Assembly (NCBI RefSeq): GCF_002795265.1
Contig: NZ_CP024870.1
Location: 806,001 to 870,000 of the forward strand
Origin: Spiroplasma clarkii
Lineage (GTDB): Bacteria > Bacillota_I > Bacilli_A > Mycoplasmatales > Mycoplasmataceae
Reading direction: 5' to 3'
DNA: 64,000 nt
A model generated the notes under the pieces. It was not told where the DNA came from, ran no database searches, and saw only the letters and a program-made list of their open reading frames with translations. Shown here piece by piece: positions 1-64,000 of this stretch. Position numbers and translations under genes: made by a program. Position 1 is the stretch's first letter. Every line of letters starts with the position of its first letter.

Positions 1-1
1 G

Positions 2-505
2 TCATGATTGGACAAGATTGGTTATGTTGATCAAGAACCACAAATATTAAGTGGAACAATTTATGCAAACATTGCTTATGGACTTGACAATGTTTCAAAT
101 GAAGACATAGTAATTGCTGCAAAAAAGGCAAAATTGCATGACTTAATTATGAGTTGATCTGATGGTTATGACACAATTTTATTTGAGTGTGGAAGTCAAT
201 TGTCAGGTGGACAAAAACAAAGATTAGTTATTGCTCGTTTGATTTTAAAAGACCCTGAGATTTTAATTTTAGATGAAGCTACTAGTGCTCTTGACAATAT
301 TGTGGAAGCGGAAATTCAAGCAGAACTTGAAAAACTTATGGTTGGTAGAACCACAATTGCAATTGCTCATCGTTTAAGTACAATAAAAAGTTTTGATAAA
401 ATTTTTGTACTTGAACCAAGAATGGGAATTGTTCAGATTGGAACCTTTGATGACTTAATTAGTAAACCAGGTTTATTTAAAAAATTATATGACATCTCAA
501 GTTAA
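2..505 (+). CDS. ABC transporter, C-terminal ATPase part (partial)
   Basis: This is the C-terminal end of an ABC transporter; the gene begins before the window. The reading frame is open from base 2 with TGA as Trp. In order one sees a Q-loop (GYVDQEP), the ABC signature LSGGQKQR, Walker B (ILILDEAT) with the D-loop SALD, and the H-loop AIAHRLS. The spacing and the sequence IYANIAYG after the Q-loop resemble exporter-type (MsbA/LmrA-like) fused membrane-ATPase proteins rather than import ATPases, but the membrane part is outside the window. It would hydrolyse ATP at the inner face of the membrane to power export. Substrate unknown. A hairpin terminator follows. Confidence 0.9.
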
Positions 506-520
506 AAATTTTAAAACTAA

Positions 521-549
521 AAATGCTTCCAAATATTTTAGAAGCATTT
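521..549 (+). terminator. Rho-independent terminator after ABC transporter
   Basis: Inverted repeat AAATGCTTC / GAAGCATTT followed by a T-run, 15 bases after the ABC transporter stop. The opposite strand also has A/T flanks, so it may serve the scrK end as well. Confidence 0.8.
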
Positions 550-577
550 TTTCTAATTATTTTTAATTGATGTGATC

Positions 578-1483
578 TTAATTGTCTAAGAAAGTTAATG
601 CTCCCTTATACTCAATACTTTTTTTAGCAAATTCGTTTGCTCCATTAATAATTCTACTTAATTCACTAGTCCAATCATTTGGATTTTCAAATTTTGCAAT
701 CTCATTAATAATGTAAGCAATGAAAGCATCACCAGCTCCAGTTGAGTCAACAGGATTTTGAGATTTTTTAATTTCAAAATGTTGTAAAATATTTTTATTT
801 GCAACAACACTTCCAAGGCTACCTAAAGTAATTAAGAAAGTTGCTTGTGGATAAAGTTCAATCATTTTTTTTAAACTGCTTTGATAATCTTTGACTTCTG
901 AAACTATCATAAGTTCTTCTTCATTCATTTTAATTAGATTGGCACTTTTTAAAAATGGTTTTACTTTTTCACAAAATTGTTTAACATCATTTTTTCATAA
1001 TAAGTTTCTTCAGTTTGGATCAAAGCAAATAAATTTTTTTGCAGCAATAGTAGCTTCAAGAATTTGATTATAATTTTCACATGGTTCTGCTGCTAAAAGT
1101 GATGTGGCACTACCAAAATGAAAGATATCAAAATCATTGATAGAATCTTTGATTGCAGCAAAACTTATTTTTTGATCTGCATCAAGAGCAAACTCAAAGT
1201 TTCTTTCACCTTCTCCTCAGATTGTTACAAATGCTAATGTTGTTTTGTTATTCTCAAGAACTTGCATTTTGTCATAACCAACATTATGCTTTTTTAAAAG
1301 ATTAATAATTTTTTGACCATTATCATCCTTACCTATTGCTCCATAAAATGAAGCACTCCCTTTTAAATGTCCAATTGAACAAGCTACATTAAGTGGAGCT
1401 CCCCCAACATTTTCTTCAATAACAGCATCACCTTGCTTGATTACATCAATTAAGGCTTCACCAATGCATAAAGTTTTTTTCAT
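578..1483 (-). CDS. scrK: Fructokinase-like PfkB sugar kinase of the sucrose operon
   Basis: A 301-residue PfkB-family kinase. The first family signature (GGAPLNVAC) lies at residues 27-35 and the second, with the catalytic Asp (DSTGAGDAF), at about residues 247-255. One in-frame TGA (Trp) sits near position 1216. It is the last gene of scrA-scrB-scrK, starting 24 bases after the scrB stop with an AGGAG-like site. In this operon its expected role is to phosphorylate the fructose released by ScrB from sucrose-6-phosphate, giving fructose-6-phosphate. Substrate is inferred from context; the fold and kinase class are clear. Confidence 0.88.
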
Positions 1484-1507
1484 ATTAATTCTCCTATTTT
1501 TTAAATT

Positions 1508-2938
1508 TTAACGGTTTACATCTGAAATTTCAACATTAATTTCTTTTGAGAATTCAATTTTATTTCAATCTCTAATGAAGAATCTTGATGTGAAGATGGT
1601 TTGATAATCATCTGCAAACATTTCAATTGAAGATCTGTCAATAAACATTTCAACAAATTGTTTGTCAATTTTTCTAATGGCATATCTTGGTGCTTCACAA
1701 GTTGAGTCAACAGGTTCAGATTGGTGAGTTCTGTCCATTGAAATTTCTTTACTGTCAAATTTTATATTCATAAATTCATTTTTATCATTTGAAATTTTTA
1801 TCTCTAAATCTCCAACTAGTTCAAATTTTAAATGCATAACTTGTTTGTCTTTAATTTCTGTAACTGTTTTTTTAGTTTTATTAGTTAAAATGTTTTTACA
1901 ATACTCAGCTAGAGGTTTTTGTACTAAAACATTTTTGTTTCAGCTCAATTCTCTTGGTATGGTCATAATTGAATGTCAAGCAAATTGGTCAGTTGGATAT
2001 TGAACATCAACATTTCCAAATCATGCTAGCAACACTAATTTTTTATCTACTCAATAAGTTTGGGGTGCATAAAAATCATACCCATAATCCATTGTGACCA
2101 TTTCAAACTCTTCCTTTAACTTGTTGTTTTCAAAATCAAATTCCTTAATTGCAGTATAAACAACATTTCTAGTACTGTTTAATTCATATTTGTCATCATT
2201 TTTAAATCATCCTTCTGAAGAAATCATAAATAAAATTTTATCTTCAAGAGGATCTAGGTTGGGACATTCTCACATATGACCATAGTCCACATTAAGACTA
2301 GAAGTTAATGTTTTAAAGTAAGTGAATTTTTCTGGTGTTTGCATTTCATAAAATACTAAACCACCTTTTTTGGTATCACGACATTGAGCTCCAAAAACTA
2401 AATACTTTTTACCTTGGTATTCAAAGATTTTTGGGTCACGAACATGAGCTGTGAATCTTTCAAAGTCATTTTCTACAACCACTTCTTTGTTGATGATTTT
2501 CCCATTGACAAAGTCAGCAGCAATTTGAACTTCTTCAATAACATTTCCATTACCATCTTCATTATTTCCTGTATAATAAATTTTTACTTTATCACCAAAG
2601 TCATAGGCACTTCCTGAAAAAGCACCTCCTGCTTCTTTGGGATGATCGGGAATAATTGATTCTCCATGATCGTGATAATTTACAAAGTCTGAAGTTGTTA
2701 CATAGAGTCAGTGTTTAAAACCATGATATGGTTGTAAGGGACTTCATTGGTAGTGAATGTGGTGAACTCCATCTTTAAATAATAATCCATTGGGATCATT
2801 CATCAATCCATTTGGAGGTGCTAAGTGAAATACTGGTCGATAATATTTATCACTTGCTACTAAATTATTATATGCATCAATATCTTTTTGTTTATGTTGA
2901 TTGCTTTTTATTCAAATTAATTCGGGTTTTAATTTCAT
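1508..2938 (-). CDS. scrB: Sucrose-6-phosphate hydrolase (GH32)
   Basis: A 476-residue glycoside hydrolase of family 32. The nucleophile motif NDPNG is at residues 47-51 (Asp48), the RDP motif is at about residues 167-169, and the acid/base motif WECPN at residues 223-227 (Glu224, preceded by a TGA-coded Trp). The C-terminal part contains the SSIEMF-type beta-sandwich sequence seen in the family. The length is normal. It cleaves sucrose-6-phosphate made by ScrA into glucose-6-phosphate and fructose in the cytoplasm. It starts 21 bases after scrA with a GGAGAG site. Confidence 0.93.
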
Positions 2939-2959
2939 ATTTTTCTCTCCTCTTTTTAA

Positions 2960-4483
2960 TTAGTCAGTTTTTAAAATTGGACTAAAGTCTTTTTCAAGAA
3001 TTGATTTTGATAAACTTTTAAAATAGTTGACTCTTGACAATAACATTGTGGCTAAAAAGGTTGTTCCAATTGTTGCCACCAAAGCCACAGCCATTCACAA
3101 GAAGCCACCCCCACTTAAAGTTGTTATCCCAAAGTTAGCATAATCTGGGACATTTGCTTGGGGGATCACTGATAGAAAAATTAATAGTGATGAAGTTCCT
3201 AAAATCGCTAACACTCCTGTTGAAGTGGTAATAACTGCTCCCACTGCAGAACCAATACTTGCAGCAATAACTGGATACAAGAAGCGTAGAGAAAATCCAA
3301 ATAAGGCAGGTTCAGTTGAACCACTTGCAAAGGCAATTAAGTATGAAGGAGTGGCAGTTTTTTGTAACTCTTTATTTTTACTGTGAATTAAAGCAACTGC
3401 TAAAGTACTTGTAGCTACTGCAATATTTAATTGTGTAAACAAAGCCATCATTGTGGTAGCATTGTAGGCAGCAAATTGTTGTAAGTTAATAACTACAAAG
3501 ATTTGAATAAAACCAGTCACCACAGTTCATGGTAGTATTAAGCCAAAGATTGGGTTAAAAACATATTTTGCCACTTGGTGAGTTGTAGCTCACAAAACTC
3601 CAATATTCATTCCATAAGTAATTAGCATCCCAATTGGAGCAATAACTAGTAGTGCTACAAAAAATGTAATAATTGTGACTGCAGGAATTCCTATTAGTTG
3701 TTTAATGACACCTCATTTTATTTTATTGACAAGTCTTTCCAAGTAAACTCCCATAAAACCAATTCCTACAAGAGGCAGAATTTGCCCTTCAAAAGAAATT
3801 TTTCAAGGATAACCACTCACTAAATTACTAAATGAAAAGTCTGTTCCAGTTCATTTAAATAAATCGTTGCCACTTTGCATAAACAGTAAAGTGCTACTTA
3901 AATCTTTTGCACATAAAACTATTCCAAGACTAATTCCAATTGCTTGTCTCCCATTCATCATTTTAAAAATTGATCATGGAATTAGGATTGAAAATCCTAA
4001 AACTAATGCATTTTGTAAGATTGCAAACATCTCATAAACTGGATTATTTTCATCAATTAATTTAATCACATTGGTAATTGTGGCAACAATTCCCAAAGTA
4101 ATCAAAAATGGTACTATTGGAGTGACAATAACCCCAATTCCATTTATAAATGCTTTTAAACCACCTTTTTTGGGTTTTAATTCAACATCAAATAAGTTGG
4201 CAACTCTATTAACTGAAATACCTAAACTGGTTAAGTATTCTTTGTTAAAACTTTCAATGTCTTTTGGTATTAAAAGTTGTATGACATCACCTTTTAAAAG
4301 TACTCCATTGTGAAATTCAAGTTTTTCAATTTCCTCTAGATTAACTAATTGTGGATCTTTTAAGACAATTCTTAATCGGGTTGCACAGTGATTAATGCTG
4401 ATAATGTTTTCTGAACCACCAAGATTCTTATTTAATATCTTAAAAGCTTCATTATTTTTGCTTTTTTGTTTAAATAAATTCAT
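2960..4483 (-). CDS. scrA: PTS sucrose-type EIIBC permease
   Basis: A 507-residue fused EIIB-EIIC of the glucose/sucrose PTS class. The EIIB domain occupies roughly residues 1-90 with the phosphocysteine in NHCATRLRI (Cys33); the EIIC membrane domain with many hydrophobic helices follows from about residue 120. No EIIA domain is fused, so phosphate must come from a separate EIIA. The start at 4483 has a GAAAGGA site; an in-frame start upstream (4519) would pass through the palindrome and has no such site. It imports and phosphorylates sucrose (specificity inferred from the scrB and scrK neighbours). Confidence 0.9.
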
Positions 4484-4498
4484 TATTTTTTCCTTTCT

Positions 4499-4520
4499 AT
4501 TGAAATGACTCCATTTCAAT
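4499..4520 (-). promoter_or_regulatory. Palindrome in the scr leader (operator or RNA hairpin)
   Basis: Perfect 9-bp inverted repeat ATTGAAATG / CATTTCAAT with a 4-base spacer, immediately upstream of the scrA ribosome binding site (4491-4497). A possible promoter lies behind it: -35 TTGAAA (4548-4553) and -10 TTAAAT (4524-4529), 18 bases apart. The repeat would overlap the start of the transcript, which fits a repressor operator, or a hairpin that hides the ribosome binding site. Confidence 0.6.
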
Positions 4521-4615
4521 ATTATTTAATCACAAAAATCGAAAAAATTTCAAAATTGTTTAGAAATATTTGTTAAATTTGAATAAAATTTATTTTTTTA
4601 TATAAAATTAGGCAA

Positions 4616-4641
4616 ATAAAAAAGTGTGCCTAAGCACACTT
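4616..4641 (-). terminator. Terminator of the kinase-deoR operon
   Basis: Perfect hairpin (AAGTGTGC stem and CTTA/CTAA loop) overlapping the deoR-type stop codon, followed on the minus strand by six T. It separates the kinase-regulator operon from the sucrose operon. Confidence 0.85.
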
Positions 4642-5338
4642 ATTCAGAAATAATTACTACTTCATTTTTTGTTGCAAATTTAATAAATGACTTTTTGTCG
4701 AATTTTGATTCGTCAGCTAAGACAAAAACAAATTTTGACCTTTCGATTACTTTTCGCTTGATTTGTAAATCATCCATGCGAGTAGTATAGCAATTAAAAC
4801 TTTGATCGACTGATGATACTTCTAAAAATGCAATATCAAAATTGTATTTTTCTATGAAATCTACAGCACTGTACCCTACCAATGAATGGTTGGCAATATT
4901 GTAGTTTCCACCAACTAAAACAATATCTCTAAATCCTTTTTCATATAATTTTATAAATATTGGAATTGAGTTTGTTAAAATATTTATCATCAAATCTACC
5001 GTTAGCAAATCTGCTAAAAAATCAATTGTGGTTCCGCCATCTAAAAAGATTGACTCACCTGGTTTGATACAGTAAAAGGCTTTTCTTGCTATTTCTTTTT
5101 TTTGTTCAATGTTTATGTTTGCTGTTTCTAAATAGGGAATTTCCTTAACAAGTGGAGCTGAGAGAATTTGGTAGGCACCAAATTCTTTAACTATTTTACC
5201 ACCCTTTTCCAGGTTGTTTAGAATCCTACGTGTAGTAGATTCAGGAATGTTAACATGTCCCTGTAATTCTTTAAAAGTTATGTTATTAAATTGTTTGATT
5301 GTTTCCAAGACAACTTTATAATTGTTTTTCTTTTCCAT
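4640..5338 (-). CDS. DeoR-family transcriptional regulator
   Basis: A 232-residue repressor. An N-terminal winged helix-turn-helix is seen at residues ~5-55 (ITFKELQGHVNIPESTTRR region), followed by the DeoR sugar-phosphate sensor domain with IFLDGGTT, ILTNS and VLVGG motifs and the family's C-terminal ADESKFDKKSF motif. It starts 10 bases after the PfkB kinase stop with a GGAG site; an earlier in-frame start would lie inside the kinase gene. It probably senses a phosphorylated sugar from that kinase and controls its own operon through the palindrome at 6335-6365, and perhaps the sucrose operon next to it. Confidence 0.88.
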   Translation of the reverse strand: MEKKNNYKVVLETIKQFNNITFKELQGHVNIPESTTRRILNNLEKGGKIVKEFGAYQILSAPLVKEIPYLETANINIEQKKEIARKAFYCIKPGESIFLDGGTTIDFLADLLTVDLMINILTNSIPIFIKLYEKGFRDIVLVGGNYNIANHSLVGYSAVDFIEKYNFDIAFLEVSSVDQSFNCYTTRMDDLQIKRKVIERSKFVFVLADESKFDKKSFIKFATKNEVVIISE

Positions 5339-5348
5339 AAATACTCCT

Positions 5349-6275
5349 TTAAAATTGAATTTTGTCATCTTCTCAATATGAATCTTTTAAGAAACCAAGA
5401 GCACCTTTATTTTTTAGGCTTTTTTCAACAGTAATTAGTGCTTGATTCATTGCTTCAATAATTGCTTTTTTGTTAATTACTTTTCCATAGATATTGTTGA
5501 CAAATGAACTTACTAGAATGTCACCAGCTCCAGTTGCATCTTCAATATCATTAATAATTTGATGTTCAAAATTAATTTTATCTTTATTTCAATAAATTTC
5601 AATTTGTTTATTCTCTTTGGTATTTATCAAGACTGCTTTTGTTTTGATTGAACTGCGAATATCAACTTTAACACCCAAAAGGTCGGCACTTTTTTCAAGT
5701 AAGTCAATGTCACTGTCCTTTAATTTTAAAAAGTCGGCATTTTTAATAAATTCCTGAGCTCTTTGATAGTAATTTGCATCACTTTTTCAAATATCTTTAC
5801 GGTAATTCGGATCAAAAACAATTGTTTTTTTCTTAGCAGCTGCAGATCTCAAAATACTTAAATAAACATTACTAAAGTAATTTTCCTCTCATAAGTAGAA
5901 GGCACTTGTGAAGCTTATTACATCATATTCATCTATGTCTATTGGAGATAGTTTACTAAAGTTATCTAAATTTTTGTAGATAAATTTAAATTCAACTGAT
6001 TTATCACTTTTAGTACGTACCATAGCTTTAATAGTAAAGTTGTCATTAACTGTAATTGGTATTAGATTAATCTTATTTTTTAGTAAAAAACTTTTGATTT
6101 TTTTACCATGCTCATCACTACCAACATTGCTAAGCAATGTTGAAGTGTTATCATCAGATTGTGCATAAATTGTTGCATAATTTAGTGCAGCCCCACCAAT
6201 TATGTTAAAGATTTTGTCTTTATCTGGCCTTATAATTATATCTATTAATGATTCCCCAACACTTAAACTTTTCAT
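5349..6275 (-). CDS. PfkB-family carbohydrate kinase
   Basis: A 308-residue ribokinase/fructokinase-type enzyme. The N-terminal signature IGGAALNYA and the C-terminal catalytic motif DATGAGD are both present; two Trp residues are coded by TGA. It is more distant from the scr fructokinase than expected for a simple copy, so the substrate (another sugar or nucleoside) is not clear. The start at 6275 is chosen because AGGAGAA lies 6-8 bases upstream. It forms a two-gene operon with the following DeoR regulator. Confidence 0.83.
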
Positions 6276-6334
6276 ATACAATTCTCCTTTTTTTTCATTA
6301 TATTTTAAAATATTAAAATATTTACTTTTTTTTC

Positions 6335-6365
6335 ATATTTTTTTGGTCATACACCAAAAAAATAT
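6335..6365 (-). promoter_or_regulatory. Perfect 13-bp palindrome upstream of the kinase-deoR operon
   Basis: Arms ATATTTTTTTGGT and ACCAAAAAAATAT, identical in reverse complement, with a 5-base spacer, 60 bases upstream of the kinase start. Position and symmetry fit an operator for the regulator encoded in the same operon. The TTTGGT half-site resembles the TTTTGGTTG repeats upstream of the fru operon. Confidence 0.65.
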
Positions 6366-6561
6366 TTAAACTAACAGGATAAAATACTAGCATAGTGTGC
6401 AATTTTGGAAAGTTATATAAAAAGTCAGTTAAAATTAGATAATTAATTAACTAAACTTATTGTTTTAAAATTTTATAAAAATTTCAAAATTAACTGTACA
6501 AAATTTGTTTTCCTACATAATGTTTTATTCCCAACGTTTGTTAAACTAAATTTTTTAAAGT

Positions 6562-6586
6562 CACAGTTATTTTTAAAATAACTGTG
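6562..6586. repeat. Perfect hairpin, 12-bp arms
   Basis: CACAGTTATTTT and AAAATAACTGTG around a single central T. It could end a transcript from either side or be a protein-binding palindrome; the T-tract beyond it on the minus strand is weak. Confidence 0.6.
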
Positions 6587-6784
6587 GCACATCACTCATT
6601 TTCTTCAAACAATTTAATGTTTAAATATTTCTGTTCTCTTAAATATAATTTATTAGCTTAATCTCTATTTGATAGTTTTATAATAATCTTGAAATTAACA
6701 CATCTTCTCAAAATCCTTATCAAATATTAGATAGAAAGCAAAAGTTCAATACTTTAGTTCAGTATTTTTTAGAGGCAAACTATA

Positions 6785-6860
6785 ACCCATCAAATTCATA
6801 AAATAGCTGTTTTTTTATGTATTCAAAACTTTAATTTTATGAAATTAGATGGGTGTAACT
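6785..6860. repeat. Long imperfect inverted repeat
   Basis: ACCCATC followed by AATTCATAAAAT on one side pairs with ATTTTATGAAATTAGATGGGT on the other, about 20 paired bases with a 30-base loop; weaker pairing continues outward (AGAGGCAAACTA against AGAGAAGACTAG on the other side). This would make a long stem in an RNA of either strand. Confidence 0.55.
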
Positions 6861-7137
6861 AGTCTTCTCTTTGAAATAATACCTTTGAAATTAATTTCGA
6901 TTTAAAAAACCTTACATTTAAAAAGTTTTTTAATAAATTAAGACTATATTTTTCCCTTTACTTTCATATATTTATATTATCATAATTTTTAGAAAAATTT
7001 AAATAACAACCAAAATAGAATGAAATAAATTGGTCAAGTTACCTATAAAAGTTGTAAAGACTTTGATTCAACACAAATTTACACTTTTAATAGGTTTTTA
7101 TGATTAAATATAAGAATTTCCCCCATTAAAACATAAT

Positions 7138-7168
7138 AAAAGATAGCTTTATTTGTTGCTATCTTTTC
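7138..7168 (-). terminator. Terminator of the 7149-8297 gene
   Basis: AAAAGATAGC / GCTATCTTTT hairpin overlapping the stop codon; the second arm ends in T residues on the minus strand. Confidence 0.75.
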
Positions 7169-8297
7169 TCATTTTTTTAAGTGCAATACTTGCAGATCTT
7201 CTATTAACATTATATAAATTTTGATCTACTTTTAAATCTACTTTTGGTAAACCTGGATTAGTGTAATCTTTTGCAAAAAAATTAATATTTCTATGACGAT
7301 TTGTTCATAAAATTGGATTTGATTTAGAATCTTTAAATTCAATTTGTTTAATTGCTTTGCTTATTACCCTGTCTGTTTGGAAATTAAATTTCATCAGCTT
7401 CATGATGTCTTTTGTTGGTATACAACGATAACCATAGTTTTCTCAAATTACTTTTCTCATTTCAATAGCATTACTTGCAGTTTTTGTGGCAAAAACTCAC
7501 TCTACATCAATAAATAATGTTTCAGCTAGTAGAGATTTAAAGTTTTCTGCAATATAAGCATTAGTTTTAAAGAGCTCATATTTATTAATGAAATCAACCA
7601 TTGGTTTAGACCTTAAGAAAAACTCCTTTTCATCTCCAAAACGAATGACATCTCCATCATCAATGTTGTTAAAAACTTGCTTTACTTTTTCAATAAAATC
7701 ATCTTGATTTGTAAAAATTGAATGTAGAATTTCAAGGTAATGCTTGTGCTCTGCTAATTCTTCTGCTTTAACTTCATAGTTAATATACTCATAGTATTTT
7801 TCACGAATTAAGTTAATTGCATTTAAAGCAACTACAGTTAAAAGTTCACTTTTGCTAGCATTTGGTTTATTAAATTTATCATAATGGGACCCAATGATAA
7901 AACTTTGGTCCAATTTATGATCTGCAGGAGTAAGTTTGACAATTGGGAATAAAAATGGATAAACACATTTAATTGTATAAAATCAGTTATTTGATTTTTG
8001 AATTTTACCACAAATTGGTAAAATTAGTTTATTAAAATCAAGTAACTCTTCATCAGTGAAACCAATAAGTGCATCTATTTGGAGATCCATATTGGGTATT
8101 TTTTTTCTAAAATTAGGATAATATTTGTTAAAACTTAGACTTTCCTCATCCCACTTACCTGCTAAGAGATTTTTGATTACTTGTAGTTGTTTTATATCAT
8201 AAAATTTACCAGCAACTAGTTTTTGATATTTATCAAAAATGTATGTCTGCACTCCTGGTTTTATAAAATTTTTTAGAATAATTTTTCTTACTTGCAT
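7149..8297 (-). CDS. Hypothetical protein, 382 residues
   Basis: Function not recognised. The frame is open over 383 codons with TGA-coded Trp residues. No signal peptide or membrane segments; the protein is charged, with Lys/Asp/Asn-rich soluble sequence and a basic C-terminus (residues ~340-382). The start at 8297 is chosen because GAGGTGA lies 6 bases upstream; a GTG inside that site is less likely. A good promoter with TGG-TATAAT sits at 8324-8329. It is a single-gene unit with its own terminator. Possibly cytoplasmic and specific to the Mesoplasma/Spiroplasma lineage. Confidence 0.72.
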
Positions 8298-8323
8298 GAT
8301 GTTCACCTCAATAAATTAGTTAT

Positions 8324-8329
8324 ATTATA
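8324..8329 (-). promoter_or_regulatory. -10 box (TATAAT, extended TGG) for 7149-8297
   Basis: Reverse-strand TGGTATAAT, 27-32 bases before the start codon. No clear -35 box, as often with an extended -10. Confidence 0.6.
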
Positions 8330-8470
8330 CCAAAAATAGCAGTAAAAATAAACATCATTGGGGGTATGGATTGATTTTATTTGATATTAGTTGAGTGATT
8401 ATTTGGAATCATTTGGCTTTAAATGGTACTATAAGTTTAATAAAACTTGTAATTTATTTTTTCACCATAG

Positions 8471-8501
8471 TTAAAAAAAGCCAATAAAACTGAGTTTATT
8501 G
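8471..8501 (-). terminator. Terminator of the 8496-9197 gene
   Basis: CAATAAA / TTTATTG stem overlapping the stop codon, followed by seven T on the minus strand. Confidence 0.7.
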
Positions 8502-9197
8502 TCTAAATAAATTAATAATTTCACAAAGTGTTTGCATTTGAGTTAAAAGTCCCATAATTTTTCAATAGTTTAAAGTCATGTCATTGGTTTGTAAAAAAAG
8601 ATCATGATTTTCCATATAATTTGCTTCAAATTTTTCAATACTAGTTTCTAGGGTTCTGCTTCAAGTGTCTAAATCTTCATTTGCTAAATTTGTGCTAAAA
8701 CTTTTGATTATTTTTGTATCAAAAACTTCATTTAAAACTATTTTATTGTCCAAAATTTGTTTTAAATAAATTTTAAGTTTTTTGAAAATAAAACCAACAA
8801 CCTGATCATAATCAGGTACTTTTTGGTTTTGACTAATAAAATCATAACAAAATCTGATTAAATTATCTGTAATTAAAAAAGTTTCTTTTAAAGAATAAAG
8901 TTTGCTAGTTAAATCATAAGCATTAACAGCTTGTCCCTCATTAATCAATTTAACTAATAAAAATGATGCATCTTCATAAGCAAAGTAAAATTCATCCCTA
9001 ACTTCTTGAAAGGTATCTAAATATTCTAAATTAAACAATTTTTCTTTAATCTTTTGTAATTTATTAAATTCAATTTGGTTGCTTGCAAAAGCTTCATTTA
9101 CTAAGTCTAGTCAAATAAATGCATAACTGGTTGTTATTTCAAAGTATTTTAAAACTTTTGGTAAGTGCTCTGCTGTGAAATTGTACTTGCCTAACAT
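8496..9197 (-). CDS. Hypothetical protein, 233 residues
   Basis: Not recognised. A soluble, acidic, probably all-helical protein rich in Leu, Phe and Tyr, without signal peptide or membrane segments. Three Trp residues, all coded by TGA. Start at 9197 with AAGGTGGT nine bases upstream. It is divergent from the similarly sized unknown gene at 9261-9956; the 63-base gap must hold both promoters. The two proteins share length and composition, but I see no convincing sequence match between them. Confidence 0.68.
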
Positions 9198-9260
9198 ATT
9201 TTTGACCACCTTATCTATAAATACTATATAATAAAAACAGTTGAGGAGCTGAACTTTTTT

Positions 9261-9956
9261 ATGATAAACTTATTTAAACCTTTTGAACCTTCTTTGGTAA
9301 ACTTGACAGATTTAAAGAATGTGAATCCCTTTTGAAGTAAATCTTTAAAGCAAAGAGTTTCAAAATTAAATAAATGACTTGTTAAGTTTAGTGGAAACTC
9401 TCAGAACTTTGAGATTAAATCATTTACAAATTATGAGGAATACCCTAATTTATTTAAACAAGTGGATCATTTTAAAAGTTTTCTTAATCAAAAGTACTCA
9501 TTAATAAAAACATCAACTAAAATGCTTTCTAAATTTCAAAAGTTAATTGATAACTATTGTGCTACTTTAGGAATTATTAAGGCAATTGAAATTATTTGCA
9601 ACTACTATCAATCAATTAATTATGAAAACATCAGTCACAAAAAATTATTTATTATTGATACTTCAAATGAAATTATTGAAAAGTATTTACAAAGTTTTAG
9701 AAAAAAACTTGAGACAGTTTTAAAAAAAGATAAGTATATTGACTTATGTTTTAATAACATTGTTTGCACTGATAGTTCATTAACAAACACTTTTGTTTTT
9801 GTTGGTTTAACTTTAAAGTATGTCAGCATTTTATTTAAAAAAAAGAAACTTTCAGAAGAAGATTTCATTGGTTTAAATGCTGCGATGATTGAATATTATG
9901 CCTTTATTAATGACTTTTCTCAAGTGATGAATACTTTTATCAATTCTGTCTATTAA
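9261..9956 (+). CDS. Hypothetical protein, 231 residues
   Basis: Not recognised. One of the few plus-strand genes. ATG at 9261 is preceded by GAGGAG about 12 bases away. The sequence is basic at the N-terminus (residues 1-60, with TGA-coded Trp) and then mostly helical, without membrane segments or a signal peptide. It is convergent with aspS and shares the bidirectional terminator at 9955-9981. Confidence 0.68.
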
Positions 9957-9981
9957 AAAAATCTGGAAGCCAGATTTTTTT
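9955..9981. terminator. Bidirectional terminator between 9261-9956 gene and aspS
   Basis: AAAAAAATCTGG-AAG-CCAGATTTTTTT: a perfect stem with T-runs on both strands between two convergent genes. Confidence 0.9.
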
Positions 9982-9984
9982 AAT

Positions 9985-11712
9985 CTATTTTTTTATTTGT
10001 AAATTTAATTCCTCAAGTTGACTTAGAGTTACTGCATCTGGAGCATTTGTCATTGGATCAATTCCAGATGAGTTTTTTGGAAAAGCAATGACTTCTCGAA
10101 TATTTTCACTCCCAGTTAATAACATACAGATTCTGTCAAGACCAAGAGCACAACCTGAATGGTAAGGTGCACCATAACGATAAGCATTAACAAATCAACC
10201 AAAGTTCTGTTCAACTTGTTCTTTTGTTAATTCAATTGCGTCAAACATTCTTTGTTGAATATTTGGATCTGTAATTCTTTGACTACCTCCTCCAATTTCA
10301 AAACCATTTAAAACTAGGTCATAAGCTTTGGCGGTTGCATTTTCTTTATCAGTATCAAAATTGTCAAGACACTCATCACTAGGCATTGTAAAAGGATGAT
10401 GTGCTGCAACATAACGATTTTCTTCTTCTGAAAATTCAAACAAAGGGAAATTTGTAATTCAGGCAAATTTAAAAATATTTGGATCTAAAAGATCTTGTAG
10501 TTTTGCAATATGGTTACGAACTGCTCCCAAGGCTTTTGATGCTTTTATATAATCATCAACTGCAAATAAAATTGTAGCCTCTTCTTTTAAATTATATTTT
10601 TCAATTAAACTTTGTTTTTCACTGTCAGATAGTTTTGATGCTAAACTCCCACTTCATTCATTGTTATTAAATTTAACAAATGGTAATATTTCAACAGAAT
10701 TTTGTTTGGCAGTTTCAGTTAATGCTTCTAAATCTTTTTTATTTAATAAACCAGTAACACAAATTGCTCTAATTACTTTATTATTAATATTTTCAAACAA
10801 TGGTATTGTTGTTTTTAAAAATAAATCATTTAAAGTTTTGATTTCATAACCAAATCTCAGATCTGGTTTATCATTGCCATACTTATCAAAAGCATCAGCT
10901 CATGACAACCTGGTGATTGGTTCGTTGATTTTAATTTTTTTAATGTCTAAGAAAACTTTTTTAACTAGACTTTCAATTGTTTGCATAACATCTTCACTAT
11001 TTGCAAAACTCATTTCCATATCAAGTTGAGTAAATTCTGGTTGACGGTCAATTCTTAAGTCTTCATTTCGAAAACATTTTACAATTTGAAAGTATCTATC
11101 AAATCCTGAGATCATAAACAATTGTTTATATAATTGTGGAGATTGTGGTAAGGCATAAAACTTACCTTGGTTTAATCTTGATGGCACTAAAAAATCTCGA
11201 GCACCTTCAGGAGTTGATTTCCCAAAAACTGGAGTTTCAATTTCAATAAAATTATTTTCAATAAAATAATTTCGAATTGAATGATTCATTTGACTACGCA
11301 CCAACAAATTATTTTGCATCTCTGGTCTTCTTAAGTCTAAATATCGATAAGTTAAACGAGTATCTTCTTGTGACTCGATTTGATTTTTAATTTCAAAGGG
11401 AGTCAATTCAGACTTGTTAATTATAACAATTTCATTTACTTCAATTTCAATTGCACCAGTTGCAAGGTCAGGGTTTTTTGATTTTCTTTCAATTACAAGT
11501 CCACTAACTTCAATAACATATTCAGGTTTTAAACTTGCTAAACTTGAACTAAGTTTTTCACCAATTACTAGTTGAGTAATTCCATAACGATCCCTTAAAT
11601 CAATAAAAGTCAAGGCTCCCATTTTGCGAATTTTTGCAATTCAACCTTGTAAAATAACTTTTGTCCCAACATTTTTTAAATTTAATTCACCACAAGTGTG
11701 AGTACGTTTCAT
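9985..11712 (-). CDS. aspS: Aspartyl-tRNA synthetase
   Basis: A 575-residue class II aminoacyl-tRNA synthetase of normal bacterial length. The N-terminal OB anticodon-binding domain (residues 1-105), the class II core with motif 2 ([18 protein letters not shown], about residues 215-232), the bacterial GAD insertion in the middle, and motif 3 (GLDRICMLL) near the C-terminus are all seen. It charges tRNA-Asp. It starts one base after the hisS stop, an arrangement common in Firmicutes, so the two synthetases are co-transcribed. Its end shares a terminator with the convergent gene. Confidence 0.97.
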
Positions 11713-11713
11713 A

Positions 11714-12952
11714 TTAAAACCCCTTTCTTAAAGTTTCTACAATATTTTCAATTTTAACTTTTTGCTCTTTGTTAGTAATTTGATTTTTAATTACCACAAC
11801 ATTTTCTTTTAACTCATTATCTCCAATGATGATAATATTTTTAGCATTAAATTTTTCTGATTGTTTAAAAGCAGATTTTAAACTGCGATCCATAAAATCA
11901 AAATCAACTTTTAAATCACTACTACGCAACATTAATAACAAAATATTGGCAAAGTGTTTAGCTTTTGGAGTCAAACCTATTATATATGCATCCAAATAAT
12001 TTTCTTCAACTAAGCTGATATTTAAAGATTCAAGTGCTAAAATTATTCTTTCTAATCCAAAAGCAAATCCAGCAGCAGGTAAATCAACATCACCTAATTC
12101 TTTAACAAGATTATCATATCTTCCTCCTCCAAGAAGAGTTGAATTATTTGAATCTTTAATTTCAAAAACAAAACCTGTGTAATAATCTAGACCTCTAACT
12201 AACAATTTATCCTCCACAAATTTTATACCAATATTGCTTAGTAATGTTTTTAAGCTTTGATAGTGTTGTTGATCTGCTTCATTCAAGTAATCACTCATAG
12301 CAACAATATTTCCAAACAGGTGGTTGTCAACTTTACAATCTAAAACACGTAATGGATTTGTCTCTAAACGGCTTACACAATCAGCACATAAGGTTAAAGA
12401 TTTTAGTTGTGCTTTTAAATCAATGATGTATTGTTTTCGGGCAGCACCACTAACTAAATAATTCAAGTGCACATGGTGTTGCTCTAAACCAATTGTTTTT
12501 AAAATTGAAACTGCTAAACAAATAATTTCACTATCAATCTCAAAGGTTTTTGGACCAAAAACCTCAATTCCAAATTGATTAAACTGTCTTTGACGTCCTG
12601 CCTGAGGTCTTTCATAGCGAAACATGTTACCAAAATAAAATAATTTTAAGGGTAATTTCTCATTGATGTAAAGTTTGTTTTCTAAAACTGCTCGAACAGT
12701 TGGTGCTGTACCTTCTGGTCTTAAAGTTAATTCCCTATTTTTACGATCTAAAAATGAGAACATTTCTTTAGAAACAATATCAGTTTCTGTACCAACTCCA
12801 CGTTTAAAAAGCTCTGTAACTTCAAAAATAGGTGTTTTAATTTCATTGTAATTGTATAAATCAACTAAATTTCTAATTATCATTTCTAGACTAAAAAACT
12901 CTTTAGCTTTTTGTTCAAATATGTCTTCAGTACCTCTTGGTTTTTGAATCAT
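11714..12952 (-). CDS. hisS: Histidyl-tRNA synthetase
   Basis: A 412-residue class II synthetase without any TGA codon. Motif 1 region at the N-terminus (PRGTEDIF), motif 2 (FRYERPQAGRQRQFNQFG, about residues 112-129), the two histidine-specific motifs LVRGLDYYTGFVFE and GGGRYDNL, and the C-terminal anticodon-binding domain are present. It charges tRNA-His and is the first gene of hisS-aspS. No T-box-like leader is evident in the 110 bases upstream. Confidence 0.97.
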   Translation of the reverse strand: MIQKPRGTEDIFEQKAKEFFSLEMIIRNLVDLYNYNEIKTPIFEVTELFKRGVGTETDIVSKEMFSFLDRKNRELTLRPEGTAPTVRAVLENKLYINEKLPLKLFYFGNMFRYERPQAGRQRQFNQFGIEVFGPKTFEIDSEIICLAVSILKTIGLEQHHVHLNYLVSGAARKQYIIDLKAQLKSLTLCADCVSRLETNPLRVLDCKVDNHLFGNIVAMSDYLNEADQQHYQSLKTLLSNIGIKFVEDKLLVRGLDYYTGFVFEIKDSNNSTLLGGGRYDNLVKELGDVDLPAAGFAFGLERIILALESLNISLVEENYLDAYIIGLTPKAKHFANILLLMLRSSDLKVDFDFMDRSLKSAFKQSEKFNAKNIIIIGDNELKENVVVIKNQITNKEQKVKIENIVETLRKGF

Positions 12953-13065
12953 TTAATTCACCTATTTTCTAACTTTTTAATTTTACACTAATTTTAAGAT
13001 TTTTAATATATCAATTTTAATGGGTTTTTTGCTTTAAAAGTAGTAAAAATAATGAGTTAAACCCA

Positions 13066-14001
13066 TTATTGAGGAGCAGCCATCGCTAAAAAGTTTGCAA
13101 AAAATGAATTCACAACCCTAATTGTTCGATAATTTTGTTTTTTGGCCAGGAATTCTTCACCAATTTGTGAGTTAACAAAAGTTCAATATTCTTTTCAAAC
13201 CCTTTGATATTTTTGTAATAAAAACATATTTCAAACCTGGCATTCAGTGTCATTACCATAAAATTCTACAAACTCATTTGTAAAATTTCAATCAAATTTT
13301 TTATTGTAAAAATTTACTTCATTAACAATTACTAGATCTTGAAATAAATTATCATAAGCTATTTTAGAGTTTCTAAGTCATTCACCATAAAATTTTTTAC
13401 CCCTAGTGTAACCCCTATGGATTCGACTAACTCCTGTTGAAACAAATCCTAAACCAACTGTATTAATTAAAAAGTTGAAAATATTAATGACGTTTTGGTT
13501 AAAATTTAAACTTGCAGCAGATTTTGAAATGTAAGTTGCTGCTCAAAAAATTCACAACAAGTAGGTAATAAAATAAATTAATAATCAAATTAGTTCTAAC
13601 TGAATGAAATGTTGTCCAATTTTTTTATCTTCCTCTTTTGAAAGAAGCTCCTTGAAAATATTTTTTTTGTTATTAATTAAATCATCTTCATCAATATTTT
13701 TATAAACTTTTTGTTGGAACCAAACTCTGTTATTTAGCTTTAACATATATGATAGAAAGTAAAGGTATGTTAAGATTGTAAATGCTAAACTTATCCAAGT
13801 GGTTCATGTTACTAAAGCACTATTGTGAGGCAAAGCTGCTTTGACAACATAATTTGCAGTCATACTTGTAACTGCAAGCAATAAGACTACTATTAAACCT
13901 AGCATTTGTTTAATAAAAGTAATTATTCAAAATTTTGTTGATTTTGTTTGAGAAAAAATTGCTTCAAACAACTCAGGACAAGTTTCTTGAATTTTTTTCA
14001 T
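13066..14001 (-). CDS. Membrane protein of unknown function, 311 residues
   Basis: Two pairs of hydrophobic segments (about residues 27-52 and 63-85, then ~135-160 and ~165-185) separated by a charged loop, followed by a ~120-residue aromatic-rich soluble tail. Not assigned to a family. The start is the second of two overlapping ATGs (13999-14001), eight bases after AAGGGGG; the first ATG is in another frame. A -10 box TATAAT lies at 14030-14035. It follows the permease-like gene with a 150-base gap and may share its function or only its location. Confidence 0.72.
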
Positions 14002-14154
14002 TTCATTTCCCCCTTTTAAAGTTATTTTTATTATATGACTTTATTAGTTAAATTAAAAGAAAATACAATTAATATTTAAAAAATCTGAATTAATATTCAA
14101 ATTTTTAAGATTATTTAGTTATTAATTATAAAAACAGACACTAAATTCTTTTAG

Positions 14155-15843
14155 CTATTTAAAAAATCTAATTTTATATACACAAAATGCTAATCCTGTT
14201 AGAACAAAACTAAGTGAAATTAGAGTAAAAATTAATAGTCCTTTATTTGGTCCAACATATACTAATTTTTCTGGTGGACCATTCGGATCAATATTTATAT
14301 TATGATCAATATAAATACCTTTAAAAAAGTAATTCTTACTTAAACCATAATTTTCTCAAATTGGTTGAACAATTTTGAAATTCATTGGCACAAATGTATA
14401 TAAATTAAAATATTCAAATCAAAGAACTGGATTGATGTAGTAGTTATACAATAAATCTTTATTTAGATATTGAACTGTTGATTTTTTCTTTCAACCATCA
14501 ATTTCTTTTGAAAAATTTATAATTTCAAAAAAAACAGACTGGTACATGATTCTAGCACTTGACATATTTTGTTTTTGAAAAATTTCTTTAATAAAGTTTC
14601 TCCTTCCTTCATATGTAGGTGTATTATCAAGAAATGCTAAATAATTGGTAATTCACATACTATGACCAGAAAAATAATAGAATCTAAAATAAAATTCTAA
14701 GATTAACTGATTTATTTTTTCAACCTCTTTTGCATATTTTTTATATTTTTCATTAAACTTAATTTTTGAATTTATATTATTTATATAGGTTTTCAATTCT
14801 TTGACCAAGTATGTTGCATCTTTATTTATTATGTCTGCCTCTAGAACATTTAAATTAGTTTTTTCAATATCTGCTGATTTCAAAAACAATTCAAACTCTC
14901 TATCTTCACAATCTTCAACAAAAAATTTATGATTTTTTGCATCTTTTAAATAGTTTTCACTTAATTCATTAAGTTCATCAACAATTTCAACAAGTTTTCC
15001 TGAAGATATCATTGAATTATCTAATCTTTCTCTTATTGAATTGTAAGTTTCTTCTATCTCAGAATCTAGGGTTTCAGAGTTTTCAATTCTTATCACAGAT
15101 TTTCTCAAACAGTTGTTTGTATAAGTTCGAAGTTCCTTAATTAGTTCACTATTTCCCATTGCTTGATCTATTTCTTTTGCTAGAGTGTGAAAATAAAGTT
15201 CACTTCCAAAACTAAATTGGTTCCCAGTCATGTCATTTTGAACTTCTTCATAATTTAAATTTATTAAAATACTGCTAAACATTGGATAAAATGACAAAAT
15301 GACTATAATTGATCCTGAAATTATTAGACTAATTTTAAAAAAGATTATTGAGGTTAATAAACACACAAAACTTATGAATACTAGTAGTAGCAATATTGTT
15401 GCATATAAGTTTATTGAAATCATCTTTACATAATATGGATTACTGTAATTAACTATGGCACTGATGATTATCACAAATGTAGCAAAAACAAAGCAGCTTA
15501 CAAGGTTACTTGTAATGACAGCTAAATGTTTTGCAAAAAATATTTGTCATGACTTTAATCCATTTTTAGCTTCAATAGTTCTAATCCCATTATGCTTTTG
15601 GACATTTAAAAATTCATGAAGTTGTAAAGTTGCTAAACTTCCACAAAATGAAAAAATAAAGACTGAGTTGACAATGTTTAAAATTCAAGCAGAGTTTTCA
15701 TTTTTAACAACCATCACATTTGATATTCCCCAAGCTAAATTTAAAACAAGTAAAACTAGGATAAAACAGATATTAACAATTAAAAAGGACTTTTTTATAA
15801 AAATACTTTTTAATGAATATTTGTAACAAATATTAAATTTCAT
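14155..15843 (-). CDS. ABC-2-type permease-like membrane protein
   Basis: A 562-residue membrane protein. A hydrophobic helix near residues 18-42 is followed by four or five more up to about residue 190, then a ~320-residue polar, probably external domain with helical character, and a final helix near residues 530-555. This pattern (N-terminal helix, large domain, C-terminal helices) is like ABC-2 permeases of lipid or peptide exporters, but no ATPase gene lies beside it and the assignment is an inference. It starts after a GAGGGGG site directly behind the hairpin at 15862-15884, in line with the 45-residue gene upstream. Confidence 0.65.
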
Positions 15844-15861
15844 TATTTTCCCCCTCACTTT

Positions 15862-15884
15862 AAAAAGGGTAAACTACCCTTTTT
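15862..15884 (-). terminator. Hairpin between the 45-residue gene and the permease gene
   Basis: Perfect 10-bp stem AAAAAGGGTA / TACCCTTTTT with a 3-base loop, five bases after the small gene's stop and directly before the permease ribosome binding site. It can act as a partial terminator, giving much small-gene mRNA and little permease mRNA. Confidence 0.75.
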
Positions 15885-15889
15885 AAAAA

Positions 15890-16027
15890 CTAATTGAAAT
15901 ATGCTTGATTAATTTTTGAAGCTGCATAAGCTGCATTTTTTTGACTATTATTTAAAAATGTTAAGGCAGTAGCAATTAATACAATCATTGTTAAGAAAAC
16001 TACTAAAATTTTCTTACTTTTTTTCAT
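15890..16027 (-). CDS. 45-residue peptide with signal or membrane helix
   Basis: Starts with a GGAGG site at the ideal distance. The peptide has a basic N-terminus (MKKSKK), a hydrophobic stretch at residues 7-25, and a short polar tail NNSQKNAAYAASKINQAYFN. The sequence AYA-AS at residues ~33-37 fits a signal peptidase I cleavage site, which would release a ~10-residue peptide. It is the first gene of a unit with the permease-like protein. Not a known family; it could be a secreted peptide, a toxin or just a small membrane protein. The clear ribosome site and stop support it as a real gene. Confidence 0.62.
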   Translation of the reverse strand: MKKSKKILVVFLTMIVLIATALTFLNNSQKNAAYAASKINQAYFN

Positions 16028-16137
16028 TAATTATACCTCCTAAATAAATAATATCACTTTTTCTAAAAAATACATTTTTTTTCAAAAAATACTTTAATTT
16101 TTAGAATTTTTTTACTATTATTGGTGTTTATTGAAAT

Positions 16138-16160
16138 TTATAACACTTTAAGTGTTATAA
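16138..16160. repeat. Perfect 11-bp palindrome
   Basis: TTATAACACTT - T - AAGTGTTATAA, about 110 bases upstream of the 45-residue gene and 48 bases after the fru terminator. It is not followed by a T-run on the minus strand, so an operator for the small-peptide unit is as likely as a terminator. Confidence 0.6.
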
Positions 16161-16205
16161 ATTGTCTTCTTAAAAGTAATTCAAGAACATAACTGAAAAA
16201 AATAC

Positions 16206-16235
16206 AAAAAAACTCTGTTAAAAATCAGAGTTTTT
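16206..16235 (-). terminator. Terminator of the fru operon
   Basis: AAAAACTCTG / CAGAGTTTTT hairpin followed by T on the minus strand, 25 bases after fruA. Confidence 0.9.
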
Positions 16236-16259
16236 CATTAGAGTAACTTTTAATTTAAT

Positions 16260-18632
16260 TTATTTCATAGCTTTTTTAGCAGCTTTTTGTGACTCTCTTT
16301 GAACTACAAGTTCTTGGTAAGCTGCTTGTCTTACTACTAAATCTGCTTCATAAGCATTATATTTTTCAAGTCTTGCTTTCAAAGCATCTTGTTTTGCAGG
16401 ATTATCTGCAAATTTAGCAATTTTAGTTTCTAATGATTCTTTAACTCCATTAGTTCCAGATAAAGCTAATTTTCCTTTTTTAATATCAGCCATTCTTCAG
16501 AATCCTAAAATTAAGGCCATTACAAATGTTCCAGCAATTACTGCTAAGATAAATCCAACAACTCCCATAGCTTTTTGTGCACTAGCAGAATCAAATAGTA
16601 AAGAATTTGTTAATGGTGAAACAAAGATTCCTCCATGTGGTGCATTAATAGCAATTTTTAAAATTCCCACAATTGCCCCTGCAGTTGCTCCTCCAGCAAC
16701 TGCAGATCCCATAATTCTTTTTGGATCTTCAATCATAAATGGAATTGCCCCTTCTGAAATGAAACACATTCCCATTAATCAGTTTGCTTTAGCAGCATCT
16801 CTATTTTTTTCACTTCATTGTCTTGGGAATAAAACAGTTGAAACTGCAATTCCCAATGGTGGGATCATTCCAGCTGTCATAGCTGCTGTCATAACCATTG
16901 TTTGTTGGTCATAAGCTGCACTATTTGTATCTTTTACAAGTGCAAATCCAACTGAAAGTACTCCTAAAACGTAAGCAATTTTGTTGATTGGACCACCCAT
17001 GTCAACACACATCATAGCTCCAATAATAATACATACTAATCACATCAAGTTTTTACTTGCCAAGTAAGTAATACCTTCTTGTAAACCAAACATTACATAA
17101 CCTAATGGAATGTTTATTGCTAGCATAATAATTGCAATTGCTAGTAGTGATAACACTGGAATAAAGACTATGTCTCTAACTCCTTGTAAACCTTTTCCAA
17201 AGTTTTTCATTAATTTACTTAGTCCTAAAACTGCTAAACCTGCAAGGTAAGCACCAACTAGAGCTCCAATAAATCCACTTGATAATCCTGATAAACTTTC
17301 AGGTAAAAATCTTGTTCAAGCACCAGACCAATTTCCAGCAGTTCCATAAACCATACCATTTCCATTTGCAAGTAATCCAGCAACAGCACCAGGCATCAAC
17401 CCTTGTGCTCCTACAAGTGAATAACATACATATGCTGATAGAATTGGAATCATTAATTCCATTCCAACTTTACCTATGGCACTAAAGAAGTGAGCAACAA
17501 TTCACACTGTTCCAAAACTTCCAGATGAATAATAAGTTACATTATTTATAACATAAGTTTGTCCTGATCCTAAGATATCCCAAGCTGCTGTTATTGATGG
17601 GTCTTCAACACCTGAACCAACAAGTGCTGCTAATTTAGCTGGACTAGCTACACCAACAAAACCATTTACTGTTAAGTAGATGTAATCTAGTAAGAAACCA
17701 ATTCCTAAAATGATTCCTCCTGCTACTACAAATGGTAACATTCTTGAAACCCCTGCTAGCAAGTTATCTTTAACTTTTTTAAATTGACCTAGGGTTAGTT
17801 CACCACTACCCTCATTGTCATCTTTAACATTTTCAATTTTTTTCAAATTTTTGTGATTTTTATAGTCATTAATTAATTCTTTTCCGTTATATATAGCATC
17901 TTTAGTAGAAGTATCAATAACTTCAAAACCATTAAATCTTCCCATACCATTAATAGCTTTGTCATGAGCCAAAATAATGTATTTTGCATTAGCAATATCT
18001 TCAGCAGTTAACTTATTATCAACCCCACGACGACCTTGGGTTTCAACTTTTGCTGTTAACCCTAGTTGAGAAGCATATTCTTCAATTTTTTCAGCAGCTA
18101 AATAGGTATGAGCAATTCCTGTTGGACAAGCTGTAATACCAATTACATCATAATGTCCTGATTTTGGAGCTGCTTTGACAGCTTTTGGTGTACTAAATAA
18201 TTTTTGCACAGTTGCTACTGATTTTGCGTTTCTTAATCCTTCTTGTACTTCACTTTTAATTAAATAACTTGATAAATTTGCTAATGCATCTAAATGTTCA
18301 TTCCCATCTTTACCATTTGTTATAATCAAAAAAACTAAAGAAACTGGTTTTTCATTGAGACTTTGTCACTCAACTTCATTTTTTAGTGAAACAAAAGCAA
18401 TTGCTGATTGTTTCACTGTTGGATTTAAAACGTGTGGAATTGCAATACCTTCACCAATTCCAGTTGAACCTTGTTCTTCACGTTTGTAAACTGCTGCTTT
18501 AAAAGCTTTTTCATCTTTTACAAAACCTTCTGCAACTAATTTTGAACTTAAAAAGTCAATAACTTCATCCTTAGTTTTTAAATCTTGACTAAAAAATGAA
18601 ATACTTTTTGAAAACATGTCTTTTATTTCCAT
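16260..18632 (-). CDS. fruA: PTS fructose-specific EIIABC
   Basis: A 790-residue three-domain PTS protein. EIIA (fructose class) at residues 1-150 has the phosphohistidine in GIAIPH (His67); EIIB at ~160-265 has the phosphocysteine in GITACPTGIAHTYLAAE (Cys169); the EIIC membrane domain runs from about residue 300 to 705. The last ~80 residues, from MADIKKGK on, form a charged, coiled-coil-like cytoplasmic tail that typical FruA lacks. The start ATG at 18632 follows GGAGG that overlaps the fruK stop. It imports fructose as fructose-1-phosphate, the substrate of the FruK gene upstream. Confidence 0.95.
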
Positions 18633-18644
18633 GTTCAAATCCTC

Positions 18645-19583
18645 CTAGATTTCATTTACTTGTATTTTGTCCACTAAACTAGTAATAGCATTTTTATCTG
18701 CTAACCATTCAGTGAATGCAGTAGCAGCCCCACTGGCGGCTGCATACTGCAGTGATTTTTTGATTGAAAATTTTTGATCAATTCCATAGACAAAGCCCGC
18801 CAACATACTGTCACCGGCTCCAACTGAGTTAACTAATTCACCTTGAGCAACACCAACTTTAAAGTTAGTGTTATCTTGTCCAAAGAAGATACTTCCTTCT
18901 GAACCCATGCTTAATAAAATGTTTTGAGCCCCTAACTCTTTTAAATTTTGGATTAGTTTTTTTATTTCTGCAAAATCAAAATTTGGTTTAAATTCCACAC
19001 CTAATGTTGAACAAATTTCTTCAAGATTGGGTTTTATTAAGAAAGGATGTGCTTTTAAGGCATTTTTTAATAAGTCATTAGTAGCATCACAAATCAAAGT
19101 TGCTTGCTGCTCGTTGACAATTTTCCCAATTGCTTCATAAATTGTTGAATCAATTCCCACAGCAACACTTCCTGTTGTGACAACTATGTCACCAGGAATA
19201 AGCTTAGCTGCAAGAGTTTTTAAAAACTCTTGTACTATTTCTGGCTCTGCTGTAAAACCCATTCCATTTAATTCTGTTTCTTGGTGTGAAGCTAAATGCT
19301 TAATTTTATAATTTACTCGTGTACTGCCTGGATTATAGATGAAATTTGTTGATAATTTAATTTCTTGAAATTTATCTGTAAAAATCTTTTTGTTATTTTC
19401 ACCCATAATTCCAACAGCTTGAACCTGAGCACCCAAATTGTTTAAGATGACGGCTGCATTAATACCTTTTCCTCCAACAACTTTATACTCATCATTATAA
19501 TAATTTGTAACCCCTAGTTGAACTTTTTTTGTTGTTAAAACAATGTGATCAATTGCAGGATTTAATGTAATTGTATAAATCAT
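18645..19583 (-). CDS. fruK: 1-phosphofructokinase
   Basis: A 312-residue PfkB-family enzyme of the FruK/LacC branch: N-terminal TLNPAIDH, GGKGINAA at residues 37-44, and the catalytic motif VGAGDSMLAGF near residue 255. It phosphorylates fructose-1-phosphate to fructose-1,6-bisphosphate. No TGA codons. It lies between fruR (gap 3 bases) and fruA (gap 12 bases). Confidence 0.96.
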   Translation of the reverse strand: MIYTITLNPAIDHIVLTTKKVQLGVTNYYNDEYKVVGGKGINAAVILNNLGAQVQAVGIMGENNKKIFTDKFQEIKLSTNFIYNPGSTRVNYKIKHLASHQETELNGMGFTAEPEIVQEFLKTLAAKLIPGDIVVTTGSVAVGIDSTIYEAIGKIVNEQQATLICDATNDLLKNALKAHPFLIKPNLEEICSTLGVEFKPNFDFAEIKKLIQNLKELGAQNILLSMGSEGSIFFGQDNTNFKVGVAQGELVNSVGAGDSMLAGFVYGIDQKFSIKKSLQYAAASGAATAFTEWLADKNAITSLVDKIQVNEI

Positions 19584-19586
19584 GTT

Positions 19587-20291
19587 TTACTCCTCATCAC
19601 TAATTAAGGCTAGTTCCTTTTTGTTGCTAAATTTTATAAATGATTTTGAATCCATTTTACTTTTATCTGCTAATCCAAAACTCAATTGTGAACAACGAAT
19701 GGCTTTTTTCTTAATTTCTGCTTCATCATCATTGGTAGTGTAAAAATTATACTCATTATCAACAGCATTGACCCCAATAAAAGCTACATCAAAGTTGTAA
19801 TTTGAAATTGCATTTAAGGTTTCAACCCCACAAATTGCTTGAGTTGATAATTTTAATCTCCCTGGTAAAACATAAATATGTTTAACACCATTATTTGCTA
19901 ACACTTGAGCATTGATAATTGAGTTTGTGTAAACTCTAACATTTAAGTTTGGGGTGATTAGTTGTGCTAAAAAATAAGTATTTGATCCTGCATCCAAAAA
20001 AATTGTTTCATTTTCTTTAACACAAAAAATTGCTTTTTGAGCAATTTTTTGTTTGGCTGCAACATTTGTAGTTAACTTATAGTCTAGTATCTCTTCTAAA
20101 ATTGATTTTTCTTTAACAGATTTAGCCCCACCATGTACTCTTTCAAGTTTATTGATTTCACTTAGATCTGTTAAATCTCTTCGCAAGGTGGTAAATGGGA
20201 TGCTCAGAACCTTAGATAATTCTTCATTGGTACAATATCCCTTCTTATTAACATAATCTAAGATATTTTTTCAACGTTCTTCTTTAAGCAT
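19587..20291 (-). CDS. fruR: DeoR-family regulator of the fructose operon
   Basis: A 234-residue DeoR protein. The helix-turn-helix is at residues ~15-45 (CTNEELSKVLSIPFTTLRRDL), followed by VHGGAK and the sensor domain with IFLDAGS, TNSI and the C-terminal LADKSKMDSKSF. It is first in fruR-fruK-fruA and would respond to fructose-1-phosphate, controlling the operon through the phased repeats just upstream. Start at 20291 with GAGGTGA. Confidence 0.93.
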
Positions 20292-20333
20292 TTTATCACC
20301 TCAAACATATTGTATATCAACTAATTTAAAAAA

Positions 20334-20373
20334 ACAACCAAAATCAACCAAAAGAATTAAAAAACAACCAAAA
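20334..20373 (-). promoter_or_regulatory. Three phased operator-like repeats upstream of fruR
   Basis: Direct repeats ACAACCAAAA (20334-20343), TCAACCAAAA (20344-20353) and ACAACCAAAA (20364-20373), spaced 10 and 20 bases apart, i.e. on the same face of the DNA. On the coding strand they read TTTTGGTTGT, and the nearest TTGGTT could serve as a -35 box for a -10 near TATACA. Tandem direct repeats are typical DeoR-family sites. Confidence 0.75.
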
Positions 20374-20426
20374 CTTTAATAGAGTAGTAATCTAACTAAA
20401 TTACTGTTCTAAAAGCAAAATAAAAA

Positions 20427-20479
20427 AATGCTTAACCAACTTTTGGTATTTACCAATAAACTTGATTTTAGCATTCTTT
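20427..20479 (-). terminator. Extended hairpin terminator of the 20487-21302 gene
   Basis: An outer stem (ATGCTAA / TTAAGCAT) and an inner stem (TTGGTA / TACCAA) make a long hairpin eight bases past the stop, followed by a T-run on the minus strand. Confidence 0.75.
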
Positions 20480-20486
20480 TTGATTA

Positions 20487-21302
20487 TTATCTTTTTTTAC
20501 GCTTCTTGACTGGGTCAACCCCTCTTGATTTAGCCATGGCATAGTTTATGTCTCTAAACTGATACTCTTGTTCGATTGCTTCATCTCAAATAGGATTAAT
20601 AACTTCTTTACTTAAACTTTCTTCTTTAGCTTCTTTGGCAATTTTGTCTGGATTTGCTCCTTGCTCAATTTTTGAAGCTTGTTCCATAGTTAGATATGGA
20701 TCTTCAGGTCTAATTCCAGTATTAGTTAGAGAATCAAGTTGCATTCTAATTTGAGAAGAGGCTAATTTTTTATCTTTAAAATCAACTTGTCATTGAATTG
20801 GAAATTCGCGTTCAAAACTTTGAGTATCTTTAATAATTGTATAAAGAATATTGATGAATTTTTCAAAGCCTGTTTCACCTCTTCAAAATGTAGTTAAGTC
20901 ATGATGGACTAATTCTCCACTAATTAAGTCAAATTTTGATGAGTGCATTTCAAAAATCTTTTCAGCCCAATCTCCCTCTTGAATTAAATAAAAGTTTGTA
21001 AACAAAGTACAATTAAAAATGTGTCGATCTACTTCATAGATTGAGAAATTAAAACGATCAACTGTTGTAATATCAATTGCTACATTAAAATTTGTAGTGT
21101 CAACAACTTTATTTAAATATTGTAAAACTGACTGAGCATATTTTAAAATAAATTTAAGTTTTTGACTTGAAAAGATTACTGTTTTTCATCTTGTGAAGTT
21201 AAAGTCAAGTTCTGAATCTTTTCTTGTTGAAGCAATATTAAAATCAAGATTTGCTCTAACAAAATCTTTAATTGGTAAATAAATCATTTCCTTATTTTTC
21301 AT
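20487..21302 (-). CDS. Hypothetical protein, 271 residues
   Basis: Not recognised. A soluble protein with a beta-rich looking N-terminal half and a charged, helical C-terminus ending in a cluster of Lys/Arg (VKKRKKR), which could bind nucleic acid. Several Trp residues use TGA. The start at 21302 has GGAG 11 bases upstream. Single gene between the fru operon and relA with its own terminator. Confidence 0.7.
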
Positions 21303-21398
21303 AATATTAATCTCCGATTCTATTAATTAAATAATAACGTATTTCAACAATTAAAACAACCCTTATATAGTGGTCAACAAGTTAGACAACCAAGAAAA

Positions 21399-21427
21399 AA
21401 CAATATTAATTAAATTAGTATTGTTTT
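21399..21427 (-). terminator. Likely terminator of relA
   Basis: AAACAATA / TATTGTTT stem, T-run on the minus strand, about 70 bases after the relA stop. Confidence 0.6.
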
Positions 21428-21498
21428 TAGTATTAATAAGTCAAAAAAATTGATTTATTGTGAGTAAAAGTTTATTGGATCCAATTTTTCAGAACTAA

Positions 21499-23808
21499 CT
21501 AATTTGTTTCTTCTTCAACAACACTAGATGCTCTTTCAGCTAATTCAACACCAGGAACTTCTTTGATTGCAGTTATAGCTGTATTGAAGTGTTCAAGATC
21601 TCTGACTTGAAGCACCATTGAAGAACGAGTTAATAACTCTTCTTCACTAGTAATCAATTTAGCTTCTGTGACCTCAATTCTTTGTGTACCAAACACTTGA
21701 ACTATTCCCTGTAAAACTCCAGGTCTAACACTTGTAACAATTCTCACTTTAACTTTGTAAGTGAGATTTGCTAATTTCTTAACATTTCAAACTGCTTCTA
21801 AAATATTTTTAACATTTTTTGTATTTAAAATGTTAACACACTTACTTCTGTGAATTTGAAAACCCTTTGATTTAGACATAAAAGCCACAATTTCTTCAAC
21901 TGGTAGTGGAAAACAACATTCAGCAATGGTTGAACTCAGGTTTTCCATTTTATTAATAATTATATCACCTCGACTTGAAGTTGATTTGTACTTTCTAGTT
22001 TTAATATCTAGGATTTGATCATCATTCATTTCATCAGTGGCCTCAACAAAAACAACTTCAACGGCCTCTTTAATGGAAAAGTCCCCTCTTCCGATTGATA
22101 ATAAAAAATCATCAATATTTTTATAATCTAAAACCAATAATTTTCTTTTAATTTCTTCTAGTGAATTTACTTTTCACTTTAAGTCATTTTCAATAATGTA
22201 ACGATCAATCTCTCTTTTAGTATTTCTAATTAATTTTTGATTTGAAATAGTTTCTTCTCTGACAATTTTTTGAGATTTATCTGCTAAGAAATTTTCAATT
22301 GCTTTTTTAGCTGTTGAAGTTCTAACAAACTTCAACCATTTTTCTTGTGGTTCAATTTCAGTTGAAGTTTGCACTTCAATCATTTCTCCAGATTCTAAGG
22401 TTGTATTAAATGGAGAAAAAACCCCATTTATTTTAGCACCAACTGTGTGGTTTCCAACCTCAGTGTGGATTTTATATGCAAAGTCTAAAACTGTACTTCC
22501 AAATGGCAAGGTTACCACTTGTCCATCAGGAGTTAATACATAAATTAATGATGTTAAGTAGTCACTTTTAACTGTTTCTTCAATTTCAGCTTCTAATTTA
22601 TCCATTCCAGATTCATATTCAACTTCTTCACCTTCTGAGGCTAATTTTTCTAAGTTCATGATTCTAGTAAACATGTCAACTTTTTCATCAATTTCTTTTT
22701 GTTTTGCTTCTACACTAACATTTTTTTCATTTTCTTTATATTTTCAATGAGCTGCAGCTCCATGCATAGCAATGTCTTCCATATTAAAAGTTCTAATTTG
22801 AACTTCAAAAATGATCCCATCCTTATTGGCGACTGTGGTGTGTAATGACTGGTACAAGTTATTTTTTGGAGTGGCAATATAGTCTTTAAAACGTCCTGAT
22901 AAAGGTGTATACATTTGGTGGACTCAACCCATTACTGTATAACATTCATCCACATTTTCTGTAATAATCCGCACTGCAATAATATCATTGATGTCTGTGA
23001 AATTCTTTCCAAATGTGGTCATTTTACGATAGATTGAGTAAAATGACTTTGATCTTCCATAAACTTCAAATTTAGTGATTTTTTGCGAATCTTTTATTTT
23101 ATTTTCAATATCTGAAATAATTTCATCAATAATTTGTTCACGTGCTTCAATATCTTCTTCTAGTAGTGCAGAAACTCTTTGGTATTCTTCTGGATTTAAG
23201 TAACGAAAACTTCAATCTTCTAAAAGGTTTTTAGCAGTTTTCATCCCAATTCTGTGAGCAATAGTTGAGTAAATTTCTAAGGTTTCTTTGGCAATAATTT
23301 TTTGTTTATCAGGGGGCATGTATTTTAAAGTTAACATATTGTGCATTCTGTCAGCAATTTTTACAATGATAACTCTAATGTCACGAATCATAGAAATAAA
23401 CAATTTTCTTAAGTATTGTGCTTTCATTTGAGCACGATTTTCTTTGGTAAAAAAACTAACTTTTGTTACTGATTCAACAATGTTTGCCACATCAGTTCCA
23501 AAAATTTGTTCAATTTCTTCATGGGTTACAGGTGTATCTTCAATGACATCATGTAAAAGTCCAGCAATAATTGTTTTGGGACCCATTTTTCATTGAGCTA
23601 AGTAATATGCTGTAGATAAAGGGTGAATTATAAATTTGTCACCACTTTTACGCATTTGACCTTCATGCTTGTTTTCAGCATATAAATAAGCTTGACGAAC
23701 TTCTTCAATAATTGTTTCATTATGGATGTATTTACGCATTTCTTCTAACAATAAGTTGACATCGCGACACTCAATATAGTGGAACTCTTCATTCAATTTA
23801 TTTGACAT
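21499..23808 (-). CDS. relA: Bifunctional (p)ppGpp synthetase/hydrolase (RSH)
   Basis: A 769-residue long RSH protein. The HD hydrolase domain has [11 protein letters not shown] and LLHDVIEDT (His86-Asp87); the synthetase domain has [18 protein letters not shown] and EVQIRT; a TGS domain follows (about residues 400-465, [20 protein letters not shown]), and an ACT domain ends the protein (residues ~690-765). All hallmark residues for both making and degrading (p)ppGpp are seen, so it is bifunctional like Bacillus Rel. It adjusts growth to starvation in the cytoplasm. Start after GGGGGTGG at 23808. It follows apt in the same direction, with a terminator between. Confidence 0.96.
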
Positions 23809-23867
23809 AAAGCCACCCCCTGTTTACTCTAATGATTATATTATAATTAGGTCTCGAAAACAACAAA

Positions 23868-23905
23868 AAACTTTGCAACGATCAGAAGTGATAACTGCAA
23901 AGTTT
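23868..23905 (-). terminator. Terminator after apt
   Basis: AAACTTTGCA / TGCAAAGTTT with an 18-base loop and six T on the minus strand, between apt and relA. Confidence 0.85.
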
Positions 23906-23913
23906 GACTTTTT

Positions 23914-24426
23914 TTAGTAAGTAATTAAACTTACACTATTGTATTCTTGAAATAATTTGGCATCATGCAAGAATGATAAATCTGCTAAGAAGATTATTTT
24001 TTCAACACTAGCTTGGCAATCTTGAACTAGATTAACAATTGCTTGCATTGTTCCCCCAGTAGCTAAAACGTCATCAATAATGGCCACTTTATCTCCTGGT
24101 TGTAAATCTCCAATATGCATTTGAATATGACCTTGTCCATATTCTAATTTGTATTCTTTATTCATAACTTCTCTTGGTAGTTTACCTGGTTTTCTAACCA
24201 AGACAAAGCGGCACCCAGCAGCATAAGCTACTGCACTAGCAAACAAAAATCCGCGTGCTTCAGGTGCAACAATTACTGTTGCTTGAGATGCTTTAACTTG
24301 TTTTACCATCTCATCAACTGTGTATTTAAATGCTTCAACATCATTTAATAATGGTGTAATGTCTTTAAAAACTATACCTTCAATTGGGAAGTCTTTAACA
24401 TCAACAATATATTTTTTTAGATCCAT
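23914..24426 (-). CDS. apt: Adenine phosphoribosyltransferase
   Basis: A 170-residue type I phosphoribosyltransferase. The PRPP loop VAIIDDVLATGGT is at residues 114-126, and VAPEARGF (residues 53-60) and VRKPGKLP (77-84) are typical of Apt. It converts adenine and PRPP to AMP, a salvage step that mollicutes need because they lack purine synthesis. Start at 24426 with AAAGGA; it follows secDF by 20 bases, and secDF-apt-relA is the usual Firmicute order. Confidence 0.97.
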   Translation of the reverse strand: MDLKKYIVDVKDFPIEGIVFKDITPLLNDVEAFKYTVDEMVKQVKASQATVIVAPEARGFLFASAVAYAAGCRFVLVRKPGKLPREVMNKEYKLEYGQGHIQMHIGDLQPGDKVAIIDDVLATGGTMQAIVNLVQDCQASVEKIIFLADLSFLHDAKLFQEYNSVSLITY

Positions 24427-24446
24427 GTCTTTAATCCTTTAATCAA

Positions 24447-27400
24447 CTAGTCGTTGATCCCTTCAATAATTTGTTCTTCACGACTCACTTTTAAGTTATT
24501 GATAAAGTGCTTACGGCTTAAGTGGTTTCTAATTCTAATTTGTTCTAAGGCCATTCAAATTGGTAAACAAATTAGCAACATTACTGCAATTGAGGCCACA
24601 ACTGCAATTACTATTGCAATTCCGATTGTAGCAATTGGTGTAAAGGCAATTAAGAACAACACTGCAAAGGCAATATAAATTAAACCTACAAGAATTGAAC
24701 GTTTTAAACCATATTTAAAGGTTTGCACCATAACTTCTTTCAAGTAGTTATTTTTACGAGAAACTCGATTAATTTGAATCTTAGTTTCACGTTTTTTATC
24801 TTTATAACTTAATCATTTTTCATGTTTGTATTTTTTAAAATCATTTTTAATTTTAACAATATCTTCTTTGGTTAAGTTATCTGCTTTTAAGGCAACTTTT
24901 TTCTCAGTTTTTTGTACAAAGATTTCATCACGAATCATTCTTTTTAGATTCTTTAATTCAGCAGATAAACTAATTTCTTCTTTGAAGAATTGTTTTAGAC
25001 TATTTTCATCTTTTGTAGCAATCAAGGAGCGCGACTTCCCAAACACACTCATCATTGATGTGACCATTACCAACATACTAATTGAAATAGCCACAAGTAC
25101 TCCTACTCCAAAACTCAAGTGTAAGGCAATAACTGCAGCAAGTGTAATTGCTGGTACTAAGACAATTCCAATTACCATAGCAATATAATATGTTCACTTA
25201 AATCTAATTAGGATGTAAATTAACATAACTAGGACAATTGATAATAATGCATATGAAATTTGCACTGACATTCTTAAGATTGTTGAAGCACGAATTTGTT
25301 TGGTAATGTATCCACCATTTTCACTAACAGCTTGTTCACGGTTTAAACCACCAACCACTGTAAATAGATTTCTAATTGCTTGTGATTGGGTTGAGTTAGT
25401 AGTCATTACAGCTAAGGTAACTCAAGGTACATCTTCGTCAGAAGTACTTCCAGATTGGAAAGTGAAACTTGAACCATGAGAAACAATAAATTTATGATTC
25501 TGATACTGACGACGAGTACTCATATTTGACAACTGTGCCACTTGGTTTACATAACTTGGGTTGTTAAATAAAATTGTTAAGAAACTTGAAACTGTATATT
25601 CAATGCTAATTTCTGAATTAGTTCCTGTACTTTGATTTGAAAGCAAGTCAACTAGTTCACTTCTTAAACTCTCATCAATATCAGTACGGTTAGGTACATT
25701 TTCAATGGCAGTATAAACTTGATCTAACTGGTTACCTCAAATTGTGTATTCTGTTCTATTACCAAAAGTATTATCATAATTTGGTCCAAATAGACCCCCA
25801 ATTACTGCAGCAACTGCAGTTAGTGAAGCAATAACAATAGCAAAGATTTTTGAACCACGTTTAATTTGTTTTTCAACAACATTGGTTTTTACTTTGGCAT
25901 TTGTTGATAGTAGAATTTCACTTTCAGCTTCAATGATTTCTTGAGTATCATCTGCTAAAATGAATTTTAATTCTTCAATCTTTAAATCCAATTTGAAAAC
26001 CTTTTTTGGATGTTTGGTTTTTTTTGTTTCTAATTTTGTAATTTTTTTTGTAATTCTTGATTTATATTTTTCTGTTAATTTTAAGTTTTTAGCTTTAACT
26101 TTTTCATCAATTTTGCTAATTTTTTGTTCTATAACTGCAATTTTGTTAGTGACTACACTAATTTTTGCAGCATTTTTGCTTGTAGCATTATTTAAATTGT
26201 CTAACTTAACTCTTAGAGTTCTTAGTTTATAAGCTAATCAAGCATTATTTTGATTGGCAAAATCTGTGTTTAAGGCAAATAATGCTGCTTTATTTTCAAA
26301 CATATTTGTAGCAATAACTAATTTATAAAGGATTAATCCAAACAATAAACCAATTACAAATGAGAAAGCAACTCCCATTAAGACTAGAATAGCAAATGAT
26401 TGAATGGCATTAGTTGAAATTCAAAACATTGAAATTGCTGGAATAATCAAGGCCACTAACATATCTACTGCCAAAGTAATTGTTTCTTTCACGGCAATAC
26501 TGTAACTCACCTTTGTATTTCTCTGCTTTAAGAAAATGTTAAACTTGGTTTGTTCAAAAATCATTGAAAAGATTTCTAGATTAATTGCTGTAATAATAAA
26601 CACTGCGAAGATTGCTTCTGCACCTAAGGTTAAACTAAATCATGTTGAAGCCAGTAATGTGAGCATTGTAATTGCACTAATGATGGCAAGCATAATAATT
26701 CCCATAACTCTGTAAGCTATTAAAGCATAAATTAAGAGCGCTAAGACAAAACATAGTAGAAAGGCTGCAGAAACTCACAACATTATTGATGTAATTGTGG
26801 CTCCAATTGCTGAAATGTTATTAACTGTAAAAACAAAACCTCTGGTTGATGCATTGAAAATAGCGGCACCAATTCTTGCCTTTGACTCAGGCTGATTTGA
26901 ATACTCAATAATTAATTTATTGTCTCTAATATATGAGTTTGCTAATAAAATGTTTCCATTAGTAGATCCTGCACTTTTAAAGATGGTTCCATCCATTAAA
27001 AAGTAACTTTGAATTTTTGTTTCCATTATTTTTGAATTTTGAGTTCAACTATTAATTGAATCACGCACAAATTTAACCATGAAAGTATTTATTCTTTCAA
27101 AAACATCACGAATTACACCTAATTCAATTTGAGAAACCCCACCAGAACCAGATAAGGCATTTCCATTAACATTCTGAGAATATTTTCCTCCAGCTGCAAA
27201 ATCATCAGTTGTAGCATTGGGGTCATAAACATATTTTGAAGTATCTGAAACATATTCAAATCCATTATTTAAATAGTTGGTGAAGGTAGTAACAAATCCT
27301 TCACGATCTGATGCAATATTTAAAACATTGACATAACGGTATTGTTCAACATTACCTGTACTACGTTCTAAATATCTTCCAATAAATAGGTCATCAATAA

Positions 27401-28199
27401 CTTTTTTTTGATTTTCATCTAGTTTATTATCACCAGCAGCATTATAACTAATTTTAAGTGTTCTAATTACATTGTCATAAAAACTTTCAACTCTTGTTCT
27501 TAGGTCATTGCCTGGGACTAAGTTATATCAGTTTCTTATGTCATTATAAAGTCCATCTGCATCAATCATAATTGTTGATGAAATTTCACTTTCACTTTCA
27601 CCAAATAATGAAGTGAAAGTTTCACCATTTAAATCAAATTCAATAGCTGGATTTTTACCAGCATTGCTTGTGATAGAAGTTGATTTTGCTGAAGTGAAGT
27701 ATTCATTAATACCTTTTCTAGTGTCATCAGTAAACTGCATGTCCTTTAGATCTTTATTAAGAATAATGGCTCCACCATTTCTTTGAATTTGGTTTTTAAA
27801 TTCAGTTTCACTATTGTATGCATCAATTGGTGACAAAACTTTTAAATAGTTTGCCCCAGCAGTTTCAACAATAATTTGGTTTGTTCCCATTGGGTTTAAA
27901 CGTTGCTCTAAAACTGAAGCAGCTTCACGAGCATCACCATTTGGTTGGTTATTTTGGCTTTCTTTGGCATCAGCACTAATATCACTAACTGCTACTAAAG
28001 CAGAATAATGTCCTTTAAAGTCACTCCCCAATTTGTAGTTTTCTGAAAAGTATTGAGTACTGAAAAATATTCCTGAAATTAATGCCCCTATCATTAATAA
28101 AATAGTGAATATGTTAAAAAAACGCTTAGCTTTAGGTTTAGACCTTTTGGGGTTATTTATGACATCTTTTTGTTGTGTGTTGTCAATCACTTCAACCAC
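24447..28199 (-). CDS. secDF: Fused SecDF protein-export membrane protein
   Basis: A 1250-residue fusion of SecD and SecF, read with many TGA-Trp codons in one uninterrupted frame. SecD part: helix at ~30-50, external domain ~51-475, five more helices to ~640. A Lys-rich cytoplasmic coiled coil (~650-770) links to SecF: helix at ~785-805, external domain to ~925, helices to ~1230, and a second charged insertion at ~1070-1150 between helices. SecDF uses the ion gradient to help SecYEG finish translocation. About 500 residues longer than Bacillus SecDF because of the insertions. The start is GTG, directly after the upstream stop (TAA GTG), so translation is coupled. Confidence 0.93.
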
Positions 28200-28478
28200 T
28201 TATCCTTCTAATATATATTTTAAATCATGTTCTAAAGTATCACTTGATTTATCAGTAACATCTTTTAAATTTAAGTACTCATAAATCCTATTGACTTTAA
28301 TGTTCATAATCAAGAATGATGCATCATTAACATCCCTAATTTGGTTATTAATTAAGACTACATTCATCAAATAATTGTATAGATCATTGATTGTTGTAGG
28401 GGGAATTTCTCGTCTAATTTCTACAAGTTTTAGTTCCAGCAATTTCCCTACAATCTCTTTAAATATCTCTTTTTCCAT
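28200..28478 (-). CDS. Small protein upstream of secDF (possible ComN-type regulator)
   Basis: A 92-residue soluble helical protein with TINDLYNYLMNVVLINNQIRD-like sequence. Its stop directly precedes the GTG of secDF, so the two are translated together. In Bacilli, a short post-transcriptional regulator (ComN family) sits in the same place beside secDF; size and context agree, but the sequence match is weak to the eye, so the name is only a suggestion. Promoter -10 TATAAT at 28498-28503. Confidence 0.7.
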   Translation of the reverse strand: MEKEIFKEIVGKLLELKLVEIRREIPPTTINDLYNYLMNVVLINNQIRDVNDASFLIMNIKVNRIYEYLNLKDVTDKSSDTLEHDLKYILEG

Positions 28479-28497
28479 ACAACCACCATACTAGATA

Positions 28498-28503
28498 ATT
28501 ATA
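28498..28503 (-). promoter_or_regulatory. -10 box of the secDF operon
   Basis: TATAAT on the minus strand 20 bases before the small gene's start. It lies just outside the IS direct repeat (28526-28554), so the insertion left the -10 box in place but may have changed what lies upstream of the -35. Confidence 0.65.
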
Positions 28504-28525
28504 CAAAAAATATGACTAAAATTTT

Positions 28526-28554
28526 AAAATATTTATTTATTTTTCATTAGGTTT
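28526..28554. repeat. Left 29-bp target-site duplication
   Basis: Identical over 29 bases to 30106-30134 (begins AAAATATTTATTTATTTTTC, ends TTAGGTTT). The two copies flank the IS element exactly. Confidence 0.9.
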
Positions 28555-30105
28555 CATTGTTATCAAAACAAAAAAGGACTAAATGTTATCAAAACAAAAC
28601 TGGACTTTATTATAATAATAAAGGAAATCAGGGAATAAAAATGAAAAGAAATTATAGAGGTAAAAGACAAATGAAAACCAACAAACATATACAAGATATT
28701 ATTAGGGAGGCTGCTTTATCCAGGGATAAAGCAGCCAAAAGAGAACTTTTGATAAAAAGTGGTGGTAGTAGATCATGGTTTTATGATGCCATTAAAAAAT
28801 ACAAAGAAATTGGTGAGGCCTTCTTTATCCACAAAAATAAAAACAATAAGCATGCTCAAAAGCGAACCCATATGCAAGCACTAGAGATTAGCAGGATTTT
28901 TAGGGATGAGTACTTAAACTGTAATTTTAGGGATTTTATGCGCTATTTAAAAGCAGATAAAAGATATGACTATCAGTGGGTGAGTTATTCATATATTTAC
29001 AATATTTTAAGATCTAAAAATCATTGCTCAAAACTGGCACATAAAAAAACTATCAAATTGTTAGCAAAAGAAGAAGAGTTGAAAAATAGACCTCAAAGTC
29101 TACTGGTTCCCTCCTCAGCTACAGAAAGAGCAAAAGAAAATATCCATATTGCAAGGCCAAGAACCCAAAGGCGTGGTCATGTTGTTGAAGCTGATGCTAC
29201 ATTTTGAAGATTCAGTGATGAGGAGATTTGGGCATTGCATGGTTATATTGATGAGGCAAGTGGAGAGGTTTTAGGATTATATTTTGATCATCAAGAAACT
29301 ACTGAAGGTTATTTCAATGCTTTGAAACCGGTCTTAAAAAATTATGGGACTTTTGAAGTGCTAAGAACTGACAAACGCAGAACTTTTTGGAGTGAAAAAA
29401 AAGAATCTTCGCCCGAAGATTCTCGAATTCAGTTTGCATTTGTAGCTAAAAACTTAGGTATTGACATCCAATCATCAATTTCACCACAATTCAAACCAAG
29501 GATTGAAAGGCTCTGAAAAACCATTAAAGGTACAATCACTACCTTTATGGAACAAAATAAAGTCACAAATATTAATGAGGCCAATCTAGTCTTACCAAAA
29601 TTTGTTGAGTATTTAAATAATCATGTTGTAACCCTTCAAAAAGATTTTACTACAAATTCATTCAAAAAATTTGAGGGAGATCTAAATATTATTTTGGGAC
29701 ACAAATCAATTAGAGTGGTTGCAAGAGATCTAACTGTTACCTATGAAAAGAAAAAGTACTTTATATGCAATTTCACAACACCATTAAATATACCTAGACG
29801 AGAGATTATGATAATTCAATGTTGTGATGGTAACCTTATCGCATCACTTGGTGATAACTATTATAGTATGATTGAATTTGATAATGAAATGCTCTACAAA
29901 TCAAAAGTTGTTCTTGAAAATGAAGGAGTGAAACCTGAAGATATGCCACAAAAAATTAAAAACAACTCTGTCTGAGCTCAATCAAACTTTATCTTTTTTA
30001 AGAAAAAATACTCAAGTTGATATAAAAAGCACTCCTATTAAACTAGCAATTTATTAAAAGTTGTATTAAAATTACTAAAAGTCCAAATTTGTTTTGATAG
30101 CTACA
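28555..30105 (+). mobile_element. Insertion sequence with long target duplication (IS1202-like)
   Basis: 1551-bp element. Ends are imperfect inverted repeats sharing TATCAAAACAAA and GGACT in the same register (left from 28560, right read inward from 30105). The left end has a second tandem copy of this motif (28583-28606). It carries one intact DDE transposase gene. The 29-bp duplication of target DNA agrees with the IS1202 group, known for duplications in the 24-29 bp range; the family name is inferred from this and the protein, not from a search. Confidence 0.88.
28641..30041 (+). CDS. DDE transposase of the IS1202-like element
   Basis: A 466-residue transposase, intact when TGA is read as Trp (four such codons). 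N-terminal helix-turn-helix region (residues ~15-60), then the catalytic core with Asp185 (VEADATFW), Asp244 (LRTDKRR) and Glu289 (RIERLW). ATG at 28641 follows CAGGGA; upstream in-frame codons lie inside the terminal repeats. A perfect 8-bp hairpin GAATCTTC-GCCC-GAAGATTC lies inside the coding region at 29403-29422, just after the second Asp, encoding the loop KESSPEDS. It cuts and joins the element ends. Confidence 0.88.
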
Positions 30106-30134
30106 AAAATATTTATTTATTTTTCATTAGGTTT
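30106..30134. repeat. Right 29-bp target-site duplication
   Basis: Second copy of the 28526-28554 sequence; it merges at its right edge with a hairpin GTTTTTAACT / AGTTAAAAAC (30131-30159) that follows the yitT-type gene and may be its terminator. Confidence 0.9.
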
Positions 30135-30164
30135 TTAACTTAAAGACTAGTTAAAAACAAATGT

Positions 30165-31853
30165 TTAGACTTGACTTGAATCTTGGTTATCAGATTTTTT
30201 TTGTTTCTTTCTAATTTTACGTTTGTGCTCTTTATTGTATTTAACAATAGCAATTTGACGAATTTTTTCAAGTTCTGCATCATCAGTCGAGACCTTTCTG
30301 TGAATAACATCCCTTTCATCATTGGTTTTAATTTCATAATTAAAAATACCCTTAACATCTTTGGTTTTTAAGATATTAATTTTAGCTTGTGGATCTGCTA
30401 AAAAGACATCTTTTTCAAGCAAATCCCAACTCATTACTGACATTGCTACCATCAACACTGAACGGTGCAAATAGTTTTTATTAATTCTGTTTGTAGCTTC
30501 TCAAGTTAAAATATCATTTTGAAAACCTTTATTTAGTAAAATTTTGTTAATCTCTTTTGGTTTATTTGTAGTAATTAAATAAGTTCTAGCTTTATATTTT
30601 GGATATAGTGTGTTAGTGGCAACAGCACTACATAACACTAAGGCAATTGAAGAAAATAATGATGGTCCAAAAATGTAGGCTAGTTTAATGCGAGCTACAA
30701 TACTTAATGGTAAGACATCACCATACCCGTCTTTACAAACAAACTGGACCAAATACTGGTAGGCTTGAGTTTGATTAAAAGTGGTTGGAGCTGTATTAAA
30801 GTTATCTCAAATTGCTTGGATAACATCTCCATCTGGAATATTTGAATTAATACCTAAATTAAACAAAAATTGTGGGTCTCAATTTCCATTAATGTAAGCA
30901 CGGTTTGCTTGAGCATATTCTAGCATTGATCTAACTAAGTCAAGATTATTTTTATCTAATCTTTTTAGAGCATCTTCAACACTTATGCTTTGTAAAATAT
31001 TGACTTTTACATCTGGAGTAACCATTGAGACAGGTAAAATAGCAGTATTTAACACAATTACTAAAGCTAAAATGATAAAGTTAACATTTCGGTTTAAAGT
31101 CCCAATTGGTTTATTTTTAATGTTTGAAAAATACATAGTAAAGAAATCTGATCCTCCTGTTGAAGAACCAATTTTATACACTAAAGCATAAGCTGAACCA
31201 ACTAGCACTCCTCCTAGGGTTCCAAAAATGAATAATCAAATTCCTGAATTTCATGACCCTTGAATACCACTTAGAAGTTTATAGTTAACAATGAAGTGAA
31301 AAGAATTTGGGTTTACTACTGGAATTAATTGTAAAATTTGGTCAAAAGCAATTTGTAAACCAATAAATAAAATAGTAGTATAAGTAAATTTTTTTCCCAA
31401 CTTGATGTATCCAAAAATAAATAAGGGAATATTCATAGCAAAATAATAAATAAAGTAAAATGAACTTTGCATTTGAGTATTACTTTTGAATGTTCAAATA
31501 GCAAAAAACCTGGCTATGGCCCCAATCCCTGCTGGGAAGAGACCAACACGTCCAGTTGATGAAATAAAGTAGTCAAAAGCAATGGTTACTAAAAATGCTG
31601 CTAAGGTTAGTCAAGCTAAATCTCGTCAAAATTTAGTCTTAAAATATGTTTGTACTAACAAGATTTGTTCTCGACGAGACATAATTTTGTGTTCAATGTG
31701 AGACAAATCAATTTGATTTTTGTCTTTAATTAAGGCTTTTGCTACTTTTTTAATAGCTTTTTCTTCTTCTTTTGAACTAAACTCTTCATGAATTTGCTCA
31801 ACAACTTCATCAAGTGCTTCAGTTTGTTCGGTTACTTTTGCTGTATCCTTCAC
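30165..31853 (-). CDS. YitT-family membrane protein
   Basis: A 562-residue membrane protein. A charged N-terminal region (residues 1-75, partly coiled coil) precedes hydrophobic segments at ~78-250 with the family sequence GSSTGGSDFF and a C-terminal soluble domain resembling DUF2179 (residues ~420-470, ARTYLITTNKPKEINKILLN). About twice the length of Bacillus YitT because of an inserted ~130-residue region between the helices and extensions at both ends. The biochemical role of the family is unknown. The start is GTG at 31853 with AGGGGA upstream. Last gene before the IS. Confidence 0.82.
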
Positions 31854-31940
31854 TGCCCTGTTCCCCTATCTTTCAAATTATTAATATCCTTGTCTAGAAA
31901 TAATTTATCACAAAAAAATAGTTGTTTGTTAAAAAACATT

Positions 31941-32288
31941 TTATTTCTCATATTCTTCTTTGTTTTTTTTGATTGTAGCACGTAATGCTTCAAAGGAATT
32001 ACCTGCTCTTTTTTCTGCTTGTTTTTTTAAAATTGACTCACGTAAAACATCTGCATCATACATAGATTTGCCTTTTGCTTTAAGTTGCTTTTGTTTTTCA
32101 GTGTCATCATCGGGATCTGCTCATTTTGAAGCATTAACCTGGCTCATAGTTGCCTTGGCATGGTTAATGATACTTAATAAGCTCTTTGGTTCATTAGTTT
32201 TTTCAGTATTTGTTGGTTGTTTATCTTTTCGCAATGACATTAGTTCCTCAAATATTTGATCTACATTGTCTTGATTTTTTTTGCTCAT
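31941..32288 (-). CDS. Hypothetical protein, 115 residues
   Basis: Not recognised. A small, very charged, probably helical and partly disordered protein (Lys, Asp, Glu, Gln-rich), one TGA-coded Trp. Start at 32288 with a GTGAAA-type site (TAGGTGAAAATATG). It lies 87 bases upstream of the YitT-family gene and may be co-transcribed. Confidence 0.65.
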
Positions 32289-32410
32289 ATTTTCACCTAC
32301 ATATGATGATTATACACAAATTTAGCGATAAAAAAAGAAATGAAATGAAAAAACCCATTCAAGTACTGAATGGGTTAATTGTAAGATTTAATAAAATCAG
32401 TTCTAACTAA

Positions 32411-33949
32411 TTAGAAGTGTGATTTTAAACGAATTGTAACTTTGAATGATCCAACTTTAATTGGGTCGTTGTCATTTCTAGTAATGTCAACCACTGTGTA
32501 TTTTTTCTGATCTGCTTGTGAGTATCCGGAGAACACGATTGGTTGATTTGCTTTTGATTTTGTTGTAATAAAGATTGGTAGTTTAGTTGCTCCAATAGCT
32601 GGAATTTTTCCATAGATAATAATTTTTTCAAATGGAGATTCAACTTCTGCTAATTGTGCATTTAAGAATTTAATAAATTCATTTGCTACTAATTGTGAAC
32701 CATGTTTTCTACTATCAACAAATTCATGAGTGTCATTGTTTGAAATGTAGAATACGATTGGTGCATCAATTGCTACCAATAAGTGTTTTTTATTTACAGT
32801 AGTTCCATCATAAGCATATGCTGATTTATCTTGTGATCTATCTGCAATTAATTTTGAAATATTTTTTGTTACATCTTCAATTGAGTAAATTTTTGCATTT
32901 TTTAAATCATATTTAGCTGATTTATTTCATAACAATTCATCGTCATTTACATGAATATTTTCTAAGAACATCATTTTACGCAATCATTTTTTAGGAGCAT
33001 TTTTTCATTCATCCTCACCTAAAATAACTTTTGATGGTCCTTCTTCTTCAATTTTTGGTTTCATAACTTCAACAATATCTAATGCTTCTGGTTTTTGACC
33101 TTTTTTATCAATTAACATAACTGATGGTCCTAATCCTGAAATAATTGATACTGTATCTTTTTTGAATCTTTTTACTCAAGCGTCATGTTCTAATTCAAAT
33201 AGTTCATTAATAATTTCTAATTCATCATGTGAATTTTTTGTGAAATCAATAATGTAATTTGATGACATTAAGTTTAATAATCTTGCTAATAAGTATTTTA
33301 AAGTATTTGTTGTTTCATAGATTTTAAATTTGTGTAATGGATCATTATCTCATGGAGATAAAGCATTGTTATACATAATTTTCATTGAAACAAAGTTTAC
33401 GTTTGATTTTTTTGAAACTTGAGCAATTGCTCCTGCTTCAGTATCAATTACATCAATTGTTTGACCAAATTTGTCAACCATTTCTTTAAATTGTTTTGAA
33501 TTGTAGATTAACATATCTGCAGTTCCAACAATTCCATCTGATACTCCTAATTTAAAGTTTTTAACTTTACTTACCAATTCTGTGTTGAATGAGAAAGCTT
33601 CAGGTTCATGCACGATTTGTCCATATTTAATATCTTTAAATGGTGTTAGATCTGCATCTCTATAAATAAATTTAGTTGACATAACAGTATCTGTTGTATC
33701 AAATTTGTCATTTGTTGATAAAGCTAAGTCTACATTGAATACAGTTTCTAAAGTTTTGTATTCTTCTAGTAAATAAGTAATTGCCATAGCAGCATTTGCT
33801 TTACCATAACCTATTGTTGCGATAATGAAGAATTTTCCTCTGTATTTAACATGTTGGATAACCATATTTCTTCATCAATATTTTTTAACAGTTTTAACTC
33901 CTAAACGGTCCTTAACTGTAAAGTAAGCGGTCGAAATAATTCCGATCAT
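32411..33949 (-). CDS. MTA/SAH nucleosidase-like domain fused to a long unknown C-terminus
   Basis: A 512-residue protein. Residues ~1-230 align by eye with MTAN (Pfs): TIGYGKANAAMAITYLLE, FIYRDADLTPF, and DTEAGAIAQ with Glu171 at the place of the ribose-binding Glu174. The catalytic Asp197 is replaced by Asn194 (IMYNNAL) and no Glu is found at the place of Glu12 (start MIGIISTAYF). The remaining ~280 residues are unlike any family I know. Start at 33949 is six bases after GAGGTGA. The domain may bind a nucleoside without cleaving it. Promoter at 34031-34060. Confidence 0.75.
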
Positions 33950-34030
33950 TCTCTGTCACCTCATATTTTCTGTTTTTTAACCTTTATCATCAAGCCTAAA
34001 ATTAATAACTCAAGATAAAGACTACATTTA

Positions 34031-34060
34031 TTATACTAAAAAAAATGGGCAAAAATCAAC
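34031..34060 (-). promoter_or_regulatory. Promoter of the MTAN-like gene
   Basis: -35 TTGATT (34055-34060) and -10 TATAAT (34031-34036), 18 bases apart, giving an ~75-base leader before the start at 33949. Confidence 0.7.
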
Positions 34061-34102
34061 ATTTTAAAATTAATTCTTTTTTTCAAAAAACAATCAGTAA
34101 TT

Positions 34103-34133
34103 TAAAAAAAACTCTCAAATACTTTGAGAGTTT
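34103..34133 (-). terminator. Strong hairpin terminator downstream of the lipoprotein gene
   Basis: AAACTCTCAAA / TTTGAGAGTTT, 3-base loop, T-run on the minus strand. It is ~160 bases beyond the lipoprotein stop; the region between also contains the inverted repeat TTTGTCAA / TTGACAAA (34201-34236). No gene is seen in 33950-34290 otherwise. Confidence 0.8.
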
Positions 34134-34290
34134 CTGGACTTAATAAATAATTTTTTAGTTATCAAGAACTGAAATTATAAATCTAATTAGTTCTAAAATA
34201 TTTGTCAAGACAATATGCTTGGCATTTTTTGACAAACTTTGAAAATACAATTATTTATTATTTTGAAGATTTTAAAATATGTAAATTTTA

Positions 34291-36300
34291 TTAAAAATCA
34301 ATTGAGTTAATTACATATTTACCTTTTAATAATCCAAGTTTAATTTTATATAAACTTGTAACATTCCCGTCAGTGACACTATATGAATATATATTGTTAC
34401 CAGTTTCTACAGTGGTGACTGAGATTTTTTGTAAATCTGCTATGACATCACTTTTAACTGCAGCTAATTTTTCTGTTTCTGCAGCTATATATTTTTGAAA
34501 AATATTGATAACTGAATTAATTCATTTACTATTACTTGTAATATTTACTAATTTTTCTAAAGCTGAACCTTTAATTATTTCTTGGTGGTCTTTATCATAA
34601 CCAACAGTTGTAAAAAATTTTTCAGGATTATTTAAAGCGCTTGCTAAAACTTCATCCTTTTGACAAGCAGTAATAAAATCTTTAAAGGCATCAAAATTTA
34701 TGATGGCTGGTTTACCACTCAAGTCATTAGCAATATCTGTAACAATGGTTTGAAAACTTTGATTTGTCAATGGAGTTAATTCTGAGTTGGTGACTTTCTC
34801 AAAACCAACTTCAGGTTTTGAGAACTTACTTGTTAAATCACTTATGGGTTGTTTTAACATATCTTTAATTGTGAAATTTAAAACCTTATTGTCATTTTCT
34901 CAAAGGTAATCCAATCAATCATTTTGAAATATTTGTCATTCTTCCCCATTTTTTATATCAATTTTAGTGATTAAGTCTTTTAAAAAATCAGGGAATTTAT
35001 CTTTTTGTTTTGGTAACGCTCCAAAAATCATAGGTGCTATAATATTTGTTTGACCAACTCCTTTGTTAAGGATAATTCTAATTATTGAGTCTACATAGAC
35101 AGGAAAACCCGCAGCCTCAAATTTAGATTGACCTGCAAGCTGTTCAGTTAGTTTTGTTAATATTGAAGTGTAACCCCAATCATTTTTTGATTTACTATGG
35201 TCACCAAAGGCATTTATTGACCCCTTGCTACTTAATAAAATGTTAATGATATTTTTAAAGACAGTAACTCCATCCTCATTATTTGCCATAAAACTCAAAC
35301 TTTGAAATAACTTATTAACATCAAATTGATTTTTTGTTATATCAAATTGAGCAGCCTTATGCTTTTGCACAGTATCAACAGAAAGTATTGATCCAGTAAT
35401 TTCTTCGCTACTAAATGTATTTAAGTAAACTAGCAATGTTCTAATAAAACGAATAATTTCAGCAACGGCTGGAATATCTTTGTTAATGTCAAACTTAATT
35501 TTAGTTTCACCCTTGATTAAACTATGAATATTTTTAGCTAAACTTGTCACTGCAGCTTCAATATTTGTGTCAATATCTGCACTTGTGGCATATGCAAATT
35601 CTTTATCTGAATTATTATTTGTTAAAAGATTCATAGCATTTGCCAAACCAATTATACTTGAATCAATAGCTTGACTATATGTCAACCCGGCATAAACATC
35701 AGCACTAAATGCTGTGGCAAGTTTTGCAAGATTGGTGGCATCCAAACTTGGTGCAAGTTGTTTTAAAGTGTCAGGAGACACTAGTTGAGAAATATCATCT
35801 CCACCAATTAATTGGATAGCTTGTGTTGCAGATTGCGGTGAAGCTAATAATGTTAATATTTTTGGCACTTGTGAAATAATAGTATCAAGTGTCTCATTAC
35901 TTTTTGGTTTTAAACTAATTACTCCAGCAGTGTATGCTTCCCCACTAATTTTTGCCTCACTAATTAGGTTTTGAGTATCAATTTTTTCAGCAACTAGTTG
36001 TTTAAAATAAGTTTTGTCAGTACTAGTTGGTGCTGCATCTTGTAAATTCATATCAGCTATTTTAAAGTTACCAATAACTTCATTGAAGATGTCAGTTGAA
36101 CTAACATGAACTTTTGATTTTGTTGTTCCATGTTGACTTAAAAATAATGCTTTACTGTATTCACTCATCATTTTTGCAACTAAAACTTTTGATGCACTTG
36201 CATCATTTTTGTTTGCTTCTTTTGGAGAACAAGCAACTACTCCAGCACTAGCAGACGCAGTTAGACTTAAAGCTCCCAAAAGCACTAATAATTTTTTCAT
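34291..36300 (-). CDS. Lipoprotein, 669 residues
   Basis: A typical mollicute surface lipoprotein: short basic start (MKKLL), hydrophobic core and a lipobox ending GVVAC near residue 24, then a Ser/Thr/Lys/Asn-rich mostly helical domain. The Cys would be lipid-modified and the mature protein held on the outer face of the membrane. Function unknown. The start ATG at 36300 gives the classic signal; a GTG 12 bases upstream is possible. Three TGA codons in the C-terminal third. Its signal peptide is similar to that of the 46453 lipoprotein. Confidence 0.85.
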
Positions 36301-36430
36301 TTTTTCATTCACTCTCTTTTTTTGTATATTTTAAGTACTAACTATTCATTTTATTTTAAGTTGAATTATTTATCTCACATCACAAAATAATTAATACATT
36401 AAAAATACAATAAGATTATAAAATAATTTA

Positions 36431-36444
36431 ATAGCGATTTGTTT
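36431..36444. repeat. Left direct repeat flanking the IS3-type element
   Basis: ATAGCGATTTGTTT, identical to 37706-37719. Fourteen bases is long for an IS3-family target duplication. Confidence 0.75.
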
Positions 36445-36476
36445 TGACAGGTAACCTTTTTCCGGACACACATATT

Positions 36477-37339
36477 TTACAACTTTATTCTCACATAATT
36501 GTAAAATTTTTGATATAAACTTGCATTTAGCTGATACTCAGCAAGTCCTTTATAACAGTAATTTTCTTTTAAGCATTCTCTTTTAAAAACTGATCAAAAC
36601 CCTTCAATCCAACCATTATCTGTAGACTTGGCTATTCTTGACATGCTTGGAATCAAATTAAAGTACATTAGCATCAACTTATAATTATATGCTTTAAATT
36701 CAGAACCATTATCTGAGTGTATTACACTGTTTGGCAAGAAGACACCAAATTCATCAGTCATTTTTAGAAATGATTTTTCTACAAGTTGATTCCCTTTATT
36801 TTTTTCTGTTACTAAACCAAAGATTTTTTTCATTTTAATATGATAAAAACCACAGGTATAGTATCTTTCACCATTGAATTCCTTTTCTGTTATGTCTACT
36901 GAAAAAACATCACCATACTTATCAAAATTTTCAGGATCAGTTAACAAGTTTGGGTATTTACCAACCTTTTCAGGTTTTGCTACCTTATTTTTTCATTTCA
37001 CATGATTATTGGTGGAGATGCTTCTCATTTTAAAGTATCTCAATATTTTTTTATGTGATGACTTAGCTATCCCCTTAGTGAGCAAATCTATTGCAATTCT
37101 TTTACAACCATAGGTTTTTCCTGAATCAATAAAGCTCTGCTCAATATTTAAATAAAAATCATGATCATAATATCTTACCCTAGGTTTCCCTTGCTTCACT
37201 CATTCATAGTATGTACTTTTTGGAAGTTGAGCAATTTTTAATAAGCCATTTTTAGGTATTTTGAATTCATTGTAGATAAATTCCTCAACAACTAAGCATT
37301 TAATTATATTAAGCTCCCATTTAACTACTTTTTTTTACT
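36477..37339 (-). CDS. IS150-like transposase OrfB (frameshift product)
   Basis: About 285 residues, open from the shift site near 37335 to the stop at 36477, with TGA as Trp. It has the HTH_21-like region (YGCKRIAIDLL) and the integrase core with the three acidic residues in FSVDITEK, HSDNGSEF and GWIEGFW. It lacks its own good start and is made as a fusion OrfAB by -1 frameshifting at the A8 run. The element therefore looks functional. Confidence 0.85.
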
Positions 37340-37621
37340 TATCAGGGCCTCAATTCTTTTTCACATTTCATTTCTAGTTTCTAATTCGGCATTTTTCTTC
37401 TTCAGTTCTTTAACTTCATTTCTTAAAATTATTAGTTCTTCTTTATCAGCTGAATTTGGTGCCCCAAGACCATCAATTCCAGATTGATCATACTTTTTAC
37501 ACCAATTTAAAAGTGTTTGATCTGAGATGCCATAACTTTTAACAAAATTCTTGGCCTTTGTCTTGCTCTCTCTAAATTTTAAAATTATTTTTTCTTTTTG
37601 CTTTGCTGAGTAATGTCCCAT
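37325..37621 (-). CDS. IS150-like OrfA
   Basis: A 98-residue DNA-binding protein: N-terminal helix-turn-helix (residues ~7-50, YGISDQTLLNWCKKY) followed by a leucine-zipper-like coiled coil (ELIILRNEVKELKKKNAELE). It stops inside the A-rich shift site (AGT AAA AAA AAG TAG), where a -1 slip joins it to OrfB. Start at 37621 with AAAGAGG. Confidence 0.88.
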
Positions 37622-37705
37622 AAAAAAACCTCTTTCCTAACAATATTATTTTACATTCAATATAAATGTAATTTAATTTTTTGTCCGGAAAAAGGTGGAA
37701 GTACA

Positions 37706-37719
37706 ATAGCGATTTGTTT
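37706..37719. repeat. Right direct repeat flanking the IS3-type element
   Basis: Second copy of ATAGCGATTTGTTT, directly after the CA end of the element. Confidence 0.75.
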
Positions 37720-37820
37720 CAGATAAAAAAATAATTATATTTTGAAATTAATTTTAATTTTTCCTAGCCAGTGTTATTTTTCATAAAATCAGTTTTTACT
37801 TTTAACATTGAAAGTTTTAA

Positions 37821-37844
37821 AAAAACAGACTCTAGTCTGTTTTT
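37821..37844 (-). terminator. Terminator of the ravA-viaA-like operon
   Basis: AAAAACAGAC / GTCTGTTTTT hairpin overlapping the last stop of the operon. Confidence 0.8.
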
Positions 37845-38194
37845 AAAATATCTAACACTAATACTGATTCTAATTCAACCATTCCTGAATATAATTTTCC
37901 AAAATGATTTTTATTTTCTAAATCAACTGAGCTAATTAATAAATTAACTTCACGGTTGTCAATCATCCCAAACAACATTGGGGCTGTGACTAATTTTTCA
38001 CATTGGTGTTTTGAAAAAAACAGTGGATCTGATTCTGCTAAAATCCCATATTCAATTCTACTAAAATAACCATATCCTGAAATTTTGGCATCAATAATGA
38101 CATACTCACGCACAACATTATGTAAAATAGTAATTACATCTTCATCTTTTGAAAGATAAACTACTAAAAGATTTCCTTTTTCTCTTATTTCCAT
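37832..38194 (-). CDS. PPC (DUF296)-like domain protein
   Basis: A 120-residue single-domain protein. The pattern DVITILHNVVREYVIIDAKI followed by SGYGYFSRIEYGIL resembles the PPC/DUF296 fold, in which a ligand or metal site is formed in a trimer; the match is by eye and of middling strength. Its ATG follows the viaA-like TAA directly, so it is translationally coupled to it. Its partner role with the AAA+/VWA pair is unknown. Confidence 0.62.
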   Translation of the reverse strand: MEIREKGNLLVVYLSKDEDVITILHNVVREYVIIDAKISGYGYFSRIEYGILAESDPLFFSKHQCEKLVTAPMLFGMIDNREVNLLISSVDLENKNHFGKLYSGMVELESVLVLDILKTD

Positions 38195-39892
38195 TTAAAT
38201 GATATCCTCCGCATTTCCATATAGTTGTGAACGTTTCTCTTCAAGTTTTTTTGCTTTTTCTTTTTCTTTTGTCTTAGCTTGCTCCATTTTTTTGAATTTT
38301 TTACTATCAGTATGCACAGGACGCATTCTTTTTTTATCTCTAACTTTATTAAGGTCTGCAATTTGTTCATCTCGATAGGCTGCTTCTTCATCTTTTAATT
38401 CTCTTAAATCTCTTAAAGTTTCATTAAGTGATTTAACAATCTGTTGTGTTGCAAAAGGATCGTTGGGATCATAATACATAACATTATCAAAAACTTCTTG
38501 AGTTTCAACATTAGGCATTGTTCCAACCACTAGTGAATGAAACCTGTTGTAGTTTTCCTTTAACTCATTGACCAAAGCTCGGGTTGAATCAGGAATAGTG
38601 TCCATCATAAAATCTGAAATCATTAATAAATCTGCTCTTTTAAAATTTTCAGTTTTCATTTTGTCAATTACTTTTTGAAAAGCAGGTTTGGCATTAGTTT
38701 TTCCATAAAATGATTTTGCCAAAAACTCTAACATTTTTTTGATATTAACATTAAGTCCATCAATTGTAAATTCTTCAACATCTTGATTGGCAAAATTAAC
38801 AAAAACTATATCTCTGTGTTCTTTTAAAGCAACTTTTGCAACCGCAATTGCCAAGGCCTTGGCAATGTATTCTCCTGCCCCTTCCATTGAACTTGAAGTG
38901 TCAATACAAATAATAAATTTACCTTGTTCTAATGGGATTGGAGCTTCATATTCAACTTCTTCCATTTCATGTTCAATGATTGATTCTTGTGATTCAAATA
39001 AAAATGATTGTAGCTGAGATTCCACATATTTTTTGTAAAACACAATTTCAAGTTCTGGATCAAAAAGATTGGCAAGTTCCATAGGGAGTAATCTTTCAAT
39101 ATCTTTTGAAATAGTGACCCCCACTAGTTCTTCTGGGTTGTAAGGTAATTTTACAAATGTTGGATAAGTGGTAATTTGTTCAGTAATGTTTATTTCCATT
39201 AAATCATCTTCACCATTTAAGCGACCTAAAAGTTGAGCTATGGTTAAGATACTGGGATCTTTATATAGAAACTCGGCAAAACGGGAAATTGATTCAATAT
39301 TTTGGTTTTTTAACTCATCTTCAATGTTGGCAAGTTTCCCAAATACATCATACATAGTTTTATAAATTCTAGCATACTTTGTATAATTTTTGATAATAGC
39401 ATAAATTTCAACTAAATAGTTATAACGTAAGTCTTCAACAGTTTTTAAACGAAAATCAATAATTCTTTTTGTTAACATGAAAGTTCAAGTTTTAAAAAAA
39501 TCTGTTAGTCAATCTCGATCTTTTAATTCTATGTAACCATTATCAATTTTTCAACGCATGGTGTCAATGTAAGTGCTAAAGGGTGAATCAAATTCTTCTA
39601 ATTTTTTTTGAACAAGATTTAGATTTTTGGCAAAATCAACTTCATCAAATTTATCTGAAATAAAATTATAATAAATGATTTCCTTACGAATTGGATCAGG
39701 AAGTTTAATTTGACTAATTGTAGATAATTTTGGGGCAGAGTAAAAACCATTGATTTTGTCGTCAAGTTGTTCTGCAGCATACTCATGACTTTTTTTAAAC
39801 TCAATGAAATCACTGTTATGAAGGTCTTTTTGACGAAGCTTCTCAATTTCTTTTTTAATTTGATTAGCTGGTTGTTCTAAATCAAAGTTCAT
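38195..39892 (-). CDS. viaA: ViaA-like VWA-domain protein
   Basis: A 565-residue protein, one frame when TGA is Trp (the N-terminal 138 residues are joined through TGA codons near 39551-39490). The N-terminal helical domain is followed by a von Willebrand A domain with the MIDAS motif DTSSS (Asp331, Ser333, Ser335), Thr/Asp residues further on (GKTNAKPAF, MISDFMMD), and a basic coiled-coil tail. It lies 25 bases after the RavA-like ATPase, as in the E. coli ravA-viaA operon, and should be its metal-dependent partner or adaptor. Symbol used by similarity. Confidence 0.82.
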
Positions 39893-39917
39893 TTCTTTCA
39901 CCCACTCTTTTTATGTT

Positions 39918-41498
39918 CTAAAAGATAAAGTCATCATCAAAACCAGGTGCAGGTGCAGCTTCTAATTCAGAATTAGCCCTTGACATTGCTGGTGCTTGGT
40001 CCATTTGAGTGTTTTGCTCAATTTGTGGAGTTTGTTTGCCTTTTGGAACTGAATCAAATGCCTCTCCAATTTTTTCATTGTAAATATCTTCAAAGAAGAC
40101 ACAATTCATATTTGTGTATTTTTTATATTCTTTTAGCATTTTTTTTGAAACTTCTTTAACTTGTTGTTCTAGTTCTTCTACTTTTTGAGTCAAACTTGAC
40201 ATTTGGTTATTATATTCACCAGGATTGTCACTTTGAATTTGATAACGTTTGTTTTCATTAATAAGTAAAATTTGATCTGCTTTATTAGCTCTAATTCTAA
40301 ATTTTTGACTACCTAAGTATTTATTTTGTGTTGGACCAAAGTGTAGGTCCACTTCAAATTCTTCACTTGGTAAAGCTTTAACTCGGTTTCAATCTTGTGC
40401 TGAAATGAAGCAAAATTTATAGTTTTCTCCTCCATCTTTAAAATCAACTAAATAATAAACCCCATTCAAATGACCTCTAAAAATATCAGTGTATGGAGTT
40501 AAACGCAAGTATTGTGCTTCAATTTGACTAATTTGAGCATTTAAACTATCAAGATCATTTAACAAGTTATTTTTTTCATTTCTAAATTCTAACCCAAATT
40601 GTTCTAAAAAAGCGCGATAAAAAATGTTTTTGTAACTTGCTTCTTGTTCCTCATTATCTCAAATACAATGAGGGATAACAAATAAATCAGGAATATCTGC
40701 TTCTTTGCGACCATTATAAAAAGCACTAGTTTTCATTAGACCAGCGATTTTTTTTCACCTACGATCAGAAATATATGCTTCACCATGAGTTTCTAAATTC
40801 ATTTTTTTTCTAAAGTAATGAATAAAGTCAAGACATTTACGAGATAGACCAACTTCTTTTGATTGACGCTTTCAAGCTTCTAATTCTGCTACTGAAATTT
40901 GAAGGGTTGGATCAACATCAACATCAAGTGATGATTCCCCATCAAGTAAGTCTTCAAAGTTCTTTTTATCATGCAAACCTTCTGCAATGTAACGAATAAT
41001 AAAGCGGTCAAATAAGGCTTCAAGACCTTCACCTTCTGCAGGTAACTCATTTGAAGCAGAAATTAATAATTTTAAAGGAACTTTAACATCTGTTCCACCA
41101 TTTCTAAAGATTTTTTCATTAATAATTGTTAGCAAGGTATTTTGGATACTTGGTCCTGCTTTTCAAATTTCATCTAAAAACCCAATGTTAGCAGCTGGTA
41201 AGTAACCATCAACAACCCTGACATATTTACCTTCTTTTAATAGTCTTAAGTCAATTGGTCCATAAATTTCTTCAGGTGTTGAAAATTTTGACATTAAATA
41301 CTCAAAATTGGTTCCATTTTTAATAGCAAATTTCATCCTTCTTGAAATCAAAGACTTGGCAATTCCGGGTTTACCAAGCAAAAAAATTGATTCTTCACCA
41401 AGTAGAGCTAGCATTGCCAACCTAAAGATTGTTTCTTTTTCATAAACTTGGTAGGAAATTGCTTCAATAATTTTTTTAATTCTTTCTGTTATGTCCAT
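39918..41498 (-). CDS. ravA: RavA-like MoxR AAA+ ATPase
   Basis: A 526-residue AAA+ protein of the MoxR/RavA branch. Walker A GKPGIAKS at residues 42-49, FSTPEEIYGP, Walker B IGFLDEIWKAGP (Asp109-Glu110), and sensor 1 ASNELP; these fit E. coli RavA closely. The C-terminal half has the RavA-type extra region (residues ~310-450) and an acidic, Gln/Ala/Pro-rich tail. MoxR ATPases act as chaperones that load or remodel partners, usually with a VWA protein, here the next gene. Starts at 41498 after AGAGG. Confidence 0.88.
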
Positions 41499-41561
41499 TT
41501 TTTATACCTCTGCTTTTCAATATTATGATTATAAATCAATATCTTAATTTTAACAAAAAAA

Positions 41562-41586
41562 TAATGGTATTTTTAACCATTATTAT
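41562..41586 (-). terminator. Terminator after the metalloprotease-like gene
   Basis: AATAATGGT / ACCATTATT hairpin and seven T on the minus strand, 10 bases after the stop; separates it from the ravA-like operon. Confidence 0.8.
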
Positions 41587-41595
41587 TTACATCTC

Positions 41596-43104
41596 TTAAC
41601 CCTTCTTTTTCTTAGGCACTAACATAATAACTGAAACTGTAATTCCAACCACAGCAGCTACTGAAACTAAAACTATAACAAAGATGAAGAAACTTGATAA
41701 TAGTCCATTACTTGGATTATTTCTAGCAATTCCAAACATCTTCCCTTCATATTTAGAACTTAATGTTGATGCTTGTGAATTATCTTCAGGTCTAAGGACA
41801 TTACGTTTTCCACCAAAACCATCTAGAACATGTCCAAATTCATGAATAATTACTGCAAATTTTTCAGGACTTGATCAAAAACCAAGTTGATATTGGGTGT
41901 TAAATTCTTTTAACAATAAAGCTTTACCCAAAATTACAACATAAGATTCATAAGTTGATGAATTATTACTTAAATATGAGGTTGATGTAACCCCTAAAGT
42001 ACTAGAATCATGACCAACTAGACTATCATCTTCAGCAAAAATTAAAGCACTACACATTCTTTTAAACCATATCTCATTGTTTGCAAATGTATATAAATAA
42101 TTAAACATTCTTAATGTTGACTCTCTTAATTTTTCAGTTGTAGCTTCAGTTCATTTTTCAGTATCACTATTTGTTGAATAATTAAGATATTCGGCTTCAA
42201 TTGCTTGAAAACTATTTGAAAGTCAAATTTGACTTACCCCTGTAACATCTTTAGTATTTTCAGAGAAAAAATTATCCAATGTTGCAAAATCTGCAAAGTG
42301 ATTTGAATTAGCATCTTGAAATAATTGCAAACTATCATCTGAGGCTTTTGTATATGAATCATTAATTCATGTTTCTAAGAAAGGGTAATCAGTTCTCAAT
42401 CAAAGAGATATCTCGAAACTATTTCTTGAAAAATATTGCTCAAAAAAAGAAACAAAATAAGAACTAGTATTTCTTAAATCAAACAGATTATTGCTATACC
42501 CTAACTCAACTGCTCCAGTTGTTGGGGGTTGTTGTAAATTTAAATTGTACTTTGGAGCATCAGCAGCAGCAAATTTACTTTCAACATAAGCTTGAATTGC
42601 TTCACCTCGCACCCCAAAGTTACCTCCATTAGACATTAACCCTGGAAGAATTTCAACAAAAAAGTAATTCAACAATTCTCAACTCTTATTTTTTTGTGCA
42701 TCTGGAGTTAACATTCATTTAATAAATGACTCTGCAAAAAACTCTTGTTTTTTTGAAGAACCATAAAGACTAATGTTAATTGTTGAAGCAATTAATGATT
42801 GCACAAAGACATCTACAGTTGATGGAGAATAGTTATCCAAATCTGCATAAATAGCAGCAATATCTGCATCGCCGTTAATTACTGAGTTGACCAAATAATA
42901 TTTTAAAACAGCTCCATAATACATCAATTCAGTATTATCTGCATCCAATAACTCCTTGTAACCTTCATTAGTAGCATAAGCTGTTTGGTATGAATCAGTA
43001 GTATAAGTTTTTGCCTGAGATTCAGAATAAGTCATTGGTACTAGATTAATTGATCCTCCAATTATTGCTCCAATACCTAGCACTTTTAATATTTTTTTAA
43101 ACAA
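41596..43104 (-). CDS. Exported HExxH metallopeptidase-like protein
   Basis: A 502-residue protein with an N-terminal signal or anchor helix (residues ~5-25), a long external domain, the zinc-binding motif HEFGH at residues 421-425 (His421, Glu422, His425) followed by LDGFGG, and a C-terminal membrane helix (~465-490) ending in a KKKKG tail that should face the cytoplasm. A third ligand may be Glu or Asp further on. It would be a membrane-anchored surface zinc peptidase. The start is taken as TTG (43102-43104), eight bases after AGAGGAG; a GTG nearer that site is too close. Confidence 0.72.
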
Positions 43105-43318
43105 AATTTTCACTCCTCTAATGATTGTGAAACATCTAAAACTCAGCAAATAAAATTTACTTAATCGTAAATTTTTTTTCAAAATAATTTATTTTTTAAT
43201 AGTTTTACTTTCAACAATCATTTTTACTTTTTAATTATTTACAAATCAGATTCCCATCTAATCTGCTTAAATTTTATCATACAATTTATAAAAATTATAA
43301 ATAGTTTTTTTGGTTAAT

Positions 43319-44680
43319 TTATTCAAATAAATCTTCTCTTCTTTTTTTGTATTTTTCTTTTTTGACTTTAGCAATTGATTCTTTAATATGTTTTTTTCTA
43401 ATTTCTTTTTTAACTTTATCAATTTCAGCCTTTCTTTTTTTCTTATAACCTGGTTTAACCTTTTTTTTATGATAACGACTAATTATTTTATTTTCTTCAA
43501 TTACTGCAGGAGCTTGGGGATTAAAACTTTTTTTCTTTTTTGAGTCATTAATTTGGACAAGTTCACTACCAACTAATTTTTTATTGGTAAATTCAATCCC
43601 CATACCTTTCAAAGCATCAATTTGACTTTGATTGGTTGAATTAAATAAAACATAACTTTGTCCCAAGTAGTTGTTACGCCCAGTTCGACCACTACGGTGA
43701 ATGTAGTACTGTAAATCTTTTGGTAAATCAATTGAAATAACATGACTTACTCCCACAATATCAATTCCTCTTGAAGCTACATCACTAGCCACAATTCATT
43801 TGAATTCCATATTTTGGATCCTTTTTTGCATATTGGTACGAGTTCGAGCATCTAAATCTCCATGTAGTTCACCAATGTTTTTAATTCCAAATTCTCTCAA
43901 TCAACTAACAACTTCTGGAACTTGATCTTTTTTGTTAACAAAAATTACCACTAAATATGGATTAATTGCTTCTTTAATGATTTTTAAAACTGCTTTGTTT
44001 TCTTTATCTTTTGTCCAAACTAAAATATGTTCAATATTTTTATTACTTGGTTTATTATCAAGGTTTTCAATAAAAATTGCTCTAGAAAAGTATTTTAGTA
44101 AAAATGGTTTAATAGCATTACTAACTGTTGCTGAAAATAAACTAATAATAGCTTGGCGATTAATTTTTTCAATCATAAAATCCACATCATCAATAAATCC
44201 TAAATCAAATACCATATCACATTCATCTAAAACTACATAATTTGCTGTGGTTAGTTGCAGATAATTTTCTTCATACAAACTTCGCAAACGAGTTGGAGTT
44301 CCTACCACAATCATGGGTTGACTTGTTTTTAAAGCTTCTTGTTGTTTTTTTAAGTCATCTCCCCCAACATATAAAGCCATTGAAGCTTGGGTTTGAAACT
44401 CCAATAAGGTTTTGATATTATCATAAATTTGACGAGCTAGTTCTCTTGTTGGAGTAATAATTAAAAATTGTACTTTAGCCATTGTGTAATCTAAGTTATT
44501 TAAAATTGGCAGTAAAAACGCATGAGTTTTTCCTGTTCCAGTATGAGATTGAGCAATGACTGCTTGGTGTTTTTTTAAATAAGGAATTACTTTAGTTTGA
44601 ATTGAAGTTGGTTCTTGAAAACCAATTTCAACTAAAGCATCATTCAAAAACTTTTTGAAACCAAAATCTGAAAATTTCAT
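43319..44680 (-). CDS. DEAD-box RNA helicase
   Basis: A 453-residue helicase. Q motif (GFQEPTSIQ), motif I HTGTGKT, PTRELA, motif II in the variant form [17 protein letters not shown], and HRSGRTGR are seen in order, followed by a Lys/Arg-rich tail (~residues 370-453) that should bind RNA. It likely helps ribosome assembly or mRNA turnover, like CshB-class helicases. Start at 44680 after AAGGAGG. First gene of a block with trmL behind it. Confidence 0.95.
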
Positions 44681-44730
44681 CTAAATTACCTCCTTGTCTG
44701 CTCTACTCTATTAATTATATCTGTTTAATA

Positions 44731-45246
44731 CTAATTGTCTAAATAATCTTCACCTTTTTCAACTTCAACTAAACTTAGACTTGGATAATCTCATTGACGT
44801 AGTACCTCATAAGTGGCAATACCAACACTATTGGCAATATTAAGACTGCGACCAGTGGCTACCATGGGAATGCGAAAGCAATGTTCTTGGTTTGCTTGTA
44901 AAATTTGTTTTGGAATTCCAGTTGATTCTTTACCAAACATTAAAAAGATTTCTTGATCAATTTTTGTAAAATCAAAACTACTAATTGGTTTTTTACCATA
45001 ACGAGTTAAACAAAACAATAAGGCTTGAGGATTCTGCTGACTAAAATCTTCTCAATCATCATATTTAAAATATTCACACCCCTCAAAATTGTTTGCACTA
45101 CTACGGGCAAAGTTTCGCTTATCAAAGACAAAACCAAAAGGTTCAATTAAGTGTAACTTGGCATCTGTTAAAGCACAAGTTCTCATAATTGCTCCAACAT
45201 TTGCAGCAATTTCTGGTTCAAATAAAACTATATTTATTTTTTTCAT
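44731..45246 (-). CDS. trmL: tRNA (cytidine/uridine-2'-O-)-methyltransferase TrmL
   Basis: A 171-residue SPOUT methyltransferase of the TrmL/CspR type. PEIAANVGAIMRTC (residues ~12-25), FGKESTGIP, and FRIPM...RSLNIANSVGIATYE form the knotted S-adenosylmethionine site. It methylates the ribose of the wobble base in tRNA-Leu. The size fits the small TrmL without an extra RNA-binding domain. Start at 45246 with GGAAA. Confidence 0.93.
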
Positions 45247-45291
45247 TTCTCTATTTCCTTTCAAATTAAAAAAGAGGCTAAGGTCTTTTAA

Positions 45292-45564
45292 TTAATTCTC
45301 AAAATAACTATCATTAACTTGTTCTAATCATTTAACCTCATGAATCATTCCAATAATTTCACTTGCCAAATCATAAGATATCTTTAAGCAGTCAATTAAC
45401 CCCAAACCATCATCTGTTACAATTTCTTTCAGTTCAAAAATTGAGTGAAACTCTGAAAAGTTTGTAAAAATATAATTTAAAAAATTATATTGATATGGTA
45501 ATGCAATTTTTAAGTTTTTACTAGTTTCAAATCATAATTTTCCATTTATTTTCTCATAATTCAT
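45292..45564 (-). CDS. Hypothetical protein, 90 residues
   Basis: Not recognised. A small soluble protein with two TGA-coded Trp residues. The second of two in-frame ATGs (45564) is chosen because GGAGGAA is eight bases upstream; the first would be only two bases from it. It is 45 bases upstream of trmL in the same direction. Confidence 0.62.
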
Positions 45565-45667
45565 AGGCATTTCCTCCATATAAAATGTTTATGAAAACAT
45601 TTTACACTATTTTAGAAAAAAAGTATAGGAAATTCTAGTAAAAAATTAAATAAATTCCAACTTTTGA

Positions 45668-46453
45668 CTAAGAAATCGCATAACAAATAGCAAAATCTTT
45701 AAATTTTTTAATATCATTAAAAGTTTCTTCTCAAATCATTTTTTGTAAGCTAGTTACTAATTCATTAATCTTATTTTCTTCTACTTCAACACCTTCTGTT
45801 ACAATATTTTCACTATCATTTTGATTACTTTCCTCTATTTTCGCTAAAATCAATCTTAGCATTTGATATTGAACTTGCATTCTAGCATATTCTTGGAACA
45901 AAATTGTGTCTTTACCAAAGATATTTGTATCTATGAAATTAGTTTTTAAGAATTTTACACCCTTTATTAAAAAGTAATTTGTCCAATCCCTAAAGAATTC
46001 TCAATCTCATAAGTTTGTTGAACCTGGTGGAACAAATGGCTTCCTTCTAATCAACAGTATAAACACATCAGCTTCAATGCTGTGGTCAAACATTCGGTTA
46101 TCTTTTTTTGGTTTTATTTTAAGGTTATAAAATAAATCAGGTGCATCTATTGAAAAATTAAATAGATCAGGGTTGAACTCTGGTTTAATTTTTGAAATAT
46201 TATTTATAAAAAGTTGAATAGCTAATTCATCACTAAACTTACCTTCCTCATCCAATAAACGTTCATCCTCATTGTTCATCATAATTTCATGGATATCTCC
46301 AAGGAATTCATTTATGTCTAGTAATTTTTCACTGGGGTCCGGTTCACTTGGGGTTGATTCATGGGATGCTGTTGGTGCACTGCATGACACCACATTTGAT
46401 AAATTTACAAAAGTTAAGCCACTAATTCCTAAAAGAACTAATAATTTTTTCAT
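45668..46453 (-). CDS. Lipoprotein, 261 residues
   Basis: Signal peptide MKKLLVLLG... with a lipobox ending NVVSC (about residue 24), then a Ser/Thr/Pro-rich acidic linker and a helical domain with TGA-coded Trp residues (WDWEFFRDW). A surface-exposed lipoprotein of unknown function. The first residues match those of the 669-residue lipoprotein. It is directly downstream of a decayed gene of the same kind. Confidence 0.82.
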
Positions 46454-46467
46454 TTTTTTTATTCTCC

Positions 46468-46867
46468 TTAATTAAATCTGAGGTTATTTATACCCAGATT
46501 TATTTCAAATTTTGTTCCATCTAGACTCTTATATTTAAATGTAGTTAAATTATCCAAACTAGGCATTTTAATTGAGAGAACTAGGTGTGCTGTAGAGATT
46601 CCTATTTTTTGCATAATGTTTGAAAAATGCCGCTTCTGAATCATCAGATATTAGATCAATTTTCTTCAGAACAAAACTTTTGATTTTATTTATTGCAATT
46701 TCTCCTCTAATATCAACTTCTAATTCTTTTATATTCAAAATGGCTAAATTAATCTTTGAAATTTGAACTATAAACAGTTCTTAACTAAACTCATTTTGGT
46801 TATATATACTAATTGGACTTGGGATTATTAACAAAGTCCCTAGAATAGTAATTTTTTTGTAGAACAT
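46468..46867 (-). pseudogene. Decayed small secreted-protein gene
   Basis: A start ATG at 46865-46867 opens a signal-like peptide (MFYKKITILGTLLIIPS) that stops after 28 codons. Coding-like sequence continues in other frames: one around residues IKELEVDIRGEIAINKIKS, then another through MPSLDNLTTFKYKSLDG to a TAA at 46468. Thus at least two frameshifts or stops interrupt it. Probably a remnant of a paralogous exported protein next to the 46453 lipoprotein. Confidence 0.55.
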
Positions 46868-47008
46868 TCCCCATCCACCACTTTACAAATATATTTTATC
46901 ACGAAAATTTATTATGAATACTTTTTTAAAATTTTGCTAGTAATCTTATTAATTCCAAATTAAATTGAATTTTTTTGAGTTTAGGCCTTTTACAACAAAA
47001 AATAACTT

Positions 47009-47611
47009 TTAATAGTTTCGTGATAAAAACTCATTCAATAACTTAATTGACTCAACTCGATGGGAAGAGTTTTGTTTTTCTTCAAATTCCATTTGAGCAT
47101 AAGTTTTTGAACTGGTGATTGGCATAAAAACTGTATCATAAGCAAATCCATTAGTACCCTTTTGAGCAAAAGCAATACTGCCAATAATTTTTCCTGTAAA
47201 AAATTGACAAATTTGTTGAGTTGGGTCAATAAAAACAAGAGTTGATTGAAAAAAAGCACTTCTTTGCTGTTTTGAGTTTAGTCCTGCTAAATGCATTTTT
47301 GTTAGTAATTTATCTACAATTTTTACCCAGTCAGTTTCAGGAGAGGCTCAACGAGCACTGTAAATACCTGGAAATCCACCTAAACCATCAATACAAATAC
47401 CACTATCGTCTGCTAAGATAAGTTCTCCAGGTAGTAGAGAACTTAAAAATTGTGCTTTAATTAAAGCATTTTCCTCAAAAGTAGCACCAGTTTCAGCAAT
47501 ATCAATCACTTCTGGTAAATCTAGAATTGATTTTATTTCATAATTTGGTAGCAAATATTTTAATTCAGTAATTTTCCCTAAATTGGTTGAAGCAAATCAA
47601 ATAGTTAGCAT
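47009..47611 (-). CDS. rdgB: Non-canonical purine NTP pyrophosphatase (RdgB/HAM1)
   Basis: A 200-residue HAM1-family enzyme: substrate motif ASTNLGKITE at residues 7-16, ETGATFEENALIKA, LADDSGICIDGLGGFPGIYSAR, and a C-terminal SHR motif (SSHRVESI). It removes ITP, XTP and dITP from the nucleotide pool. The full frame needs TGA codons at residue 5 and in WASPETDW. It is divergent from the choline-kinase-like gene; the 81-base gap holds overlapping -10 boxes within an inverted repeat ACCATATT / AATATGGT (47632-47657). Confidence 0.94.
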
Positions 47612-47692
47612 AAAAACTCCTTTTTAAATTAACCATATTATACATTATAAATATGGTGGTAAGATAATTATATAGAATTGAGTTGGTGATCC

Positions 47693-48490
47693 ATGCAAAA
47701 ACTTGCTGGTTTAACAAATGAAGTCTATCTAATTGATGATGAAGTTTATAAAATTTCAAAACCAATTAATGACTTATATTTGGATAAGAACAATGAAGCC
47801 AATGTGCTCTTATGTTTTTTAACTTTAGATCAAAATATTTTAGTCAAACCTAGTTCATTTTTTTTTGAAGATAATCAATTACATTCAAAATTTCCTTATC
47901 TATCTGAATACCAAAGTTTAGAAATACTACCCTTAAACAAAGCAATTGTAATCAAGGTTTGTGAAATAATTGATGCTTTTCATAAATTAAATTTTAAAAA
48001 TGCCCCTATCAAAAAATTTGATTATTTACAAATGCTAGAAGTATTTGAAAAAAATATTTCAAAACCTTTATTTGACTATCAACAACAACTTACAAAGATT
48101 AAAGCCTTGATTTCTCAATTTACAAATCTAGATCAAGTTATTAGTCACAATGACTTGGTCCCTGGCAATATTTTACTTGATAAAAATGATAATCTGAAAC
48201 TGATTGATTATGATTATATTTGTTTGAACAATAAGTTCTTTGATCTTGCAAGTTTTATCACTGAAACTTGCAATGACAATCTTGAAATGAGTCATTTTTT
48301 TGTTAAAGCATGTTTAGATTTAAACATTATTCATGAATCTGAATTAAATTTACTCAATGATTGCATTGCCTATCAAGACATTTTGTGAACTTTATGAGCA
48401 AATTATATGTATGAAGTCACCAAAGAGCAATTATACTTAGAAATTGCTCAAGATAAGTTTACTCGTTGTCATAAAAGAGAAAAATTCTAA
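47693..48490 (+). CDS. Choline kinase/APH-like phosphotransferase
   Basis: A 265-residue kinase-fold protein. The catalytic loop HNDLVPGNIL (about residues 155-164) and the metal-binding Asp in LIDYDYICLN are typical of choline/ethanolamine kinases (LicA type) and aminoglycoside phosphotransferases. LicA-type is favoured by the IDYDY sequence and by the presence of similar genes in mollicutes, where it may phosphorylate choline or another amino alcohol for lipids. The N-terminus is short and glycine-poor. It ends in a hairpin shared with the next gene. Confidence 0.82.
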
Positions 48491-48505
48491 TCTGATTAGA
48501 ATTTT
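48481..48505. terminator. Bidirectional terminator between convergent genes
   Basis: Perfect stem AAAATTCTAATC / GATTAGAATTTT around a single T; both stop codons lie inside it. Confidence 0.85.
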
Positions 48506-49242
48506 ATTTTTTTATCTTTTGCACGTTTTTTTTCTTCTTTTAATTCTAGACGTTTATCAATTTTTGCAATCTTGATATGTTTCTCTTCCTCTTCAAGTAT
48601 CAATTTTGCATTGATTTTTTTTTGAACTTTGCGTTTAATGCTTTCAATTTCTTCATGCTGAGCCAACAAAGCTTGTTGTTTTTTGTCATACTTTACCAGT
48701 TTTTTTACTAAACCTGGTTTCAATTCAGCTCCAGCTTTTCAAGCTGCATAATTTTCTTGAAACTTTTGTTGCATTTTTATTTCAGAATTCTTGGCCAAAT
48801 AAGTCATGAATACAGCTCCAGTTATGCAAACAATTGCCACTAAAATTACAATAATAAATTTAACTACCAAAAACATTGTTGAGTTTGATAAACCATAACC
48901 AATCAAGGTTATTGTAATAAAAATGCAAGTAAATGTTAATGAGTATGTGAAGTTATCTGCCCTATGTCATTTCATTTTATAACAAAAAAAAGTAACAAGT
49001 CCAGTATAAATCAAATAACTAATACCAATTAAAATAACATACCCCAGAATTGGACTAGGTAAATTATTTTTCATTGTGGTTGTAAAATCATTCCCCACTA
49101 AAATCCAAATTGCTAATCCTGGAATTATTGATTCAAGTAAAATAAAGGCAAATGAAATTCAAAAATCAGTTCTTTCATCATTAAATGTCTTTCACATATT
49201 TTGTTTTTCAGTTAACGTTTGATCATCAAATTCTAGTTCCAT
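48496..49242 (-). CDS. Four-helix membrane protein with coiled-coil tail
   Basis: A 248-residue protein of unknown function. Four hydrophobic segments (about residues 28-48, 60-85, 98-118, 122-145) are followed by a cytoplasmic, Lys/Glu-rich coiled coil of ~95 residues that ends AKDKKIKF. One frame with TGA-Trp. Start at 49242 after AAGGTG. Single gene. Confidence 0.72.
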
Positions 49243-49316
49243 ACACTTATCACCTTCTTTCATATAATTTTATCATTAAAAAGTAAAAAAATCTCAATAG
49301 AGATTTAAGTTCATAA

Positions 49317-49390
49317 TGGAGCGGGTGAAGGGAATCGAACCCTCACAGTCAGCTTGGAAGGCTGAAGTTCTACCATTAAACTACACCCGC
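49317..49390 (-). tRNA. tRNA-Gly (anticodon UCC)
   Basis: On the minus strand: acceptor stem GCGGGTG / CACCCGC, D arm with GTTTAATGGTAGAAC, anticodon stem TCAGC / GCTGA with loop CTTCCAA (anticodon TCC), T arm GAGGGTTCGATTCCC-type, discriminator T and an encoded CCA end (49317-49319). 74 bases. Normal cloverleaf. Confidence 0.96.
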
Positions 49391-49461
49391 AAATACATTA
49401 AAATAATATACTAACTACAAAATCATTGCAATAGTTTTTTTAAAAAAATTAGTTTTTTCAA

Positions 49462-49482
49462 GTGTCTGAGTAATTCAGACAC
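49462..49482. repeat. Inverted repeat near tRNA-Gly
   Basis: GTGTCTGA / TCAGACAC with a 5-base spacer, about 70 bases upstream of the tRNA on its strand. T-runs are weak on both sides, so a regulatory site or a weak terminator. Confidence 0.5.
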
Positions 49483-49530
49483 AAAGAAATTATACCAACT
49501 ATTTTGCCAAATGCTCAGAGAAATTTAAAA

Positions 49531-49558
49531 TAAAACTCTCATTTGCATGAGAATTTTA
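49531..49558 (-). terminator. Terminator of the MupG-like gene
   Basis: TAAAACTCTCAT / ATGAGAATTTTA, one mismatch, followed by A/T bases, directly after the stop at 49563. Confidence 0.7.
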
Positions 49559-49562
49559 TAGT

Positions 49563-50666
49563 TTACTTAATTATTTTAAATTTAAAGTGTGTATTTGGTT
49601 CTAAGTATTCTAAGAGTTTTAACTCACTCTCAGCAATTCGACCAACAAAATTATATTTATTTAAGTTGTCAGTTAAACTTGGAACCAAGATGATATGAAC
49701 TTCACCCTTATATTTAACATCATTGTCATTAATCATAACAACATCTCCATAAGCATAACTTTTTTGATGATTTCTTGGTTTTATGGTTAGATCTTTAAAA
49801 ATAACTCGAGTCATAGTTGAACGAACAAAGTACTCTGTAATATCACCACGACGATAATGTCAATCACTTGTCAATAACTCTTGTTCACCAGTTGTTAAAT
49901 CTATTTCAGGTTTTAAATCAAAAGTTATTATTTCTCTTTCAACACATGCCAATGCTTGTAATTCTTCTTTTTTTGCATAAGCATTTCCAATTAAAACATT
50001 ATCAATCTGATTAGTATAAAATAAAATTTTTGCTTGTGCTGCAATTGGTAGTTCTCTTTGCATTTCTAAAGTTGGTAACTGTTTTCAACCAGTGGCTGTA
50101 GTCATTTCTCCATAGTGAGATCCAACAAAAGCACTTGTTTCTAACCTATGTTTTAAGTATTTTTTGTTACATTCAACAAAAAAATCAAATGGTAGTGCAG
50201 TATATTTTAATGGATAAAAATTGTGACAACCATTTATTCTTGAAACAATTGGTTTAAAATCAATTATTTCATCAATTAAACTATCATTATTTGACATATT
50301 TAACTGAATATCGATTTTAGCCTTGTTGTAAGTGTATCAAGCAATTTCACTAGCACGCAATGGTGTATCTAAACGAATACAATCAACCCCTAATTCTCTT
50401 AATTTCTCAAGTTGAGGGTCAATTTGCATTTTTTTAAGTGATAGGTCTTCTACATCTAAAATTGTGTAAAAACCAATCTGCTTGGCATATTTAATTGTGG
50501 CAAAGACTTTTTTAATTTTACTTTCAAAATCTTGATCATGAACAAAATGCAAAGCACTGGTAAACATAATCTCATAGCCTAAATCTTTGGCTGTGTCTAA
50601 ATATTCTTTATCCTTGGCAAAAGTTGATTGCTCTGGATAGATTGAAATTCCTAATTTTCTTTTCAT
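49563..50666 (-). CDS. MupG/DUF871-family TIM-barrel protein
   Basis: A 367-residue protein of the DUF871 (MupG) family: N-terminal KLGISIYPE, LDVEDLSLKKM, LGVDCIRLDTP, QLNMSNND, INGCHNFYP, and a C-terminal beta domain with RPRNH-like RNHQKSYAYGDV. In Staphylococcus MupG is a 6-phospho-muramidase that splits MurNAc-6-phosphate-GlcNAc. A mollicute has no peptidoglycan of its own, so here a phospho-disaccharide imported by the PTS, from host or other bacteria, is the likelier substrate (inference). It follows a lactose-class EIIA gene. Its start at 50666 lacks a clear ribosome site. Confidence 0.87.
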
Positions 50667-50803
50667 AGGATTTTGTTAATAACTTCTCAAATATCTTCAA
50701 TTATTTTAAAGATATTTAGGTATTAGCAAATTCACTTCCTTCCTGTTTATCTACCTTTTTTATACCGCAAAAAGACTTCAAAAAAATATTTATATCAAAA
50801 AAG

Positions 50804-51106
50804 CTAAATTTTTTGATATACTTCAATAAACTCCTTAGCAAGTAAGATTATTGTTTCAACATTTAACATTTGGTCTTCTGCATGGACAAACAAAGCAGTT
50901 AAACACAATTTTTCACCATTTGCTTCTGCTGAAACCACATCCATGTGACTGTGAGCTGCTATTGCATAACTTTTTTCAGCTTCAGCAATTAAACTGGCAG
51001 CTTTATTAAAGTCTTTTTGTTTTGCTGCTTGAATTGCTTTCCCTTTTGCTTCTCCAGCATAAGCTATGATTTGAAATGAAATTTCTTCAAAATTAATTTT
51101 TGACAT
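50804..51106 (-). CDS. PTS lactose/cellobiose-class EIIA
   Basis: A 100-residue EIIA of the Lac family: three-helix protein with IIAYAGEAKGKAIQAA at the start and the phosphohistidine in LFVHAEDQML (about residues 74-83). It passes phosphate from HPr to a lactose/cellobiose-class EIIB. It is upstream of the MupG-like gene (137-base gap with a hairpin AAATATCTT / AAGATATTT at about 50690-50718) and divergent from the small membrane protein gene. Confidence 0.92.
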   Translation of the reverse strand: MSKINFEEISFQIIAYAGEAKGKAIQAAKQKDFNKAASLIAEAEKSYAIAAHSHMDVVSAEANGEKLCLTALFVHAEDQMLNVETIILLAKEFIEVYQKI

Positions 51107-51131
51107 ACTATCAATTCCTTTAACTATTTTG

Positions 51132-51137
51132 TATAAT
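51132..51137 (+). promoter_or_regulatory. -10 box for the small membrane protein gene
   Basis: TATAAT, about 23 bases before the GTG at 51160. The transcript would begin near 51144. Confidence 0.55.
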
Positions 51138-51159
51138 AATACTATTGGTGGTGATAACA

Positions 51160-51351
51160 GTGGAATTTTCAGACTTATTTTATTATAGTTTTATTCCTAT
51201 TGGGATTTTGTTCATCACAATTGTCACAATTGAATTGGTTGAAAGACTTGCCCATCGTTATTTTTTGAAAAAGAATATCTTCTATCTATGTAGTGGAGTA
51301 TCTTGTTCATTAATTGTTATCATCATAGTTACTTTATCATTTTTTGTTTAA
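51160..51351 (+). CDS. 63-residue two-helix membrane protein
   Basis: A very short protein with two hydrophobic segments (about residues 9-29 and 40-61) and a basic loop (RLAHRYFLKKN). The start is GTG at 51160, with GGTGGTGAT upstream; there is no ATG. It has the same length and layout as the small proteins at 57463-57654 and 61748-61939, also beside PTS/GH1 genes, though its sequence is the least similar of the three. Function unknown. Confidence 0.58.
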   Translation: MEFSDLFYYSFIPIGILFITIVTIELVERLAHRYFLKKNIFYLCSGVSCSLIVIIIVTLSFFV

Positions 51352-51387
51352 AATAGAAAATTCTACAGTTGTAGAATTTTCTATTTT
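51350..51387. terminator. Strong bidirectional terminator
   Basis: 18-bp perfect stem (AAAATAGAAAATTCTACA and its complement) with a 2-base loop between the convergent small membrane gene and the EIIC pseudogene, T-runs both ways. Confidence 0.9.
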
Positions 51388-53524
51388 TAAGCTTCTTTAG
51401 TTTTTTGAGGTTTTGCTTTGATTTTTTCTTCTAAAATCAAGTATTTAGCATCTCTCTTTGTTTGGTACTCAGCTTTTTGTTGTTCGAATTTAGCTTTTTT
51501 TATTTCAGCTTTTTTCAAAATTTCTGCACTACGTGTTGCTAATTTGTCTTTATTAACCATACGTTTTTCTCAGAAATCAACAATTGTTTGAGCATCAAAC
51601 ACTGCTAGTTCTGCTTTGTTTTCATAACTTGTTATTTTTGTTTCAGTGTCAAGTTTAAATTTAAATAACTTGTCACTGTAATAACGCATTTCAGTTTCAT
51701 ATTTTTCAGGATTTGTGGCTTTTAATTTTTTGAAGTAAAGTTTATTATCTAATAATACAAATGGAATGTAAATTAAGATATCTACTCCAAAGATTATTAC
51801 AGCTGGAATGATGGCTTTTCCATCAAGCTAAGTAATAATAGCACTTATAAATCATGGTGTAGTTCAAGGAGTAGCTACATATGAATATTTAACAACTCCT
51901 AAAACTGCTGGTGAGAATAATCATCCAATTACTAAGTTAATAATTGGGGCAAAAATAAATGGCACAGCATAAACTGGATTTAAGACAATTGGGTATCCAA
52001 AAATTACTGGTTCATTAATTTGAAAAATTCCTGCTGGGGTTGAATATTTTGCAACTTCTTTTAATTCTCTTCTTTTTGAAAATGCTAATGTCATTACTAA
52101 TAGTCCTAAAGTAGCACCACTACCTCCAACATACATATATGAATCGAAGAATGGTTTTGTAAATACTCCCATTTCTCCAGTGGCAACTGCTGCTGTATAA
52201 CCTAAGTTACTTACAAGCGCAGTGTTAATTCCTAATATCATTCAAAAGATTGGTTCAAAGATCCCTGCCATTAGGTTTGATCCATGAACTCCAAAGAATC
52301 AAAAGAATCCAACAAAGAAGACGAAGACAATTGCTAATCCTAGTCCCCCTTCACCAGTGGCAAAGCCAATAAATCATGATGTAAAGAATTGATAAATGGC
52401 AGCACTTAGTCCAAATTGAGTTGAACCCAGAACAATACCCATGTATGACCCTGAAATTACTTTAATAACTCCATTGTCAACACCAAATCTTATAATATTG
52501 TTTGCAGCAATTGCTTTAAAGCTATCAATACCAACTTCTGAACCTTGATTTAAGAATAAGGCTGCAGTCATTGCTTGAATACTTGATGATTGGTTTTCAT
52601 ATCAAGTTACAAATGCTTGATTGTTACCAACATTAGTAACAAACTCACTGATTCAGCTATTATTTGCAAGATCTACATTTAAAATCTTTGCAATATTTTC
52701 TGCACTTAGGTTACCAATTTTACCAAATAAAGCTGTGATATCATCAGCATTATCTGCAATTAAAGTTTGTTGGTTACCTGTAACCACTAATGTACCTGTA
52801 ACTACTGCTGGTGCTAAAACAATAATGTTTGCAGCACCAATACATGCTAAGGTAATAACTGCTGGTAAAAACAAGGCAAATGATTTTCCAACAGCTGGAG
52901 GTACTCCATCTGGTAATTTAATATTTAATGCTCGAACTGATGATAGTTTAATAAATACTTCTGTTGCTATTAAACTAAAGATAATAGCTCCAATTAGTCC
53001 TTTGGCATCCATAAAGAAACCAACTTCTCCAAGACATGCAAGTGTAAAACCTGCTGTTGATACTAATCCGGCAATAATTGGTTGTTGAAACCCTCTACCA
53101 ATTGCAATATAGTATCCAAATAGAAATGAAAAGTAAATTGACATCATTCCTACTGTAATTGTGTTCATATGTCCAAAAGCAAGTCCACAAATTCTTGAAG
53201 TTTGACCTCAACCATTTTCTGTGCTTCCTAATAAACTAGAAATTTCATTTCATGCAAGATTGGGGTTTGCAGCTTTAGCAATTAGTCCTAGTAATGAAAC
53301 ATAACCACTTCCAGCCCCCCGAAAACTATGGCATTAACTAAAATACCAATAGACCCTGCAATAATCAAGGGTATCATTGTTCCAAAAGAATCTCGAATGG
53401 CAGCTAAATGCCTTTGGTTTCCGACTTTTGCCATGCCAGGAATGGCTTTTTGTTTAAATCATTCCTTAAATGGCAATTTTCCTTGTGAACGACTACCCTT
53501 ACTTGGGGTAAATTTATCATCCAT
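51387..53524 (-). pseudogene. PTS cellobiose-class EIIC, broken by a frameshift and a stop
   Basis: The intact homologue at 54000-56375 shows what is missing. The start (53524, MDDKFTPSK) is in one frame up to a run of six G (53315-53320), where the homologue's FGGSGSGYVS requires one more base; the rest of the protein, from GAGSGYVSLLGLI, is in the -1 frame. A second lesion is an in-frame TAG at 51828-51830, between ...WFISAIIT and LDGKAIIPAV, before the last membrane helix and a ~130-residue coiled-coil tail. Between the lesions the membrane domain is intact. Both would have to be bypassed to make full EIIC. Confidence 0.85.
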
Positions 53525-53539
53525 AATTTTTCCTACCTT

Positions 53540-53851
53540 CTATTTCAATTCATCATTTGAAATTTTATATGCTAACTTAATTGCTTCATCACCTTTAGCA
53601 AGAGCATAAATTTGAGCAGGAATAACATCAACAGGTTTACCATTAGCTATTTTTTTAACATCGTCTAAAGCATAGCTAATTTGGGGTCCTAATAGAATCA
53701 CATCAAATTTCTCTATTAATTGTTTAGCCTGTGCTATTCCTTCTGCTTGGATTTCAACTTGCAAACTTTTAGAACTTGCATACATTTGCATTTTCTTAAC
53801 TAACATACTCGTTGACATTCCAGCAGAACAAATTAATAAAATTTTCTTCAT
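53540..53851 (-). CDS. celA: PTS lactose/cellobiose-class EIIB
   Basis: A 103-residue EIIB: MKKILLICSAGMSTSMLV with the phosphocysteine Cys8, then VILLGPQISYAL. It would phosphorylate the incoming beta-glucoside on the EIIC encoded next, which here is broken, so it may serve another EIIC. Start at 53851 with AGGAGG. A -10 box (TATAAT, 53869-53874) lies upstream, and CCAAACGAA at 53915-53923 is shared with the other PTS operon. Confidence 0.92.
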   Translation of the reverse strand: MKKILLICSAGMSTSMLVKKMQMYASSKSLQVEIQAEGIAQAKQLIEKFDVILLGPQISYALDDVKKIANGKPVDVIPAQIYALAKGDEAIKLAYKISNDELK

Positions 53852-53940
53852 ATTTCCTCCTTTAACTCATTATATAATACTTTTTTGAATATTCGTACAA
53901 AAAAGTAAATATTTCCAAACGAAAAAATAACTAAAAAAAA

Positions 53941-53965
53941 TCCTGGAAAATTGGTATATCCAGGA
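53941..53965 (-). terminator. Terminator of the second beta-glucoside PTS operon
   Basis: TCCTGG / CCAGGA with 13-base loop and eight T on the minus strand, 35 bases after the EIIC stop. Confidence 0.85.
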
Positions 53966-53999
53966 CCTTTTAAAAGATTATTAACTTTATAATGTGCAA

Positions 54000-56375
54000 T
54001 TAAGCACTTTTTATTTCTAAAATTTTTTGTTTAGTTTCACCTTTAAGTGTCACTAATTTTTGTTTACTATTTTTTTTGCTATTTGCTAATGTTGATTTTA
54101 ATTCTGCTATATTTACTAAAAGATCTGGTTTTTTAGCAATAAAATCAGATTTTACAGCTAAGATTTTGTTTTGATACTCTGCTTTAATAGTAGCTGCTGC
54201 AGACTTATCTGCTGTTTCTTTTAGTTTTGTTTTACATTCAGTTTTTAAACTGAAAATTTCATTTTTAAGATCTCATTTTTTATCATAGATTTTTTCTTTT
54301 TCTAAACGTAGATCTTTGTATTCATTTGCAATTGCAAGAGCATAGTTATACTTAATGTTTGCAATTGCATTGTTAATTTTTTTTCTATTTTCTAATTTTT
54401 CACCATCAGGCATTTTTTGATCTCAGAATCTATTTTGACTTTGAGCATTACCAATAATAACTTCAGCTTTTTCGATTTTTCTATCAAATTTGTTATTAGT
54501 TATTACTTGGTAATGGTATCTTGGATCATCAAAGAATTTTTTCTCAATTTCATAAGCTTCTGGGTTGTCTCTTTTCAATTTTTTGAAATATATTGAGTTA
54601 TCTAATCAAATAAATGGTAAATAAACAGCAAATGATGCTCCACTAACCAGTAGTGCTGGTATCAGGGCTTTTGGTGTCAGATAAACAACAACAGCTGCAA
54701 TTAGATATGGTGTAGTTCAAGGTACAGCAATTTGAGCATATCCAGTTGGAGAGGCTTTCCCCATAACATCTGGGGAGAAGATTCAACCAATTACCACATT
54801 AATCATTGGTGACAACACAAATGGTGCACAATAAATTGGGTTTAAGACAATTGGGTAACCAAATAAAACTGGTTCATTAATTTGAAAAACTCCACTTGGT
54901 GCTGCATAAGTTGCTATTTTTTTGACATCTCGTCTTTTTGAAAAAATTAGAGTTCCCACAATTAACATTAATGTAGCTCCACTTCCTCCAAGGTTCATGA
55001 ATGTATCAAAGAATTGTCCAGAAAATACACCCATTTCTCCACTTGCTGCAGCAGCTTGGTAACCAAGTTGTGCAATTAAAGTTAAATTAATTGTTCCAAT
55101 CATTGATCAGATTGGTGAAAAAGCACCATTTACAACATTTGAACCATGAACTCCAAAGAATCATAGAAATGAAATAAAGAAAGCATATGCAAGAGCAAGT
55201 CCTAATCCCCCATTTCCTGTGGCAAATGTTAATAAAGCACTAACAAAGAATTGATAAATGGCAGCACTTCATCCAAATTGTGCTCCTTGAATTTGAATTT
55301 GAATATATTTTGATAATAAAACGTGAACTCCATTAGCATCAATAAATTCTAGTGAAGCATTTGCTGCTAAATCACTAATTGTGCTTGAATCAACTCCACT
55401 CATTACTGCAAACATTGTTGCAATTGAGGCTTGGTCAGCTGATGCTTTATAATAATTTTCAAGTAGCTGCATTAATTCAGCTGCATTTGTGACCACACCC
55501 TCCTCATTTATATTTGCTTGACTAAAAATATTTTGTAAATCATTAATAATTTGTTCTTTGCCAACAAATGTTTCACCAAGCACAGCTTCAACAGAACCTG
55601 TTGCTTGAAAATTTTTAAATAAATCTTCAAGTGAACTTCCTGTAAAACTTGCAAAAGAAGCTTTGGTAACTTTTAAACCAGCCCCTAAAACATTTGGAAT
55701 AACAAACACTAAGTTTAGTGAGGCAATACTTCCAACTGTTATTAAGAATGGTAAAAAGACCGCAAATGATTTACTTACACTTGGTGGAACTCCATCAGGT
55801 AATTTAATATATAATGCTTTTACATTAGTTAATCATAAAAATAATTCAGTACTAATAATTCCAAACAGCAAGGCAGAGATTAACCCTTCAGCTCCTTGGA
55901 AAAATGCTATTTGTCCCATGGTTGTTACTAAAAAACTTACCAAGGAAACAAAACCTGCAATAACTGGGTTTTTTGAATTTCTTGTTAGTGCCAAGAAATA
56001 ACCTAAGGTAAATGCAAATCACATTGCAGTCATCCCAATGGTCACAGTACTTAATTGTCCAAACACATTTGCTCCAATTAACATGGCTTTGTTAAAACCA
56101 TTATCTGCTCAAAAGTAGTTTGAAATTTCTGCTCAGGTCATCTCTGGATGTGCCATTTTACAAATAAGTCCTAGTAAGGAAACGTATCCACTACCACTTC
56201 CACCAAACACAATACCACTCATAATAATTCCAAGCGATCCTGCTATAGTTAGTGGAATTAAGGTTCCAAATGCATCCCTGAGTGATGCTAAATGTCTTTG
56301 AGAACCTAACTTATTAATACCTGGAACAAGTTTTGTACTAAATCATTGTTTAATATCCATTTTCTTATTTTCCAT
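54000..56375 (-). CDS. celB: PTS lactose/cellobiose-class EIIC with long tail
   Basis: A 791-residue permease. A charged start (QRHLASLRDAFGTLIPL) and the EIIC domain with GGSGSGYVSLLG, IKLPDGVPPSVSKSFAVFLP, GVHGSN and FQINEPVLFGYPIVLNP are intact. The domain contains a large inserted loop (~residues 230-360) and is followed by a ~180-residue Lys/Glu coiled-coil tail in the cytoplasm, unusual for this class (about 430 residues is normal). It imports a beta-glucoside, probably cellobiose or chitobiose type. Start at 56375 with GGAGAA; the gap from EIIB is 29 bases. Confidence 0.92.
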
Positions 56376-56404
56376 AGTTATTCTCCTATAAATTTTCTCT
56401 AACT

Positions 56405-56713
56405 TTATAATTTTGAGTCATTATATAATTTAACTGCAAGTTCAACTGTTTCTTTACCTTTTGCAGTTGCATATATTTGGGGAGGAATAACTGCCACAGG
56501 TTTTTTAGTCATTTGCTTTAACTCAGTTAAAGCATAAGTTACTTGTGGACCTACTAAAATCACATCTCATTCTGACAACATTTGTTTAGCTTCTGAAACT
56601 GGGACTGCTTCTACTATGCAATCAATTCCATTCATACCTGTGTATGAAAGCATCTTATTTACTAATAAGCTTGTAGACATCCCTGCTGAACAACACAATA
56701 AAATTTTGATCAT
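56405..56713 (-). CDS. PTS lactose/cellobiose-class EIIB
   Basis: A 102-residue EIIB with KILLCCSAGMSTSLLV (phosphocysteine Cys8, with an extra Cys7) and VILVGPQVTYAL. Upstream of the intact EIIC and matched to it. Start at 56713 with AGGAGA. Confidence 0.92.
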
Positions 56714-56849
56714 TCTTCAATCTCCTTTCTATAAATAAATTTTACCACGTTAGATTTATTTTTAATAAAAAAATCTATTTTGCATAGAATAAGTTGGAAT
56801 GTTGTTATTTGTGTTGTAATAGAAATAAATGCTTTTTACTTCAGATATC

Positions 56850-57458
56850 TTATTTTACTTTTCTTAATTTTGCTATTTTTTCCATAATTTTGTTAATTTT
56901 TAATTTGTCAGTTGTAATCAACAACTCTAATGTTAACATTTGTACTTGAAATGATTTTTTAACATTTCGTTGGTACATCTTTTTTTTGTAATTATCCATA
57001 AATCCAAAAACTGTTGACATGCCCTTACAAATATCAATAAATTTAATCCTTGTTTTGTTTTTACCTAGTTCTTTGAAAACTAATCTTCGAATGAATTTGT
57101 GGGTTTTTGTAAACCATAGAATTTCAACTAGCTGATTTTTTTCTAATTCATTTAATCTAATGATTGCATTCTCATTTTTTTGTCCAGAAACATAAAATGT
57201 CCCTTCTGTTAAGTCATTTTTATCAAGATTTCCATTAATATCTTTTGAAGCTAGTTCTAAAAAATTTGAAAATGCAGTCTCAAGATTCATGGCAATATTG
57301 CCTTTACAAGAGGTTTTAAAGATTCTTCTAACTTCTTCAGTCATAGAACCATGTTGTTTTTCTTCAAATTTTTTTTCATTTTCTTCAAAAAGTTTAACTA
57401 GCTTTTGATATTCTTCTCCATAAGCAATAATTATTTTATCTTTTATTTCATATTTCAT
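56850..57458 (-). CDS. DUF3284-like protein
   Basis: A 202-residue soluble protein: charged N-terminal helix (residues 1-40), then a domain where FYVSGQKNENAIIRL, VEILWFTKTHKFIRRLVF and a C-terminal helical part recur in the related gene at 59584-60196. Similar proteins (DUF3284) are found beside beta-glucoside PTS genes in Firmicutes and mollicutes; their role is not known. It starts 4 bases after the small membrane gene's stop. It lies within the EIIA-EIIC gene set, so a sugar-related role is likely. Confidence 0.72.
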   Translation of the reverse strand: MKYEIKDKIIIAYGEEYQKLVKLFEENEKKFEEKQHGSMTEEVRRIFKTSCKGNIAMNLETAFSNFLELASKDINGNLDKNDLTEGTFYVSGQKNENAIIRLNELEKNQLVEILWFTKTHKFIRRLVFKELGKNKTRIKFIDICKGMSTVFGFMDNYKKKMYQRNVKKSFQVQMLTLELLITTDKLKINKIMEKIAKLRKVK

Positions 57459-57462
57459 TGGT

Positions 57463-57654
57463 TTAAATCACAAAGATCATAATTACAATCATCACCAGTG
57501 CTAAGGTTAAACCTGTAAAAATGAGTCCTAAAATAATCTTTCAATAATTGCTTATGCGAACTTTTTTGGATTTCGAATAAAATGACATACATGCTCAAAT
57601 AAAGAACGGTGCTGCAATAAACAGTGCTGCTAAAATTGATAGTATTTTAATCAT
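57463..57654 (-). CDS. 63-residue two-helix membrane protein
   Basis: Starts MIKILSILAALF and has two hydrophobic segments (residues ~5-25 and ~42-62) with a basic loop SKSKKVR between; two Trp residues coded by TGA. ATG at 57654 is preceded by GGAGAA. Sequence features PFFIWA, K-K/R, W, IL-LIF recur in the 61748-61939 protein, which is also 63 residues long. In line between EIIA and the DUF3284-like gene. Confidence 0.72.
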
Positions 57655-57693
57655 TTTTTCTCCAATCCTACAAAAAATTAAGTTTAATATTTC

Positions 57694-58008
57694 TTATTTT
57701 AATTTTTTGTAGAGGTTAATGAATTTTTGAACTAGAATCATTAAGGTTTGGGTTGTTAGCATTTGATCTTCAGCATGCATAAACAAAACCTTAAAATCAT
57801 GTTGAACCCCTTGTGCTTCTTGAACAATAATATCCATATGTGCCTTTTCAGCAACAATCATCATTTCATCAGCTTCTTTTAATAAACTATCAGCTTTTTC
57901 AAAAGCACCATTTTCAGCTTCACCAATTGCTAGTACTGCATTTGATTTTGCCATCCCAGCATAACTAATAATTGTCATACTGACTTCTTCTCAATTTATT
58001 TTTTTCAT
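57694..58008 (-). CDS. celC: PTS lactose/cellobiose-class EIIA
   Basis: A 104-residue EIIA with ISYAGMAKSNAVLAIGEAE and the phosphohistidine in LFMHAEDQML (about residue 79). First gene of the unit EIIA, small membrane protein, DUF3284-like protein, EIIB, EIIC. Start at 58008 with GGAGAA. A GGAGG at about 58035-58040 is not linked to any start I can see. Promoter -10 TATAAT at 58070-58075, next to the shared CCAAACGAA motif. Confidence 0.92.
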
Positions 58009-58069
58009 TTTTTTCTCCAATCTTTAAAATATTTAGATTATTTATGTACTAAGTCCTCCTTTTATGTTA

Positions 58070-58098
58070 ATTATATTACATTATTAGAATTCGTTTGG
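58070..58098 (-). promoter_or_regulatory. Promoter and putative operator of the second PTS operon
   Basis: -10 TATAAT at 58070-58075; CCAAACGAA on the minus strand (58090-58098) overlaps the -35 region. The same nonamer is found upstream of the first EIIB (53915-53923, on the plus strand), so a shared regulator is possible. Confidence 0.5.
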
Positions 58099-58137
58099 GG
58101 TTTTCTACAATATCTTCTCTTAAATCTAAAAAAATAA

Positions 58138-58159
58138 AACCCAATTGTTAAATTGGGTT
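58138..58159 (-). terminator. Terminator of the GH1 gene
   Basis: AACCCAATT / AATTGGGTT with 4-base loop and T-rich run on the minus strand, 15 bases after the stop. Confidence 0.9.
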
Positions 58160-58173
58160 GGGTAACTTTAAGC

Positions 58174-59571
58174 TTATTCATAATCTTGATCAATTTCAAT
58201 AGTTTTAGTTGCACAAACTTGTTTAATTCATTGTCCTGATTTTTTAATTGTTCTTTTTCCAGTTTGTAAATCTAAACTAATGTAACCGTAACGGTTTTTA
58301 AAAGCATTTGCTCAACTTCAACAATCAATAAAAGTTCAAGCATGAAAACCAAAACAATTTGCTCCAGCAAGAATTGCTTTATGCAATCAATATAAATGTT
58401 CTTGGTAAAACTCAATGCGGTAGTCATCAATAATAACACCAGTAGCATCCATGAATTTTTCTTCACCTTCAACACCCATTCCATTTTCTGATAGATATCA
58501 AGGAATGTTGTTATATTCATCTCTCAATGTTAAAGCAATATCATAAAGTGCTCGAGGGTAAATTTCTCACCCTCGGTGAGGATTAATTTTGCGTTCTGGT
58601 CAATCATAATGTTCAAATCATTTTCATGGTAAATTTTGGTTTTCTCCCAAAGGAGCTTGAATTCTGGCAGGTTGATAGTAGTTCACACCTAAAAAGTCAA
58701 CAATACCTTGAGTGAGGATTTCTTGATGAGCTTTGGTGTAATTAAACATGCAGTTTTGTGCTTGTAAAAAGTCCAATAACTCTTGAGGGTATGCACCCCT
58801 TGTAACTACATCTAAGTAAAAACGATTGAATAATAATTCTCTTAATTGAGCAGCCTGCACATTTTCACTGGCATCATTTTTTGGATATGATGGAGTTAAG
58901 TTTAAAATAATAGCAATCTTTTTAGATTGATCAGTTTTGAAATACTTTTTAAATTCTTGAACTGCTAAACAGTGTGCCAAGACTATGTGGTGAGAAACTT
59001 GCATAAATTTTTGAAAATCTTTGTGATATGGATAGTGCAAGCCCATTAAATACTGTGCTTCTGGAACTACAACTGGTTCATTAAAAGTTGTAAAATAGTC
59101 CACTAAATCACCAAATAGTTCAAAACACTTACGAGCATATTGTGCATATAAATGAACGACTTCCTCATTTTCTCAACCACCTTTAGCCATTAATACTTGC
59201 GGTAAATCAAAGTGAAACAAATTTAAAACAAACTTGATGTTTTTTGCTTTTAATAATTTAAAATAATTTCGATAAAATTTTAAATTTTTTTCACTAACTG
59301 TTAGTTTTTCAACATCATCAAATAATCGTGATCATTGTACTGAGGTGCGGAAACTATTTAAACCAAGTTTTTCTAAATCTTCAACATCACTTGCATAAGT
59401 TTGATATGTATTACAAGTAACAGTTGGACCAACTTGGTTTCAAAAAGCTGATGGTTCAGTTTCATACCAATAATCATAAATACTTTGGTTGGGTTTATCT
59501 AGGGTTCCTTCTGATTGCGGCCCACTTGTAGCAGCCCCAAATCAAAAGTCTTTGTCAAATTTTAATTTCAT
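58174..59571 (-). CDS. bglA: 6-phospho-beta-glucosidase (GH1)
   Basis: A 465-residue GH1 enzyme. The acid/base motif TFNEP (Glu165) and the nucleophile motif YLSENG (about residue 361) are intact, as are FGAATSGPQSEG at the start and FHAWTFIDCWSW. It splits phosphorylated beta-glucosides delivered by the PTS into glucose-6-phosphate and an aglycone or sugar. Start at 59571 with GGAG. It lies 12 bases after a frameshifted DUF3284-like gene. Confidence 0.93.
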
Positions 59572-59583
59572 TCTATCATTCTC

Positions 59584-60196
59584 CTAATAAAGTTGTTTTG
59601 AATATTCTAACATTCTTGTTATTTTACGATTAACAGCATTTGCAGATTTCTCGTTGTACAAATTTAATCTTAATTTTGCTTTTAAAACTTGGACATTAAA
59701 AGCAATGACTTGTCTTTTTATGTAAACACTTAAAATATGTCTTTCAAAAAATCCCATAATTGAGGTGTCACCTTTGACAAAATCATGAAATTTAATGTGG
59801 ACTAAGTTTGAACCATTATCTTTAAACCAAATTGTCTTTGAAAATAATTGATTATTTGCCAATCACTCAATTTGAAAAATTTCATTAACCACTAATTGCT
59901 TGACTCTAAAAATAACTCGATTATTTTTTACTTGATTTATAAAAACCTCCAGGTACTAAGTCACTCACTTTTAAATGTGGATTAAGATCTTCTAAGGAAA
60001 TATCCATAAATGTTGTAAATACATCAGTTAGTGGAGCTTTGATGCTCTTTTTTAAAGTTAATTTACTAACTCGTTTTCTTTCTTCCATTAAAGATGTGTA
60101 TTTTTGCTTATTTAACTTTTCAATCTGTTCAGCAAAACTTTTTTCTAGTGCAGCAATTTCGACACTATCAGTAATTTGAAATTCTTTTTCTGCCAT
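59584..60196 (-). pseudogene. Frameshifted DUF3284-like gene
   Basis: The N-terminal 91 codons (from MAEKEFQ) end at TAA right after VPGGFYKSSKK. The homologous continuation (NNRVIFRVKQLVV... IEWLANNQLFSKTIWF...) is in another frame up to the stop at 59584. Alignment with the intact paralogue at 56850-57458 shows that one extra A in a run of six A (59934-59939) causes the shift; five A would restore KSSKNNRV. The rest of the gene is intact. It is either recently broken or switched by slippage in the A-run. It starts one base after the upstream GH1 stop. Confidence 0.8.
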
Positions 60197-60197
60197 A

Positions 60198-61688
60198 CTA
60201 CTTTAAAAAGATGTCTCAGTTTTTTAATAATTCTTGTAGTTTTTTTACCAATAGTTTCTCATTAACTGTGACATCTTCTCCTCGACTTTCTATTACTTGT
60301 TGGTACCAAACATAACTTAGTTTTGGTTTTCTTTCTTTAATTGGTGAATTAAAGTCAACGCTCACTAAACCATAATCTTTTCGATAACCAGCACTTGGTG
60401 AAAATATATCACAATAAGTTCAAATTGAGTAACCTATTAAGTTTAAATCTTTTGTTCGGGCTGCTTTGACTTCAGTTAACATTCCTTGCAAATAAGCAAT
60501 GCGATCAAGATCACAAATTAATTCTTGGCTTTTATCATCAAAATCTCCAAAACCACTCTCAACAATAAAGACTGGTAAATCATATTTTGCTTTTAAACCT
60601 TGCAAACCCTCTTGTAAGTATTGGGGTGCAATTGGTCACATTCATTTAGTATAGTGGGGATGATTTTTTGGTAAAACAATTTGAAAATCACCAAAAGGTA
60701 ATTTTCCTGGTGGACGATGTAACTGGTCTTCTGGAATCAAGGCTGTTTTACTAGTAATAAAGTATGGTCGATAAAAGTTTCAGCCAATAAAATCTAATTT
60801 ATTATCTTGTAATAACTTTAAATCAGCTGGGGTTATTTTTAAGTCTAGTTTTTTAGACTTAATGTAGTCTAAAAACTCTTGAGGGTAGGTACCTTTTAAG
60901 TTTGGATCTAACCATAAATCTCGCATCCAAGCATTATAATTGTCAATTAATTTTTGATCAGCATCAACCCCTGCCATAATAACTGGGGGTGATCAATCAT
61001 CATCAATCCCTAAAATTGCATCAGGACTAACATAACCTAGTTCTTTGGCTTTTTTAAACTCTGCTTTAGCAATGGCTCCACTAAGTGCTAGATGGTGGAC
61101 TGCTTTAACAAAGGCATTTTCATCTTGAAAACAGGGAGGAAATTGTCCTGTTAAGTAACCATCAACTGTAAATGACTTGTTTTCATCATTAACAAACCAA
61201 ATATCTGTATATTTTCCTAAGTACTTAAACATTGCAGCACAATAATTTTTAAAACTTGTTAAAATCTCTCGGTTAGTTCAACCACCTTTGATTTCAGCTC
61301 ACATTGGTGTATCTCAGTGAAATAAAATTGGGATTGGTTTAACATTACCTGCCACTAATTCACTAAAAACTCTATCATAAAATTGAATTCCCATTGGGTT
61401 AATTTTAGTTCCATCAGTTGGAAAAACCCTAGCTCAATCTAAATTATAGATAAAAGCATCAACTCCAAGTTTACTTAAAATCTTAACATCACTTGGATAC
61501 TTATGATAAAAGTCACTAGCTTCAACAATTGAGTTAATTTCTCGAGCAGTGCTATTGACTGGGGGAATGTGATAATATGTTTTTGTAAATCAATCTCAAA
61601 GTGAATCAGTGCGACCATGTAAGTTACGTCCACCTTCAATTTGAAATGCATTTGTTGACACTGAAAAATAAAATTTGTCTTTTTTCAT
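60198..61688 (-). CDS. Divergent GH1-family phospho-glucosidase-like protein
   Basis: A 496-residue GH1 protein. The acid/base segment reads WFVNDEN instead of WITFNEP: Glu169 is kept, but the preceding Asn is Asp168 and the Pro is Asn; the nucleophile motif is IVESG (Glu377) instead of TENG. FHWDTPMW, WTNREI, IDDDWSPP, WNFYRPYF and IGYSIWTYCDIF keep the fold. So the two catalytic Glu are present, but the substrate pocket differs, and the substrate may not be a simple beta-glucoside. The true stop is TAG at 60198 after a TGA-coded Trp. Start at 61688. Confidence 0.82.
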
Positions 61689-61747
61689 ATATTTACCTTA
61701 CCTTTACTAAAAATGTGTAATAATTAACTTAACAAGGGAGTGAGTTT

Positions 61748-61939
61748 ATGACTATTGCATTAACAAGTATCTTAGCTGGAATTGGTTTTGCCCTCCCCTT
61801 TATTGTTTGGGCTGTTTTTCGTTTTCTAGATAAAATTAAGCAAATTTCTTTTACTTGATCTAAATGAGTGATTCTAGCTGCTTTTGTTCTTTTTTGAGCA
61901 ATAGCTATCTTACTAATAGTTTTATATGTTGTTTTGTAA
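61748..61939 (+). CDS. 63-residue two-helix membrane protein
   Basis: ATG at 61748 with AAGGGAG upstream. Two hydrophobic segments (residues ~5-24 and ~41-62), a basic loop (RFLDKIKQ) between, and both TGG and TGA used for Trp. PFIVWA, K-K, W, IL-F-F recur in the protein at 57463-57654. It is divergent from the GH1-like gene and in a one-gene unit, a third small membrane protein beside sugar genes. Confidence 0.72.
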
Positions 61940-62045
61940 AAATATCTCTCTCCTAGGATAATTATCTATCAAATTAATGTGATTTAAAATATTTTTTATA
62001 ATTTAACTAAAAATTGCATTAAATTTAGCACTTAAGTCATCAAAA

Positions 62046-62078
62046 AAAGGATAAGCACAAATCTATGGCTTATCCTTT
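62046..62078 (-). terminator. Terminator of the tandem gene family
   Basis: AAAGGATAAG / CTTATCCTTT hairpin, seven T on the minus strand, after the last family member. The 3' arm also matches the 3' ends of the other copies, which have lost the left arm. Confidence 0.8.
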
Positions 62079-62083
62079 GAAAT

Positions 62084-62353
62084 TTAACTAATTTTTTTGT
62101 TTTCAAGTTCTTTAAATTCAAGCACTAATTTATCTATTGTGTTTTGCATATTATCCAAATCTTGAATAAATTTTTTATATTGATTGTCACTTTTTTCAAT
62201 AAATTCATTATATTGATTTGTAAGTCTTTCATCAAATTCTTTTTTTAAATTAGCAAATTCTCTTTTTGCATATGGACGACAAACTGGTGGTAGTGAATCA
62301 AGAATAGATTCAAGACTTTCACTTTTAATTTCCCTGTTTTCTTTAATAATCAT
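62084..62353 (-). CDS. Tandem coiled-coil family, copy 1 (89 residues)
   Basis: Starts MIIKENREIKSESLESI with GGAG-AT site, then a conserved region PPVCRPYAKREFANLKKEFDERL and a coiled coil with two 11-residue units of the NQYNEFIEKSD type, then NMQNTIDKLVLEFKELEN. No signal peptide or membrane segment. The end NKKIS differs from the other copies. Family not recognised. Confidence 0.82.
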   Translation of the reverse strand: MIIKENREIKSESLESILDSLPPVCRPYAKREFANLKKEFDERLTNQYNEFIEKSDNQYKKFIQDLDNMQNTIDKLVLEFKELENKKIS

Positions 62354-62459
62354 TATTAATCTCCTTATCTATCTACAATCATTAATATTTCATAATCTTT
62401 AATTATTATGTCATGACTATACAAGCTTTCTTGTTCCAAAATACTTTAAAACCGTGAAT

Positions 62460-62807
62460 TTATCCTTTGGAACTTAGACTATCATTGTTTTCAAGCTCTT
62501 TAAATTCAAGCACTAATTTATCTATTGTGTTTTGCATATTATCCAAATCCTGAATAAATTTTTTATATTGATTGTCACTTTTTTCAATAAATTCATTATA
62601 TTGATTGTTACTTTTCTCGATGAATTCATTATATTGTTTGTCACTTTTTTCAATAAATTCATTATATTGATTTGTAAGTCTTTCGTCAAATTCTTTTTTT
62701 AAATTAGCAAATTCTCTTTTTGCATATGGACGACAAACTGGTGGTAGTGAATCAAGAATAGATTCAAGACTTTCACTTTTAATTTCCCTGTTTTCTTTAA
62801 TAATCAT
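62460..62807 (-). CDS. Tandem coiled-coil family, copy 2 (115 residues)
   Basis: Nearly identical to copy 1 over the first ~45 residues, but with four of the 11-residue (33-base) units (NQYNEFIEKSD, KQYNEFIEKSN, NQYNEFIEKSD, NQYKKFIQDLD). C-terminus ELENNDSLSSKG. The upstream ~100 bases, with the ribosome site, are nearly identical to those of copies 1 and 3, so each copy has the same control region. Copy 1 starts 454 bases further on. Confidence 0.83.
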   Translation of the reverse strand: MIIKENREIKSESLESILDSLPPVCRPYAKREFANLKKEFDERLTNQYNEFIEKSDKQYNEFIEKSNNQYNEFIEKSDNQYKKFIQDLDNMQNTIDKLVLEFKELENNDSLSSKG

Positions 62808-62913
62808 TATTAATCTCCTTATCTATCTACAATCATTAATATTTCATAATCTTTAATTATTATGTCATGGCTATACAAGCTTTCTTGTTCCAAAATATTC
62901 TAAAATTGTGAAT

Positions 62914-63228
62914 TTATCCTTTGGAACTTAGACTATTATTGTTTTCAAGTTCTTTAAGTTCAAGCACTAACTTATCTATTGTGTTTTGCATATTATCCAA
63001 ATCCTGAATAAATTTTTTATATTGATTGTTGCTTTTTTCAATAAATTCATTATATTGTTTGTCACTTTTTTCAATAAATTCATTATATTGATTTGTAAGT
63101 TTTTCATCAAATTCTTTTTTTAAATTAGCAAATTCTCTTTTTGCATATGGACAACAAACTGGTGGTAGTGAATCAAGAATAGATTCAAGACTGTCACTTT
63201 TAATTTCCCTATTTTCTTTAATAATCAT
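62914..63228 (-). CDS. Tandem coiled-coil family, copy 3 (104 residues)
   Basis: Like copy 2 but with three 11-residue units. Two changes in the conserved head (SDSLES, CCPYAK). Copy 2 starts 421 bases further on; the 33-base difference from 454 equals one repeat unit. Together the copies show 2, 4 and 3 units. Confidence 0.83.
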   Translation of the reverse strand: MIIKENREIKSDSLESILDSLPPVCCPYAKREFANLKKEFDEKLTNQYNEFIEKSDKQYNEFIEKSNNQYKKFIQDLDNMQNTIDKLVLELKELENNNSLSSKG

Positions 63229-63320
63229 TATTAATCTCCTTTTCTATCTATAATCATTAATATTTCATAATCTTTAATTAGTATATCATACATTTATTCT
63301 GTTTCTCTCTCCCCCAACTA

Positions 63321-63346
63321 AAAAAACAAGTTCAAAACTTGAACTT
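63321..63346 (-). terminator. Terminator of the first family member
   Basis: AAGTTCAA / TTGAACTT, 3-base loop, six T on the minus strand after the 63366-63812 gene. Confidence 0.75.
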
Positions 63347-63365
63347 ATCCTTTTAAAAAAATTTG

Positions 63366-63812
63366 CTACTTATTTTTAAACCCTTTAACTTGAAACAATA
63401 ATTCATCTATAACTTTTTGTTGATGTGCAATCTTTTCATTGAATACAGTTTTCTGATTTACAATCTCTGCATCAAATTCTTTTTGCTTTTTGAGTGAAAT
63501 TTCATTAAATTCTTTTTGTTGGCTTGTAAGTTTTTCTTCAAACTCTTTCTTTGTATCTGCAATTGCTTTTGTCAATAATGGACGACAAATTTTTGGAGTT
63601 GTTTTAATATTATATTTTAAAACCAACTTTTTAATTACTTTATTATCTTCATTAACTAAATCAATTTCATTATCTGTTTTAGAACTTTTTAACCATTCAT
63701 AATCTTCAATTAATATTGGATCATTCCATGGAACAAACACTGTTGGTACAAGTCTAATACCTTGTTTACTTTTGTGAAGTTTTACTTGATAAATAATATA
63801 TTCCTTATTCAT
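63366..63812 (-). CDS. Tandem coiled-coil family, distant member (148 residues)
   Basis: First gene of the block. A distinct N-terminal domain (residues 1-70, with VPTVFVPWND) precedes a segment like the head of the other three (TPKICRPLLTKAIADTKKEFEEKL) and a Gln/Lys/Glu coiled coil (EFNEISLKKQKEFDAE and so on) ending VKGFKNK. So the small copies look like truncated and duplicated relatives of this longer form. No TGA codons. Start at 63812 with GGGGGTG. Confidence 0.8.
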   Translation of the reverse strand: MNKEYIIYQVKLHKSKQGIRLVPTVFVPWNDPILIEDYEWLKSSKTDNEIDLVNEDNKVIKKLVLKYNIKTTPKICRPLLTKAIADTKKEFEEKLTSQQKEFNEISLKKQKEFDAEIVNQKTVFNEKIAHQQKVIDELLFQVKGFKNK

Positions 63813-63887
63813 TTTTTCACCCCCTCAATTTATTAATCGCTAAATAATAAGAGAATTTGTCACAAAAAAAATATTTTTATTAATTAA

Positions 63888-63915
63888 AAAAAATGCAAAT
63901 TTTATCTGCATTTTT
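63888..63915 (-). terminator. Terminator of the gene at the window end
   Basis: AAAAATGCA / TGCATTTTT hairpin about 25 bases beyond the stop at 63938. Confidence 0.7.
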
Positions 63916-63937
63916 GATTACTTAATTTAAAATTGAC

Positions 63938-64000
63938 TTATAAAATTATTGGTTTGTTATCAATTTTTTCACCCAATAAAAAATAAAGTGTGTTTAGAGC
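63938..64000 (-). CDS. C-terminal end of a gene entering from the right (partial)
   Basis: Twenty codons (ending TLYFLLGEKIDNKPIIL) and a TAA stop are open to the window edge, and a terminator follows. Too short to identify. Confidence 0.45.
   Translation of the reverse strand, partial: ALNTLYFLLGEKIDNKPIIL

Follow-up and report, generated by a model that had tools for sequence, protein, structure and literature searches.

The window, a 64,000-nucleotide stretch of the Spiroplasma clarkii genome, carries three consecutive minus-strand genes for a RavA-like MoxR AAA+ ATPase, a ViaA-like VWA protein and a small PPC-domain protein, and this order and linkage are conserved across the genus and into three others. 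Purifying selection constrains the PPC gene, the ATPase is predicted to keep the architecture of RavA, and both NuoD and LdcI are absent from all 20 genomes of the genus. We propose, on evidence that is about evenly balanced, that the trio is a RavA-ViaA-type MoxR/VWA chaperone made as one unit, to which the PPC protein would bind physically as a clade-specific accessory subunit.

There is no settled view of what RavA-ViaA does in general, and the E. coli pair has ties to LdcI, Complex I, fumarate reductase and lipids. A genus that keeps RavA-ViaA without LdcI or Complex I offers a test of the role of this machine when those partners are missing. PPC domains are found in many bacteria and, to our knowledge, have no clear role there; a stable genetic partner provides one that can be tested.

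Gene identities and expression signals

The window (G000:C1:806001-870000) lies on a single contig of 1,560,007 bases, and its genes were read with NCBI table 4 (TGA=Trp); in this reading all three genes are open at the positions below. At 1.56 Mb the genome is large among its relatives, and the first-pass annotation was wrong to call it minimal. The features discussed are as follows.

43319..44680, minus strand: CshA-like DEAD-box helicase, the ancestral upstream neighbour of the trio, with an inserted gene now between
41499..41560, minus strand: promoter and leader candidate before the RavA ATG, TTGTTA-17-TATAAT (10/12) with an AGAGG-like ribosome site, read from the sequence as a consensus match only
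39918..41498, minus strand: RavA-like MoxR AAA+ ATPase, 526 aa in code 4 (NCBIfam, Pfam, profile, AF2 model)
38195..39901, minus strand: ViaA-like protein with a helical N-terminal part, a C-terminal VWA domain with full MIDAS and a charged tail of ~75 residues (NCBIfam, alignment)
38195..38214, minus strand: Shine-Dalgarno-like GCGGAGGA within the 3'-terminal codons of ViaA, followed by its TAA and at once by the PPC ATG (38194), read from the sequence
37832..38194, minus strand: PPC/PCC (DUF296) domain protein, 120 aa, without the HxH...GGH motif (profile against PDB PPC structures, Pfam, motif table)
37817..37845, minus strand: hairpin resembling a terminator (AACAGACTAGAGTCTGTT and a run of T) that spans the PPC stop codon, with a folding energy of -10.1 kcal/mol and z -2.1
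32411..33964, minus strand: PNP_UDP_1 (nucleoside phosphorylase superfamily) protein (Pfam 6.8e-17, own-genome search, synteny)

The earlier description of the first two proteins as a RavA-ViaA-like pair is borne out by both family models and by the predicted structure of the ATPase. The ATPase matches the NCBIfam RavA model (PRK13531) at 1.2e-98 with 331 bits, under the equivalog cut-off of 681, and by this score it is RavA-like and not an equivalog. Its best Pfam match is bpMoxR (1.6e-52), accompanied by AAA_lid_8, and the MoxR AAA+ core motifs GKPGIAKS, FLDEIWK, SASNELP and SDRRWKK, which cover Walker A, Walker B and the sensor motifs, are invariant or nearly so. A profile built from 13 RavA-like proteins of mollicutes matched E. 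coli RavA (3nbx) at 1.1e-107, only over profile positions 3-335, and the LARA region was unrecognisable in sequence by this profile search. In an AF2 model built from 16 sequences (mean pLDDT 74, with parts of the AAA+ core low), the lid is followed by a helix (303-330), strands (335-421) and a returning helix (426-462). The best structural match of the model is 3nbx, with Z 25.9 and rmsd 3.3 over 309 residues spanning 1-486, as compared to Z 12.9 for the next-best protein. The modelled RavA architecture is conserved, with a predicted helix, a beta domain in the LARA position and a second helix.

The ViaA-like gene encodes 568 aa as listed from a GTG, and the conserved Met4 codon, an ATG at 39892, is probably the true start. 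Its NCBIfam ViaA match (4e-67) scores 227.5 bits against an equivalog cut-off of 500, which no genome in the phylum sample reaches. The MIDAS motif DxSxS...T...D is complete, with D334, S336, S338, T402 and D430 invariant. The C-terminal charged tail, 75 residues in the window protein (~495-568), takes the place of the short amphipathic helix with which E. coli ViaA binds lipids; it measures 47-75 residues in all PPC-linked proteins versus 5-32 in non-linked ones outside the PPC-linked clade. In E. coli, an arginine-rich C-terminal helix tethers ViaA to anionic lipids and RavA binds PG via LARA (PMC9489729). By analogy with the position of this helix, a membrane- or lipid-related role for the machine of the PPC clade is a reasonable guess.

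The PPC/DUF296 identity of the third protein, as first annotated, is marginal from one sequence and firm from the family profile. On its own the sequence matches Pfam PCC (PF03479) at E 0.18, under the cut-off, while a profile of 26 homologues finds four solved proteins (3htn at 1.5e-4, 2h6l at 1.3e-3, 3hwu and 2p6y), and 25 of the 26 family members match Pfam PCC, the best at 1.2e-10. We take these four to be PPC-domain structures; their entry titles say putative DNA-binding or hypothetical proteins. The residues HxH...GGH, a metal site in canonical PPC proteins, are present in the members from genera g9 and g12 and gone in the window's genus (g1), in g7 and in Spiroplasma sp. TIUS-1 (G036); 3htn and 2h6l have similar residues where they align. 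The motif is common to many PPC-domain members and is not definitive of the domain. Nine close pairs of PPC genes give dN/dS of 0.05-0.16, which indicates purifying selection, and in all nine the PPC dN exceeds that of both neighbour genes. A scan of viral contigs returned no PPC match. A distant genome without RavA-ViaA (G062) encodes a PPC protein of canonical type, with both HxH and GGH, beside a transketolase-like gene (L128:2969-3424).

The PPC ATG directly follows the ViaA TAA, in agreement with the first-pass annotation. Among relatives the ViaA-PPC distance ranges from a 23-nt overlap up to about 20 nt, and the zero gap is particular to the window strain; we dropped the exact gap as an argument since it varies freely. 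Hairpins comparable to that at the PPC stop lie close to the same codon in several relatives, and a stricter terminator scan made no call for the hairpin at 37817..37845. The region holds 48 promoter-like consensus sites versus 36.4 (sd 6.5) in shuffles. Judged from the sequence, the trio probably forms a single transcription unit with its end at PPC, and we infer co-transcription of the three genes and translational coupling of ViaA and PPC.

Conserved linkage, its exceptions and a sister branch

We surveyed 99 relatives. RavA and ViaA were each found in 50 and PPC in 27, or 29 with the profile; the pair is altogether missing from about half of the mollicutes sampled. The three genes are contiguous and in the same order in 25 genomes from g1, g7, g9 and g12, namely all 20 of the genus and G025, G027, G030, G037 and G042. 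Within family f1, RavA-ViaA is present in 26 of 26 genomes with PPC, and a contig scan with the ViaA alignment gave 15 loci, with PPC adjacent only in the Spiroplasma MAG G025. The earlier proposal hinged in part on conserved linkage in relatives, and this linkage is indeed kept; as a statement about mollicutes throughout, it holds in these four genera and fails in a sister RavA-ViaA clade that has no adjacent PPC gene.

Other variants of the genes were seen among these relatives. G027, G030, G037 and G042 (L124:2581-5762, L125, L136, L137) have a second pair, composed of a shorter MoxR (about 400 aa) and a longer VWA protein (about 656 aa), which adjoins a uvrC-like gene. In G052, RavA is split into two overlapping frames of 253 and 245 aa (L131:1932-3409) and ViaA is intact.

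Within the genus the flanks turn over around the trio, which is unbroken in all 20 genomes. The helicase is not directly upstream in 7 of them, and the downstream position is taken by phosphorylase-type genes in 7, another shared cluster in 10 and others in 3. The PNP_UDP_1 gene is the ancestral downstream neighbour of PPC; in the window, IS3 remains and a lipoprotein gene intervene, the IS3-family transposase pieces lying at 36477-37621, just 3' of the PPC gene. The gene inserted between helicase and RavA (41596-43182) encodes a membrane-anchored protein of 528 aa that weakly matches M90 peptidases (HEFGH); G008 and G012 have relatives of it at this position. Elsewhere in the window, a 1250-aa protein (24447-28199) has no Pfam match at E 0.001.

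These neighbourhoods bear on a real rival to the three-part machine, in which PPC is an operon passenger that shares its expression with RavA-ViaA and works alone, perhaps with the neighbouring nucleoside-phosphorylase-like protein. For example, TIUS-1 has PPC at the old site between the helicase and phosphorylase genes, in the order SpoU methyltransferase, helicase, PPC, phosphorylase, without RavA-ViaA at that site, and the phosphorylase gene follows PPC in 7 genomes of the genus and in g7, g9 and g12. However, the phosphorylase is displaced or non-adjacent in 13 of the 20 genus genomes, including that of the window, while PPC is with ViaA in every one. We regard the passenger role as possible, with some doubt.

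In a joint tree of RavA and ViaA, all PPC-linked pairs and that of G024 group together, separate from the Spiroplasma pairs without PPC, where TIUS-1 falls. Since the PPC-linked pairs form one clade, the linkage represents a single origin passed on by descent, and shared ancestry confounds the ViaA tail with PPC. Two genomes show that the parts can separate. In G024, RavA and ViaA are about 198 kb apart on opposite strands and PPC is absent, with the long ViaA tail kept; in TIUS-1, a RavA-ViaA pair of the tail-less sister type lies about 100 kb from PPC. They are the best arguments against an obligate three-part machine, which they weaken. The idea that PPC docks on the ViaA tail is also weakened by them, as one has the tail and no PPC and the other PPC and no tail.

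In the other branch of Spiroplasma (phoeniceum, poulsonii, ixodetis, TIUS-1) RavA and ViaA are likewise adjacent, with RavA 44-48% and ViaA 33-38% identical, but the pairs lack an adjacent PPC gene, have a short ViaA tail and carry a conserved membrane-protein gene directly upstream of RavA. The product of this gene is hydrophobic, of ~206-249 aa, and is encoded upstream of RavA in 16 loci across three families (among them L118:1161-1829, L119, L121, L122 and L115), with no significant Pfam match. A search that had no positive control returned no match to the gene in 20 genomes of the window's genus. This membrane-type protein may be a partner in that branch. Citri-type genomes have a dUTPase_2 gene after ViaA, which overlaps the ViaA end in L118 (L118:4963-5472).

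Possible roles of the PPC protein and its partners

In the proposed mechanism, RavA would be a hexameric AAA+ motor and ViaA a VWA adaptor that engages the motor and uses MIDAS to engage a target. The PPC protein would be made right after ViaA, in tune with ViaA synthesis, and would most likely bind ViaA or the client and modulate targeting. We give a physical three-part machine an even chance at best. A more specific version is tentative: PPC, having lost the canonical histidines, would now be a dedicated ViaA adaptor of a three-component chaperone that acts on a non-respiratory client, possibly the membrane, in these wall-less bacteria. When ViaA and PPC were modelled as one read-through chain (code 4, TAA=Q), PPC had no aligned homologues in the input and stayed unfolded at a pLDDT of about 25, and no contact was predicted.

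PPC could also be the client itself, remodelled or loaded by RavA-ViaA in the way that NorQ-NorD and CbbQ-CbbO act on targets encoded alongside them. MoxR/VWA pairs can adjoin the genes of their targets, as in the nor operon (PMC9976466), and the deepest PPC members, in g9 and g12, retain the HxH...GGH residues. These residues are gone in the genus, g7 and TIUS-1, which excludes metal loading as a present role there, though the linkage persists in the genus and g7; moreover, G024 lost PPC and keeps both RavA and ViaA. We consider this role improbable. Least probable of all, in our view, is a regulatory role in which PPC binds DNA or RNA and controls its own operon or RNA metabolism. Plant AT-hook transcription factors do contain PPC domains (e.g. 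PMC4209074), and RNA-related genes (helicase, methyltransferase) are nearby. However, domain profile searches of the 120-aa protein found a bare domain with no AT-hook or helix-turn-helix match, and the adjoining RNA genes are often displaced.

The first-pass annotation is also supported in its statement that the respiratory complexes linked to RavA-ViaA in E. coli are missing. None of the 20 genus genomes has NuoD of Complex I, for which the controls worked, and LdcI (PF01276), which was present in the E. coli control, is likewise absent in all 20. No full-length FrdA match was found in the genus genomes, where FAD_binding_2 matches cover only the first ~40 positions, the nucleotide-binding start. 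As NuoD and LdcI are missing, some other protein, or else the membrane itself, must be the client, and we infer that it differs from the E. coli targets.

Comparison with known systems

The trio resembles E. coli RavA-ViaA in gene order, in a MoxR AAA+ ATPase of RavA architecture and in a ViaA-type VWA protein with MIDAS. In contrast, the window proteins fall far under the equivalog cut-offs (331/681 and 227/500 bits), a third PPC gene and a long charged ViaA tail are added, and the genome has no LdcI or NuoD.

The combination of MoxR, VWA and a third conserved component also recalls the MoxR-vWA ternary systems of the VMAP, iSTAND, FtsH and beta-propeller types, and bpMoxR, the best Pfam match of the window ATPase, belongs to this likeness (PMC7159879). 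In the window, however, the third component is PPC and no effector domains were seen; that paper names neither PPC nor DUF296. The literature searched gave nothing relevant on MoxR in Spiroplasma or on MoxR with DUF296.

The stand-alone prokaryotic PPC proteins (3htn, 2h6l, 3hwu, 2p6y) have the same domain by profile, whereas the window protein is shorter, lacks HxH...GGH genus-wide and is coupled to RavA-ViaA. The RavA-ViaA part of the locus is a divergent form of a known system, and its stable PPC partner is the new element.
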